Assembly: GCA_027493935.1 (NCBI GenBank)
Contig: JAOSJV010000012.1
Location: forward strand, 390,020 to 454,019
Length of the DNA stretch: 64,000 nucleotides
Origin: Burkholderiales bacterium
GTDB lineage: Bacteria; Pseudomonadota; Gammaproteobacteria; Burkholderiales; SG8-39
Direction of reading: 5' to 3'
Shown: positions 1 through 64,000 of the stretch, piece after piece
Layout of the letters: each line of letters starts with the position of its first letter
Position numbering within the stretch: the first letter of the stretch is position 1
Position numbers and translations under genes: made by a program
The notes under the pieces: model-generated
Told to the model about the DNA's origin: nothing
The model's database searches: none
Seen by the model: only the letters and a program-made list of their open reading frames with translations

Positions 1-1186
1 CGGACTCGGCGAGATAGCGGGCGGCGAGGTGGGTCAGCAGCGGCTCGAGCGCCGTCGCCGCCGGCGCATCGGCGGCGAGGTCGCGCGTCAGGAGCTCGGC
101 GAGCGCCTCGTACGGGTCGCTCGTGCTGGCGGTGCGGCACAGCCGGTCGGCATCGGATGCGCCCACGAGGCCCGCCCGCCGCGCCTTCGCCTCCGCAGCC
201 AGCCAGCGCCGGAAGCCTGGTATCGGCGAAAGCGTCGCGAAGTTCTTCAGCCGCGGGAACTCGACGAGCAGCTGCTCGACCACGCGCTTGATCAGGAAGC
301 CGCCGAACGAGACCCCGCGCAGCCCGAGCTGGGTGTTCGAGATGGAGTAGAAGACCGCGGCGAGCGCCGAGCGCGGATCGAGCACCGGCGCCGACTCGTC
401 GAGCAGCGCCTGCACGCTCGCGGCCATGTCGCGCGTGAGCGCGATCTCGACGAAGATCAGCGGCTCGCCCGGCATCCGCGGATGGAAGAACGCGTAGCAG
501 CGCCGGTCCGAGTCGAGCCGCTTGCGCAGGTCGCCCCACCCACGGATCTCGTGCACGGCCTCGTAGGCGATCAGCTTCTCGAGCAGCGCCGCCGGCGAGC
601 TCCAGGTGATGCGCGCGAGCTCGAGGTTGCCGACGTCGAACCAGCTGCCGAGCAGGGAGAAGAGCTCCTCGTCGATCACCTCGAGCTCGGGCACCTCGCG
701 GACGTGACCGAGCACATCCGCCCGCAGGTCGACCAGGAACTTGACGCCGTCGGCGAGGAGATTGAACTGCTTCAGGATCCGGATACGCGGCGAGCCGAGC
801 GCGAGCCGCAGGCGCGACTCGGCGTGCCGCCGCGCCGGCCCCGGCGGGGCGCGCTGGTAGTCCTCTACCGCCCGGCGCACCGCGTGCTCGTCGGGGCCGA
901 ACTCGTCGGCGAGCAGCCGCAGGAACCGCTGCTGTCCGCCCTCGTTCAGGGTGCGATACGTGCCGGCGAGCCGGCGCGCGCGGTCACGCGCCGAGGCCTC
1001 GCCGCCGGCCTCCGCCAGGCACTCGCGCAGCGTCGCGCGGACCTGCCTCAGGTCGCCGGCACCGAGGTCGCGCAGCGCGGCGCGGTCCGGCTGGCCGCCG
1101 CTCTTCAGCCAGTTCCAGAAGGTGCGCATCGCCCCCTGCCGCGCGGGCGTCGCGGGCCGGTCGGCGCCTTCCGGGCGGACGTCCAT
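1..1186 (-). CDS. Malonyl-CoA decarboxylase, C-terminus cut by window edge
   Basis: Reverse-strand reading from ATG at 1186: MDVRPEGADRPATPARQGAMRTFWNWLKSGG...KFLVDLRADVL...FHPRMPGEPLIFVEIALT...FYSISNTQLGLRGVSFGGFLIKRVVEQLL, typical of MCD. Absent from the ORF track because it has no stop in the window; the + ORF 29..1225 is its Arg-rich antisense. Confidence 0.85.
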   Translation of the reverse strand, partial: MDVRPEGADRPATPARQGAMRTFWNWLKSGGQPDRAALRDLGAGDLRQVRATLRECLAEAGGEASARDRARRLAGTYRTLNEGGQQRFLRLLADEFGPDEHAVRRAVEDYQRAPPGPARRHAESRLRLALGSPRIRILKQFNLLADGVKFLVDLRADVLGHVREVPELEVIDEELFSLLGSWFDVGNLELARITWSSPAALLEKLIAYEAVHEIRGWGDLRKRLDSDRRCYAFFHPRMPGEPLIFVEIALTRDMAASVQALLDESAPVLDPRSALAAVFYSISNTQLGLRGVSFGGFLIKRVVEQLLVEFPRLKNFATLSPIPGFRRWLAAEAKARRAGLVGASDADRLCRTASTSDPYEALAELLTRDLAADAPAATALEPLLTHLAARYLAES

Positions 1187-1538
1187 GTTCGGCTCCAATG
1201 CGGGACCTCGCACGTCGTGCGGTAGCACTACTCGTGCCAGGGGCGCGCGCGCCGCACCCCATTCCCGTGCCGAGAGTAGCAGACCGCCGGCGGGGATCGG
1301 CCTGCGGCCAGTCGAGCGCCTCCTGCCCCGCACAACGCCTCGCGCCGGACGTGGTCGACGCAGCGCTCGACGGTGCACGGCACCATCCGCGACGCCGAAG
1401 CGGCTGTCGCGGTGTGGCCGCACGCACGGCAGCTGCTTCGGTAGCGGCCGGCCGCAGCCGATGCGGTTCTCGACGCAGCAGAGCGCCTTCGCTTTCGCCA
1501 GCACCGTGGGCGCGGCGAGGCGCGCAACGCGCGCCGGC

Positions 1539-4500
1539 TCAGCGCGCGGGCGCCGCCGCGTCGCGGCGCGCGTGTCCGCGCCAGCGCCGCTGGAGATCCT
1601 CCACCGCCATCGCGAGCGCCGGCGTGAGCACCATCAGCAGCACCGTGCCGAGCAGCACGCCGACGCCGATCGATACCGCCAGCGGGATCAGGAACTGGGC
1701 CTGGATGCTGCGCTCGACGATCAGTGGAAAGATCCCGAGGAAGGTGGTCACCGCGGTGAGCAGGATTGGGCGGAAGCGGCTCTTGGCGCCGTCGATGATC
1801 GCCTGCTCCGCGCTCTTGCCGCGGCCGCGCTCCTCGTTGACGAAGTCGACCAGCACCAGCGCGCCGTTCACGATGATGCCGGCGAGACCGACGATGCCGA
1901 ACAAGCTCACCAGCCCGATGCTGAGCCCGAGCAGCAGGTGCCCGACGGTCGCGCCGACCAGGCCGAACGGGATCGCCGCGAGCACGATCACCGGCTGCAC
2001 GTACGACCGGAACGCGAGCGCGAGCAGCGCGTACATCGCGAACACCGAAAGAACGAAGTTTCCCGCGAGGGCGGGCAGCGTCTGGCCCTGCTCGCGCTGC
2101 TCGCCCGCCATGGTGTAGGTGAGCCCCGGCATCTCCTCCTGGAGCCGCGGGATGACCTCCGAGACGAGCCGCGCGTTCACCTGCTGGCCGGTGACGGTCA
2201 CGCCGTCGACCTCGGCGAGTACCGTGGTCACGCGGCGGCCGCGCTGGCGCACGATCGTTGCCGGACCGTGGCCCAGCGATAGCTCGGCGACCTCGTGCAG
2301 CGGCACGAAGTCGCCGGCCGGCGTGCGGATCCGGTAGCGCGAGAGGTCCGCGAGCGAGTTGCGCTCGCCGCGCGGCAGCCGCACGTAGACCCGCACCTCG
2401 TCGCGCCCGCGCTGCACGCGCAGTGCCTCGGCGCCGAAGAAAGCGGCGCGCACCTGCTGCGCGACGTTCTCCAGCGTGAGCCCCAGCGCACGCGCGTTCG
2501 GCTTGAGCCTGAACTGCACCTCCCGCTTGCCCGGCTCGCGGTCGTTGCGCACGTCGTACACTCCCTCGATGCGCACGAGCTCGTCCTCGAGCGCCTGCAC
2601 TGCCTGCGCGAGCGCCTCCTGCGTGCGCGCCGAAAGCTCGACCTGCACCGGCGAGCCGAGGTTGATCACGTTCGAGGCGAACGATAGCTTCTGCACCTGG
2701 GGCAGGATGCCGACCGACGCGCGCCAGCGGTTCGCGAACTCGCGCGCCGACACCGTGCGCACCTCGGGGTTGAGCAGCTCGAAGACCACCGAGGCCTTGT
2801 TGCCCTCGAGCACGTTCAGCACGCCGGCGGCGCCGGGACCGGTGCGGTCCTGTGCCCCGACGGTGAGGAAGACCGCGTTCACCAGCGGCTCGCCGCTCGG
2901 GTCCGGAAGCGTGCGCGCCGCCTCGTGACCGGCGCGCTCGATCTCGAGCGCCGCCTCGAGCGTCGCCTCGGCCGTTGCGCCCGGCGCGAGCTCGAGCGAG
3001 GCGGTCACGTAGCGCCCTTCCACCTGCGGAAAGAAGTTGAACCGCACGTAGCCGCCGCTCAAGACGCCGAGCGTCAGGACCAGGACCGCGACGCCGCTCG
3101 CGATCATCACCCCGTAGTGCGTGGTCGCGAAGCGCAGGAGGCGCTCGAGCGGCCCGTCGACGAACCGGCGCAGCTGCCCGTCGACCGCGTGGCGCAGGCG
3201 CGCGAGCCGCGCCCCGACGCGCGTGCGCGGCACGTGTCCGCGGATATGCAGGTGCGCGAGATGGTGCGGCAGAACGAGCATCGCCTCGATCACCGAGACC
3301 GCGAGTACGAGGATGACCACGGCGGGGATCTGGTAGAGGAACTTGCCGACCGTGCCGGGCACGAACAGCAGCGGGATGAACGCGGCAATCGTGGTCGACA
3401 CGGCGAGCGCGACCGGCATCGCCACCCGCTGCGCGCCGGCGACCGCCGCCTCCATCGGCGGCGTACCGCGCTCGTTCTCCGCGTAGATGTTCTCGCCGGT
3501 CACGATGGCGTCGTCGACGACGATGCCGATCGCGAGGATGAACCCGAAGAGCGAGGTCATGTTGATCGAGAGCCCGAGCAGCGGCATCAGGCTGAAGGCG
3601 CCGACGAATGCGACGAAGATCCCCGCGGAAACCCAGAACGCGAGCCGCAGGTCGAGAAACAGCGTGAGCGCGCCGAGCACCAGCGCGAGGCCGATCAGCC
3701 CGTTCTTGAGCAGGAGCCGGATGCGGCTTCTGAACTCGTCCGAGTCGTCGCGCCAGACCCCGACCTCGACGCCGGGCGGCAGCCCGGGCCGCAGGCTGGA
3801 CTCGAGGTACCGATTCACCAGGCGCACGACGTCGAGCACCTTCTCCTCGCCGACGCGGAACACCTGCACGAACGCGGCCGGCTTGCCCTGGTAGCGCACG
3901 ATGAGATCCTCGTCGCGGAAGCCGTCGTCGATGCGCGCGATGTCGGCCAGCCGGACCTTCGCGCCGGTGCGGGCCGACACCACCACGATCGAGGCGAAGT
4001 CGGCGTGGTCGTAGTTGCGCCCCTTGGCACGCAGCAGTATCGACTCGCCCTGCGCCTTGATGTCGCCCCCGGGCAAGTCGAGGCTCGAGCGCCGGACCGT
4101 CTCCGCGATGTCCTGAAGCGTGAGCCCGTAGGCGCGCAGCACGTCGCTCGGCACCTCGATCGACACCTCGTACTCGCGCACCTTCGCCACCTGCACGAGC
4201 GAGATCCCGGGCGTGCCCGAGAGCTCGTCCTTGACGCGGTACGCGAGCTCGCGCACGGCGGCCTCGCCGGCGTCGCCGTAGACCACGAGCTCGATCACCC
4301 GTTGGCGGGTGGTGAGCTCCTTCACCTCGGGCCGCTCGGCCTCGGCCGGGAAGCTCGTGATGCGGTCCACCGCCGACTTGATCTCATCGAGCTTGCCGGC
4401 GACGTGCACGCCGCGCGCGAGTTCGGCGCGCACGATGCCGACCCCCTCGGCAGCAATCGCCGTGAGCCGGTCGATGCCCTCGATGCCCTCGATCTGGTCC

Positions 4501-4707
4501 TCGATGCGCTGGACGATCGCCTCCTCGACCTCGTCCGGTGCGGCGCCCTGGTACACGACGCGCACCTCGATGATGTCGAGCTCGACCTGCGGGAAGACCT
4601 CCTGGCGCATGGTGAGCGCGCTCGTCAGGCCGGCGATCACGACGAACAGCGCGAGCAGGTTGGCGGCCACGGGGGTGGCGCGCCATCCAGGCGATGAGAC
4701 CGGTCAT
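1539..4707 (-). CDS. RND (AcrB/HAE1-type) efflux permease, apparent N-terminal frameshift
   Basis: 1043-aa ORF with RND hallmarks (IEGIDRLTAIAAEGVGIV, GIVVDDAIVTGENIY). The true N-terminus MTGLIAWMARHP is in another frame and joins VAANLLALFVV if one C of a C5 run (about 4671-4676) is removed. Confidence 0.92.
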
Positions 4708-5927
4708 GGCGCGTTGCGCTCCGGGGTCGCCCGGCGCCGTCGCCCACCACGCGCACCGCCATGCCCTCGGTGACGACCTTGAGGTCGCTCACGACGACGC
4801 GCGCGCCCTCGGGCAGCCCGTCCGCCGCCATCGCGACGGTGTCCCTGCCCTCGTAGATCACCCGCACCGGCCGGATCGAGACCGTGTCGCGCTCGCCGAG
4901 CAGCCAGACCACGTCGCCGCCGCGCAACGCGCGCCGCGGAACGACCGCGTAGCGGCCCTGGTCGCGCCCGACGATCTCGACCGTTGCGTACATGCCGACC
5001 AGGAGCGGCGGGGCCGCTGCCGCGGCGGCGGCGGCGGAGCGAGGCACGCCGCGCGCCGACGGGTCGTCGACCCGCACCACGACGTTGAACGTGCGCGTCG
5101 CGCTGTCCACCGCCGCCTCGACGCGATCGACGTGCGCCGGCCAGCTGTACGCGCCTGCGCCGTGCTCGACGTTCACCGTCGCCTTCGCGCCGCCGCCCTC
5201 CGGCCCACGGCGCCACGGATCGGCGATCAGCGCCACGTCGCGGTCGGTCAGCGAAACCGCGATCTCTAGCGCGTCGTCGGCGAAGATGCGCGCGAGTGTC
5301 TTGCCCGGCTGGACCGTCTCGCCCACCGCGACGGACTTCGCGAGCACCTTGCCGCGGAACGGCGCTCGGATCACCGTTCGCTCGAGATCGATTCGCCGCT
5401 GCCGCTCGAGCGCCTCGGCGCGGGCGAGCGCCGCGCGCGCCTGGTCGCGGTTCGCCACGCGCTCGTCGAGCGTCTGGCGCGAAAGGAACCCTTGCTTGAT
5501 CAGTCCCTCGGTGCGCTCGAGCAGCCGCTCGGCGAGCCGCAGGCTCGCCTCGGCCGAGCGCCGGTCGGCGTCGGCCTGCGCGAGCGCGGCGCGGAACGGT
5601 TCGGGGTCCAGACGCACGAGCTCGTCGTCGCGCGCGAACGCGCCTCCGGTGACGAGCGACGGATTGACGAACGCCACGCGCCCGGATACCTCGGCCGCGA
5701 CCACGACTTCCAAGCGCGGCGCGACCAGCCCGTTGCCGGTGACGGCGAGCGCGCCCGCGCGGAATTCGACCGGCGCCGCGCGCACGAGCGTCAGCTGCTT
5801 CGCCGGCTGGCGCACCGCCGGCCGCGGCTTGAGCACCTGCAGCGCGGCAAAGCCGCCCACGCCGGCGGCGAGGATCGCGAACGCGACCGCGCGCCAGAAC
5901 CAGCGCGAGCGCTGCGCGGGGGATCAA
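4704..5927 (-). CDS. RND periplasmic adaptor (membrane fusion protein), apparent frameshifts at both ends
   Basis: Central frame has MFP features (VVVAAEVSGRVAFVNPSLVTGGAFARDDELVRLDPEPF, RTVIRAPFRGKVLAKSVAVGETVQPG). The C-terminal frame ends ATPERNAP* with a stop overlapping the permease ATG. The N-terminal TM segment RWFWRAVAFAILAAG needs a 1-base correction in a C5 run. Confidence 0.85.
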   Translation of the reverse strand: MIPRAALALVLARGRVRDPRRRRGRLCRAAGAQAAAGGAPAGEAADARARGAGRIPRGRARRHRQRAGRAALGSRGRGRGIRARGVRQSVARHRRRVRARRRARASGPRTVPRRARAGRRRPALGRGEPAARRAAARAHRGTDQARVPFAPDARRARGEPRPGARGARPRRGARAAAANRSRANGDPSAVPRQGAREVRRGGRDGPAGQDTRAHLRRRRARDRGFADRPRRGADRRSVAPWAGGRRREGDGERRARRRRVQLAGARRSRRGGGGQRDAHVQRRGAGRRPVGARRASLRRRRRGSGPAAPGRHVRNGRDRRARPGPLRGRSAARVARRRRGLAARRARHGLDPAGAGDLRGQGHRRDGGGRAARGRARRRERPQGRHRGHGGARGGRRRRATPERNAP

Positions 5928-6022
5928 CGTCGGTCAAGATGGCGGGCCAGTGGCGGGAAACGCGGCGGTCGGGAGCGGAGCATCCGGCGCCGGCCGCCGC
6001 GCAGCGGCCGGACGCCCTGATT

Positions 6023-8359
6023 CTACGCCGCGTGCGAGGACACCGGATGCGCGGCGCGGACAAGCGCCTCCGTCCGGCGCGCCTCCTCCTTCGCCCGCTC
6101 GGCGAGGAGGTAGAGCTGCTGCTTGCCCGACAGGTATTGCTTCGGCCACGACGCGCCCTCGTAGCCGTACTCGGCGGCGGCGTGCAGCGTGAAGTAGGGG
6201 TCGGTGAGGTGCGGCCGCGCGAGCGCGACGAGGTCCGCACGCCCGGCGGCGACAATCGTGTTCACCTGGTCCGCGGTGGTGATCGCGCCCACCGCCATCG
6301 TGGCGATGCCGGCCTCGTTGCGGATCTGCTCGGCGAACACGAGCTGGTACATGCGGCCGTAGACCGGCTTCGACGCGGGATCGGTCTGCCCGGTGGAAAC
6401 GTCGACGAGGTCGCAGCCGTGCGCGTTGAACGCCCGGGCGATCGCCACCGCGTCCTCGCCGGTGTTCCCGCCGGGGATCCAGTCGGTCGCAGAGATGCGC
6501 ACCGACATCGGCTGCTCCGCCGGCCACACCGCCCGGCAAGCGTCGAACACCTCGAGCGGGAAGCGCAGGCGGTTCTCGAGCGAACCTCCGTAGGCGTCGG
6601 TGCGGCGGTTGGTGACCGGAGAGAGGAACGAGGCGTGCAGATAGCCGTGCGCCATGTGCAGCTCGAGCATATCGAAGCCGCACTCGATGCCCATGCGGGC
6701 CGCAGCGACGTACTGCTCGCGCACTCGGTCCATGTCGGCGCGCGACATCGCGCGCGGAGTCTGGCTCTCGCCCGCGTAGTACGGCAGCGGCGAGGCGGCC
6801 ATGACCGGCCAGTTGCCGTGCTTCAGCGGCTTGTCCATCTCCTCCCACATCAGCTGGGTCGAGCCCTTGCGCCCGGCGTGGCCGAGCTGCAGCGCGATCT
6901 TCGCGTCGGTGTGCGTGTGCACGAACTGGACGATGCGTTTCCAGGCCGCCGCGTGCTCGGTCCGGTACATGCCGGCGCAGCCGGGCGTGATGCGCGCATC
7001 CGGCGCGACGCAGGTCATCTCGGTGAACACAAGGCCCGCGCCGCCCACTGCGCGCGCGCCGTAGTGCACAAAGTGCCAGTCGGTCGGCGTGCCGTCGACC
7101 GCGCAGTACTGGCACATCGGCGAGACCACGACGCGGTTCGTGAGGCGCATGCCGCGCAGGTGGAACGGCGCGAACATCGGCGGCGCGGCAAACCCCTTCG
7201 GCAGCCGCACGCCCTCGGCTTTCGCCACGTGGGCGGCCCACCAGCGATCGAGCTCGGCGACGACCGAGGCGTCGCGCAGGCGCAAGTTCTCGTAGGTGAC
7301 CGCCTTCGCGCGCGACATCAGCGCGAAGTTGAACTGCACGGGCTCCATGTGCCAGAAGCGGTGCACGTTCTCGAAGAACACCAGGCTCGTGTTGGCCGAG
7401 TGCTGGATCCGGTCGGCCTCGGCGTGACGCTCCTCTTCGTAGGCGCGCAGCGCGGCCTTGGTGCTCTTACGGTGCCGCGTGACCGCGTGGTGCAGCGCGA
7501 TCGCGTCCTCGAGCGCGAGCTTGGTGCCCGAGCCGATCGACCAGTGCGCCGAGTGCGCGGCGTCGCCGAGCAGCACGACGTTCTCGTGGCTCCAGCGCTC
7601 GCAGCGCACCGCCGGGAAGTTGCGCCAGTAGGAGCGGTTGGTCTGGAAGTCGGCGCCGCGAAACTCATCGGCGAAGAGCTTGCGCGCGTAGGCCACCGTG
7701 GCGCGCTCGTCCTGCACGCCGAGGCCCGCGCGCTCGAACGCCTCGCTGGTCGTCTCGACGATTACTGTGCATTCGCCCTGCGTGAACATGTAGGCATGCA
7801 GGTTCCAGATGCCGTGCTCGTTCTCGCGGAAGCCGTAGGTGAAGCCGGGCAGCGTCGCGCGCGCACCGAGCCAGACGAACTTGTTCGGTCGTAACTCGAC
7901 GGTCGGGCGGAAATGCTCCTTCCAGTTCTCGCGGATGACGCTGTTGATGCCGTCGGCAGCCACCACCAGGTCGGCGTTCAGGTACGGGTCGATGGCGGCG
8001 ACATCGGCCTGGTAGTGCACCGCGATGCCGAGCCCGGCGGCGCGCCGCTGCAGGATCTCCAGCAGCGAGAGTCGCTTCAGTCCAGAGAAGCCGTGCCCGG
8101 AGGACTTGATCGTCGTGCCCTTATAATGGACGTAGATGTCGTCCCAATAGGCGAAGCTCGCGGCGATGTCGCGGTAGGTCGGCTCGTCGGCCGCCTTGAG
8201 GTTGCCCAGCGTCTCGTCCGAGAGCACGATGCCGAAGCCGAAGGTGTCGTCGGCGCGGTTGCGCTCGTAGACCGTCACTTCCGCGTCCGGAAAGCTCTTC
8301 TTGTGGAGGATGGCGTAATACAGACCCGCCGGGCCGCCGCCGATCACGTTCACCTTCAT
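6023..8359 (-). CDS. Bifunctional flavoprotein: FAD monooxygenase plus Old Yellow Enzyme domain (2-aminobenzoyl-CoA monooxygenase/reductase or salicylyl-CoA 5-hydroxylase type)
   Basis: 778 aa. N-terminal GGGPAGLYYAILHKKSFPDAEVTVYERN and GDAAHSAHWSIGSGTKLALEDA (FAD monooxygenase); C-terminal LTNRVVVSPMCQYCA...QLGHAGRKGS...SPVTNRRTDAYGGSLENRLRFPLEV (OYE). Confidence 0.9.
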   Translation of the reverse strand: MKVNVIGGGPAGLYYAILHKKSFPDAEVTVYERNRADDTFGFGIVLSDETLGNLKAADEPTYRDIAASFAYWDDIYVHYKGTTIKSSGHGFSGLKRLSLLEILQRRAAGLGIAVHYQADVAAIDPYLNADLVVAADGINSVIRENWKEHFRPTVELRPNKFVWLGARATLPGFTYGFRENEHGIWNLHAYMFTQGECTVIVETTSEAFERAGLGVQDERATVAYARKLFADEFRGADFQTNRSYWRNFPAVRCERWSHENVVLLGDAAHSAHWSIGSGTKLALEDAIALHHAVTRHRKSTKAALRAYEEERHAEADRIQHSANTSLVFFENVHRFWHMEPVQFNFALMSRAKAVTYENLRLRDASVVAELDRWWAAHVAKAEGVRLPKGFAAPPMFAPFHLRGMRLTNRVVVSPMCQYCAVDGTPTDWHFVHYGARAVGGAGLVFTEMTCVAPDARITPGCAGMYRTEHAAAWKRIVQFVHTHTDAKIALQLGHAGRKGSTQLMWEEMDKPLKHGNWPVMAASPLPYYAGESQTPRAMSRADMDRVREQYVAAARMGIECGFDMLELHMAHGYLHASFLSPVTNRRTDAYGGSLENRLRFPLEVFDACRAVWPAEQPMSVRISATDWIPGGNTGEDAVAIARAFNAHGCDLVDVSTGQTDPASKPVYGRMYQLVFAEQIRNEAGIATMAVGAITTADQVNTIVAAGRADLVALARPHLTDPYFTLHAAAEYGYEGASWPKQYLSGKQQLYLLAERAKEEARRTEALVRAAHPVSSHAA

Positions 8360-8393
8360 GTGTGGGTCTCCTGCCGCATCCGTTCGCGGTTCG

Positions 8394-10032
8394 CTACCGC
8401 TCTTGCCGTGCCTGCATCCGGCGCGCGAGCTCGTTCGCGAGCGCGCTTTTCATCACTTTCCGGGTCGGTGTCATCGGCATCGCATCGATCACCTCGAGCC
8501 GCTCGGGCCAGCGCACCTTGCCGACGCCGTGCCCGGCGAGCCACTGCTGCATCTCGTCGAACTCGAAACGCCCGCCTGCGCGCAGCGTGACGAAGCAGCA
8601 GGCCCGCTCGCCGAGCACCGGGTCGGGCATCGGCACGATCGCGCACATCTCGACCGCCGGGTGGGCGATGATCAGGTTCTCCACGTCGAGCGGGTTGAAC
8701 TTCACGCCGCCGCGGTTGATGACCTCCTTCGTCCGTCCGGCAAGGCGCAGGTTGCCGGCCGCGTCGATCGCCGCGAGGTCGCCGGTGCGGAACCAGCCGT
8801 CGGCGGTGAACGCCGCCGCGGTCGCCCGGGGATTGTCGAGGTAGCCGGCGAAGAGCGATGCGCCGCGCATCTCGAGCTCACCCACCACGCCCGGGGCGGC
8901 AGGCTCGCCGTCATCGCGCACCACCCGAAGCTCGTTGCCGGGGCGGCCCGCCCGGCGGCGCCGACGCGCTCGGTCGGCGCATCGCCCGGGCGCCCGTAGG
9001 CGCCGGCTTGCAGCTCGGTCATGCCCCAGAGCTGCAGCACCTTGCCGCCGCCGAGCTTCGCCTCGAGCGCCTGCGCGAGATCGGGCGGGACGGCTGCACC
9101 CGACAGCACCACCAGGCGCACCGAGGAGCAGTCCTTGCCGTCGAGCAGCGCGCTGCCCAGGCAGCTCGCGATGTGCGCCGGACCGGCATACACGACGCTC
9201 GGCCGCTCGTGCACGAGCAGATCCGCGAACTCCTGCGGCGTGTACGTCGGCAGGAGCACCGCGGTCGCACCCGCGCAGAGTGCCACGCTGAGCGCCGAGA
9301 GGCCGTAGAGATGCGTGAAGGGCGCCGCGCACAGCAGGACGTCGTGCGGCCCGATGCCGAGCTCCCGCGCGGCGAGCCGGAAGTTCGAGAGGTAGGTCTG
9401 GTACGGATGCGGCACGCCCTTCGGCGCGGCGGTAGTCCCGGAGGTGTAGAGGAGCACGAACGGATCGCTCGCCGCCACCGGCACCGCCGGCGCCTCGCCC
9501 CGCCGCCGGCGAGGGCGTCGAACGCCACCGCGCCGGCCGGCGCGCCGCCGACCGCGATGACGTGCGCGAGGCGCGGCAGCCGCTCGCGCAACTCCAGCGC
9601 GAGCGCGGCCGCGGCGTAGTCCTTGGCCTGCGCGATGCACACCATCGCGACCGCGCCGCTGTGCCGCAGCAGCGTCCCGAGCTCGGCCTCGCGATAGGGC
9701 ATATGCACCGTCTGCATGACCGCGCCGCACGCGCTGATGCCGAGGTACGCGACCACGAACTCGACCAGGTTCGGCAGCTGCACCGCGACCACGTCGCCCT
9801 TGGCGACGCCGAGCCGCTCGAGCCCGCGCGCGAACGCATACGCACGCGCGCGCAGTTCCGCATAGCCGAGCGAGCGAGCGCCCTGCCGCACCGCGATCCG
9901 GTCGGGGGCCGCGCGCGCCGCCCGCTCGAGCCAGTCGCGCAGCAGCTCGTCGGTCCACCAGCCGGCGGCGCGATAGCGCGCCACGAGCTCGGGCGGATAT
10001 TCGATGCGGATCGCCATGTCCTCCTCGCTCAC
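8394..10032 (-). CDS. AMP-dependent acyl-CoA synthetase/ligase (probably aromatic acid-CoA ligase), two frameshifts
   Basis: Three consecutive frames are needed: [35 protein letters not shown]...; ...[20 protein letters not shown]...LQLWGMTE; ...[47 protein letters not shown]. Breaks near 9500 and 8940. Confidence 0.85.
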
Positions 10033-10227
10033 GACCCGGCGCGGCCGAACCGGCTTCCGTTCCCGCGCACGCCGCGACCGCTCCGGCGCATTGTACCCGC
10101 AAGCCGAAACGTCGAGCGCCCCGAAACGTTAAGCACCCAAACTGTTTAGGCTTAAAATATCAACCGGCCGGGCGCGCCGCGGCGGTTCGGCCACGCGTCG
10201 CGTCCGAGACGCACAGGGAACGGCCGC

Positions 10228-10359
10228 ATGAAGCTCGGAATTTCCGGATTGTGGCGGAAGGGCCTGCCGATGATGCAGCGGCCGCTCGCGCGCGGCGCTG
10301 CGCTCAGCGCATGGAACCGCGACCCGGCGAAGCTCGCCGAGGCGCGCGCGCCGCAGTGA
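10228..10359 (+). pseudogene. Remnant of a 3-hydroxyisobutyrate dehydrogenase-like NAD-binding N-terminus
   Basis: ATG..TGA reads MKLGISGLWRKGLPMMQRPLARGAALSAWNRDPAKLAEARAPQ*, resembling the HIBADH start MK(I/L)GFIGLGRMGLPMAxRLLxxGHxLxVWNRDPAK, truncated at 43 codons. Confidence 0.6.
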
Positions 10360-10392
10360 CGCGGCGGCGGTCGTCGCGCTCTGCCCGTAGCG

Positions 10393-10660
10393 CTACCCGC
10401 GGCGCGGCGCGCTGCGCTCCTCGTCGGGCGGCAGCGGCCGCGCGCCGGGCGGTGCCGCAGTCTTGTCGCGCAGCAGGTCGCCGAGAAGCATGAACGGCCC
10501 GGCGATCACCAGGGCGAGCAGCAGGCGCCAGCCGATCGCGAGCTCGGCGGCGAGCATCCAGACGCCGGCGGCCGCACCGAAGCCGACGAGCGCGAGGATC
10601 GCCGCGCCGAGCGGAAAACTGCGCGACGGGGCGATCGTGGAGGGGGTGCGTGGGGCATGC
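10393..10660 (-). CDS. Small predicted two-helix membrane protein, start uncertain
   Basis: Reverse frame FPLGAAILALVGFGAAAGVWMLAAELAIGWRLLLALVIAGPFMLLGDLLRDKTAAPPGARPLPPDEERSAPRRG*. The upstream ATG is one base out of frame across a C5 run. Confidence 0.5.
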
Positions 10661-10717
10661 GCGGGCCGTAGCGCGCATCATCGCACGGCGGCGGCCGCGC
10701 GCCGCGCGCGCGACCGC

Positions 10718-11870
10718 TCAGGCGCGCTGCATGCAGCGTGCGTCGAGCGCAGCCACAGTGCGGCAGCCGAGCAGCGCCATCGTGCGCGTGAGCTCCTCGG
10801 CGAGCAGCCCGATCGCGTGCCGCGCGCCCGCCTCCCCGGCGGCCGCAACCCCGTACAGCGTCGCGCGGCCGACGAGCACGCCGCTCGCGCCGAGGGCACA
10901 CGCCTTGGCGATGTGCGAGCCGCGCCGCACGCCGCCGTCCATCAGCACCGCGAGCCGTCCGGCGACCGCGCGCACCGCCTCGGGCAGTGCATCGAGCGGC
11001 GCCACCGTGCAGTCGAGCTGGCGGCCGCCGTGGTTCGAGACCACGATGGCGTCGGCGCCGACGGCGACCGCACGCTCGGCGTCCTCCCCCGGCGACGATG
11101 CCCTTCAGCACGAGCTTGCGCGGCCAGGCGTCGCGCAGGCGCTCGAGGTCTTCCCAGGTGACCGAGGGATCGAGCTGCGTCGCGATCATCGCGGCGAGGG
11201 TCTGCGTGCCCTGCTTGCCGCCGCCCCAGTCGGCCAGGTTCTCGATCGCCGGGATCCCGTGGGTGGCGACCTGCCACAGCCACTTCGGGTGGCCGACGAG
11301 CTCGAGGAAGTTCACGAGCCGCGGGCGCACCGGCACCGTGAACCCGCTCCGCGCATCGCGCTCGCGCTTGCCGCCGACGGCGAGGTCGCCGGTGACCACG
11401 AGCGCCTCGAAGCCGGAGTCGCGCGCGCGCCGGACGAGCTTCATCGTGTAGTCGCGGTCGCGCAGGACGTAGAGCTGGTACCACAGCCGCCCGCCCGCCT
11501 CGCGCGCGACGCGCTCGATCGAGCAGGTCGAAGGGGTGGCAAGCGTGAACGGCACGCCGCACGCCGCCGCCGCGCGCGCGAGCGCCACCTCGGCCCGCGG
11601 CCAAGCGAGGCCGGCGAGCCCGGTGGGCGCGATCGCGAGCGGCAGCCGGCTCGGCGCGCCGAGGAGATCGGTCGCCGTGTCGACCTGCGCGACGTCGACG
11701 AACACGCGGTGGCGCAGCTTCCAGCGGTCGAACGCGGCGCGGTTGTCGGCGAGCGCGACTTCGTCCTCGGCGCCGCCGTCGATGAAGCCGAAGATCGGGC
11801 GCGGCAGCCGGCGCGCCGCGAGCCGGCGCAGATCGTCGACCGAGACGACGCGCGACCAGTCGATGCCCAC
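10718..11870 (-). CDS. FMN-dependent alpha-hydroxyacid oxidase/dehydrogenase (LldD/GOX family), frameshifted
   Basis: MGIDWSRVVSVDDLRRLAARRLPRPIFGFIDGGAEDE...LVLKGIVAG continues in another frame as VVSNHGGRQLDCTVAPLDALPEAVRAV...LMDGGVRRGSHIAKACALGASGVLVGR. Break near 11090 in a C5 run. Confidence 0.9.
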
Positions 11871-11894
11871 GCGCCCGCCCTCACGCGCCGGCGC

Positions 11895-12905
11895 TCACGC
11901 CGTGGACTCGGCGCGGCGCGGCGCGAGCGCGATCGCCTCGCGCAGCGCGGCAAGCATGCTGCGCTCGTCGGCGACGCCCTTGCCCGCGATGTCGAACGCG
12001 GTGCCGTGGTCGACCGAAGTGCGGACCACCGGCAGCCCGACGGTGACGTTGACGCCGTGCTCGACGCCCATCACCTTGACCGGGCCGTGCCCCTGGTCGT
12101 GGTACATCGCGACGACGACGTCGAAGTCGCCGCGCCCGGCACGGTAGAAGAGCGTGTCGGCGGGCAGCGGACCCTCGACGTTCCAGCCGCGCGCCCGGCA
12201 GGCAGCCACCGCCGGCGCGATCTTGGCCGCCTCTTCCCCGCGGCCGAACAGCCCGCCCTCGCCGGCGTGCGGGTTGATGCCGCACACGGCGATGCGCGGC
12301 TCGGCGATGCCGGCGCGCACGGCCACCATGCGGGCGCGCTCGATCGTGCGCTGGACGAGCGGCGGATCGATGCGCTCGATCGCCTCGACGAGACCCATAT
12401 GCGTCGTCACGTGGATGACGCGCAGCTTCGGTGCGACCAGCATCAGCGACACCTCCGGCGTGCCGGTCAGGTGCGCGAGAAGCTCGGTGTGGCCCGGAAA
12501 GCGGTGGCCGGCGAGGTTGAGCGCCTCCTTGCTGATCGGCGCCGTGCAGATGGCGTCGACCGCACCGGCCGCTGCCAGTCGCGCCGCCCGTTCGATATAG
12601 CGGAACGCGGCCTCGCCGGCCGCCGCCGAGACCGCGCCGTACGGCAGTCCGGGCGGAACGAGTCCGAGATCAAGGCAATCGACGACGCCGAACGCGTAGG
12701 CCCCGTCGGCGGGTCCACCGACCGCCGCGACGCGCAAAGGCACCCCGCAGAGCGCGATCGCCTGCTCGAGCCGCGCGGCATCGCCCACGACCAGCGGGCG
12801 GCAGCGCGCGTAGACGTCCGCGTGGGCGAGCGCCTTGACCACCACCTCGGGTCCGACGCCGGCGGCGTCGCCCATGGTGATCGCGATGATCGGTCGTCGG
12901 TCCAT
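11895..12905 (-). CDS. pdxA: 4-hydroxythreonine-4-phosphate dehydrogenase
   Basis: MDRRPIIAITMGDAAGVGPEVVVKAL...GHRFPGHTELLAHLTGTPEVSLMLVAPKLRVIHVTTHMGL...NPHAGEGGLFGREE-like; start chosen at the internal ATG matching PdxA. Confidence 0.92.
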   Translation of the reverse strand: MDRRPIIAITMGDAAGVGPEVVVKALAHADVYARCRPLVVGDAARLEQAIALCGVPLRVAAVGGPADGAYAFGVVDCLDLGLVPPGLPYGAVSAAAGEAAFRYIERAARLAAAGAVDAICTAPISKEALNLAGHRFPGHTELLAHLTGTPEVSLMLVAPKLRVIHVTTHMGLVEAIERIDPPLVQRTIERARMVAVRAGIAEPRIAVCGINPHAGEGGLFGRGEEAAKIAPAVAACRARGWNVEGPLPADTLFYRAGRGDFDVVVAMYHDQGHGPVKVMGVEHGVNVTVGLPVVRTSVDHGTAFDIAGKGVADERSMLAALREAIALAPRRAESTA

Positions 12906-12999
12906 GGTCGTTCCCGAACGGCAATTATCGCAGGCGTCGACCGCCCACGCCGGTCCGGCGCCGCGCCTGGTCGCACCTGTCGGATAATTCGCGCAGGCC

Positions 13000-13585
13000 A
13001 TGGCGCATGATCGCTTCGCGCGCAAGCGCACGCTCCTCAACGTCCCGATGCCGGAGCGGATCCGGGACGCGTGTCTTGCCTACCTCGAGCAAGGGCCGTG
13101 GAATCCGCGCTCGAGGGCGTACGCGCCGGTGGATCGCGAGGGCTTCGAGCCGCGCGCGGTGGGGGGCGGACTTCCTCGCCGAGGGCCTCGACTGGGAGGT
13201 GCGGCGCCTGCTCGGCATGCCCGACGACCTCTTCGTGTCCGAGACGCTGCTCGTCTACACCTCCTGCCTCGGGCGCCACGACGACGCGCCGTGGGAAGGC
13301 GAAGTGTTCGCCTACTGGATGCTGCGCTCGGACGGACTCGGGCTGCAGGTGGGCGGCCAGACCACGCGCGCCGATCGGCCCGGCGACGTAATCGCATTCG
13401 ACCCGATGCGCCGCCATGCGGTGCTGCCGGCCGGCCGGCGCGAGCTACGCGCGATCCACGCCGCCGACTGGGAGCGCCTGTGGTGCGGCATCAACTTCGT
13501 GATGCCGCGCGGGGAGTTCGACCGCTGGACGATGTGCCTCGCCGGCGTCGATCCGCTGGCTCGGCTTGGCGGCGGCGCCCGTTAG
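13000..13585 (+). CDS. Hypothetical protein, frameshifted at a G6 run
   Basis: MAHDRFARKRTLLNVPMPERIRDACLAYLEQGPWNPRSRAYAPVDREGFEPRAV joins ADFLAEGLDWEVRRLLGMPDDLFVSETLLVYTSCLGRHDDAPWEGEVFAYWMLRSDGLGL... if one G is removed near 13160. Confidence 0.6.
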
Positions 13586-13878
13586 CGAACCGACCCCGGC
13601 GTTGGTCGTCGCCGCACCAGCGGGGATCCAGGAAGTTGTCCGTCGTGGGGACGACGGTTCGCACGCCGTTCGGCGAACTCTCCCGCAGCCGCGTGCGCGG
13701 GAATGGCGAACTTCTGCAACGCTTCGCGAACTGGAACCTATTTCCCACTGCGCATGGGGCCGCGAAAGAAGGGACGTATACGGGCCGGGTCGGAAGGGAA
13801 GGATCCAACCTCTTCCCTCGGACCGCTTGTCCGTACGACCCGGGTTCGGAACGAAGCGCGGCCGCGTTGCGATAGCGT

Positions 13879-14091
13879 CTAGCCTTCTTCCTCCTCGTCC
13901 TTGCCCGCCTCCTCGTCCTCCTCGGCGGCGGCGGCGTCCTCGCGCACGCGGGCTTCCAGGTAGCTCTCGAACTCGTCGATGTCGGCGTACTCGTCGATGA
14001 AGTCCTGCAGCACCTCGATGACGGCGGCGTCGTCCCAGCCGCACTCCTCGGCGGCGTCCTGGACGAGGGATTCGATCGATTTGCTCGGCAT
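13879..14091 (-). CDS. Small acidic hypothetical protein
   Basis: 70 aa: MPSKSIESLVQDAAEECGWDDAAVIEVLQDFIDEYADIDEFESYLEARVRED...EEEEG. Confidence 0.6.
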   Translation of the reverse strand: MPSKSIESLVQDAAEECGWDDAAVIEVLQDFIDEYADIDEFESYLEARVREDAAAAEEDEEAGKDEEEEG

Positions 14092-14419
14092 AATGTGTGT
14101 CGCAAACTCCGCCTGGACGGTCCGCGAAGGCTAGCACGCGTGCGGCGCGGATTCCACCGCCCGGCGCCCGGGTCGGTCGATGTGCCTGCGCAGGAACGCG
14201 ACCGGGCGCTCGCCTGCGAGCCGGGCCGGATCGGCGCGTCCCGACCCGCCCTCGTCGCAGTTCAGGACGTGGCCGGCGCCCGCGTCGACATGGCTCTCGG
14301 TTGGCCACCGCGCCCCGCGAACGCGGCGCGCGGCGCCGGCTGCAAGGTCCGGCGAGCAGCCGACCGGCAGCAGCCGCACGGTGCCAGCCGGTCGGTGCGC
14401 AGACGCGGGCGGCGGCGGA

Positions 14420-14875
14420 TCAGGCCGCCGCGAGGCCGTCGCCGGGGTCGCTGCCGCCGCGATCCTTGAGCGAGGCCTTGCGCCAGCGCACGCCGCATTC
14501 CCGCTCGGTCGTGCGGTAGGCGCTGCGCGCCTCCTCGACCTCGACCGCGGTCTCGCAGCCAAGCAGCTCTCCGGTCGGGGTGATCACGACCGCGACGCAG
14601 TTGTGGACGTCGAACATCACGAAGATGCCGAGCGACTTCAGCGTCTCGCGCGAGAGCATCACCGTGACCAGGCGCTGCTGCTCGACGGCCTTGGCGAGAT
14701 CGACCAGCGTGTCGCTCGTGCGCGCGGCGATGTTGAGGCCGAGGAAGTTTCGCACGTGCTGGGCGCCGTCCTCGCTCAGGCGGAAGAGGTAGCGCATCCC
14801 GTACGGGCAGGCGCGGCCGGTGACGAGATCGAGCCCGTATAGGCGGAAATCACGGATCCTCCGGATGGCGAACAT
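14420..14875 (-). CDS. Hypothetical protein
   Basis: 151-aa ORF with balanced composition (MFAIRRIRDFRLYGLDLVTGRACPYGMRYLFRLSEDGAQHVRNFLGLNIAARTSDTL...); overlapping frames are Arg-rich. Confidence 0.6.
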   Translation of the reverse strand: MFAIRRIRDFRLYGLDLVTGRACPYGMRYLFRLSEDGAQHVRNFLGLNIAARTSDTLVDLAKAVEQQRLVTVMLSRETLKSLGIFVMFDVHNCVAVVITPTGELLGCETAVEVEEARSAYRTTERECGVRWRKASLKDRGGSDPGDGLAAA

Positions 14876-15054
14876 GACGGTGCGATGGGCGGCTGTCCGC
14901 CCATGTTAACGCAACGGCCGCGCGCGGCGCGCGGCCGTTGCGGCGTCGACCGGTCACATTTCCTCCGCGGCGCCGCTGCGCGCCAGTTGTGGTTCGGCCG
15001 CGGCGGCGCTACCGTAGCGCCCGGTGGCACGGCCGGGGAGCGGCGTGCGTGGAG

Positions 15055-15900
15055 ATGTCCTGGACCGTGTTTGCGCTTGTCCTGCTCGCGGCCCTGCTGC
15101 ACGCGAGCTGGAACGCGCTCGTCAAACGCGGGCGCGACAAGCGGCTCGACACGGTCGCGATTGTGGCCGGGGCGGCCGCGATCGCGCTCCTCGTTCTGCC
15201 GACGCTGCCGGCGCCTGCGGCGGCGAGCTGGCCTTACCTCGCCGGATCCGCGGCGATTCACGTCGTCTACTTCGCCGGCGTCGTCGCATCCTATCGCGCT
15301 GGCGATCTCGGCCTGGTGTACCCGGTGATGCGCGGCTTGGCGCCGGTGCTCGTCGGGATCGGCGGCGCGGCGGTGGTCGGGGAGACGCTCGCGCTGGCGG
15401 GCTGGGCGGGCATCGCGCTGGTGAGCGCGGGCGTCCTGGTGCTCGCCTGGCCGCGCGCTGCGCCGGGCGGTGCCTCGACCGCCCGCGCGCTCGCCTATGC
15501 GCTCGGCACCGCGGTCCTGATAGCGCTGTACACCATCATCGACGGCCTCGGCGCGCGACTGTCCGGTTCGCCGGGCGCCTACGTGCTCTGGATGCTGCTC
15601 GGCACCGGCGCGGCGATGACCGCCTACGCGCTCGCCCGCGACGGACGCGTCGTTGCGGCGCACCTGCGCGGCGCCTGGGGCCTCGCCGCCGGCGGCGGCG
15701 CGATGCTCGCTGCGGCCTACGGCCTCGTGCTGTGGGCGATGACCGCGGCGCCGATCGCGCTCGTCGCCGCGCTGCGCGAGTCCTCGGTCATCCTTGCCGC
15801 GCTGATCGGCACGGTGCTGCTCGGCGAGCCGTTCGGCCGGCGTCGGCTGCTCGGCGCCGCGCTGGTGGCCGCGGGCGCCGCAGCGCTGAAGTTGGGCTGA
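15055..15900 (+). CDS. EamA/DMT-family transporter
   Basis: [29 protein letters not shown]...; repeated hydrophobic helices. The ORF track starts upstream at 14938; ATG 15055 fits better. Confidence 0.8.
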
Positions 15901-15904
15901 ATGC

Positions 15905-17863
15905 TCAGCCCTTGAAAGCGGCAGCGACGCGGCTGCCGACCGCGCGCAGCGCTTCGGTGATCGAACGCATGAGCGTCGCGTCGCCGGACTGCGCCTCGGC
16001 TGTCTTCTTCGGCCGCTCGGTGCGCATCAGCGCCGGCGCCTGCTTGAAGCTGTGGTAACGCTCGAGCGCCGCCACGATGTGGCTCTGCAACAGGGTGAGA
16101 TTCACCGGCTTGTTGACGAAGCGGAAAATGCGTGCCTCGTTGATCAGGCTGATGATCAGCTCGGAGTCCGACGCCTTGGTCGCCACGATCACCAGCGTCC
16201 CGGGGTGCTCGCGCTTGAGCACCTTGAAGAGCACCGTGTTGTCCACGCGCCGCGACTCGAGGTCGGCGACGAGCACCGCCACCTCCCGCTCGGCGAAGAT
16301 GCGCAGCGCCTCGTCGATGTCGACCGCGTGCTCGACGCGGGCGAGATCGCCGGCCATCTCGCGCGTGGCGCGCGCGAGCGCCGGATCGTCGAGCACCACC
16401 ACGGTCAGATCGTCGTCGCCCGTCGCTGTGGCGCGCGGCGGCGGACTCGCCTCGAGCGCGATCGCGATCGTCACCGCTTCGCCCACCGTGGACATCAGGT
16501 CCTCCTGGTTCCACGGCTTGTGGATGAACCGGTAGACCTCGCCGTCGTTGACCGAGCCCACGATCGCCGCGAGGTCCGAGTAGCCGGTGAGCAGTATGCG
16601 GACCGTGTTCGGCGCGACCGCCTTGACCTCGCGCAGCAGGTCGACGCCGAGCATCCCGGGCATGCGCTGATCGCTCACCACCACGTGGAACCGCTCGCGG
16701 CGTACCATGCCGAGCGCCTGCTCGCCGCCGGTCGCGGTGACGACCCGGTAGTTGTCCTTGAAGAGCGCGCGCAGCGCGTTCACCACCCGCTCCTCGTCGT
16801 CGACGAAGAGCAGCGCCGGACGCCGGGTCGCCACGACCGGCGCCGTGGGCACGGGCCCGGCGGCGGTGCCTGCATCCTCCGCCTGGCCGTCCGGGGCGCC
16901 GCCCTGCGCGTCGAGCCGAGCACCGAGCACCCGACGCAGCGCGGCCGCCTTGCCGGAGATCGTGCCGCCGTCGGCGACGCTGCTGTCGAGCGGGTTCGTG
17001 TCCTCGCCGTTCTGCTCCACGGCGAGCTGCTGCGAGACGCGCCCGCGGCTCTCGAAGGCCTGCAGCAGCGCCGCGGCGAACTGCCTGGCGTTGGGGTAGC
17101 GCTGCGCCGGCTCCTTGGCGAGCGCGCGAATCAGGACCGCGTCGATCTCGCGCGGCAGCCGCGGCTCCAGGCTGGAGGGCGGCGGCGGCATGTCCTCGAG
17201 GATCTTCTTCATGAGCGGCGCGCCCTGGCCGTCGAACGGCCGGCGCCCGGTCAGCACCTCGTAGACGATGACCGCCGCGGAGTAGATGTCGCTCCGCTCG
17301 TCAGCGACGCCGCTGAACTGCTCGGGCGCCATGTAGAACGGCGTACCGAGCACCTCGCCCATCTTGGTGAGGTGCGATGTCTCGAGCCGCGCAATGCCGA
17401 AGTCGCTGATCTTGGCGACGCCCATGTCGCTGATCAGCACGTTCGCCGGCTTGATGTCGCGATGGACCACACCCTGCATGTGCGAGTATTCGAGCCCGTC
17501 GAGCAGGTGGATCAGGATCTCGGGAAACTCCTTCAGCTCCGGCCGGTAGCCGGAGCGGATGTGCTCGCGCAGCGCGCGCCCGCTCACCAGCTCCATCGCG
17601 ATGAACGCGCACTCGTCGTCCTCGCCGTACTCGTAGATCGCGACGATGTTGGGGTGGTGCAGCTTGCCGACCGCCTGCGCCTCGCGCTTGAAGCGCTCCA
17701 GCACCGCCGCGCTGTCGGCCGCGTCGAGGTCGGCCTTGCGGATCACCTTCAGGGCGACGTAGCGCTGGATCACCGGGTCGTAGCCCCGGTACACGACGCC
17801 CATCGCACCCTTGCCGAGCTCGCCCACGAGCTCGTACTTGCCGATCCGGGCGACGGCGCTCAT
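15905..17863 (-). CDS. Eukaryotic-like Ser/Thr protein kinase fused to two response-regulator receiver-like domains
   Basis: From ATG 17863: [29 protein letters not shown]...VALKVIRK...[13 protein letters not shown]...DFGIAR...; then [30 protein letters not shown]...[20 protein letters not shown]...ILLTGYSD...FIHKPW (REC); then [21 protein letters not shown]...VLVADLES...FVNKPVN (second REC-like). Confidence 0.9.
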
Positions 17864-19815
17864 CGGGCGGCGGTGGCAGGCAGGCGGTCCGGTACGGACG
17901 CCGCCGCGTCGCCGGCGGCGGGCACCTTCGGCAGGATCACGCGGAAGCGCGTGCCCACCCCGGGCTTCGAGTCGACCTCGATGCGCCCGCCGTGGTCCTC
18001 GATGATCTTGTACGAGATCGACAGGCCGAGCCCGGTGCCCTTGCCGACCTCCTTGGTGGTGAAGAACGGATCGAAGATCCGCGGCAGGACGTCCTGCGGA
18101 ATGCCGTGGCCATTGTCGCTCACCTCGACCATCACTTGCCGGTCGCCGTGGAGCGCCGTGCGCAGCGTGATCACGCCGCCCTCGGCGGGCGTCGCTTGCG
18201 CCGCGTTGGTGATCAGGTTCAGGAAGACCTGGTTGATCTGCGAAGGCGAGCAGCTCACCTTCGGCAGCGCCCCGAACATCGTTCTCACGGTCTTCTGCTT
18301 CAGCTGGTTGCGGGCGATGTTCAGCGCGCTCTGCACGCCTTCGTTCAGGTCGAATTCTGCCACCTTGCTGCGGTCGAGTCGCGCGAAGTTCCTCAGGTTG
18401 GTCACGAGCTCCGCGATCTGGCCGATACCGTGCAGGCCATCGGTCACGAGCGTGCGCAGCTCCTCGAGCCTGCCGTGCCGGTTGGCCTGCTCCACCAGCG
18501 CCGACACCCGTGCAAATTGCGCCGAGAGGTCGGCTTCCGAGCTCGCATCGGAGCGCAGGAGCTCGAGCAGCCGCTCGGCGCCGGCGGCGAGCTCGGCGAG
18601 CAGCGGCATGCGGCCGCTCACGGTGTCGAGGCTCGCCTTCACGTAGGCGAGCGGCGTGTTCACCTCGTGCGCGACGCCGGCAACCATCTGGCCGAGCGAG
18701 GACATCTTCTCGCTTTGGATCAGCAGCACTTCCTGCTCCTTGAGCTGGGCGAGCGCATCGGAGAGCTCGCGCGTGCGCTCCGCAACGCGCCGCTCGAGAC
18801 CCTCGTTCGCCTCGCGCAGCAGCTGGTTGATCCGGTTGATGACCGCATAGCTGCGCGCGAGGCGCCAGCCGAGATAGGCGGCCAGCACGAGCAGCAGGCC
18901 GGAATAGACGAGGAGATAGAGCCGGTAGCGCTCGGCCTCGACGATCGCGTTGCCGAACTCGGTCTCGAACGCCTTGGTGAGCGACTCCAGGCGCGGCCCG
19001 GTCGAGGCGAGCAGCGCGTCGCCGAAGAGCATGCTCTCGGTGCGGCGGTCTGCGAAGGTTCGCCGCGCCGCATCGGCGAACTCGGCGACCGACTCGCGCA
19101 GCGGATCGCCCGCCTCCGGCAGCGCAAGCTGCGCGATCGCGCGCTCGGCCGCGGCCGCGACCGCGGCGCCCGGCTGGGCGGCATACGCGAGCGTCGCCGC
19201 TGTGGCGCGCTCGAGCGCGCGCTCGAGCGCCGCCGGCAGCGGTGTCCGGGTCGCAGCGCGCTCGCTCGCCTCGGCGGCGAGCGCATCGCCCGTCCGGACG
19301 AACCGCGCGAGCGACGCGCGATAGGCGCGGTTGGCATCGAGGAACGCGTCGACCGCGCCGGCCTTGGCGTCGAAGGCAGCGCGCAGCGCCGCGAGGCCCG
19401 GCGCACCGAGCAAGCCACCCATATCGAACGAGCGCTGCGCGAGCTGCGCCTGCAGCCGACCGACCGCCGGCAGGTTCGCCGCTGCGCGCGTCGCCGCGAG
19501 TTCCGCATCGCTCATGGCCTGGGGCGCGAGCCGCGCGCCGATCAGGCGATCGTTCCAGCGCTGATCGATCTCCTTCAACTCGCGCAACGCGCCGAGCACC
19601 TCGTTCGCCGCGCCGAGATCCACCGAGCGCGCCTGGAAGTACAGGTAGAGCCATCCGCCCACGACCACCACTGCGAGCGTCGCCACCGCGAGATAGCGGA
19701 ACGGCCGCCCGATCTGCGCGCCGAGCGCGACCGCGCGGCGCGCGGACGCGTCGGCTGACCGCGCCGCGGATGCCGCGGCTTCGGTGGAGGCGGGACTCGG
19801 CCAGAGTCGGAACAC
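17860..19815 (-). CDS. Membrane sensor histidine kinase
   Basis: [22 protein letters not shown], long helical sensor region, [20 protein letters not shown]-box [19 protein letters not shown]-box [10 protein letters not shown]-boxes VSDNGHGI and [10 protein letters not shown]. Its TGA overlaps the next gene's ATG (ATGA). Confidence 0.92.
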
Positions 19816-19946
19816 GATCGCGGGTCTTGTCTTCTAATCGGCTGTTTTTGTTCGCAAAGTATATGCCAACGCGGCTGCGTCCGAGCCGCGGGCGAGCCTC
19901 CGATCGGTACGATTCCGCACTGCGCAACCCCGCATGTGCGGCGCCG

Positions 19947-20573
19947 CTACTGCGCCAGCGCGAGCACCACGCTCGCTACGTGCTCGAGCGCGTCGCCCGG
20001 CTCGCTTACCGTGCGCACGCCAGGCACGGGCGAGGTCTCGAGCCAGCCGATCACCGGCACGCCGAACTGGCGCGCGAGCGCGACCTCCGACAGAGTCCCG
20101 AAGCCGCCGCCCACGGCCACCAGGCACAGTCCCGCCCGCGCAATGATCGCGTTGCGCGCCGCGCCGATTCCGGTGGCGATTGGCACCGTGACGTAGGGAT
20201 TGGCGTCGCGCCAGTCGCCCTGCGGAAGCAGTCCCACGACCACGCCGCCCGCCTCCGCCGCGCCCTTCGCGACCGCACCCGTGACGCCGGACAACCCGCC
20301 GCAGAGCACGGTGAGCCCCATCTCGGCGAGACCGCGCCCCAGTCGCTCGGCAAAAATCAGCGCGGCGGAAGGCGCGTCCCGCGGCCCGGCCACCGCGACC
20401 GGTGCCCGGCACGGGGCGCCGCTCTCGCGCTGCAGCCAGCGCACCGCGTCGCGCGGCGCGATGCGCTCGCCGCACACCGTGCCCTCGCGCCACGCCCGGG
20501 CGCGCGGGTCGAACTCGCCTCGGGTAGCGTCACAGAGCCGCCGGTTGGTGCGATCGAGCAGCAGCTGAGTCAT
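19947..20573 (-). CDS. LOG/TIGR00725-like Rossmann-fold family protein
   Basis: 208 aa with LCGGLSGVTGAVAKGAAEAGGVVVGLLPQGDWRDANPYVTVPIATGIGAARNAIIARAGLCLVAVGGGFGTLSEVALA. Confidence 0.8.
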   Translation of the reverse strand: MTQLLLDRTNRRLCDATRGEFDPRARAWREGTVCGERIAPRDAVRWLQRESGAPCRAPVAVAGPRDAPSAALIFAERLGRGLAEMGLTVLCGGLSGVTGAVAKGAAEAGGVVVGLLPQGDWRDANPYVTVPIATGIGAARNAIIARAGLCLVAVGGGFGTLSEVALARQFGVPVIGWLETSPVPGVRTVSEPGDALEHVASVVLALAQ

Positions 20574-20845
20574 TTCGGTTCTCGTGTTCGTGCCCGCACG
20601 TCATCTTAAGCGGGTCCGGCACTGCGGTGCCGCATATTACAATGGCATGGCACCGGGGGCGCCTGCATGCCGTCGGCATGGGCGATGCTGCAGAGCAGCG
20701 TCGAACGGGGGAACCGCGTTCCAGCGGCGCGGGTCATACGCGGCACGGCTGTAACGCAGGAGCGGGAATATCCCGGCGCGGATCCGCCGTTCCCGGCCGG
20801 CGCTCCGATCCGCATCCCCCCGGTCGAATTCTTCAGGAGGCTTCC

Positions 20846-21154
20846 ATGGTCGCGCCCGACAAGACCCCGAGGCAGGCTGCTGCACGCCGCTGCGAGGAAG
20901 TGCTCGATCCGCAGGCGCTCATCAGCGTCGGGGTGGGCTATGCGGCGCTCACGCGCGACGGCGAGCCGGTGTACGAGGCCGAGCCGTTCGAGTTCGAGCG
21001 CGCCATGAGCGTGGCCGACGCCGAGGCGCTTGCGCGCGGCAACCCGCGGCGCGACTGGCGCATCCAGTACATCGGGCTGCTCGACGAGCGGCAATACCGG
21101 CGCACCGCCGACGGCCGCTGGGTGCTGGTGCGGCGCGGGTACGGCCTGTCGTAG
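20846..21154 (+). CDS. Hypothetical protein
   Basis: ATG 20846 shortly after an AGGAGG-like motif: MVAPDKTPRQAAARRCEEVLDPQALISVGVGYAALTRDGEPVYEAEPFEFERAMSV... Confidence 0.6.
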   Translation: MVAPDKTPRQAAARRCEEVLDPQALISVGVGYAALTRDGEPVYEAEPFEFERAMSVADAEALARGNPRRDWRIQYIGLLDERQYRRTADGRWVLVRRGYGLS

Positions 21155-21252
21155 CCGCCGTCGCGAAGCTCTCAGCAAGCCCGCCGCCGCGGGCTTGTTC
21201 CCCGGGATGGGGATTCGCAGCGGGGGCCGTAGCCCGCTCTCGCAGAAGTTCC

Positions 21253-21884
21253 TCAGCCGCCGCGCGACGGCGAGGGTGTGCCAATGAAGGCGGCGAGCGC
21301 GTCGACGAAGGCCCGGGGCACGTCGGCCGTCTCCTCCTCGAACCACTCGCGCGCTGAGCGGCGCCCGGCCGCCACGACGTGCTCCAGTCGGTCGGCGGCG
21401 TCGATGCGCTCCTCGTTCGCCACCTCGCGCCACGCGTCGCCGATGCCATAGAGGTCGATGTCGGCACGCTTGCCGAACACGCCCTCGAGGTCGACGTAGG
21501 CGATGTAGTAGGTGGCGATCTCCACGCCCCACGTCTCGGCGCGCGTCCCGCGCGTGAGCGCGGCGACGCCCGGGCGCAGCCCCATCAGCTTCTTGCGGTG
21601 CGCCTCGACCAGTCCGAGCGAGAATCCGGAGCGTGAACGCCGGAGAATGCGATGTGGAACAGTCGGTCGTGCGCGAGCTCCTCGTGGCGCTCGCCGAGCA
21701 CGGCGACCGAGTGGCGCATCACCGCGTGCAGGTCGCGCAGGTGCTTGAGTGAGAACGGCACATCGAGCACGCCCGCGAAGAGCTCGTCCTCCTGCGCCAT
21801 GCGGAAGAGCCCCTCGCCCCGCTCGGACTCGAGAGCCTTCGCGTTCGACATCTTGCCCAGCGAGACGTAGTCGTCGTCGTTCAT
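21253..21884 (-). CDS. Hypothetical protein, frameshifted
   Basis: MNDDDYVSLGKMSNAKALESERGEGLFRMAQEDELFAGVLDVPFSLKHLRDLHAVMRHSVAVLGERHEELAHDRLFHIAFSG continues in another frame (LMGLRPGVAALTRGTRAETWGVEIATYYIAYVDLEGVFGKRADIDLYGIGDAWREV...) near 21600-21640. Confidence 0.55.
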
Positions 21885-22187
21885 AGCCGCGTCGGGGCCG
21901 GACTTCCGGAGCGCCATCGACGAAATCAGGGACGGTACGTGAAGTTCCTTAACCACTCCGGCGCCCGCTCGTTGACCGCCCGCGACGATGTCGCAGACGG
22001 CAGCATGGTGTCGAGCGGGGGGCGCCAGCGTGGCGGATTCATGCGCACCGCCGGCCCGGTCTGCCGCGGACACCGGACCGCTAGCAAGAACAATGCCGAA
22101 CTCTGATCGCGCGCGCGTGGGGCGATTCGCGACCGACCGCGCACGAGCCGCGCGGATCTGCGCGAGCCCTGGCTAAGCCTTTGATTC

Positions 22188-22263
22188 TGGTAGGCCGTGT
22201 AGGATTCGAACCTACGACCAACGGATTAAAAGTCCGCTGCTCTACCAACTGAGCTAACGGCCC
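22188..22263 (-). tRNA. tRNA-Lys (anticodon TTT)
   Basis: Reverse complement GGGCCGTTAGCTCAGTTGGTAGAGCAGCGGACTTTTAATCCGTTGGTCGTAGGTTCGAATCCTACACGGCCTACCA; clear D, anticodon and T arms with encoded CCA. Confidence 0.96.
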
Positions 22264-22378
22264 GGGGAAAGCTGCGAATTGTATTTCCGCGGGGCGAGGG
22301 GGTGTCAACGAACGGACGGGGTCGACGCCACGATCCAGTCCGGCGTCGATGCCCGCGGCGGGCGGCGCGGTTCGCCGA

Positions 22379-23493
22379 TCATCCCTCGCGCATCATTCGC
22401 CAGTACTCGAATCTCATGGTCGCGACGGCGCCGGCGACGATCGACGCGAAAGCGATGATCGAGCCCACCGCGAGCGTCGAAAAGCCCGTAATCCCCTGGC
22501 CGATCGTGCAGCCGAGCGCGGCGATGCCACCGAAGCCCATCAGGATGCCGCCGACGACGTGCCGGCCGGTATCGGCGGCGTCGCGGAACCCTCCCAGCGG
22601 AAGCTGCGCGTGGCGAGCGCGTAGGCGGCGGAGCCGGCGACCACACCGAGCGCCGAGGCGATGCCGAATGTGACGAGCTTGGACTTGTCGGTCCAGAACA
22701 TCAGGAGCTCGAGCACGAAGGCTTGCGGCGCGACGAACGAGAGCGACTCCATGCGGCCGGTGTTGGTCGCCACCCACGCCTCCTGCAGCGTGTTCGGGTC
22801 CTCCGCCACGTAGCCGATGCGGCCGCTCAGGTACCAGCCGCCGACGATGACCAGCCCGACGACGGTGCCGCCGAGCAGGTTGTCGAAGGTCCAGAACTCG
22901 CGCCTCGCGAGCGCGAAGGCGCCGAGACCGCCGGCGAAGACGATCATCGCGATCCACGCCATCGTCGTCCGGTCGGCGCCGAACGCGCGCGCGGCGAGCG
23001 TCGGGATGTCCTGGCCCGAGGCGAGCTGCACGCTCGCCTGCTCGAGCACGCCGACCCGGAAGGCGCCGAACAGCCCGCGCAAAGTCATGTACGCCGCCAC
23101 CGCCATGAACACGACGACGACGAGCGACTTCAAGTTGCCGCCGCCGATGCGGATGAGCGTCTTCGAGCCGCAGCCCGAACCGAGCGTCATGCCGACGCCG
23201 AACAGGAACCCGCCGACGATGTACGAGAGCCAGGTGAAGTTCGGCCCGGGATAGATCGAGTTCGACAGCTTGACGAGGCCGCCGAGCTCGAGCAGCTGCG
23301 CGCCGGCGATCGCGACCGCGATCGCGAGCAGCCACATCCGCATGCGGTTCCAGTCGCCCATGTTGACGACGTCCGACACCGCGCCCATGGTGCAGAAGTT
23401 GGTGCGGTTGCCGACGAAACCGAAGACGAACGCGAGCACGAAGCCGCCCCACGCGACGTAAGGCACCAGGCTTGCCGGATCGACCCCGCTCAT
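22379..23493 (-). CDS. YeeE/YedE family (sulfur-transport) membrane protein, frameshifted near the C-terminus
   Basis: MSGVDPASLVPYVAWGGFVLAFVFGFVGNRTNFCTMGAVSD...GMTLGSGCGSKTLIRIGGGNLKSLVV; second motif GGILMGFGGIAALGCTIGQGITGFSTLAVGSII in a shifted frame (break near 22585). Confidence 0.88.
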
Positions 23494-23684
23494 CGCCGTC
23501 TCCCGCGTTTCGCTTCCCGAGGCGCTGGATTCTAGCGAACGACGCGCTGACGGCGAGCAAAAGCACTCACCCTCGGATAACCCGCGTCTATGGCGCAGCC
23601 GCGAATCGGTACTCGCCTTGCGTTGGACTGCCGGGCCGAAGCCGGATCGCAGCGCGGCCGCGGACCCGGGCGCGGGCGCCCCGG

Positions 23685-24422
23685 CTACCGGCGCGCCAGA
23701 CGCTGCTTGGCCTGCTCCGCGGCGGGGCTGTTCGGGTACTTGCCGACCAGCAGCCGGAGCGTGTTGCGCGCGCCGTTCACGTCGCCGAGTTCCGCCTGGC
23801 TGCTGGCGATGTTAAGCATGGCGTCGGGCGCCTTGGCATGCTCGGGCCAGGTCGCGACGACCTTCTGCTGCTCGGCGATCGCGCTCTTGTAGTCGCGCAG
23901 CGCGTAGTAAGCATTGCCGATCCAGTACTGCGCCGAGGGCGCGAGCGGGCTCGTCGGGTAGGTCTTCATGAACTCCTGCAGTCCCTGGATGGCCGAGCCG
24001 AAATTGTTCGCCTTGAACTGCGCGAGCGCCGTCTCGTAGGCCTGGGTCTCGGCCGCCGACTGGCGCGCGGCAGTTTCCTTCTCGGCGCCCGCCTGCTCGA
24101 GCTTGCGCAGCCGCGTGTCGAGATCGACGTAGAGATCCTTCTGCCGCTTGTCCAGGCCGTCGATGCGGTTGACGAGCACCTCGAACTGGCCGCGCAGCGC
24201 CGCCATCTCGCGGCGCACGGTCTCCAGCTCGCTCAGCAGGTCGAGCAGCGCTTTGCGGTCGGCGCGCTGGCCGACGTCGGCCTCGATTCGTCCGACCCGC
24301 TCCTCGAGCCGCCTCACGCCGGCACGCGCCTCCTCGTCGGGAAATATCGCGTGCGCCCGGCCCGCGGCGGCGAGCAGGATGCCGAGCGCCACGACGCCGC
24401 GCACCACGGCCACGGCGCGCAT
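23685..24422 (-). CDS. cpoB: Tol-Pal system protein CpoB (YbgF)
   Basis: Signal peptide, coiled coil, then TPR region (YETALAQFKANNFGSAIQGLQEFMKTYPTSPLAPSAQYWIGNAYYALRDYKSAI); adjacent to pal. Confidence 0.92.
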   Translation of the reverse strand: MRAVAVVRGVVALGILLAAAGRAHAIFPDEEARAGVRRLEERVGRIEADVGQRADRKALLDLLSELETVRREMAALRGQFEVLVNRIDGLDKRQKDLYVDLDTRLRKLEQAGAEKETAARQSAAETQAYETALAQFKANNFGSAIQGLQEFMKTYPTSPLAPSAQYWIGNAYYALRDYKSAIAEQQKVVATWPEHAKAPDAMLNIASSQAELGDVNGARNTLRLLVGKYPNSPAAEQAKQRLARR

Positions 24423-24955
24423 CAGAACTCACCCGAATAGAAGAGGTCGCCGCGGCGGTTCTGCGCCCAGCAGTCCTCGGTCTGCTCGGTGCAGCGCGGC
24501 TTCTCCTCGCCGAGGCTCACCGGCTCGATCTGCGCCTCGCGCGCGCCCATCAGCACGAGGGTGCGCTTCACCGCATCGGCACGGCGCTGGCCGAGGGCGA
24601 GGTTGTACTCGCGGCTGCCGCGCTCGTCGGCGTTGCCCTGGATCAGCATCTTCTGGTTCGGCGTCGACGAGAGGTATCTTGCGTGCGCTTCCAGCATCGG
24701 GCGGAACTCCGGCTTGATGTCGTCGCGGTCGAAGTCGAAGTAGACGCTGCGCTTGGCGAGCGGGCTCGCCGGATCCTTGAGCGGGTCGCCCGGGATCGTC
24801 GTCGTGCCGATCGGAACGCTCGTCGCGCTGCCCGCGGCGCCGCCGGCGCCGGGCTTGCGGTCCTCGACCGCGACGCCGCTGCCCTCCTCGGTGCCGGTGC
24901 TCGCGCAGCCCGCGACCAGCGCGGCGGCCATCAGTCCCAACAGTGCTCGTCTCAT
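24422..24955 (-). CDS. pal: Peptidoglycan-associated lipoprotein
   Basis: MRRALLGLMAAALVAGCAST lipobox; RSVYFDFDRDDIKPEFRPMLEAHARYL...GNADERGSREYNLALGQRRADAVK OmpA-like domain. Confidence 0.95.
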   Translation of the reverse strand: MRRALLGLMAAALVAGCASTGTEEGSGVAVEDRKPGAGGAAGSATSVPIGTTTIPGDPLKDPASPLAKRSVYFDFDRDDIKPEFRPMLEAHARYLSSTPNQKMLIQGNADERGSREYNLALGQRRADAVKRTLVLMGAREAQIEPVSLGEEKPRCTEQTEDCWAQNRRGDLFYSGEF

Positions 24956-24966
24956 TGGTCGTCTCC

Positions 24967-26235
24967 TCAATTCAGAAATGGACCCCACGCCGGCTCGCGC
25001 ACGTCGCCGGCCGGCACCGAAAGGCGCTGCTTCACGCCGCCGTCGCTCGAAACGGCGGCGAGTACGCCGCGGCTGCTGACCTGGGTGGCGTACAGGATCA
25101 TCCTTCCGTTCGGCGCGAAGCTCGGCGATTCGTCGCGCCCGGTGTCGGTCAGCGCCCGGACCTGCCGGCTGGCGAGATCCATCACCGACACCTGGAAGCG
25201 GCCGCCGTCGCGCCGCACGAAGGCGAGGTACTTGCCGTCCGGGCTCGGACGCGGCGTCACGTTGTACGACCCGTCGAACGTCAACCGCTCGACCGGGCCG
25301 CCCGCGGCCGCGACGCGGTAGATCTGCGGCGACCCGCCGCGGTCCGAGGTGAAGTAGATCGACTGGCCGTCCGGCGCATAGAACGGCTCGGTGTCGATCG
25401 CGCTCGAGGACAGCAGGCGGCGCGCGCCGCTGCCGTCCGCGTTCATCAGGAACAGTTGCGAACCGCCCTCGCGCGACAGCACGACCGCTAGGCTGCGCCC
25501 GTCCGGCGACCATGCCGGCGCCGAGTTCGAGCCGCGGAAGTTGGCGACCGCCTGGCGCTTGCCGCTCGCGAGCGAGTGCACGTAGACGACCGGCTTCTTG
25601 TTCTCGAACGACACGTAAGCGAGCCGCGAGCCGTCCGGCGACCACGCTGGCGATATGATCGGCTCGAGCGAGGACAGCGCGGCCTGCGCATTCGCGCCGT
25701 CGGCGTCGGCGATCTGCAGCTGGTAGCGCGCGCCGTTCTTCACGACGTAGGCGATGCGCGTGGAGAACACGCCACGCTCGCCGGTCAGCTTCTCGTACAC
25801 GAAGTCGGCGATGCGATGCGCGGTGGCGCGCGCCTGCTGCACGGTCAAGGTGAACGCGAGCGCGCCGAGCTGCGCCTGCTTCGGTACGTCGTAGAGCCGG
25901 AAGCGCGCCTCGAAGCGGCCGCCGCCGACCGGATAGACGCCGCCCACCACCAGCGCGTCGGCGTTCTTGCCGCGCCACGGCGCGAAGTCGACTGTCGAGG
26001 TGTCGCTCAGGTTCTGCGGGCCGGTGTAGAGCGTGCGGAAGCGTCCGCTGCGCGCGAGATCGGCTTCGATCACATCGGAGATCGCGGGCGTGAGGGCCGA
26101 TTCGCCCGCGAACGGAACGACCGCGACCGGGATCTGGTTCCCGCCCGCGCCGGTAATCTCGATGGTGAGCTGTGCGTGCGCCGCAGTGGCAAGCAGCGCG
26201 AGGCAAATCGCAAGGATGCGGAACAATCGTTCCAC
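24967..26235 (-). CDS. tolB: Tol-Pal translocation protein TolB (ORF open to 26280; GTG start at 26235 preferred)
   Basis: beta-propeller repeats ([34 protein letters not shown]). Starting at GTG 26235 gives a clean signal peptide [22 protein letters not shown]. Confidence 0.93.
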
Positions 26236-26320
26236 CGTTCGGCAGGCGCTGAAGAATGGCCGATTATACGTGAGTTCCATGGCGTTTCGCGTATGTCGTC
26301 CTTCGACGACAGCACGCGCG

Positions 26321-27215
26321 TCAAGGTTCGTCGCGCAGGCTAAACCTCAGCTCCAGGCGCGCTTGGAACACCTCGCGCTTGTCGGGCTGCGGCAACGGCG
26401 AGCTCTTTAGGATCGCCCGCTCCCACGCCTCGTCGACCGCCTTGTTACCGCTCGATCTCGCGAGCCGCACGCTCACGATGTCGCCGCTCGGCAGCAGCTG
26501 CACCAGAAACACCGCCTGCGGGTTGCCAGGAAGATCCGGCGGCAGCACGACGTTGCCGCGGATCTTCGCGCGGATCTTGTCGACCCAACCCGCCGTCGCA
26601 CCCGCATCGCCCGCCACCGGCGTGCCCGTGCGCGCGGCGGAGGTCGTGCTGCCGAGCTCGCGCGCGAGCTGGTCCTTGAGCCGCTGGTCGCGCGCGCGCT
26701 CGAGGTCTTCCTTGAGACGCCGCTCCTCCGCGACGCGCTGCTTATCGCGCGCGGCCTTCGCGCGCGCCTCGTCCTCCCGGCGCTTCTTCTCCGCCTCCTG
26801 GCGCTGCGCCTCCTCCTTGCGCTTCTTCTCGGCCTCCAGACGCCGCGCGTCCTCCTCCTTGCGCTGCTTCTCCTCGAGCTCCTTTCGCCGGTGCTCGTCC
26901 TCGCGGCGCTTGCGCTCGACCTCCTCGAGCCGCCTGATCTCCTTCTCGCGCTCGAGCGCGATGTCCACCTTCGTTTGCGGGGGCTCGACCTTCGGCTCGG
27001 GCTTCGGTTGCGGTGCGGGGCTTCGGCGGCTCGGGCGGCGGCGCGACCTCGCGCGGCGCCTCCGGCTGCGTCCACAGCTCGGCCACGACCGGCGCCGGCG
27101 GCCGTGTCTTCCAGCTGATCGCGAAGAAGAGCACCGCGATCAACAGCACGTGCACGCCGACCGCGAGCGCGAACGAGGCGGCGCTGCGCGGCTCGACGCG
27201 GGCGAGCGGGCGCAT
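26321..27215 (-). CDS. tolA: TolA, frameshifted in the Pro-rich linker
   Basis: N-terminal TM frame ([35 protein letters not shown]...) and Lys/Glu/Arg-rich coiled coil plus C-terminal domain in a second frame. Removing one C of a C4 run near 27016 joins them. Confidence 0.9.
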
Positions 27216-27227
27216 CGGGACCGCCGC

Positions 27228-27647
27228 CTACCGCTGCGCGGGCTTGACCATCAGCCCGACCCGGCGGACGTTCTGCTTCTGCAGCTCGTCCATGACCTTC
27301 ATGACCGCCTCGTAGCGCACTTCCTTGTCGGCCGAGATCACCACCGGCTGATCGGGGTCGGCGGCCTGGCGCTCCCGCACGACCGCGAGCAGCTCGGACA
27401 TCGTGACCGGCCGCTCCTCGCGCGCGCCAGGCGAGCGCTCGCGCAGCAGCATGGCGGCGTCGCGCCGGATCAACACCTCGAGCGGCGCGACCTTCTGCGG
27501 CAGCGGCGAGGACTTCGCGACGCTCGGCAGCTCGACCAGGCCCGGATTCACCAGCGGCGCGGTCACCATGAAGATGACGAGCAACACCAGCATCACGTCC
27601 ACGTAGGGGACGATGTTGATCTGGTTTAGGAGCCTGCGCTGTCGCAT
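27228..27647 (-). CDS. tolR: TolR
   Basis: 139 aa ExbD/TolR: INIVPYVDVMLVLLVIFMVTAPLVNPGLVELPSV. Confidence 0.95.
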   Translation of the reverse strand: MRQRRLLNQINIVPYVDVMLVLLVIFMVTAPLVNPGLVELPSVAKSSPLPQKVAPLEVLIRRDAAMLLRERSPGAREERPVTMSELLAVVRERQAADPDQPVVISADKEVRYEAVMKVMDELQKQNVRRVGLMVKPAQR

Positions 27648-27651
27648 GCGC

Positions 27652-28332
27652 TCACCGCGTCGCCTGGCGCTGCAGGATGTTCGAGAACTCCTCCATGAAG
27701 CTCTCGAAGCGGTTCGCGAGGCGGTCGATGTCGTGCGAGTAGCGGTTGTACGCCACCACTGCGGGGATCGCGGCGAACAGGCCCATCGCCGTGGCGACCA
27801 GCGCCTCGGCGATTCCCGGCGCCACCGCCGCGAGTGTCGCCTGGGCGACGCTCGCCAGTCCGCGGAACGACTGCATGATCCCCCACACCGTGCCGAGCAG
27901 GCCCACGTACGGGCTGACCGAACCGACTGACGCTAGGAAGGCGAGGTGCGACTCCAGGTAGTCCATCTCGCGCTGGTAGGTCGCGCGCATCGCGCGCCGC
28001 GCGCCATCGACGAGCTCGGACGGGTCGGCGATGCGCTGGCCCTTCAGCTTGACGTAGTCGCGGAATCCGGCCTCGAAGATGCGCTCGAGGCTGCCGGTGC
28101 GGTGGCGCGCATTCACCGCGCTCTGGTAGAGCGCGTTCAGGTCCGGGCGGCTCCAGAACGCGCGCTCGAACTCCTCGGTCTCGCGCCGCGCCTGCCGCAC
28201 CGTGAACAGCTTGCGGAAGATGTAGTACCAGGAGGTTACCGATACGGCCAGCAGCAGCGCCATGATCGCCTGCACGACGAAGCTCGCATTCGCGATCAGC
28301 GAGAGGATGGAGATGTCGTGCGTGACGTTCAT
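27652..28332 (-). CDS. tolQ: TolQ
   Basis: MNVTHDISILSLIANASFVVQAIMALLLAVSVTSWYYIF...GLLGTVWGIMQSFRGLA...VAPGIAEALVATAMGLFAAIPAVVAYNR. Confidence 0.95.
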   Translation of the reverse strand: MNVTHDISILSLIANASFVVQAIMALLLAVSVTSWYYIFRKLFTVRQARRETEEFERAFWSRPDLNALYQSAVNARHRTGSLERIFEAGFRDYVKLKGQRIADPSELVDGARRAMRATYQREMDYLESHLAFLASVGSVSPYVGLLGTVWGIMQSFRGLASVAQATLAAVAPGIAEALVATAMGLFAAIPAVVAYNRYSHDIDRLANRFESFMEEFSNILQRQATR

Positions 28333-28754
28333 GCGATGCGCTCCAATCCTTCGCGCAGTTCCTCGGGCAGCGGCACCGGGCGGAAGGTGCGCGGATGCAC
28401 GCACGCCGCCTCGACCCGCGCCGAGACGATCGTCTCCCCGGCGCGCCGCACGTGCTGAGCGAACTCGACGCGCACGCGCCCGAGCCGCGCGATCTCGGCG
28501 GTCACCTCGAGCGCGTCGTTCAGCCGCGCCGGCCTGCGGTAGCTCACCTGCAGGCCGTAGACGATGAACATCGCCGCGCGCCGCTGCGCGAGCTCGGCGA
28601 GGTCGAAGCCGAGCGCGCGCAGGAGCTCGATGCGCGCGGCCTCGAAGAAGTCGAGATAGGTGCCGTGATAGACCACCCCACCGGCGTCGGTGTGGTGGTA
28701 GTAGACCCGCACGGGCCACGTCTGGACGTGCGCGGGCCGCTGTCGTTGCGCCAA
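28329..28754 (-). CDS. ybgC: Acyl-CoA thioesterase YbgC (TTG start assumed)
   Basis: VRVYYHHTDAGGVVYHGTYLDFFEAARIELLRALGFD; overlaps the tolQ start. Confidence 0.88.
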   Translation of the reverse strand: MAQRQRPAHVQTWPVRVYYHHTDAGGVVYHGTYLDFFEAARIELLRALGFDLAELAQRRAAMFIVYGLQVSYRRPARLNDALEVTAEIARLGRVRVEFAQHVRRAGETIVSARVEAACVHPRTFRPVPLPEELREGLERIA

Positions 28755-29021
28755 CCGTCTATCCTGCTGTCGTTCTTCGCATCCGTCCCGGCGCGCCTGC
28801 GCCGGCGAACGCGCGATTGTCGCGCCATTTCGGGCGCTCTGCACGCAGGGCCGTCTCGACGCGCGGCCGCCGGCGCCCGGGACAGCATGCCCGAGGCCGA
28901 GGCCGACGTTCGGGCGCAAACCGGGCAATTCATGGCAGACGCGGGGCGCGGCGGGGTTCGGAGCGGTATGAACGCCGCTCGGCCCGCTTCGGGGTCAGGG
29001 GATGCCGCCGCAGCGCGCCCC

Positions 29022-30074
29022 TCAACCTCGCGCGTCGCCCTGCCAGAGATCGGGGGTCTGCTCGCGGACCGGTGCGGCCAGGCCGAAGTGTCGGTACGCG
29101 GCGACGGTCGCGACGCGCCCGCGCGGAGTGCGCTGCAGGTAGCCCTGCTGGATCAGGAAGGGCTCGAGCACGTCCTCGATGGTGTCGCGCTCCTCGCCGA
29201 TCGCGTGCGCGAGGTTCTCGACCCCGACCGGCCCGCCCGCGAACTTCTCGATCACCGCGAGCAGGAGCTTGCGGTCCATCACGTCCAGCCCGAGCTGGTC
29301 GACCTCCAGCATGCCGAGCGCGGCGTCGGCCACCTCGCGCGAGATGCGCCCGCCGGCGCGCACCTGCGCGTAGTCGCGCACCCGCCGCAGCAGCCGGTTC
29401 GCCACCCGCGGCGTGCCGCGCGAGCGGCGCGCGATCTCGAGCGAGCCGTCGTCGGAGATCTCGACCTCGAGCAGCCGCGCGGAGCGCGTGACGATGCGCT
29501 GCACCTCCTCCGGCGTGTAGAACTCGAGCCGCGCCACGATGCCGAAGCGGTCGCGCAGCGGATTGGTCAGCATGCCGGCGCGCGTCGTCGCGCCGACCAG
29601 CGTGAACGGCGGCAGGTCGAGCTTCACCGAGCGCGCCGCCGGCCCTTCGCCGATCATGATGTCGATCTGGTAGTCCTCGAGCGCCGGGTACAGGATCTCC
29701 TCGACGACCGGAGAGAGCCGGTGGATCTCGTCGATGAAGAGCACGTCGTTCGGCTCGAGGTTGGTGAGCAGCGCCGCGAGGTCGCCGGGCCGCTCGAGCA
29801 CCGGGCCGGAGGTGTGGCGCAGATTGACGCCCATCTCGCGCGCGATGATGTGCGCGAGCGTGGTCTTGCCGAGCCCGGGCGGCCCGAACAGCAGCACGTG
29901 GTCGAGCGCCTCCTTGCGGTTGCGCGCGGCCTCGATGAAGATCTCGAGCTGGCCGCGGATGCGGCTCTGGCCGACGTACTCGTCGAGCGAGCGCGGCCTG
30001 AGCGCGCGCTCGAGCGCCTCCTCCTGCGCGCTGGCGGGCTGCGGGGAGATCAGCCGGTCGGTCTCGATCGCCAC
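29022..30074 (-). CDS. ruvB: Holliday junction branch migration helicase RuvB
   Basis: [25 protein letters not shown]...[22 protein letters not shown]...[23 protein letters not shown]. Confidence 0.97.
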
Positions 30075-30089
30075 GAACGCAATCCTACG

Positions 30090-30671
30090 CTACGCCTTCG
30101 ACAGGAGCTTCAGCGCCTGCCTGATGCCTTCGGCCACCGCGAGCCCCTCGGGCAGCTGCTTCACCGCGCCGAGCGCCTCGCGCTCGTTGTAGCCGAGGGC
30201 GAGGAGCGCGTGCAGCACGTCGCTCGCTGCCGGCGCGGCGCGGTGCACCGCGATCCCGGCCGTGAGGTCGGCGCCGAGCCTGTCGCGCAGCTCGAGCAGC
30301 AGCCGCTCGGCGGTCTTCTTGCCGATGCCCGGCACCTTGGTGAGGCGCCCGGTTTCCTGCAACGCGACCGCCTGCGAGAGCTCGCCGACGCTCATGCCGG
30401 ACAGCACCGCCAGCGCGGTGCGTGCGCCGATGCCGGCGATCCTGAGCAGCTGGCGGAACGCGCGCCGCTCGGCCTCGCTCGCGAAGCCGAACAGGAGGTG
30501 CGCGTCCTCGCGCACGACGAGGTGGGTGAGCAGCGTGACGCGCGCGCCGGTGTCCGGCAGGTTGTAGAACGTGCTCATCGGCACCTCGACCTCGTAGCCG
30601 ACGCCGTTCGCGTCGACCAGGATCTGCGGCGGATTCTTCTCGAGCAGCACCCCGGCGATGCGCCCGATCAT
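30090..30671 (-). CDS. ruvA: Holliday junction protein RuvA
   Basis: [39 protein letters not shown]...[15 protein letters not shown]...[18 protein letters not shown]. Confidence 0.96.
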
Positions 30672-31216
30672 ACGAGCCGGCCCCGGTGGATGCGCTGCCG
30701 GGCGCGCCCGGGGCCGGCCGCGACCCCGCCCCAGCCACGCCCGGCATGCGCGTGGCAGATCGCGCATGCGAGCGCGTCGGCCGCGTCCGGCGACGGCGCG
30801 CCGGAGAGCTTCAGCAGTCGCCGCACCATCTCCTGCACCTGCTCCTTGCGGGCGTGTCCGGTGCCGACGACCGCCTGCTTGACCTGCAGCGCGCTGTACT
30901 CCGCCACCGGCAGCCCGGCGAGCACCACCGCAGCGATCGCCGCGCCGCGCGCCTGTCCGAGCGCGAGCGTGGACTCCGGATTGACGTTGACGAACACGCG
31001 CTCGACGGCCACACGGTCGGGCCGGTGGGCCGCGATCACCTCGGCGAGGCCGTCGAGGATCGCCTTCAGGCGCGCCGGCAGCTCGAGCACTTGGGGCGCC
31101 CGGATGCAACCGCTCGTCACGTAGGCGAGGCGCGCCCCCTCCTGGCGCAGCACGCCGAACCCGGTGACCCGCAGGCCAGGATCGATCCCGAGAATGGTGG
31201 CGGCGGCAGCCGGCAT
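30668..31216 (-). CDS. ruvC: Crossover junction endodeoxyribonuclease RuvC
   Basis: [16 protein letters not shown]...[26 protein letters not shown]...[25 protein letters not shown]; overlaps ruvA start. Confidence 0.95.
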
Positions 31217-31318
31217 CGCCGGCATTATAGGTGGCGACCCGGTGGCCGGCGGCACGCACGCGACGCAGGGAAGTCGCCCGCACGATGGGCGCTCCGCGCT
31301 CCGCGCACTGCTCGCCCC

Positions 31319-32044
31319 TCACGCCTCGATCGCCGCGGTCGTATAGACGTTCTGCACGTCGTCCAGGCCCTCGAGCGCATCGAGCAGCCGCTGCATCTTC
31401 TCCCCGTCTGCGCCGGCGAGCACGTTCTCGATCGTCGGCCGCATCGTGACCTCGGCCATCTCGGGCTTGAGCCCGGCGCGCTCGAGCGCCTCCTTCACGC
31501 GCGCGAAGTCGCCCGGCGCGCAAATCACCTCGACCGAGCCGTCCTCGTTGGCGACGACGTCCTCGGCGCCGGCGTCGAGCGCGGCTTCCATCACCGCCTC
31601 CTCGCTCGTCCCGGGCGCGAACAGGAACAACCCGCAGTGCTTGAAGAGATACGCGACCGAGCCGTCGGTGCCGAGGTTGCCGCCGTGCTTGGCGAACGCG
31701 TGGCGCACCTCGCCTACGGTGCGCGTGCGGTTGTCGGTCAGGCAGTCCACCATCACCGCCGCGCCGCCGACGCCGTAGCCCTCGTAACGGATCTCGTCGT
31801 AGGCGATGCCCTCGAGCTCGCCGGTGCCGCGCTTGACCGCTCGCTCGATGTTGTCAGACGGGACGTTATCGGCCTTGGCCTTGTCGATCGCGAGCCGCAG
31901 CCGCGGATTGAAGGCCGCATCGGCGCCGCCCATCTTCGCGGCGACGGTGACCTCGCGAATAGCGCGGGTGAAGACCTTGCCGCGCTTCGCGTCGGCGGCC
32001 GCCTTCTTGTGCTTGATGTTGGCCCAGCGGGAGTGTCCGGCCAT
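31319..32044 (-). CDS. yebC: YebC/PmpR-family regulator
   Basis: [40 protein letters not shown]... Confidence 0.96.
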
Positions 32045-32173
32045 GGCTCGCTCGCGCGCGCGGCGTGGTTTGTCTCGGTAAGCCTATAATTTTACACTTC
32101 GCCGCGACCCAACCCCCGCCTCGATCCGCCGGCTCGGCCGCGTCCGCACCCACGAGATCACCGGAGCCCCGCC

Positions 32174-33713
32174 ATGAGCGCGCCGCTGCCCCTTGCCAAG
32201 GTCCCGCAAACGGGGGACCAAGCCCTCGAGCTCGCAATGCTTCCGGGCCTTGCGAACCGGCACGGCCTGATCGCCGGCGCCACCGGTACCGGGAAGACGG
32301 TCACGCTGCAGGTGCTCGCGGAGCGCTTCTCGTCGGTCGGCGTGCCGGTGTTCATGGCCGACGTGAAGGGCGACCTGTCCGGCCTCGCCGCGCCCGGGAC
32401 GGCGTCCGAGAAGATGAAGAAGCGTCTCGCCGCGCTCGGCTTCCCGGAGCCGGCCTGGAGCGCCTGCCCGGTCGCGTTCTGGGACGTCTACGGCGAGCAG
32501 GGCCATCCGGTGCGCACCACCGTGTCCGACATGGGGCCGCTGCTCCTCGCCCGAATGCTCGGACTGAACGACACGCAGGAAGGGGTGCTCACGCTCGTCT
32601 TCAAGGTCGCCGACGACAACGGTCTGCTGCTGCTCGACCTCAAGGATCTGCGCGCGATGCTGGAATTCGTCGGCCAGCACGCGAAGGAGCTGCGCACCGG
32701 CTACGGCAACGTCTCGGCCGCCTCGATCGGCGCGATCCAGCGCGGGCTGCTCGCCCTCGAAACCCAGGGCGCCGACCGGTTCTTCGGCGAGCCGATGCTC
32801 GACATCGCCGATCTCATGCAGACCGTGGCGGGCAAGGGGCGTGGTCAACATCCTCGCCGCCGACAGGCTGTTCAACTCGCCGAAGCTCTACGCCACGTTC
32901 CTGCTGTGGCTGCTCGCCGAGCTCTTCGAGCAGCTGCCCGAGGTCGGCGATCCGGAGAAGCCGAAGCTCGTGTTCTTCTTCGACGAGGCGCATCTGCTCT
33001 TCGACGATGCGCCCAAGGCGCTGCTCGACAAGATCGAGCAGGTGGTGCGGCTGATCCGATCGAAGGGCGTCGGCGTCTACTTCGTGACCCAGAACCCGCT
33101 CGACATCCCGGAGTCGGTGCTCGGTCAGCTCGGCAACCGCGTGCAGCACGCGCTGCGGGCGTTCACGCCCCGCGACCAGAAGGCGGTCAGGACCGCGGCG
33201 CAGACGATGCGCCAGAACCCGAAACTCGACACCGAGAAGGCCATCACTGAGCTCGGCGTCGGCGAGGCCCTGGTGTCGCTGCTCGACGAGAAGGGCCGGC
33301 CGGGCGTCGTCGAGCGCGCGTTCATCATGCCGCCGGCGTCGCAGATCGGGCCGATCACCCCGGAGGCACGCCGGCAGATCATCGCGAAATCGCCGACCGC
33401 CGGGCACTACGAGAAGACCATCGACCGCGAATCGGCCTACGAGAAGCTCGCCGAGCGCGCGGCCAAGCTCGCCGCGGAGGCGGGCGCGCCGCCGGCGGGC
33501 GCCGCCCGCACGGGCGCTGCGGGCAAGCCCGCGCCGGCTGGAGGCTCCGGAACCATCAGTGACATCCTGTTCGGCTCCACCGGTCCGCGCGGCGGCAAGC
33601 GCGAGGGCGTGCTCGAGGCGGCGGCGAAGAGCGCGGCGCGCTCGGTCGGCTCGCAGCTCGGGCGCTCGATCCTGCGCGGCGTGCTCGGCTCGATCCTCGG
33701 CAGCAAGCGCTGA
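32174..33713 (+). CDS. HerA-like ATPase (DUF853 family), frameshifted
   Basis: [41 protein letters not shown]...LMQTVAGKG joins [34 protein letters not shown]...[44 protein letters not shown] after removing one G of a G4 run near 32836. Confidence 0.88.
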
Positions 33714-33716
33714 GCG

Positions 33717-34637
33717 GTGTCCGGCGCCGGGCCGCGCACCGGGCGGCTGAGCTACGGCGCGGCAGGCGTAGCGCTCGCGCTCGTCGGCGTGCTCGCCTTT
33801 TCGCTCAAGGCGATCGTGGTCAAGCTCATCTACCGCCACGGCGTCGATCCGGTGACGCTGCTCGCGCTGCGCATGGCCTTCGCGCTGCCGGTCTTCGTCG
33901 GCGCCGCGTGGTGGGCCGGCCGCGGCGCTGCGGCGCCGCCGCTCCACGCGCGCGAACTCGCACTGATCGGCGCACTCGGCGTGCTCGGCTACTACGCCGG
34001 GAGCCTGCTCGACTTCATGGGACTGCAGTACGTGTCGGCCGCGCTCGGCCGGCTGGTGCTGTTCCTGTATCCGACGGTGGTGGTGGTGCTCTCCGCCGCG
34101 TTCCTGCGCACCCCGGTCACGGCGCGCATCGCGACGGCGCTCGCGGTGTGCTACGCGGGCATCGCGCTCGTGCTCTCGCGTGCCTGGACCGAGAGCCAGG
34201 GCGACGTTGCGCTCGGCGCCGCACTCATCTTCGGCAGTGCGATCGCCTACTCGGTCTACCTCGTCTGGGGCAGCCGCGTCGTCGCGCGCGTCGGGTCGAT
34301 GCGCTTCACCGCGTGGGCGATGAGCGGCGCGACGGCGGTCTGCGTCGGGCATTTCCTGGCGGCCCGCCCGCTCGCCGCGATCGTGCTGCCGGCGGAAGTC
34401 TACGCGCTCGTGCTGCTGCTCGCGACCGCGTGCACGGCGCTGCCGGTGTTCGCGACCGCCGAGGCGCTGAAGCGCGTCGGCGCGAACCTGGTCGCGATCC
34501 TCGGCTCGGCAGGCCCTGTCGCGACCATCGCGCTCGGGTTTATCATCCTCGGCGAGACGATGACCCCGGCGCAGCTCGCCGGCGCCCTGCTGGTGATCGG
34601 GGGCGTGCTGCTGGTCACCGTCAGACCCGCGCGCTGA
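33717..34637 (+). CDS. EamA/DMT-family transporter
   Basis: 306 aa with ten-helix pattern (GVLAFSLKAIVVKLIYRHGVDPVTLLALRMAFALPVFVGAAWW). Confidence 0.85.
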   Translation: MSGAGPRTGRLSYGAAGVALALVGVLAFSLKAIVVKLIYRHGVDPVTLLALRMAFALPVFVGAAWWAGRGAAAPPLHARELALIGALGVLGYYAGSLLDFMGLQYVSAALGRLVLFLYPTVVVVLSAAFLRTPVTARIATALAVCYAGIALVLSRAWTESQGDVALGAALIFGSAIAYSVYLVWGSRVVARVGSMRFTAWAMSGATAVCVGHFLAARPLAAIVLPAEVYALVLLLATACTALPVFATAEALKRVGANLVAILGSAGPVATIALGFIILGETMTPAQLAGALLVIGGVLLVTVRPAR

Positions 34638-34661
34638 GCGCGACATTCGGGAGGAGCGGAC

Positions 34662-35438
34662 GTGGATCTCGGCATCAGGGGCAGGAAGGCGCTGGTGTGC
34701 GCCGCCAGCAAGGGGCTCGGGAAGGCCTGCGCGGTGTCGCTCGCGCGCGAGGGCGTGAACGTCACGATCCTCGCGCGCGGCCGGGAGGCGCTGGAGGCGA
34801 CCGCGGCGGAGCTGCGCGGCTTCGGCGTCGAGGTGCGCACGGTCGCGGCCGACGTCGCCACGCCCGACGGCCGCGCCGCGGCGCTCGCCGCCTGCCCCGA
34901 TCCGGACATCCTGATCAACAACGCAGGCGGCCCGCCGCCCGGCGACTTCCGCGACTGGTCGCGCGAGGACTGGGTCCGCGCGCTCGACGCCAACATGCTC
35001 GCGCCGATCGAGCTGATCAAGGCGAGCGTCGACCAGATGATCGCGCGCAGGTTCGGCCGCATCGTCAACATCACCTCGGGCGCGGTCAAGCACCCGATCC
35101 CGCACCTCGGCCTGTCGAACGGCGCGCGCGCCGGCCTCACCGGGTTCGTCGCCGGGCTCGCGCGCCAGACGGTCGCGCATAACGTCACCATCAACAACCT
35201 CCTGCCCGGCTTCTTCGAGACCGATCGCAACCTGACGACCATGACCGCCCTGGCCAAGCAGCGCGGCATCTCGCTCGAGGAGATGAAGGCCGAGCGCGTG
35301 CGATCGATCCCGGCCCACCGGCAGGGGGTCCCGAGCGAGTTCGGTGATCTGTGCGCCTACGTCTGCAGCGCCCAGGCGGGGTTCATCACGGGTCAGAACT
35401 TGCTGATCGACGGCGGCGCCTATCCCGGCACGCTTTAG
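34662..35438 (+). CDS. Short-chain dehydrogenase/reductase
   Basis: GRKALVCAASKGLGKACAVSLAREGVNVTILAR...DILINNAGGPPPGDF...GFITGQNLLIDGGAYPGTL*. Confidence 0.92.
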   Translation: MDLGIRGRKALVCAASKGLGKACAVSLAREGVNVTILARGREALEATAAELRGFGVEVRTVAADVATPDGRAAALAACPDPDILINNAGGPPPGDFRDWSREDWVRALDANMLAPIELIKASVDQMIARRFGRIVNITSGAVKHPIPHLGLSNGARAGLTGFVAGLARQTVAHNVTINNLLPGFFETDRNLTTMTALAKQRGISLEEMKAERVRSIPAHRQGVPSEFGDLCAYVCSAQAGFITGQNLLIDGGAYPGTL

Positions 35439-35692
35439 CCGCCGTGACGCGCCGCCGTCGACCCTCACCCCCGCCCCTCTCCCCGCTGGCGCCGGGAGAG
35501 GGGAGCATCGCGACCGCGTGCCGCGGCCCGCGCAACGCGCGGCGGCGCCTATCCCGGCACGCTTTAGCCGCCGTGACGCGCCGCCGTCGACCCTCACCCC
35601 CGCCCCTCTCCCCGCTGGCGCCGGGAGAGGGGAGCATCGCGACCGCGTGCCGCGGCCCGCGCAACGCGCGGCGGCGCCTATCCCGGCACGCT
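35411..35692. repeat. 129-bp tandem duplication (two copies plus about 24 bp of a third) covering the SDR 3' end and intergenic hairpin
   Basis: cggcggcgcctatcccggcacgct recurs at 35411, 35540 and 35669 (period 129). Copies look identical, each with cccctctccc..gggagagggg. Confidence 0.92.
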
Positions 35693-35716
35693 GTGAGGCC
35701 GACCGGTGCCGGGGCG

Positions 35717-36958
35717 ATGGCCCCATCCTCGCCGTTCGCGTCAGCGCAGGCCGAGCGCGAGTTCGTTCGCGCATTCCGGCTGACCGACGTCCCCGACGGC
35801 TTTATCGACGACCCCTACCCGTACTACGCCGCGCTGCGCCGGCACGCGCCGGTGCACGAGCTCGCGCCCGGCTCGATCTTCCTCACCCGCTACGCCGATG
35901 TCACGGCGGTGTATCGCGATCCGCGCGCGAGCTCCGACAAGCAGAAGGAGTTCGGGCCGAAGTTCGGCGACAGCCCGCTCTACGAGCACCACACCACGAG
36001 CCTCGTGTTCAACGATCCGCCGCTGCACACGCGCGTGCGGCGTCTGCTGATGGGCGCGCTGAACCAGCGTGCGATCGCGCGCATGGAGCCCGGCGTGACG
36101 GCGCTCGTCGACCGGCTGCTCGAGTGCATGGCGGCGAAGGGCCGCGTCGACCTGATCGACGACTTCGCCGCCGAGATCCCGATCGAGGTGATCGGCAACC
36201 TGCTCGGTGTGCCGCGCGACGAGCGCGGGCCGCTGCGCGGCTGGTCGCTCACGATCCTCTCGGCGCTCGAGCCCGCGCCGGACGCCGCGCTGCTGGAGGC
36301 TGGCAACCGGGCGGTGCGCGAGTTCCTCGCCTACCTCGAGCGCCTGATCGCCGAGCGCCGGCGCCGGCCCGGCGATCCTGAAGTCGACGTGCTGACGCGC
36401 CTGATCGAGGGCGAGCCCGACGGCGAGCGGCTCACCGAGCGCGAACTGCTGCACCAGTGCATCTTCCTGCTGAACGCCGGGCACGAGACCACCACCAACC
36501 TCATCGGCAACGGCATGCACGCGCTGCTCACCCATCGCGGCGAGCGCGAGCGGCTGGCGGCCGAGCCCGGGTTGATCGCGGTCGCGGTGGAGGAGCTGCT
36601 GCGCTTCGAGGCACCGCTGCAGCTCAACAACCGGCTGGCGACCGCGGACATGGAGATCGGCGGGCGCACATACCCGGCAGGCACCTTCATCACGCTGGGC
36701 GTCGGCGCCGCGAACCGCGACCCCGAGCAGTTCCCCGACCCCGACCGCCTCGACCTCGGGCGGCGGCCCAACCGGCATCTGTCGTTCGGCCACGGCGAGC
36801 ACGCGTGCGCCGGAATGAACGTCGCGCGACTCGAGGCGCGCATCGCGATCGGCCGGCTGCTCGCCCGCTTCCCGCACATCGCGGCCGACGCCCCTCCCGA
36901 GCGCGACCGGCGGGTGCGGTTTCGCGGCTTCCGGCGCCTGCCGGCGCGGGTGGACTAA
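35717..36958 (+). CDS. Cytochrome P450
   Basis: FLLNAGHETTTNLIGNGMHALL (I helix), RFEAPLQLNNR, heme loop HLSFGHGEHACAGMNVARLEARIAIGRLL. Confidence 0.93.
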   Translation: MAPSSPFASAQAEREFVRAFRLTDVPDGFIDDPYPYYAALRRHAPVHELAPGSIFLTRYADVTAVYRDPRASSDKQKEFGPKFGDSPLYEHHTTSLVFNDPPLHTRVRRLLMGALNQRAIARMEPGVTALVDRLLECMAAKGRVDLIDDFAAEIPIEVIGNLLGVPRDERGPLRGWSLTILSALEPAPDAALLEAGNRAVREFLAYLERLIAERRRRPGDPEVDVLTRLIEGEPDGERLTERELLHQCIFLLNAGHETTTNLIGNGMHALLTHRGERERLAAEPGLIAVAVEELLRFEAPLQLNNRLATADMEIGGRTYPAGTFITLGVGAANRDPEQFPDPDRLDLGRRPNRHLSFGHGEHACAGMNVARLEARIAIGRLLARFPHIAADAPPERDRRVRFRGFRRLPARVD

Positions 36959-36970
36959 CACGAAGTCCAG

Positions 36971-37048
36971 CCACAGAGGCGCAGAGGTCGCGGAGAACAG
37001 AAGCTCGCTAGAAGCTTCCAGGCCTCCGCGTGCTCTGCGCCTCTGCGG
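36971..37048. terminator. Nested palindrome between convergent genes, possible bidirectional terminator
   Basis: ccacagaggcgcagag (36971-36986) pairs with ctctgcgcctctgcgg (37033-37048), 15/16; internal cgcggag/ctccgcg and gaagct/agcttc stems nest inside. Confidence 0.6.
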
Positions 37049-37057
37049 CGGATCGCC

Positions 37058-38362
37058 TCAGAGGCCGAGAACGCGCGGCAGCCAGAGCGCGATCGCCGGC
37101 GCGCCGACGAGCAGGGCGACCAGTACCGCGTCGGCGGCGAGGAACGGCACCACGCCGCGGAATACCGCGCCGAGCGAGACCTCGGAGATCTGCGACCGGA
37201 TCACGAACACGTTCAGCCCCACCGGCGGCGTGATCAGCCCGACCTCGGCCAGCACCGTGACGAAGATCCCGAACCACACCGCGTCGAAGCCGAGCGCCTG
37301 CATCAGCGGCAGCAGCACCGGGACAGTGATCAGGACCATCGAGACCGATTCGAGGAACATGCCCAGCACGACGTAAAGCGCCACGATCACGAGCATGATG
37401 GGCATCGCGCCGAGCCCGGAGGCCTGCGCCCACCCGGCGATCTCCGCCGGCAGCTGGGTGAGCACGATGAAGCGCGAGAAGACGAACGCCCCGATCACGA
37501 TGAAGAACAGCATCGCGCTGGTGTAGACGGTCTCCAGCAGCGCGTCGACGAGGCGGCGGACGCCGATCGTCCGCGTGGCGAGCGCGATCACGATGGCCGC
37601 GAACGAGGCGACCGCCGCGGCCTCGGTCGGGCTGAACCAGCCGAGGTAGATCCCGAACACGGCGAGGAAGAACAGGAGCGCGAGCTTCCACATGCCGATC
37701 CCGGCGCGCAGCCGCTCGCCGAGCGGCATCGCCGGCGCCTGCGGCAGCCAGTCGGGGCGAGCGCGGCCGAGCGCCACGATCACGAGGACGTGCAGCGCGG
37801 CGAGCAGGATGCCGGGGATCAGCGCCGCCGCGAACAGCCGCCCGACCGACTCCTCGGCGATCAAGGCGTAGATCACCAGAATCACCGACGGCGGGATGAG
37901 GATTCCGAGCGTGCCGCCCGAGGCGACCGCGCCCGCCGCGATCGGCAGGTGGTAGCCGTGGCGCACCATCTCCGGCACCGCGACGCGCGCCATCGTCGCG
38001 GCGGTGGCGAGCGACGAGCCACTGATGCAGCCGAACGCGGCGCAGGCACCGATCGTCGCGCTGGCGAGCGCGCCGCGAAACCCCGAGAACACCGCATTCG
38101 CGGCGCGGAACAGCTCGTTCGACATGTTGGCCTTCGCCGCCACCACGCCCATCATGATGAACAGCGGCAGCACCGAGAGCGAGTAGGCCTGCGCGAGCTC
38201 GAACGGCACCTTGCCGAGCACCGTGAGCGCCGTGTGCGCGCCGTCGATCGCCGCGTAGCCGAGCACGCCAGCGAGCGCCAGCGCGATCGCCACCGGGATG
38301 CGCGCGAACACCAGCGCGACGAGCAGCGCCAACCCGGCCAGGCCGATCGCCTGCGCGCTCAT
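37058..38362 (-). CDS. TRAP transporter large permease (DctM)
   Basis: 434 aa: ALTVLGKVPFELAQAYSLSVLPLFIMMGVVAAKANMS...GVLIPPSVILVIYALI-like motifs. Confidence 0.93.
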   Translation of the reverse strand: MSAQAIGLAGLALLVALVFARIPVAIALALAGVLGYAAIDGAHTALTVLGKVPFELAQAYSLSVLPLFIMMGVVAAKANMSNELFRAANAVFSGFRGALASATIGACAAFGCISGSSLATAATMARVAVPEMVRHGYHLPIAAGAVASGGTLGILIPPSVILVIYALIAEESVGRLFAAALIPGILLAALHVLVIVALGRARPDWLPQAPAMPLGERLRAGIGMWKLALLFFLAVFGIYLGWFSPTEAAAVASFAAIVIALATRTIGVRRLVDALLETVYTSAMLFFIVIGAFVFSRFIVLTQLPAEIAGWAQASGLGAMPIMLVIVALYVVLGMFLESVSMVLITVPVLLPLMQALGFDAVWFGIFVTVLAEVGLITPPVGLNVFVIRSQISEVSLGAVFRGVVPFLAADAVLVALLVGAPAIALWLPRVLGL

Positions 38363-38402
38363 GCGGCCGGTGTGCCCGTGCCGGGCGCAGTCGCGCGCCC
38401 GC

Positions 38403-38867
38403 TCACCGGCGCAGCCCGCGGACGAGCATCGCGAGCGCGGCGAGCAGCGACAGGCCGACGCCGAGGATTACCGGTACCCAGTACCAGATGCGCGGCAGCG
38501 CGAGATCGGCGGTGACGTCGCCGAAGGCGAGCGCGTCCTGCGCAGGCTGGATCATCTGCCAGCCCATCACCGCGAGAAGCGTGACGGTGACGAGCGCGGC
38601 GGCGATACGCAGCCACCGCACCGCGCGCGGCGCCAGGTGATCGGCGAGGTCGACGACGACGTGCTCGTCGCGCAGGAACACCGCCGGCAGCGCAAGGAAG
38701 ATGGTGCAGGCGAGCGAGAGCTCGACCAGATCGTAAACGCCATGCACCGGGCGATTGAAGAGCGAGCGCGCGACGACGTCCACCACGGTGAGCAGCATCA
38801 TCGCGAGCGCGAACGCGGCCGCGGCGTAGCCGCAGGCCCTGGCTGCGAGCGTCAGAACGCGGTCCAA
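38403..38867 (-). CDS. TRAP transporter small permease (DctQ)
   Basis: 154 aa, four hydrophobic helices, VHGVYDLVELSLACTIFLALPAVFLRDEHVVVDL; between DctM and DctP. Confidence 0.88.
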   Translation of the reverse strand: MDRVLTLAARACGYAAAAFALAMMLLTVVDVVARSLFNRPVHGVYDLVELSLACTIFLALPAVFLRDEHVVVDLADHLAPRAVRWLRIAAALVTVTLLAVMGWQMIQPAQDALAFGDVTADLALPRIWYWVPVILGVGLSLLAALAMLVRGLRR

Positions 38868-38916
38868 GACGCGGGTGCCGGCCGCCGCGCTGGGGCGGCC
38901 GGCGCTCGGGCTGCGC

Positions 38917-39963
38917 TCAGTTGGTCCAGAAGTTGCGCGAGGTCTTCGCGTGCTTTTCGGAAAGCGATTTCAGCGTCGCATAGACCTTGCGCGCGGGCAG
39001 GCCCTTGCCCTCGAGCTCCTTCAGCTTGGCCTCGGTCACCTGGTCGCCGACCGCCCGGAACCGCCGGTCCTCCGCCGGCGCGAGCTTGATGATCTCGGCG
39101 CCGCCCTCGACGATGAGCTTCTTGCCGATGCCGTCCAGCGCATCCCAGCCCTCGCCAACCTCCTTCTCGACCCCCTTGGTCGAGTCGTCGACCATCTTCT
39201 TGAGATCGGCCGGCAGCCTGCCGTAGAACGCCGGGTTCATGGCGAGGCCGAAGCTCGCGACGTAGGCGTACATCTCGGTCGTGTGCTTGATGATGCCGCC
39301 CATCTTGAATGCGATGCCGGCGCCGCCGTAGTCGATCAAGGTGCCATCCAGCGTACCCTTCTGCATCTGTTCGACCTGCTCGTTGGGCGGGATGCCGACC
39401 GGGGTGCCGCCGAGCCCAAGCACGAACTCGCGAATCGTGGCCGAGGCGGGGCGGATGCGCAGCCCCTTGAGATCGTCCGCGCTGCGCACCGGCTTCTTCA
39501 CCGTGTGGATCTGTCCCGGCTGGTGGGTGAACAGCAGCAGCACCCTCACGCCGCGGTGCTCGGCGTCGAGGTATGCGCTCCGCAGCGCCGGGTCGTTCAG
39601 GACCTTGGTGCCGATCTCGGCGCTGCCTACGAGGTAGGGCAGCGCGATCAGCTCGGTGAGCGGAAAGCGGCCCGGCGTCGCGCCGTGCAGGAACCACGAC
39701 AGCTCGGCGCGGCCGTCGCGCGCGAGATCGTAGTGCACCGGCACCGGCCCCATCTGCGCGCCGGGAAAGTGCTTCACGACCAGGCGCCCGTTCGACGCCT
39801 TCTCCAGGCCCTCGCCCCACTTCACCAGCCACTTGTTCATGAAGTGCTGCAGGCCGACGTACGAGGCGATCTTGATCTCGAACTTGTCCTGCGCGAGCGC
39901 CGGGACGCTCGCGCCACACGCGACGGCGAACCCGGCGAGCAGGCAGAAGCGACGCTTCAGCAT
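38917..39963 (-). CDS. TRAP transporter substrate-binding protein (DctP family)
   Basis: Signal peptide MLKRRFCLLAGFAVACGASVPALAQ; KFEIKIASYVGLQHFMNKWLVKWGEGLEKASNGRLVVKHFPGAQMG. Confidence 0.9.
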   Translation of the reverse strand: MLKRRFCLLAGFAVACGASVPALAQDKFEIKIASYVGLQHFMNKWLVKWGEGLEKASNGRLVVKHFPGAQMGPVPVHYDLARDGRAELSWFLHGATPGRFPLTELIALPYLVGSAEIGTKVLNDPALRSAYLDAEHRGVRVLLLFTHQPGQIHTVKKPVRSADDLKGLRIRPASATIREFVLGLGGTPVGIPPNEQVEQMQKGTLDGTLIDYGGAGIAFKMGGIIKHTTEMYAYVASFGLAMNPAFYGRLPADLKKMVDDSTKGVEKEVGEGWDALDGIGKKLIVEGGAEIIKLAPAEDRRFRAVGDQVTEAKLKELEGKGLPARKVYATLKSLSEKHAKTSRNFWTN

Positions 39964-40209
39964 GACGATCCTCCTCTGTGTGAACGACTTGTTCTTGGAT
40001 TCTCGGCGCGCTGCGGCGCCGGTCCGGCCGGGGCGCGGCACCCGAAGGATAGCGCCCGGCCGCACCCAACGCCAGCCTCGCGCCGGTCCGGACGCCGCCC
40101 GCGCGCGAAACGCCCGCGTGCACCAGCCGCAAGGTGCGCTAAGGTGCCGCCGCGCGCAGGGCCGGGCATCCGCCGCGGTCCGATCCCGAGTGCGGGTTTC
40201 GATCGGCGT

Positions 40210-41104
40210 CTACAGCTCCGCGGCCACCTCGCAGACAAGCCCGCGCAGCCACTGGTGCGCGGCGTCGTCGGTCCGCGCGGCGTGCCAAGCCTGCCAGAGG
40301 CTGAACCCGGCGAGCTTCACCGGCGCGGGCAGCACCGCGAGCCCGAGCCGCCCGGCGTGCAGGCGCGCAAAGCGCTCGGGGAGCGTCGCGACCAAGTCGG
40401 TGCGCGCCACGATCTCGGGGACGAGCAGGAAGTTCGGCACCCGCATGCCGACGCGGCGCCGGCTGCCGGGATCGGCCGCGGCGGCGTCCGTCGCGCGCGC
40501 GCCCCCGCCGTAGACCAGATGCGCCTCGGCGGCGTACTGCCGCGCACCGAGCCTGCGCTGGACCCGCGGATGGTGCTTGCGCACGACGCAGCAGAAGCGC
40601 TCGTCCAGCAGCCGCTGCGACGCGACGCGCTGCGCGCGCGGCACCGCGGCGCCGAGCGCGAGATCCAGGCCGTCCGACTCGAGCGCGCGCCGCTCCAGCC
40701 GCGCCGGCAACGGTGCGAAGGCGAGCGCGGCGCGCGGCGCGAGCTCGGCCATGCGCGCGGCGAGCGGCGGCGCGAGGACGGCGAGCGCATAGTCCGACGC
40801 CGCGATCGCGAAAATGTCGTCGCAGAACGCCGGCTCGAAGCCGGTCGAGGCGCGGAAGATCTCGCCGATGCGCTCGAGCAGCGCGCGCATCGGGGCCGGC
40901 AGCTGCAGGGCGCGCGCGGTGAGCTCGATCATGCCGTTCGCGGTGCGCACGAGCAGCTCATCGTCGAAGGTCCGGCGCAGCCGCGCCAGCACCACGTTCG
41001 CCATCGGCCGCGACAGCCGCACCAGCTCGGCGGCGCGGTCGAACCTCCCGAGCCGGAGCACGCTCTCGAGCGTGTCGAGCAGCTGCTGGTCGAGACGCTT
41101 CAAC
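40210..41104 (-). CDS. LysR-family transcriptional regulator
   Basis: LKRLDQQLLDTLESVLRLGRFDRAAELVRLSRPMANVVLARLRRTFDDELLVRTANGMIELT is an N-terminal wHTH; probable TTG start near 41104. Confidence 0.8.
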
Positions 41105-41110
41105 AGCGGC

Positions 41111-42043
41111 TCAGTCCGGCATCGTCGCGAGCAGCTCGCGCACGGCCTGCGGGCGCGGCAGCGGCGCGATCGCGCCGAAGCCGGTCGTCGCCAGCGCCGC
41201 CGCGGCATTGGCGTAGCGCGCCGCCTCCCAGATCGAGTCGCCCGCGGCGAGGCGGGCGAGCAGCGCGCCGTCGAAGCAGTCGCCCGCACCGGTCGCGTCG
41301 ACCGTCTCGACCTTGAACCCCGGCACGAGCTCGCGCTCGTCGCCGTCGCTCACCAGCACACCCTTCGCGCCGAGCTTCACGCACACGACCGGGACGCCGA
41401 GCACCTCGTGCGCCCAGCGCACGACCGCCTCGGGCGTCGTGGCGCCGCACAGCGCCTGCGCATCCTCGAGGCTCGGCAGAAAGTAGTCGGCCAGCGCCGC
41501 GGTCGCGGCCGTGATCGCGCGCGCGCGCGCGATCGGCCAGAGCTTCGGCCGCAGGTTGGGGTCGTAGGAGACCTTGACGCCGGCCTGCCGCGCGATCTCG
41601 ATCGCGTGCAGCGCAGCGTCGCACGCGCTGGCAGAGATCGCCTGGCTGATGCCGGACGTGTGGAGGTAACGTGCCGCGCGGATCATCGCGAGCGGCACCT
41701 CGGCCGGCTGCATGCGGCTCGCCGCCGACCCCGCGCGCAGGTAGCTGAACACGTGGCCGGATGCGTCGTGGGTCACGAAGTACACGCCGGTGTGCGCCGC
41801 CGCATCGGTCGCGACGGCCGACGCGTCGACGCCCTCGTCGCGCCACATCCGGCGCAGCATCTCGCCGAACGGGTCGGCACCGAGCCGCGTCACGTACGCC
41901 ACGTGGGCGCCCTGCCGCGCGGCAGCCACCGCGGCGTTGGAGGTGTCGCCGCCGAATCCCTGCAGGTAGGTCGGTTCGCCCGGGCGGGTCTGGTTGAACT
42001 CGACCATCGGCTCGCCTAGGGAAACCACGTCGTAGTCGGCCAT
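41111..42043 (-). CDS. PfkB-family sugar kinase, 2-keto-3-deoxygluconate kinase-like
   Basis: MADYDVVSLGEPMVEFNQTRPGEPTYLQGFGGDTSNAAVAAARQGA...VETVDATGAGDCFDGALLARL. Confidence 0.9.
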   Translation of the reverse strand: MADYDVVSLGEPMVEFNQTRPGEPTYLQGFGGDTSNAAVAAARQGAHVAYVTRLGADPFGEMLRRMWRDEGVDASAVATDAAAHTGVYFVTHDASGHVFSYLRAGSAASRMQPAEVPLAMIRAARYLHTSGISQAISASACDAALHAIEIARQAGVKVSYDPNLRPKLWPIARARAITAATAALADYFLPSLEDAQALCGATTPEAVVRWAHEVLGVPVVCVKLGAKGVLVSDGDERELVPGFKVETVDATGAGDCFDGALLARLAAGDSIWEAARYANAAAALATTGFGAIAPLPRPQAVRELLATMPD

Positions 42044-42177
42044 GTCCTTCGTCCCGGATCACTCCGCCAGAGCGGAACATAGCGCAAAAAAACGCGTCTG
42101 CGCCTTCCGGCGGGCGGGCTGCCGCGCCCGGGACGGCCGCTCCGGGCCGGCGCCTTGCGGCGCGCGTGCCCGCCGGA

Positions 42178-42827
42178 TCATATGCGGCCGTACTTGGCGA
42201 GCCCTCTTTCAGCGACTTGAGCTGCACGATCAGCTTCGCCTGTTCGAGCTCGCGCTGGTCGATCTCGCGCGACATCATCAGCACCTCGACGGCCTGCGCG
42301 CGCGGCACGACGACGACGCCGTCCACGTCGCCGACGATGATGTCGCCGGGGCGCACCTCGATGCCGCCGCAGGTCACCGGGATGTTCGCACCGAGCGTCT
42401 TGAAGCGTCCGAGCGTGGTACCGGGCGAGACCGAGCGGGCGATCACCGGAAAGTCGTAGTCGCGGCGGATCTCGGCGACGTCGCGCACGCCGCCGTCGAG
42501 CACTGCACCCGCCAGCCCGCGGGCGTACGCGCCGGCGGTCATCAATCCGCCCCACACGGCGACGTCCGCCTCGGCGTCGATCGCAACCACCATCACGCTG
42601 CCGGGCGCAGCCGAGTCGATGAGCTCGAGCGCGTGCGTCGGCGGCACGAACTCCGCTGCCGGACCCTCGGCGACCGTCACCGCTGGGCCGACGATCCGCT
42701 TCTCGTTGATGCGCGGCCGCAGCGCGTGGTCCATGTAGCCGCGCCGGCCGCAGATCTTGTCGACCGAGTCGGCCACCGAGGCGGTGGCGACCGCCCGGAA
42801 CCCTTGCACCAGCTCATTCAGTTCCAT
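42178..42827 (-). CDS. RraA-like/4-hydroxy-4-methyl-2-oxoglutarate aldolase family protein, frameshifted in last codons
   Basis: VADSVDKICGRRGYMDHALRPRINEKRIVGPAVTV...GGVRDVAEIRRDYDFPVIARSVSPGTTLGRF; one missing G near 42206 gives KEGLAKYGRI* ending at 42178. Confidence 0.85.
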
Positions 42828-42842
42828 CTCTGCCCCCGTATG

Positions 42843-43469
42843 TCACCAATCGAGAAATCGCCGCGCGTGCGCAACCACCCGCGCGCGGTGTGCGACGCGC
42901 AGTGCGTCGCGATCGACGATGTCGTTGCCGACGCCGACCAGGCGGGCGCCGGCGGCGAAGTAGTCGGTCAGGTTGTCGGCCGAGATGCCGCCCGTGGGAC
43001 ACAGCACGATGTCCGGAAAGACGCTGTGCAGGGCGGCGAGATGGGCCGGACCGCCGCTCGCGGCCGGAAACACCTTGACGATGTCCGCGCCGGAGCGGTG
43101 TGCGGCGAGCACCTCGGTCGGTGTGAAGCCGCCCGCGAGCGCCGCGCGCCCGCACGCGTGCGCGAGCTCGGCGAGACCGTCGACCCGGCAGGGCGACACC
43201 AGGAACTCGGCCCCGGCGTCCACGCACCGGCGTGCGCTCGCAAGGTCGAGCACGGTGCCAGCGCCGATCGTCGCCGCGGCGCCGAAGCGGTGGCGCAGCG
43301 CTTCGATCAATGCCAGCGCGCCCGGCACGGTCAGCGTGATCTCGAACACGCGGAATCCGGCCTCCGCCAGCGCATCCACGGCCTGCCCGGCCTCCTCCGC
43401 GCTCGGCAGGCGCAGCACCGGCACGACGCGCTGCGCGATCAGGCGGCCGGCGATGTCCGCGGCGCTCAT
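42843..43469 (-). CDS. 2-dehydro-3-deoxy-phosphogluconate (KDPG/KDPGal) aldolase
   Basis: MSAADIAGRLIAQRVVPVLRLPSAEEAGQAVDALAEAGFRVFEITLTVPGAL...IGAGTVLDLASARRCVDAGAEFLVSP...KVFPAASGGPAHLAALHSVFPDIVLCPTGGIS. Confidence 0.93.
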   Translation of the reverse strand: MSAADIAGRLIAQRVVPVLRLPSAEEAGQAVDALAEAGFRVFEITLTVPGALALIEALRHRFGAAATIGAGTVLDLASARRCVDAGAEFLVSPCRVDGLAELAHACGRAALAGGFTPTEVLAAHRSGADIVKVFPAASGGPAHLAALHSVFPDIVLCPTGGISADNLTDYFAAGARLVGVGNDIVDRDALRVAHRARVVAHARRFLDW

Positions 43470-44431
43470 GCGTCCCACCGATTGAGCCAGTGTCGCGGCG
43501 CCTCGCCGCGCAAGACGCGCGCCACCTCCTCGGCCGCCTTGGTCTGCAGCTCCGCCACCGATTCCTCCGAGTACCAGCCGGTGTGGTCCGAGAGCACCAC
43601 ATTGTCGAGCTCGAACAGCCGATGGCCGGGTCGCGGCGGCTCGTGCTCGTAGACGTCCAGCCCGGCGCCGAGGATCCGGCCCGCGCGCAGCGCCTCCACC
43701 AGCGCCGCCTCGTCCACCAGCGCCCCGCGGGCGGTGTTCACCAGCACCGCGGTCGGCTTCATCAGCGCGAGCTCGCGCCGGCCGAGCAGATGACGCGTGC
43801 CCTCGTTGAGCGGCGCGTGCAGCGACAGGTAGTCGGAGCCGCTGCAGACCGTGTCGAGGTCGGCGAGCTCGACGCCGTCGGCGGCGCCCAGGTACGGGTC
43901 GTAGACCAGCACGCGCGCGATGCCGAGGCCGCGCATCTTGCGCTCGAAGGCGCGCGCGATGCGCCCGTAGCCGACCAGGCCGAGAGCGCGCCCGGCGACG
44001 CGGTACATCTTCTCGCGGCGCGAGACGTTCCAGGCGCCGCCGCGCACAGCGCGGTCGCGCGAAGCCACGCGGCGGACGACGCCGAGGAGCAGCGCGACCG
44101 CCTGGTCGCTCACCTCCTCGGCGCCGTAGTCCGGCACGTTCGCGACGAAGATGCGGCGCGCGCGCGCGGCAGCGAGGTCGATGTTGTCGACGCCGATGCC
44201 GTAGCGCACGATCGCGCGGCACCGGCGCATGCGCGCGATCGCGCGCGCATCCACCGGCGACTCGCGCACGAGCACCGCCGCCGCGTCCGCGCACGCCTCT
44301 GCGACGCGCTCGGCATCGCCGGCGCACTCGCGCAGCACCACCTCGGCGCCGAGCGGAGCAAGGACCTCGCGCTCGGTCTGGTAGCTGTCGTAGCCGCCGT
44401 CGACGACGGCTACGATCGGCCCGTGCGGCAT
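43466..44431 (-). CDS. D-isomer-specific 2-hydroxyacid dehydrogenase
   Basis: MPHGPIVAVVDGGYDSYQTEREVLAPLGAEV...VRYGIGVDNIDLAAARARRIFVANVPDYGAEEVSDQAVALLL...ALGLVGYGRIARAFERK; ATGA overlap with the aldolase. Confidence 0.9.
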   Translation of the reverse strand: MPHGPIVAVVDGGYDSYQTEREVLAPLGAEVVLRECAGDAERVAEACADAAAVLVRESPVDARAIARMRRCRAIVRYGIGVDNIDLAAARARRIFVANVPDYGAEEVSDQAVALLLGVVRRVASRDRAVRGGAWNVSRREKMYRVAGRALGLVGYGRIARAFERKMRGLGIARVLVYDPYLGAADGVELADLDTVCSGSDYLSLHAPLNEGTRHLLGRRELALMKPTAVLVNTARGALVDEAALVEALRAGRILGAGLDVYEHEPPRPGHRLFELDNVVLSDHTGWYSEESVAELQTKAAEEVARVLRGEAPRHWLNRWDA

Positions 44432-45438
44432 TACTTCCGGGTTTCCTTGATCGCCGCGAACAGCCGGTCGACCCATTCCTTGCCGACGTCCTTGGCGACG
44501 AAATCGGTCACCGGTGGCTGGGCGAGCTTGCGGAACTCCGCGACCTGTGCCGGGCCGATCTCGGTCACCTCCATGCCGAGCTTCGACAAGATCTCCTTCG
44601 CCTTCAAGTCCTGCTCGCTCGTCATCCGGCGATGAATGTCCATGGCGATCTTGGTCCCGTCGACGACGGCCTTGCGCTGGACGTCGCTCAGTCCACGGTA
44701 GAAGCGCTCGTTGATCAGGTAGGCGTGCACCGACCAGACGTGGCCGTCGAGCGTGATGTACTTCTGGTACTGGTGCAGGCTCGCGGCGAGGATGTTGGTG
44801 ACGCCGTTCTCCTGGCCGTCGACCACCCTCGACTGCAGCGCGGTCGGCAGCTCGGCCCACGGAATCGCCGAGGCCGAGGCGCCGAGCGACTCGACGAGCG
44901 ACTGGTACACCGGGCTCGGCTGGATGCGGATCTTCATGCCCTTCATGTCGGCCGGCGACTTGATCGGCCGCAGGCTGTTCGTGAAGTGCCGCACGCCATT
45001 GTCGGCGAGCGCGAGCATGCGCACGCCCGAGCGCTTTGCCATGTCCTCGGCCATCTGGGCGCCGAACTTCGAGTCGTACACCCGCCACGCGTGCTGGTGG
45101 CTGTCGTACAGGTACGGGATGTTCAGCGCCATGATCGGCTTATAGATCCGCGCGACCGCGCCGTCGTGCGCGACCGCCATCTCGAGCGTGCCGAGCTTGA
45201 TCCCTTCCATCGTGGCGGCGTCGTTCCCGAACTGGCCGGCCGGGTAGATCTCGACCTTGATCGAGCCGTTGGTGGTCTTCTCGACGTGCGCCTTGAAGGC
45301 GAGCGCGGCGCGGTGCTTGGGCTGGTCGTCTTTCGCCGGCTGGAAGTGCGCGTACTTGAGCGTCTTCTGCGCCTGCGCGGCCGGCGCTGCGAGCGCGAGC
45401 GCGGCAGCGAGTGCGGTGGCGACGAGTCGGAGCGTCAT
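44431..45438 (-). CDS. TRAP transporter substrate-binding protein (second DctP)
   Basis: MTLRLVATALAAALALAAPAAQAQKTLKYAHFQPAKDDQPKHRAALAFKAHVEKTTNGSIKVEIYPAGQFGND. Confidence 0.93.
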   Translation of the reverse strand: MTLRLVATALAAALALAAPAAQAQKTLKYAHFQPAKDDQPKHRAALAFKAHVEKTTNGSIKVEIYPAGQFGNDAATMEGIKLGTLEMAVAHDGAVARIYKPIMALNIPYLYDSHQHAWRVYDSKFGAQMAEDMAKRSGVRMLALADNGVRHFTNSLRPIKSPADMKGMKIRIQPSPVYQSLVESLGASASAIPWAELPTALQSRVVDGQENGVTNILAASLHQYQKYITLDGHVWSVHAYLINERFYRGLSDVQRKAVVDGTKIAMDIHRRMTSEQDLKAKEILSKLGMEVTEIGPAQVAEFRKLAQPPVTDFVAKDVGKEWVDRLFAAIKETRK

Positions 45439-45518
45439 GGTGCTTCCTCCTTCCTTTGCAGTGCCGCGACCGGAGGCGCGGCGTTGGGTGAATCGGACCG
45501 TCGCTGGGCTGCCGCGGG

Positions 45519-46808
45519 CTAGCGCGCGTAGCCGAACCACCGCGGCACGGTGGTCGAAAGCGCCGGAACCAGCACCACCAGCAGCAAAACCGTGAACTCG
45601 GCGGCGAGCAGCGGCAGCACCCGGCGGGCGAGCGACTCGAACCGCAGGCGCCCGACCGAGGCGACCACGAAGAGCACGCCGCCCACCGGCGGCGTAATGA
45701 GCCCGATCGCGAGGTTGAGCACGATCGCCATCGCGAAATGCAGCGGGTCGATGCCGAACTGGTCGGAAAGCGGCGCGAGTACCGGGACGAGGATGATGAC
45801 CGCCGGCAGGATGTCGATGAACATGCCGCAAACGAGGACGAACACTGCGACGGTCAGCATGACCACCGTCGGGTCGGTCGACACCGAGGCGATCGCCGCG
45901 GCGAGCGCCTGCGGGATCTGCAGCAGGGTCAGCAGCCACGCGAACAGCGAGGCCATTGCGATGATGAGCAGCGCCGCCGAGGACACGAGCGCGCTCTGGA
46001 CGAAGACCTTGGCGATGACCCGTGCGTTCAGCGTCTTGGTCCAGAACAGGCCGGCGAGGAGCGCGTACACCACGGCCACCGCCGAGGCCTCGGTCGCGGT
46101 GAATGCGCCCGAGAGGATGCCGCCGAGGATGATCGCCGGCATCGCCAGCACCGGAACCGCATGCCACAGCGCGATCGCGCGCTCCACCCAGGTCGCGCCG
46201 CGCCGCCGCGGTCCGTAGCGGTAGCGCTGGCACAGATAGTGGTTGGCCGCGAAGAGGGCCAGACCGAGCAGCGCCCCGGGCACCACGCCGGCGAGAAACA
46301 GCCCGGCGACCGTCACGCGGCTGTCGGTGAGGGCGTAGACCACCATGATGATCGAAGGCGGGATGATCGGGCCGATCACTGCGGTCGCCGCGGTCAGCGC
46401 GGCGGAGTAGTCGCGGTCGTAGCCGGCCTGGTTCATGATCCGCATCTCGACCGAGCCCGGCCCCGCCGCGTCGGCAAGCGCCGAGCCGCTGATGCCGGCG
46501 AAGAACATGCTCGAGAGCACGTTGACGTGACCCAGGCCGCCCCGTATGTGGCCGACCAGCGCGTTCGCGAACCGCAGCAGGGCGGTGGTGATGCCGCTTG
46601 CGGTCATCAAGTCGGCAGCGAGGATGAAGAACGGCACCGCCATCAGCGGGAAGGAGTCGATGCCGTTGAAGAACCGCTGCGGCACCGAGAGCAGCGACAG
46701 CTTGCCCTCGACGAGCAGCGCGATCAGCCCCGCGGCGCCCATCACGAGCGCGAGCGGCATCCCGATCGCCAGCCCGGCCAGGAACGCGAGAAGCAGCGCG
46801 ACGCCCAC
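45519..46808 (-). CDS. TRAP transporter large permease (second DctM)
   Basis: 429 aa: FFNGIDSFPLMAVPFFILAADLMTASGITTALLRFANALVGHIRGGLGHVNVLSSMFFAGISGSALADAAG. Confidence 0.94.
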   Translation of the reverse strand: MGVALLLAFLAGLAIGMPLALVMGAAGLIALLVEGKLSLLSVPQRFFNGIDSFPLMAVPFFILAADLMTASGITTALLRFANALVGHIRGGLGHVNVLSSMFFAGISGSALADAAGPGSVEMRIMNQAGYDRDYSAALTAATAVIGPIIPPSIIMVVYALTDSRVTVAGLFLAGVVPGALLGLALFAANHYLCQRYRYGPRRRGATWVERAIALWHAVPVLAMPAIILGGILSGAFTATEASAVAVVYALLAGLFWTKTLNARVIAKVFVQSALVSSAALLIIAMASLFAWLLTLLQIPQALAAAIASVSTDPTVVMLTVAVFVLVCGMFIDILPAVIILVPVLAPLSDQFGIDPLHFAMAIVLNLAIGLITPPVGGVLFVVASVGRLRFESLARRVLPLLAAEFTVLLLVVLVPALSTTVPRWFGYAR

Positions 46809-46819
46809 GTCCCCGGGCC

Positions 46820-47359
46820 CTAGAGCGCGACGTCCTCGGCCGGCTCGAGGCGCTCCGGCTCCTCGTAGCGGCGCGCGACGTAGTCGCGGAAGAAGAATGC
46901 GAAATGGACGATGAACAGCGCCGCACCGACCGGCACCGCGGCGTATGGGATGCCGAGCGGGATCTGCATCACCGGCGTCTCGAGCGACCAGGCGAAGCGC
47001 GCGAACTGCAAGCCGAGCACCGCCACCGCGGCCATGAACGCGAGCATCGCGGCGCCGACCGCGATCCGGATCGCGCGACGTACCGCCGGCGGCGCGACCT
47101 CCTGCAGCAGCTCGACGGCGACGTGCCGCCCCTGGCGCAGCGCGAGGCCGGCGCCCACGAACGCGATCGACACCATGAGGTATTGCGACAGCTCCTCGGC
47201 CCAGATGATCGAGTAGCCGAAGACGTAGCGCGACACGACGTTCGCGAACACCAGCGCAACCATCGCCGCCATCATGGCAACGATCAGCCAGCGATTGACG
47301 GCGATCAGGGCGCGCTCGGACGCTCCGAGCGCGCCGCCGCGCCCACCGGGCCCGGCCAT
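46820..47359 (-). CDS. TRAP transporter small permease (second DctQ)
   Basis: 179 aa, four helices: VNRWLIVAMMAAMVALVFANVVSRYVFGYSIIWAEELSQYLMVSIAFVGAGLALRQGRHVAVEL. Confidence 0.9.
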   Translation of the reverse strand: MAGPGGRGGALGASERALIAVNRWLIVAMMAAMVALVFANVVSRYVFGYSIIWAEELSQYLMVSIAFVGAGLALRQGRHVAVELLQEVAPPAVRRAIRIAVGAAMLAFMAAVAVLGLQFARFAWSLETPVMQIPLGIPYAAVPVGAALFIVHFAFFFRDYVARRYEEPERLEPAEDVAL

Positions 47360-47409
47360 GCCTCTCCTCCTCCCGCGGCCGCGCAGACCGGCCGCCCGTT
47401 TACGGTACC

Positions 47410-47432
47410 ATCTAACATATCAGATGCTAGAT
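47410..47432. promoter_or_regulatory. Candidate operator/promoter between divergent TRAP and GntR genes
   Basis: AT-rich atctaacatatcagatgctagat with ATCTA..TAGAT ends inside otherwise GC-rich sequence. Confidence 0.45.
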
Positions 47433-47505
47433 ATCAATGCAACGGCGTGCTAGACTCCGGACTGCCCCGCCGCCTGCGACGGCGGCCTGCAAAGGATTGG
47501 TTCTC

Positions 47506-48195
47506 GTGGCCATCGAATCGAAGCTGGACCGCCCGAAGTCGCTTACGGACTTGGCCGTCGACGAGATCCGCGGCGCGATCGTGAACGGGCGACTGGCATT
47601 CGGCGAGCAGCTCTCGGAGGCCGTGCTGGCGGTCAAGCTCGGTATCAGCAAGACGCCGGTGCGCGAGGCGCTGCTGCGGCTGAAGCTCGAGCGCCTGGTG
47701 GACGTCCAGCCGCAACGCGGGACGTTCGTGTTCACGCTCTCGCCGGGCGAGGTGCACGAGATCTGCGCGTTCCGCGCGATGGCCGAGTGCGCGGCGCTCG
47801 ACCTCGCGATGAGCCTCGACCGTCCGGCGCTGCTCGCGGCGCTCGAGCGGGTCCTGGCGGGCATGGATCGGGTGGGCCCCGCGGCCGACCGCGAGCTCGT
47901 CAAGCGCGTCGACGCGGCGTTCCACAAGGCGATCGTGGATGCGTGCGGCAACCAGTACCTGCAGTCCGCTTACGGCCTGATCGCCTGCAAGATCCACGCG
48001 CTGCGCGCGCGCCTGCCGCACCACGACGAGAAGGTGGACGGGTGCATCGGGACGCATCACACCATCGTCGACCACATTCGCGGCGCGCGCAAGCGCGAGG
48101 CGGTCGCGGCGCTGCGCGCGCACATCCGCAGCACCGAGGAGGCCTACCTCGCCGCCGCCTCGGTCGCGCCGCCGGCCGCGCGGCGCAGCGGCTGA
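47506..48195 (+). CDS. GntR-family regulator (FadR-type C-terminal domain)
   Basis: SLTDLAVDEIRGAIVNGRLAFGEQLSEAVLAVKLGISKTPVREALLRLKLERLVDVQPQRGTFVF; GTG start 47506 proposed (ORF opens at 47437). Confidence 0.9.
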   Translation: MAIESKLDRPKSLTDLAVDEIRGAIVNGRLAFGEQLSEAVLAVKLGISKTPVREALLRLKLERLVDVQPQRGTFVFTLSPGEVHEICAFRAMAECAALDLAMSLDRPALLAALERVLAGMDRVGPAADRELVKRVDAAFHKAIVDACGNQYLQSAYGLIACKIHALRARLPHHDEKVDGCIGTHHTIVDHIRGARKREAVAALRAHIRSTEEAYLAAASVAPPAARRSG

Positions 48196-48232
48196 GTCGC
48201 GCCCGCGCGCGCCTGCGCGCAGGCGCTTCCGG

Positions 48233-48238
48233 TATAAT
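48233..48238 (+). promoter_or_regulatory. Candidate -10 box (TATAAT)
   Basis: Perfect TATAAT in cttccggtataatcggcg upstream of the substrate-binding protein gene; no convincing -35. Confidence 0.4.
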
Positions 48239-48375
48239 CGGCGCGAATCGCCGGGCGCGCGCCACGGCACGCGGGAACGCAGGGGCATGTGCGTGCGATC
48301 GAGAGGCACAGGCGCGCGCCACGCCGCATCTGCAACCGGCCCCACAACCGCCGTCTCGCGCCGTCGTGGCCCGAG

Positions 48376-49621
48376 ATGCACGCCGCGCTAGGAGCACATG
48401 TGAAGCGCTTGACGGGCTCCCTCCTCGTGCTCGCCGCGCTCGGCGTCTGCGGCAACGCCGCGGCGCAGCCCCGCGCGCACCTCTCGCACGATGCCGTAAA
48501 GATTGGCGTCCTCACCGATCTCTCAGGCATCTACGCCCACATCGGCGGCGAGGGGCTCCGTGGTCGCCGCGCGCATGGCGGTGGAGGATTTCGGCGCCAG
48601 CGTGCTCGGACGGCCGATCCAGGTGGTCGCAGCCGACCACCAGAACCGAGTCGACGTCGGCGCGCACCGGGCGATCGCATGGCTCGAGCGCGAAGGCGTA
48701 GACATGATCACCGACTCGCTCAACTCGGCGGTCGCGATCGCCGTCTCGCACGTCGCCGCGAAGCGCAGGCGCATCGTGATCAACACTGGCGCCGCCTCGA
48801 CCCGGCTCACCAACGAGGACTGCAGCCCCTACTTCGTCCATCACACTTACGACACCTACGCGCTCGCGCACGGCACCGGCGCGGCGGTAGTCAAGGAGGG
48901 CGGCAAGACCTGGTTCTTCCTCACCGCCGACTATCCGTTCGGGCACTCGCTCGAGCTCGAGACGGGGACGGTGGTGCTCGCCGCCGGCGGCAAGGTGCTC
49001 GGCGCCGCGCGCCACCGGTTCAACGCCGCGGACTTCGGTGCGCCGCTCAGCGCGGCGCGCGCCTCCGGCGCGCAGATCATCGGGCTCGCGAGCGCCGGCG
49101 GCGACATGATCAACGCGATCCGCACGGCGGCCGCGCAGGGGCTCGGGCAGCGCCAGTCGATCGCGGGTCTGCTCGTGTTCACCAGCGACATCCACGCGCT
49201 CGGCCTGGAGGCGACGCAGGGCATGTACGTGACCGAAGCCTGGTATTGGGACCTGAACGACGCGACCCGCGGCTGGGCGCGTCGGTTCTTCGAGCGCATG
49301 AAGCGCATGCCCTCGATGGTGCACGCCGGCACCTACTCGGCGGTCACGATGTACCTGCGCGCGGTCGGGGCGACCGGCACCGACGATGCCGACACGGTGA
49401 TGAAGTGGCTCAGGGCGAACCGCCACACCGACATGTTCGGCAAGAACATGCGCGTGCGCGCCGATGGCCGGCTGCTGCACGACATGTACCTGCTGCAGGT
49501 GAAGAAGCCCGCCGAATCGAAGATGCCGTGGGATTACTACCACGTGCGCCGGGTCATTCCCGCCGCGGAGGCGTTCCAGCCGCTGTCGGCGTCGCGCTGT
49601 CCGCTCGTGGGCAGGCGCTGA
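48376..49621 (+). CDS. ABC transporter substrate-binding protein (branched-chain amino acid type), frameshifted
   Basis: Signal peptide KRLTGSLLVLAALGVCGNAAAQ, IGVLTDLSGIYAHIGGEG joins SVVAARMAVEDFGASVLGRPIQVVAADHQNRVDVGAHRAIAWLEREGVDMI after removing one G of a G4 run near 48553. Confidence 0.88.
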
Positions 49622-49744
49622 AGCCGCGGCGCAATGCGCTAGAATTTCGCGCTCGACGGGGGCGCCCGCCGCTCGGCCGCAGTTGCGGTCCCGCACCCCG
49701 GTGCAACCGACCTGTTTCCAACCTCTTTCTCCCGCGAGGGTCCC

Positions 49745-51220
49745 ATGAACGCACCGACCACGCTCACTACCCTCAAGCTCAAGGACGCGACCCTGTTCCG
49801 CCAGCAATGCTACCTCGACGGCGCCTGGGTGAACGCGCAGAGCGGCAAGACGCTTTCGATCCGCAACCCGGCAACCGGCGAGGTCCTCGGCACCGTGCCG
49901 AGCATGAGCGCGGCCGAGACGCGTCGTGCGATCGAGGCGGCGAACGCGGCCTGGTCCGGCTGGCGCGCCAAGACCGGCAAGGAGCGCGCGAATATCCTGC
50001 GCAAGTGGTTCGATCTGATGATGGCGAACCAGGACGACCTCGCCATGATTCTCACCGCCGAGCAGGGCAAGCCGCTCGCCGAGGCGAAGGGCGAGATCGC
50101 CTACGGCGCCTCGTTCATCGAGTGGTTCGCCGAGGAGGCGAAGCGCGTCTACGGCGACACGATTCCGGGCCACCAGGCCGACAAGCGCATCGTCGTGCTG
50201 AAGGAGCCGATCGGCGTGTGCGCCGCGATCACGCCGTGGAACTTCCCGAATGCGATGATCACGCGCAAGGCCGGGCCGGCGCTCGCCACCGGCTGCACGA
50301 TGGTGCTCAAGCCCGCGTCGCAGACGCCGTTCTCCGCGCTCGCGATCGCCGAGCTCGCCGAGCGCGCCGGTGTGCCGAAAGGCGTGTTCAGCGTGGTGAC
50401 CGGAGCCGCCACCGAGGTCGGCGGCGAGATGACCGGCAACCCGTTGGTGCGCAAGCTCACCTTCACCGGGTCGACGCAGATCGGCAAGGTGCTGATGGAG
50501 CAGTGCGCGCAGACCGTGAAGAAGACTTCGATGGAGCTCGGCGGTAACGCGCCGTTCATCGTGTTCGACGACGCCGACCTCGACGCTGCGGCCGACGGCG
50601 CGATCGCGTCGAAGTACCGCAACAACGGCCAGACCTGCGTCTGCGCGAACCGCATCCTGGTGCAGGACAAAGTCTACGACGCCTTCGCCGAGAAGCTCGC
50701 CCAGCGCGTGAAGCAGCTCAGGGTCGGCAACGGCATGGAGCCCGGCGTCACGACCGGCCCGCTGATCGACACCGCCGCGGTGGCGAAAGTCGAGGAGCAT
50801 ATCGCCGACGCGGTCGCGAAGGGCGGCAAGGTCGTGCTCGGCGGCAAGCGCCACGCGCTCGGCGGGCTGTTCTTCGAGCCGACGGTCATCGCGAACGTCA
50901 CCCCGGAGATGAAGGTCGCGCGCGAGGAGACGTTCGGGCCGGTCGCGCCGCTCTTCCGCTTCAAGGACGAGGTCGAGGCGGTCCGCATGGCGAACGCTAC
51001 CGAGTTCGGGCTCGCGGCATATTTCTACGCCCGCGATCTCGGGCGCGTGTGGCGCGTCTCCGAGGGTCTCGAGTATGGGATCATCGGCACCAACACCGGC
51101 ATCATCTCCACCGAGGTGGCGCCGTTCGGCGGCGTCAAGGAGTCGGGCATCGGCCGCGAGGGCTCCAAGTACGGCATTGAGGAGTTCCTCGAGATCAAGT
51201 ACGTCTGCATGGGAATCTGA
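49745..51220 (+). CDS. gabD: NAD(P)-dependent succinate-semialdehyde dehydrogenase family
   Basis: 491 aa: [40 protein letters not shown]...[45 protein letters not shown]. Confidence 0.93.
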
Positions 51221-51257
51221 GCGCGGGCGCAACGGCCGCGCGGCGCCGATCGCGACG

Positions 51258-51935
51258 ATGCTCGGCCGGCTGTTCGGAAGCGGGAAGGCTGCGGCGCGCG
51301 ACGCCGCGGCCGGGGAGCCACGCGGAGGCCTGCCCGCCGTGCTGAACGTCGGCGGCAGCAGCAAGAAGGTCGCCATTCCGGCCCATTACGAGGGCTGGCG
51401 CCACCTGGTGCTCGACGTCGACGCAACGCGCGGCGCGGACATCGTCTGCGATGCACGCAGCCTGCAGACGCTCCCGCCGGCCCGGTTCGACGCGGTCTAC
51501 TGCTCGCACAACCTCGAGCATTATTTCCGTCACGACGTCCCGCGCGTGCTCGCGGGTTTCCTGCACGTGCTCAAGCCGGACGGCTTCGCCGAGGTCCGGG
51601 TGCCGGACCTGGCGTCGGTGTTCCGCAAGGTGCTCGAGGACGGCGTGGACCTCGAGGACGCGTTGTACGTGGCGCCGGCAGGTCCGGTCTCGGCGCTCGA
51701 TATCATCTACGGCTTCGGCGCGGAAATCGAGCGCAGCGGCCGCGACTTCTTCGCGCACAAGACCGGCTTCACCGCCGCCTCGCTCACCGCGACGCTGCGG
51801 CGCGCCGGCTTCGGCGAGGTCTGGATGGCGCCGCCGCTCGGCGACTACGAAGTGCGCGCGGTCGCCTTCCGCGTGCCCTCGGACCAGGCGCAGCGGAAGC
51901 TGCTCGGCATCCCGCTGGACGCCCCAGGAGCGTAA
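51258..51935 (+). CDS. Class I SAM-dependent methyltransferase-like protein
   Basis: LVLDVDATRGADIVCDARSLQTLPPARFDAVYCSHNLEHYFRHDVPRVLAGFLHVLKPDGFAEVRVPDL. Confidence 0.8.
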   Translation: MLGRLFGSGKAAARDAAAGEPRGGLPAVLNVGGSSKKVAIPAHYEGWRHLVLDVDATRGADIVCDARSLQTLPPARFDAVYCSHNLEHYFRHDVPRVLAGFLHVLKPDGFAEVRVPDLASVFRKVLEDGVDLEDALYVAPAGPVSALDIIYGFGAEIERSGRDFFAHKTGFTAASLTATLRRAGFGEVWMAPPLGDYEVRAVAFRVPSDQAQRKLLGIPLDAPGA

Positions 51936-52076
51936 GGAACAGGAGAAAACCCACGCTCGGGTGCCGCGCGCGTTGAGCGTCGCGGCAGCGACACTCCAAC
52001 GGGCGCAGATATTGCGTCACCTGCGCGCTCGATGCCGTGCCGCTGGGCAAGGCCGTACCGCGCAGGCGACGGAATA

Positions 52077-53171
52077 TCAGACGTTGAAGCGAAAATGCAT
52101 GACGTCCCCGTCCTGCACCACGTACTCCTTCCCCTCGACCCGCATCTTCCCGGCTTCCTTCGCGCCCTGCTCGCCCTTGCACGCCACGTAGTCGGCGAAC
52201 CGGATCACCTCGGCGCGGATGAAGCCGCGCTCGAAGTCGGTATGGATGACCCCGGCCGCCTGCGGCGCCGTGGCGCCGACCGGGACGGTCCACGCGCGCA
52301 CCTCCTTCGGCCCGGCGGTGAAGTAGGTCTGCAAGCCGAGCAGCAGGTAGCCGGCGCGGATCAGGCGGTCGAGGCCCGGCTCGGCGAGACCCATGTCGGC
52401 GAGGAATACCTGCTTCTCGGCGTCGTCTAGATCTGCGAGCTGGGCCTCGATCGCGGCGCAGATCGGCACGACCGGCGCGCCCTCGCGCGCGGCGTGCGCC
52501 TCGACCGCCGCGAGCAGCGGGTTGCCGGCGAAGCCGCCTTCGCTCACGTTCGCCACGTACATGGTCGGCTTCATCGTGAGCAGGAAGAGCGGCCGCAGGA
52601 CCGCGAGCTCCTCCTTCGCGAGCGCGACCGTGCGCGCCGGCCGCGCGTCGTTCAGCGCCGGCAGGACCTTGTCGAGCACCGCGACCAGCCGCTGGGCCTC
52701 CTTGTCGCCGCCGGCGCGCGCCGTCTTCGAGTGCTTCGCGAGCTGCTTCTCCACCGTGGCGAGATCGGCGAGCGCGAGCTCGGTGTTGATCGTCTCGATG
52801 TCGGCCACCGGATCGACCTTGCCGGTGACGTGCACGACGTTCGGATCCTCGAAGCAGCGCACGACGTGCGCGATCGCGTCGGTCTCGCGAATGTTGGCGA
52901 GGAACTGGTTGCCGAGGCCCTCGCCGCGCGAGGCGCCGGCGACCAGGCCGGCGATATCGACGAACTCGACCGACGCCGCGACCACCTTCGCGGGCCTCGC
53001 GATCGCGGCGAGCTCGGCGAGGCGCGGATCGGGCACTTCCACGATCCCGATGTTCGGGTCGATGGTGCAGAACGGATAGTTCTCGGCCGCGATCGCCGCC
53101 TTGGTGAGCGCGTTGAAGAGGGTCGACTTGCCGACGTTGGGCAGGCCGACGATGCCGCAGCGTAGCGTCAT
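52077..53171 (-). CDS. ychF: Ribosome-associated ATPase YchF
   Basis: [51 protein letters not shown]...[25 protein letters not shown]. Confidence 0.97.
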
Positions 53172-53277
53172 TCAGCTCCCTGAATGGTTGAACGCGCGAA
53201 TGCGTGGGAGCTGGAGGACGGGACGCGCGCACCTGCAGCGCGCGACGAGAGCGATGCGCGGGGCGCGGGGCGCGGCT

Positions 53278-53889
53278 TCACGTCTTCGCGCCTTCACCCG
53301 CGGCCGCAGCAGGCTTCGGCGGCGAATGCAGCCTGTGCATCGCCCCGGCAAGGTCGTCGGTGAGCACGAGCGGCATCACCTCCAGGCCGCGCGCGATCGC
53401 GGCGTCGATCTCGCGGCGCTCCTCGGGCCGCGGCGGGTGCAGGACGTAGTCGGCGACCGCGTCGCGGTCGCCCGGGTGGCCGATGCCGATGCGCATGCGC
53501 CAGAAGCCCTGCGTGCCGAGGCTCGCCTGGATATCGCGCAGGCCGTTGTGGCCGGCCACGCCGCCGCCCAGTTTGAGCTTCACGACGCCGGGCGCGAAAT
53601 CGAGCTCGTCGTGCGCAACGAGGATCTCGGCGGGCGCGATCTTGTAGAACCGCGCCAGCTGGCCGATGCTGTGACCCGAGTCGTTCATGTAGGTCTGCGG
53701 CATCGCAAGCCAGACATCGCCGTAGCCGGCGGCGAGCTTGCCAGTCACCGCCTGGTACTTCGCGACGGGCATCAGCGCGACGCGGCCGTGCTCTGCCAGA
53801 CGTCCGACGAACCAGAAGCCGGCGTTGTGGCGGTCGCGCTCGTACTTGCGGCCGGGATTGCCGAGCCCGGCGATGAGTCTGATCGGCAT
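53278..53889 (-). CDS. pth: Peptidyl-tRNA hydrolase
   Basis: MPIRLIAGLGNPGRKYERDRHNAGFWFV...PQTYMNDSGHSIGQLARFYKI...GGGVAGHNGLRDIQASLGTQGFWRMRIGIGHP. Confidence 0.96.
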   Translation of the reverse strand: MPIRLIAGLGNPGRKYERDRHNAGFWFVGRLAEHGRVALMPVAKYQAVTGKLAAGYGDVWLAMPQTYMNDSGHSIGQLARFYKIAPAEILVAHDELDFAPGVVKLKLGGGVAGHNGLRDIQASLGTQGFWRMRIGIGHPGDRDAVADYVLHPPRPEERREIDAAIARGLEVMPLVLTDDLAGAMHRLHSPPKPAAAAGEGAKT

Positions 53890-53973
53890 GGTGTGCGGCG
53901 CCCCCGCGGCGGGAAGCCGCGAGGCGCGGCAGGCGGCGTGCACAGCGCGCCGCCTGCCGCAGTGGAAAGGGCG

Positions 53974-54666
53974 CTACTTCTCGCCCTTCTTCGACTCGGC
54001 CGGGACCGCTTCGGCAGGCGCCTCGGGCTGCTTGCCGGCCGGCACCGCGGAGGCCGGCACCGCCGCCTCGGCCGCGGCAGCTTCCTCCTCGGCGGTGATC
54101 TCCTTCGGTATGCTCGTGGTCGCCACGACCGGGTTCTCGTCGCGCGAGAGCACCGCCTCGACGCCCTTTGGCAGCGTCAGGTCGCGCACGTGGATGGTAT
54201 CGCCGAGCTCGATCTTCGACAGGTCGACTTCGATGTACTCGGGCAGGTCCGCCGGCAGGCATGAAATGTCGAGCTCGCTGATGACGTGGCTCACCAGCGC
54301 GCCGGACAGCTTCACCGCCGGCGACACCTCGGCATCGACGAAGTGCAGCGGCACCTTCATGTGGATCTTCTCGTCGGCGCGCACGCGCTGGAAATCGATG
54401 TGCTGGACCTGCGCCTTGTACGGATGCATGTTCACGGCGCGCAGCAGGACCTGCTGCTTCTGGCCTTCCAGGTTCAGCGTCAGGATCGAGGCGTGGAACG
54501 CCTCCTTGCGCAGACCCTGGAAGAGCTCGTTGTGATCGAGCTCGACCATGACCGGCGTCTCGCCGCCGCCGTAGACGATGCCCGGGACGCGCCCGGCCCG
54601 GCGCAGCCGGCGGCTCGCTCCGGTCCCTTGCGCCTCGCGCTTCGCAGCGCCGATTTCGATCTTCAT
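53974..54666 (-). CDS. rplY: 50S ribosomal protein L25/CTC
   Basis: MKIEIGAAKREAQGTGASRRLRRAGRVPGIVYGGGETPVMVELDHNELFQGLRKEAFHASILTL. Confidence 0.95.
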   Translation of the reverse strand: MKIEIGAAKREAQGTGASRRLRRAGRVPGIVYGGGETPVMVELDHNELFQGLRKEAFHASILTLNLEGQKQQVLLRAVNMHPYKAQVQHIDFQRVRADEKIHMKVPLHFVDAEVSPAVKLSGALVSHVISELDISCLPADLPEYIEVDLSKIELGDTIHVRDLTLPKGVEAVLSRDENPVVATTSIPKEITAEEEAAAAEAAVPASAVPAGKQPEAPAEAVPAESKKGEK

Positions 54667-54740
54667 AAACTGCTCCTAGTTGATTGCGCGCACCCGCGAC
54701 CAGGCGCGCGCGGTTGCGAAACCTCCACTGCCCTCTTTCT

Positions 54741-55691
54741 TCACTCCATGAACAGCGAGGACACCGAGTCCTCGTTGCTGATGCGCAGTATAGTCTCGGC
54801 GAGCAGGCCCGCCACCGACAGCACCCTGATCTTCCTGCACGCCTGCGCCTCCGCGCGCAATGGAATGCTGTCGGTCACCACCACCTCGTCGAGCTGCGAC
54901 TCGGCGATGCGCTCGACCGCGGGGCCCGACAGCACGGCGTGGGTGCAGTAGGCCGCCACCCTCACCGCGCCCTGGTCCTTCAGCGCCTCGGCGGCCTTGC
55001 ACAGCGTGTTCGCCGTGTCGACCATGTCGTCCATGATGATGCAGGTGCGCCCCTCGACGTCGCCGATGATGTTCATCACCTCCGACACGTTCGGCCGCGG
55101 ACGCCGCTTGTCGATGATCGCAAGATCGGACTCGAGCCGCTTGGCGAGCGCCCGCGCCCGCACCACGCCGCCGACGTCGGGTGACACCACCAGCAGATTG
55201 TCGTAGCTGTGCTTCCAAACGTCGCCAAGCAGCACCGGCGCCGCGTACACGTTGTCTACCGGCACGTCGAAGAATCCCTGGATCTGGTCGGCGTGCAGAT
55301 CCATGGTCAGCACTCGGTCGACGCCGACCGCGACCAGCATGTTTGCGACGACCTTCGCGCTGATCGCAACGCGCGCGGAGCGCGGCCGCCGGTCCTGACG
55401 CGCGTAGCCGAAGTACGGAATCGCCGCGGTGATGCGTCCGGCCGATGCGCGCCGCAGCGCGTCGATCATCAGCAGCACTTCCATCAGATTATCGTTCGTC
55501 GGCGTGCACGTCGGCTGCAGCACGAAACAGTCCTTGCCGCGCACGTTCTCGAGGATCTCGACCATGATCTCGCCGTCGGAGAACTTGCCGATCACGGCGT
55601 GGCCGATCGGGATGTTCAGGCGCTTGCAGACGTTGTGCGCGAGCAGCGGGTTCGCGTTGCCCGTGAACACCATCAGGCTCTCGTAGGCCAT
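54741..55691 (-). CDS. prs: Ribose-phosphate pyrophosphokinase
   Basis: [73 protein letters not shown]...[27 protein letters not shown]. Confidence 0.97.
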
Positions 55692-55763
55692 CTCAGCGCC
55701 TCCGGTTCCGCTCCGCCGCCCCAGGGGCGACCCGTTCCGGGCCCGCATATCTCCGGCCCGCTC

Positions 55764-55794
55764 AAAAACAAAAGCCGCAAGCCCGCTTGCGGCT
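55764..55794 (-). terminator. Rho-independent terminator
   Basis: Minus strand AGCCGCAAG-CGGG-CTTGCGGCT followed by TTTGTTTTT, between tRNA-Gln and prs. Confidence 0.75.
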
Positions 55795-56004
55795 GCCGCC
55801 GGCCCTCCGAACGAGCCTACGGGGACTAGACGAATACCGAACAACCCGCGGTCGCCCAAGCGAGGGTCAACGGCCTCGCCCGTGGCTTTGCCTGGGGGAA
55901 TATGCAAGTGGGCTCTTCCCCTTGCCGGTACGACCGTCGTCTTGCCCGCACTCTGCCAACTATCGCCGAACCGGCCGTGTCACCACGCTCAAGCGTCCAG
56001 TAGA

Positions 56005-56082
56005 TGGCTGGGGAGGTAGGATTCGAACCCACGCGTGTCGGAATCAAAATCCGATGCCTTAACCAACTTGGCGACTCCCCCA
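56005..56082 (-). tRNA. tRNA-Gln (anticodon TTG), with one apparent extra G in the acceptor stem
   Basis: Reverse complement TGGGGGAGTCGCCAAGTTGGTTAAGGCATCGGATTTTGATTCCGACACGCGTGGGTTCGAATCCTACCTCCCCAGCCA. The 3' strand CTCCCCA pairs perfectly with TGGGGAG, not TGGGGGA. Confidence 0.93.
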
Positions 56083-56113
56083 ACTTGAACCATTGATCCG
56101 GCGTATGCGGCCT

Positions 56114-56962
56114 TCATCGCCGCTCGAACAGCGGATTCCGGTCGAGGCCCCTGACCGCCCATCCGCGCATGCCCTCGGGAATCCGTGCGACGACCGCTCG
56201 CGCCTCGGCCTCCGACCCGAATTCGGCGAACACGCTCGATCCCGCGCCCGACATCCGCGCATCGCCGAAGCCGCGCAGCCAAGCGAGGTGCTCGGCGACC
56301 GCCGCATACCTCGCGCATACCACCGGCTCCAGGTCGTTACGACCGAAGCCCTTGAAAAAGGCCGTAATTTTGATGGGTTTCGCATCGCGTGTCAATTCGG
56401 GCGCGGCGAAGACGGCGGCCGTCGAGACGCCGGTTGGGGGCGCCAGAACCACGTACCAGGCCGGGTCGAGCACGAGCGGAGTCAGGCGCTCGCCGATACC
56501 CTCCGCGAACGCGTTGCGACCGAAGACGAAGAACGGTACGTCGGCGCCGAGGCCGACCGCAAGCCGCGCGAGCTCCGCCGCCGGGAGCCCTGCGCCCCAC
56601 AGCCGGTTCAAGCCGACCAGCGCGGTCGCAGCGTCCGAACTGCCGCCGCCGAGCCCGCCGCCGAGTGGTATGCGCTTCTCGATCGCGAGCGTTGCGCCGC
56701 GGCGCACGCCTGCCGCCGCTTGCAGCGCGTACGCGGCGCGCACCACGAGATTCTCGGCCGCCGGCACGCCCGGGATGTCCTGCGCGAGCCGGATCTCGCC
56801 GTCCGCGCGCGGCACAAGGGTGATCCAGTCGCAAAGGTCGATCAGACGGAACGCACTTTGCAGCAGATGATAGCCGTCCGCGCGCCGCCCCACGACGTGC
56901 AGGAACAGATTGAGCTTGGCAGGCGCCGGCAGGCGCAGCGCCGCGCCCGACGGCGGCGTCAT
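56114..56962 (-). CDS. ispE: 4-diphosphocytidyl-2-C-methyl-D-erythritol kinase
   Basis: LPAPAKLNLFLHVVGRRADGYHLLQSAFRLIDLCDWI...KRIPLGGGLGGGSSDAATALVGLNRLW...MSGAGSSVFAEF. Confidence 0.96.
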   Translation of the reverse strand: MTPPSGAALRLPAPAKLNLFLHVVGRRADGYHLLQSAFRLIDLCDWITLVPRADGEIRLAQDIPGVPAAENLVVRAAYALQAAAGVRRGATLAIEKRIPLGGGLGGGSSDAATALVGLNRLWGAGLPAAELARLAVGLGADVPFFVFGRNAFAEGIGERLTPLVLDPAWYVVLAPPTGVSTAAVFAAPELTRDAKPIKITAFFKGFGRNDLEPVVCARYAAVAEHLAWLRGFGDARMSGAGSSVFAEFGSEAEARAVVARIPEGMRGWAVRGLDRNPLFERR

Positions 56963-57495
56963 GGCGCCCTCACCCAGCGGTCGATCGCGAGCCGGATGTC
57001 CAGGTCCTCGCGCGTGAGGCGCAGGCGGCTCGGCAGGCCGGTCGCGTCGTCGTAGGCGAGATACTCGATCGTCCAGCCGAGCTGGCGCACTCGCGTCGCA
57101 CGCCGATCGTCGCCATAGCGCGTTTCGGCGGCATGACCCGCCTGCGGCCGGCCGCGCACCCAGTCCGGCAGACCCGCGAGCGGGAGGCGCCAACCTAGCG
57201 CGCGCTCGGTGAGCGCCTCGGGATCGGGCGCACTCAAGCGGCGGCCGTCGGCGGTCTGCAGCGAGTACACGCCGTCGCGGCGCGTGAGCTCGGCGATGCC
57301 CTGACCGAGCGGCGAGGTGATCAGAAGCTCGTCGTACGCGGGCGCGTGCCGCCATGCCATGCGCGCAGACGCGCTCTCCGCGCCGTGGCGCACCGCCACG
57401 CGGCCGCTCATCTCGAACCCTTCGGCCGGCGGCGGCACGCGCGGTACCGCGGCGCATCCAGCTGCGAGCGCCGCGGCCGTCGTCGCGGCGAGCAT
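56959..57495 (-). CDS. lolB: Outer membrane lipoprotein LolB
   Basis: Lipobox MLAATTAAALAAGC; FEMSGRVAVRHGAESASARMAWRHAPAYDELLITSPLGQGIAELTR; upstream of and overlapping ispE. Confidence 0.9.
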   Translation of the reverse strand: MLAATTAAALAAGCAAVPRVPPPAEGFEMSGRVAVRHGAESASARMAWRHAPAYDELLITSPLGQGIAELTRRDGVYSLQTADGRRLSAPDPEALTERALGWRLPLAGLPDWVRGRPQAGHAAETRYGDDRRATRVRQLGWTIEYLAYDDATGLPSRLRLTREDLDIRLAIDRWVRAP

Positions 57496-57539
57496 CGCGC
57501 CGAACCCAGGGCGCCGAAAATTGGGCCGGATGGCGGAAC

Positions 57540-59361
57540 TCAGGGCTTGAATCGCTTGATCGTCTTGAGCAGCGTGTCGTTTGCGGGCGCCTTCATGAGC
57601 GCCTCGTTCCAGATCTTCTCGGCCTCGGCGCGCTCCCCCACGATCCACAGCACTTCGCCCAGGTGCGCGGCGATTTCCGGATCCGGGCGGCCCGCGTAGG
57701 CGCGCCGCAGGTACTTCAGCGCATCCTCGGTCGCGCCCTGCCGGTAGAGCACCCAGCCCATGCTGTCGATGATGAAGGCGTCGTCCGGCGCGATCTTGAG
57801 CGCAGTCTCGATGAACTCGCGCGCCTCGGCCAGGCGCAGGCTGCGGTCGGCGAGCGAGTAGCCGAGCGCGTTGTACGCGTGCGCGTGGTCGGGCTTGATC
57901 CGGATTACCTTGCGCAGCGACGACTCAAGGATGTCGAGGCGGTCGAGCTTCTCGGCGAGCATGGCGTAGTCGTACAGGAGATCCGTGTTCTCCGGCAGCT
58001 TGTCCAGGCCGCGCTCGACGACCTTGAAGGCCTCGCCGCTCTGGTTCGCCTCGCGCAGGAGCTGCGCCTCGGCGAGGATCAGCTGGACACGCTGCTGGTT
58101 GTTCGCCGCCTCCACGGTCCACAGGAACTCGCGCGCGCCGGCGAGATCGCCGTTCTTGCTCATGACCTGCGCTTGGCGTATCTGCGCCGGCATGTAGTGC
58201 TCGCCGCGCGTGACCTCGCGGTACCAGCCGAGCGCCTCCGGATAGCGCTTCTGCTCCTCGGCGAGCTGCCCGAGGTAGTAGCGCACCGTGTTGCGGTCGC
58301 GGTAGTCGAGCGCGAGCAGCCGCTTCAGATGGTCCTCGGCGGCGACATAGTCCTCGAGCTGCATCGACAGCATCGCGACGGCGAACAGCACGTCGCTGTT
58401 GTCCGGGAACTCGGCGAGGAGCTTCTGGAACTCGCCACGCGCCTCCGGATAGCTCTTCTGATTGACCAGCAGGCGCGCGTAGTTCAGGCGCACGTCGCGC
58501 GACTTCCGGGTGGCGCTGGAGAAACCCGGCGAGTCGCGCCGTCGCCTCGGCACCGGAGCGCTTCTGCAGCAGCTGCGCCTCATAGAGCACGGCGAGCTCC
58601 CAGTCCGGCGCGATACGCGCGGCCTCGCGGACTTCCTTCAGCGCGAGCTCGTCCTCTCCCGCAGCCGCCGCCGCTTGCGCGACCGCGAAGTGCGTCTGCG
58701 CGAGCTCCGGATACGGTTCGGCGAGCCGCTTCACGAGCGCCAGGGTCGCCGGCTTGTCCTGGCTGCCGCCGAGCAGGCGGTTCAGCTGCAGGAAAGTATC
58801 GGCGCGGCTGGCGTCGCTCGTCGCGAGCACCCGCTGTAGGTACGGCTCGGCTTCCTGCAGCCGATTCTGCGACACGAGCAGGCTCGTGACCGTGCGCAGC
58901 GCCTCGGCCGACTTCGGGTCGGTCTCGTACCAGACGCGCGCCGCGGCGAGCGCGGACTCTGGCATGCGCGCGTAGATCGCCACCTCGGTCGCGCGACGCG
59001 CGATGCGCGGATCGCGCGTGCGCTGGGCGAGATCGAGGTAGGCCTGCGCCGAGACTGCAGTGTTGCCGCGCTGGGCCGCGATCTCGGCCAGCAGATACTC
59101 GTACAGGGTCTGCTCGGTGAGATCCTGGATTGGCAACTCGGGCCCGTCCGGTGCGGGCGCGGACGGCGCCTGGGCGGCCGCCGCCGCAGCGGGCGCCGGT
59201 TCGGCGCCCGCCGGCGACACCGGCTGCTGCGCGCAGCCGGTGCTCAGCAGCACGAGCGCAAGCGCTGCCGCAAGCGCGCGCCACCCGGCGGCATCCGAGC
59301 GGCCGATGTCCGAGTCGAGGAAGATCATCTGGCGCAGGCTAAAGCATGAACGGGCAGCCAT
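57540..59361 (-). CDS. TPR-repeat lipoprotein, frameshifted
   Basis: N-terminal frame with lipobox LLSTGCAQQP and TPRs up to RLAGFLQRHP; C-terminal frame KSRDVRLNYARLLVNQKSYPEARGEFQKLLAEFPDNSDVLFAVAMLSMQLEDY... Removing one G near 58507 gives FLQRHPKSRDVRLNYAR. Confidence 0.88.
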
Positions 59362-59456
59362 ATTAGGTATATTTCCGCGTCCTCACAAGAAACCCCCCTC
59401 GTCCGGTCGTCATCCGGCCGGTTGGACAGCGCACATCCGCAGGAAATCCACGCCGC

Positions 59457-60269
59457 ATGCCCGAGCTTCCGGAAGTGGAAATCACCCGCCGCGGCATCGC
59501 GCCGCACCTCGCCGGGAGCATCCTCGCCGGCGTCGCGGTCCGCAACCGCGGGCTGCGCTGGCCAGTTCCGCACGGCCTCGCGCGAGTGCTCGTCGGTGAG
59601 CGCGTACGCGGCGTCGCGCGACGCGGCAAGTACCTGGTGATCCAGTGCGAACGCGGCGCGCTCATCGTGCACCTCGGCATGTCCGGCAGCCTGCGCGTTC
59701 TGCCGGCCGACGCGCCGCCTGGACCGCACGATCACTTCGATCTTCGGTTCAACGGCAAAGTGCTGCGGCTGCGCGACCCGCGCCGCTTCGGCGCTGTGCT
59801 GTGGTGGCGCGGCGCGCCGGAGGCACACCCGCTGCTCGCCAGGCTCGGCGTCGAGCCGCTGTCGGCGGCGTTCGACGGCGACGCGCTCTACCGCGCCGCG
59901 CGCGGGCGGCGGACGGCGATCAAGCATCTGCTGATGGACGCGCGCGTGATAGCGGGCATCGGCAACATCTACGCGGCCGAGAGCCTGTACCGCGCCGGCA
60001 TCCACCCGGCGACTCCGGCCGGCCGGCTGTCGCGTGCGCGGTGCGCGCGCCTGGCGGCCGCGGTGCGCGAGACATTGCTGGACGCGATCGCGGCCGGCGG
60101 CAGCACGCTGCGCGACTTCGTGCACGCGGACGGAGCCGCCGGGCGCTTCCAGGTCTGCTACTTCGTCTACGACCGCGCGGGCGCGCCTTGCCGCGCCTGC
60201 GGCCGCCCGGTGCGGCGCATCGTGCAGGGCCAGCGCTCGACGTACTTCTGCCCACACTGCCAGCGCTGA
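59457..60269 (+). CDS. mutM: Formamidopyrimidine-DNA glycosylase
   Basis: [38 protein letters not shown]...[20 protein letters not shown]...[26 protein letters not shown]. Confidence 0.97.
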
Positions 60270-60377
60270 GCGTCGCGATCGAGCGGGCGTCAAATCGGTC
60301 GACACCTCGTGCGCGTCGGGTTCGCCGGGCGCGCACGAGCGTGCTACAGTCGGCGCTGAGGCGTTTCGGGACCCGGA

Positions 60378-61544
60378 ATGGGGAGCCTGGTCGAGAGATT
60401 CCAAGACTACAGCTCGTGGCGCGCCGGCGTGACGCTGCGCGTACGCGCGTTCCGGCGCTGGCTCGAGGACAACGAGCTGCTCGACGGGCAGACCGAGGCA
60501 CGTCTCACCCGCCTGCTCGAACGCCTCGGTGACGACAAGCTCACCATCGCCTTCGTCGCCGAGTTCTCGCGCGGCAAATCCGAGCTGATCAACGCGATCT
60601 TCTTCGCCGATTACGGCCGGCGGCTGCTGCCCTCCTCGACCGGTCGTACTACGATGTGCCCGACCGAGCTCGCCTGGGATCCGCAGTTTCCGCCCTGCAT
60701 CCAGCTGCTGCCGATCGAGACGCGCGCCGCACACGTGACGATCGCCGAACTGAAGGGGTTCCCCGAGGAGTGGAGCGCCGTTCCGCTCGACGTCAACGAT
60801 CCGCAGGGGCTGGTCGACGCGTTCCAGCAGGTGCGCGTCACCCGGCGCGTACCGATCGAAGAGGCCAAGCACTACGGCTTCTTCACGACCGGGGCCGCCG
60901 CGCGGGCCGCGGGGCTCCCGGCCGACGGCATGGTCGAGATCCCCTGCTGGCGCCACGCGATCATCAACTTCCCGCATCCGCTGCTCGAGCAGGGGTTGGT
61001 GATCCTGGACACGCCCGGGCTGAACGCGATCGGCAACGAACCGGAACTCACGCTCAACCTGCTGCCGAACGCGCATGCCCTGCTGTTCGTACTTTCGATC
61101 GACACCGGGGTGAGCAAGAGCGACGTCGACGTTTGGCGCGACCACCTCGCCGGCACGCCGGGGCAGGACAAGGCGCGCTTCGTGGTGCTTAACAAGATCG
61201 ACTCGCTGTGGGACGGACTGCGTACCGACGAGGAGATCGATGGCGAGATCGGCGGCCAGATCGGGTCGGTGGCCGCCATCCTCGGCGTCGCGCCGGAGCG
61301 CATAGTGGCGGTGTCGGCGCAGAAAGGCCTGGTCGCCAAGATCACCGACGACGGCCGGCTGCTCGCGCGCAGCCGGCTGCCCGATCTCGAGCACGCGCTG
61401 TCGGCCCAGCTCATCCCGTCGAAGCACGAGCTCGTGCGCGACGCGACGCGCGCCGAGGTGATGGATCTGGTCGGCAATGCCGGGGATTACAAACCGTCCA
61501 GAGAGACCAAAGGGGTAATCCTGTATTCGCCTTTTGGAGAATAG
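60378..61544 (+). CDS. Dynamin-like GTPase, C-terminally truncated
   Basis: IAFVAEFSRGKSELINAIFFADYGRRLLPSSTGRTTMCPTEL...LVILDTPGLNAIGNEPELTLNLLPNAHALLFVLSIDTGVSKSD...VVLNKIDSLWDGL; ends soon after the GTPase region in unrelated sequence (AGDYKPSRETKGVILYSPFGE*). Confidence 0.8.
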   Translation: MGSLVERFQDYSSWRAGVTLRVRAFRRWLEDNELLDGQTEARLTRLLERLGDDKLTIAFVAEFSRGKSELINAIFFADYGRRLLPSSTGRTTMCPTELAWDPQFPPCIQLLPIETRAAHVTIAELKGFPEEWSAVPLDVNDPQGLVDAFQQVRVTRRVPIEEAKHYGFFTTGAAARAAGLPADGMVEIPCWRHAIINFPHPLLEQGLVILDTPGLNAIGNEPELTLNLLPNAHALLFVLSIDTGVSKSDVDVWRDHLAGTPGQDKARFVVLNKIDSLWDGLRTDEEIDGEIGGQIGSVAAILGVAPERIVAVSAQKGLVAKITDDGRLLARSRLPDLEHALSAQLIPSKHELVRDATRAEVMDLVGNAGDYKPSRETKGVILYSPFGE

Positions 61545-61904
61545 GGCCTGCATACGTGCTCCTCCGGTGGTGGGGTGAATTATCGAGCGATTGCTGCTTC
61601 ACTCACTATTATATTCGCACATCTAGACATTCAGCGATTGATTCGGCACTCTGAAATCAGAAATTCCTCACTCCTTTCGGACAAAAGGCAGGGAAGATCA
61701 GCCAGGGAAATGCACTTTGGTTAGCTGAGTAAAAATGCCCGCTATGTTAGAATGGGCGAACGTTCGCGAAAACGATGTACCACTCGCCATCCGATTGTCT
61801 GAGCGCATCGAGCGATTTCATCAGTATGCGCAGAGTCGTTCACCGGATTGACGAGTCGTGTCCGAATGTGAAGAGAATAGGCTGTAAGTGAAAATCAATG
61901 CAAT

Positions 61905-62978
61905 GGATGGCAGCCCACCAGGTAGATGCGATCCTGCTGCGGAAAAATCAGCAGCTTCCGCCTGGGTGACGGTGAAGCGCTACTCTTGTCAACACCCGCC
62001 GCAGCAAATGATGCAGTTCTCGATCCTGATTACTGCCAATAACCGCTTCCATCCTGACGAATAACATCGAGGCTGCCAGGATGGAGATTGGAGAAAAAAA
62101 TTATCCGAAACAGGGCTGGGAGGATTCGGGCATCTCCTGGTTTCATCAAATCCCAATGGTTAGGATGAGAGCCTTTGACGGGTGCGGCAATGGTTGGAAC
62201 GGACCGGGGCAGTTCCGGGTTATAAAGAACCTTTCGCTGAGATTGCCCGGCTGCGGGGCGGAGATCTCACACCGAAGAGGCGGACGCTTTCGGGCGTTAG
62301 GCAGGGTTGTGCGATGACAATGGATGCTGCGATCCGGGCGTTCAAACCTGGGATGGCGGAATTTGAAATTGCGGCGCTGCTTGCTCATAGATCCCAGAAA
62401 AGAATAGGCGCCAATCGTCAACCTGATTAGCCAGCGATGAGCAGCTTTTTCTCTCCCCCATAAACCATTGCCACTGACCGGGTACAATTGGAGCGGTGGC
62501 GATGTTTATCCTTATGCGGGCTGGGCAGGGGCAATTGTGTTCGATCACCCGGCTTTTGTCCATTTTGGCAAAGCTTCCCCCGAGCTGGTCGATGCAAATC
62601 GCGGGCAGTTGCCTTGTATTGATGCGGCCTATGAATACCGCGAAAACCGACCGGGGGTTGTGTTGGGGCGTTCTCCTCCTCGGAAACTCCGTGGTAAGCC
62701 TACGCAGGACAGGGTTTCCGGACGAGTGGAAATGCCCATCAGCAGGGAGTGAGCTGCCGGGTATGAGCCAGGAATACTCAGGCTGTACCGGGCAGCACGG
62801 ATTTGATCCTCTCCGGGCAGGCTTACGCCTGGAATCCATCTATTAGCGGCACGGAAATCCGAGGGGATACGATTTCCGGTGGGCGAAGCAGAATGAAGTG
62901 ATTACCGAGATTGACGGCTGGCCAGTCCATGCCATCAAACTGGATGGGGGAATATATCCGACCTGCGATCCTCGGTAG
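61905..62978 (+). pseudogene. M24 metallopeptidase (Xaa-Pro aminopeptidase-like) spread over several frames
   Basis: Collinear same-strand fragments in different frames: VDAILLRK, KISSF, TNNIEAARMEI, AAIRAFKPGMAEFEIAALLAH, IVNLI, CSITRLL, GKASPELVDANR, TGFPDEWK, NEVITEIDGWPVHAIKLDGGIYPTCDPR*. Confidence 0.65.
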
Positions 62979-63289
62979 GAAGTCCTGTGAGCACGCTGCG
63001 GATCCACGCTGCGGGAGATCTTCGGATCCATTCTGAGATGTTCTTCAACCGGATGAGGAGGGCGCTGATTCGGGTGGGGGGCTATAAGCATCTGTCGATC
63101 TTGATCTGCATTGGTTTTGAAGGTGCGGATCGGAGATGCAAAATTAACTCCATCCCCTGATCTCCTTGACATAGTTTGGGGAAGTGATCCAGCCACTGAG
63201 TGCAAACGGGAAGCTTTTGATCTGTAGCGATTCCTTGTGGGGCATGCCGGTTTGTTGAACAGCCAATCATCACCTCTCGCGAAAAAAAT

Positions 63290-64000
63290 GCAGTTTGCGG
63301 GTCATGATCGGACGGACGGCGCATTGTGGGAGAATGGATCAACTGGCCGAACTTAAGATCATTGAACTGCCAGCCTTGAGGCAGAGGCAGTGGAAGGTGC
63401 GATGCTGGAACCGCTCCCGGGGTCCGCCATCTTGGGCTTGGTCTGGCGGAGATGCAACCTGGTCTTCGGGTGGGGATCTTTTTGGATGCGGAACGATCGG
63501 ACTGCTGATCCTCCAACTGGCGCTCGGCTCCCAGCCCGGATTTGTGGGTTGCTACCGACCGCCTGCCGCACCGGCTGGAGGCTGCTCGAAACTATGAAGC
63601 CCATCAGATTTTGCAAGGTTGGGCCGGACGGATTCCCAGCTGAGCCGGAGCGATGGAAAAGCGATGCCGGTCTGGATGTTGTGTTTGAAGTGCCGCGACA
63701 AGCTGCGGTGGAGAAGTGCGCCGTGAGGCGCCCGTCGGGGCAGGCTGGTCTCTGGTGGGCATCCCGGCGACGATCTGACCTCTTTCCGGGCTTCTGCGCG
63801 CGCCGAAAAGGTCTCGAACTGCGTTTTTGCCGCAGGATGAAAGACACTTATCCGCGTGCGATCGAACTGGTACCGTTCCGGACAAATTGATGTCCTTTGC
63901 TGGTCACTCATCGATTTCATTGAAACGTTTTGAGGAAGCCTTTCCGACGGCAGCAAGGCGAGGAAAGGCATCAGGTCATCATCGAACCAAAAAGGGGCGG
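63290..64000 (+). pseudogene. Zinc-type alcohol/threonine/sorbitol dehydrogenase spread over several frames, running to window end
   Basis: Collinear fragments: AMLEPL, GCGTIGLLILQLALGSQPG, DRLPHRLEAARNY, RMKDTYPRAIELV, SGQIDV, SLVTHRF, VIIEP. Confidence 0.6.

Follow-up and report, generated by a model that had tools for sequence, protein, structure and literature searches.

A histidine kinase gene adjoining a gene for a Ser/Thr kinase fused to two receiver domains: a predicted His-Asp-gated kinase module of the Burkholderiales

Gene layout and domain content of the locus

The window (the whole stretch of DNA analysed here, 64,000 nucleotides) comes from the genome of an uncultured betaproteobacterium (5.19 Mb, 17 contigs) and carries on its minus strand a two-gene unit encoding a DAHL-sensor histidine kinase (HK) and, downstream, a protein in which a Hanks-type kinase is followed by two receiver domains (REC1 and REC2). 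The HK gene (17860..19815, minus strand) starts with GTG and encodes 651 aa, and the fused gene (15905..17863, minus strand) starts with ATG, encodes 652 aa and has full-length relatives; 60 distinct fused homologues from the same order were examined. That an HK gene adjoins a gene for a Ser/Thr protein kinase (STPK) with two receivers, as the initial annotation had proposed, was confirmed by Pfam domains that all score above their gathering thresholds. A longer open reading frame starting at 19927 (15905-19927, 1340 aa) was rejected, as its additional upstream part only reflects the frame staying open in GC-rich DNA. The stop codon of the HK gene (TGA) and the start codon of the fused gene overlap as ATGA (17860..17863, minus strand), and no clear Shine-Dalgarno sequence precedes the ATG, the upstream stretch being just G+C-rich; translational coupling is thus plausible here. 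In relatives, the two genes lie between -4 and +145 nt apart, mostly by less than 40 nt, indicating that adjacency and order are conserved but that the exact overlap is not. A SLOG cluster4/lysine-decarboxylase-like (LOG-type) gene lies at 19947-20573 on the same (minus) strand, 131 nt upstream of the HK gene.

The HK contains a DAHL domain (PF19443, residues 67-298, 68.8 bits against a Pfam cut-off of 38) between two transmembrane helices assigned by eye (about residues 40-62 and 301-320), followed by HisKA (residues 374-422, 29.4 bits against a cut-off of 26.9) and HATPase_c (residues 524-630, 102 bits) domains, as in the DAHL-sensor class. The predicted structure is all-helical over residues 23-351, and the DAHL domain is predicted to be periplasmic. 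The large helical, possibly DAHL-like sensor originally suggested for this HK thus agrees with both the Pfam match and the model. The candidate phosphorylation site, H383 in HisKA, is invariant across 18 aligned HKs. In the dimerisation/histidine region (residues about 383-481; 18373-18669, minus strand), the His helix is separated from a conserved NLRNFARLD segment by a long insert of variable sequence, which is common to all of the HK relatives that were aligned.

The Ser/Thr kinase domain (17066..17836, minus strand; residues 10-266) matches PF00069 (Pkinase) over residues 10-256 with 166.7 bits, and its VAxK Lys (K39), HRD Asp (D136) and DFG Asp (D154), the sequence hallmarks of a Hanks-type kinase, are all present, as expected if the eukaryotic-like kinase is complete; phosphorylation of Ser/Thr is predicted. 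The activation-loop T166 is found in 53 of the 60 distinct fused proteins. Among solved structures, the closest folds are those of PknB and PknA (roughly 35-38% identity in PDB matches). Identity as a PASTA-type PknB was rejected: the match to NCBIfam PknB_PASTA (NF033483) reaches 297 bits, below the cut-off of 450, and Pfam detects no PASTA repeats in the fused protein. Further, no transmembrane segment could be recognized in it by eye. The kinase is joined to the receivers by a disordered linker (16826..17041, minus strand; residues about 275-346, with pLDDT below 50 over 274-346) that has a median length of about 68 residues, ranging from 41 to 141, across the 60 fused proteins. The AlphaFold model of the fused protein has a pTM of 0.46, which does not allow a trustworthy placement of the kinase relative to the receivers, so that no gating interface is seen in the model.

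The Pfam Response_reg match spans two stretches, the better of which covers residues 352-460 (102.6 bits). REC1 (16469..16819, minus strand; residues 349-465) carries D355, D356, the predicted phospho-acceptor D398, T426 and K449, and all five are invariant in the 60 distinct fused proteins. By NCBIfam, REC1 comes closest to a NosR-family regulator (NF053512), an assignment that was rejected, since that family is defined by a whole-protein cut-off and a c-di-GMP phosphodiesterase output, whereas the match is confined to REC1 and reaches 192 bits against a cut-off of 400. In REC2 (16052..16408, minus strand; residues about 486-604), the window protein has all of the corresponding residues (D492, D493, D534, T562 and K585), and both receivers thus have the full residue set of a response regulator there. 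Across the 60 fused proteins, D534 is always Asp, the positions of D492 and D493 are Asp in 46 and 26 (the latter position being alignment-sensitive), that of T562 is Thr or Ser in 59, and that of K585 is Lys in 55. In the AlphaFold model, both receivers follow the alternating beta/alpha order of this fold, with D534 ending the third strand of REC2 and T562 ending the fourth. The tandem of receivers first noted here is therefore present, but REC2, then described as more divergent, is not strongly degenerate in this protein. Because the five REC1 residues never vary, whereas the REC2 pocket does, REC1 is likely the main phospho-acceptor.

The same observations bear on a second possibility, namely that the receivers are a dimerisation or localisation module that brings a constitutively active kinase to the membrane HK, with the phosphoryl group setting the place rather than the rate of kinase action. 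The long disordered tether and the variable REC2 pocket would suit such scaffolding, as would a fused protein that has no apparent transmembrane segment of its own. However, invariance of all five REC1 residues is what a phosphorylation switch predicts, and we consider localisation as the sole role of the receivers to be quite improbable; it should be noted that this possibility overlaps with gating of the kinase by receiver phosphorylation more than it excludes it.

Three congeners have both genes in intact form, with 82-90% identity. When the window gene was compared with those of the congeners, dN/dS was 0.06-0.12 for the kinase domain, 0.05-0.11 for REC1, 0.10-0.15 for REC2, and 0.47-0.65 for the linker, which points to purifying selection on the kinase and on each of the two receivers. 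The arrangement is thus not due to chance, given that it is intact in three congeners and that dN/dS is low in all three domains. An inactive kinase, or a fusion that is a decaying relic without present function, had nothing in its favour and is exceedingly improbable in light of the kinase-domain dN/dS, the invariance of K39, D136 and D154 in all 60 distinct fused proteins, and the spread of the fused form across about 14 families.

Distribution and origin of the fused form

A total of 43 of 299 genomes from the same order (about 14%, representing about 14 family codes) encode the fused form, as called by frame length with a direct domain check of nearly all. Culturable relatives such as Ramlibacter albus GTP1 (locus L061) and strain GR16-43 (L121) have the same module. 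No fusion was confirmed outside of the order among 369 genomes sampled across the class, where matches were bare REC-REC proteins (i.e., proteins lacking the kinase), mostly of 300-350 aa. A GTDB scan gave at least 585 relatives; among the 80 best of these, fused forms belonged only to records named as Burkholderiales, Betaproteobacteria, Ramlibacter, Gallionellaceae or unclassified proteobacteria, and bare forms came from Gamma-, Alpha- and Betaproteobacteria, Chlorobiota, Ignavibacteriota, and Bacteroidota. The full module was not found in the plasmid collection, where the matches, in two Caballeronia replicons, covered just part of the kinase domain. These data bear out the suggestion that this domain order beside an HK is uncommon, as it is confined to a single order in the genomes sampled.

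A single long frame outside of the order, in a genome (G442) from another order of the class, was rejected as a fusion, since it represents a bare HK/REC-REC pair with a separate STPK gene downstream. In this prfA/prmC neighbourhood (L141, 640-5179, minus strand), a moeB-like gene follows the bare pair, and a separate gene for a membrane STPK comes next; the locus may be an unfused counterpart of the fused module or a coincidence.

On the tree of REC1-REC2, the fused proteins group inside the bare ones, with 2 label changes versus 23 in shuffles, and the two bare rows close to the fused group (L082 and L130) are long branches. The HK tree agrees with this, and most of the bare REC-REC proteins also have an adjacent HK. 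When the fused kinase domains were compared with other STPKs of the order, a single change was needed, with 25 of 26 rows in one clade (value 97, starred); the placement of L061 is unsettled, and a group of all 26 has a support of just 71. The receiver, HK and kinase trees are quick trees without bootstrap. Trees and neighbourhoods place the window pair in a family defined by an HK gene followed by a homologous REC1-REC2 region. Taken together, these comparisons suggest that a Hanks kinase probably joined the N-terminus of the regulator of an older HK/REC-REC system, once, in Betaproteobacteria, with recruitment of the added kinase from the STPKs of the order being the economical reading. An ad hoc pairing of an HK with an STPK was rejected, since the HK/REC-REC part appears to be an old two-component system, found widely, that later acquired the kinase.

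The position of D534 in the bare REC1-REC2 relatives is occupied by Asp in 27, Glu in 24, and Asn in 7 of 63 proteins. Its invariance in the fused proteins argues that REC2 may have kept or regained a strict Asp only where the kinase is attached, and that REC2 matters there. The bare proteins are a more varied set, however, and the fused ones a single clade, such that the association of D534 with the kinase is a correlation rather than an independent test.

Bare HK + REC1-REC2 systems, including those of Comamonas testosteroni (L079), Pseudomonas mendocina (L119), Rhizobium nepotum (L093) and Solimonas (L098), resemble the window pair in having homologous HK and receivers, encoded adjacently in the same gene order, and a DAHL sensor is detected in part of them. 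They also occur in Chlorobi. They differ in lacking the kinase, in often having Glu or Asn as the REC2 acceptor, and in not lying beside liv operons. A functional study of such systems was not found in the literature searched. In Candidatus Achromatium palustre, one HK gene is followed by three tandem bare REC1-REC2 genes (L072, 7958-10923, plus strand).

Pairing with the histidine kinase and gene neighbourhood

An HK gene lies directly upstream, on the same strand, in all 66 fused entries, which reduce to 60 distinct loci once copies of the same contig are removed, and a DAHL match is found in the HK of 65 of the 66 entries (59 of the 60 distinct loci). Distances among HK cores and among receivers are correlated (r = 0.81 over 26 modules, uncorrected for species relatedness), although the fused modules represent one gene family and this co-divergence therefore partly reflects shared organismal history. 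More telling, three genomes (L051, L063, and L067) have two tandem modules each, which fall into the same two clades in the HK and receiver trees, each HK sorting with its own neighbouring receiver protein.

Crosstalk between two-component systems and STPKs is usually described as modification of an HK or a response regulator by the STPK, and the anatomy of the module points the opposite way, with an HK upstream of a Ser/Thr kinase. Wiring in the usual direction would make the Ser/Thr kinase an accessory that modifies the HK or the receivers, the real output being a target bound by REC1-REC2, as in the bare relatives, to which no effector is attached. Bare REC1-REC2 and HK pairs are widespread and presumably function without a kinase, and STPKs are documented to modify HKs and response regulators (StkP, PknB, IreK/CroS; PMC12189002). 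However, the kinase is fused at the effector position, D534 is invariant only in the fused forms, and no conserved third gene that could serve as an alternative output was found near the pair across 22 fused loci, where apparent shared neighbour clusters were rejected as antisense copies or clade-specific synteny. Wiring in this direction is thus considered unlikely.

A LivF-like ATPase gene is located just upstream of the HK gene in 20 of the 60 distinct fused loci. At one of these loci (L059), the order is binding protein, LivH-, LivM-, LivG- and LivF-like genes, HK and kinase-REC-REC, with the transporter genes being nearest to liv proteins by NCBIfam at scores below the family cut-offs. 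No liv-type ABC gene was found beside the HK in the bare loci scanned, nor does the window's own genus show such a link. Since the module is encoded together with a branched-chain amino-acid-type ABC importer where the two adjoin, the likeliest input in those cases is a nutrient signal (amino-acid-like); an amino-acid-like identity of the transported ligand is a guess from the transporter family. The association provides a lead to the input. At six loci (L051, L063, L067, L155, L156, and L160), a liv-type ABC gene is directly followed by two HK + kinase-REC-REC modules in tandem.

Proposed signalling route and relation to known systems

The reading that we favour, and hold to be probable though well short of certain, is that of a two-gene module in which phosphorylation of REC1 by the HK gates the fused Ser/Thr kinase. 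Judging from domain content and topology, the membrane HK would bind a periplasmic ligand through its DAHL domain and, given intact and invariant catalytic motifs, would autophosphorylate on H383. The phosphoryl group would then be handed to D398 in REC1 of the cognate fused protein, a predicted transfer that is strongly supported by gene adjacency, co-divergence and invariant residues. Phosphorylation may alter the REC1-REC2 tandem, with the flexible tether of roughly 70 residues relaying the change, such that the state of the receivers determines how active the N-terminal Hanks kinase is, whether it dimerises or where it is located; REC2, as a retained second receiver, could be a second acceptor or a structural or dimerisation partner. 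The kinase, activated through its T-loop (T166/T174), would phosphorylate Ser/Thr of targets, which would render the two-component output post-translational rather than transcriptional. The chances are about even that the modules in their entirety constitute a family of His-Asp-gated Hanks kinases, that is, a hard-wired His to Asp to Ser/Thr relay that was built once and that acts as a liv-tied nutrient switch in several families.

No description of the HK + kinase-REC-REC architecture was found in the open full-text literature searched, although surveys of response-regulator output domains may already list REC-Pkinase combinations, and the word 'receiver' does not occur in the available part of a 2005 survey of prokaryotic STPK architectures (PMC1262709). 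The module is real and conserved, and apparently it has not been described before in the open literature that was searched. As read here, it is an enzymatic-output form of two-component regulation, a principle with precedents. The fungal, Greatwall-family Rim15 is likewise a nutrient-linked Ser/Thr kinase with a C-terminal receiver; it differs in having one receiver, the Asp of which is replaced by Glu, Ala or Gly in Ascomycota, and the role of that receiver is described as unstudied (PMC8510515). Rim15 also belongs to a eukaryotic phosphorelay and has no adjacent HK gene, and as far as can be told the two architectures are independent. In Pseudomonas aeruginosa, according to the summary in a review (PMC12189002), the HK PA2824 phosphorylates the receiver of PA3346 and thereby stimulates the attached Ser/Thr-directed enzyme, although that output is a Ser/Thr phosphatase rather than a Hanks kinase, and the single receiver is N-terminal. 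Going by a title cited in PMC1262709 and PMC2176072, cyanobacterial HstK likewise combines Hanks kinase and HK signalling; there, STPK and HK domains share a single polypeptide, whereas in the module the HK would act on a separate kinase-receiver protein. Finally, PknB/PknA-type Hanks kinases have the same kinase fold and motifs, from which the window protein differs in having C-terminal receivers instead of PASTA repeats or a transmembrane segment.

The module would illustrate how a post-translational output can be grafted onto an old two-component system, and it is one inherited module in about 14% of the sampled genomes of a large order. It also offers a clean test case, with a single HK and a single substrate protein, two Asp residues as candidates, and kinase activity as the one read-out. 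The genome from which the window derives encodes about 15 Hanks-type kinase genes, one of which (L007) has a C-terminal BON domain.
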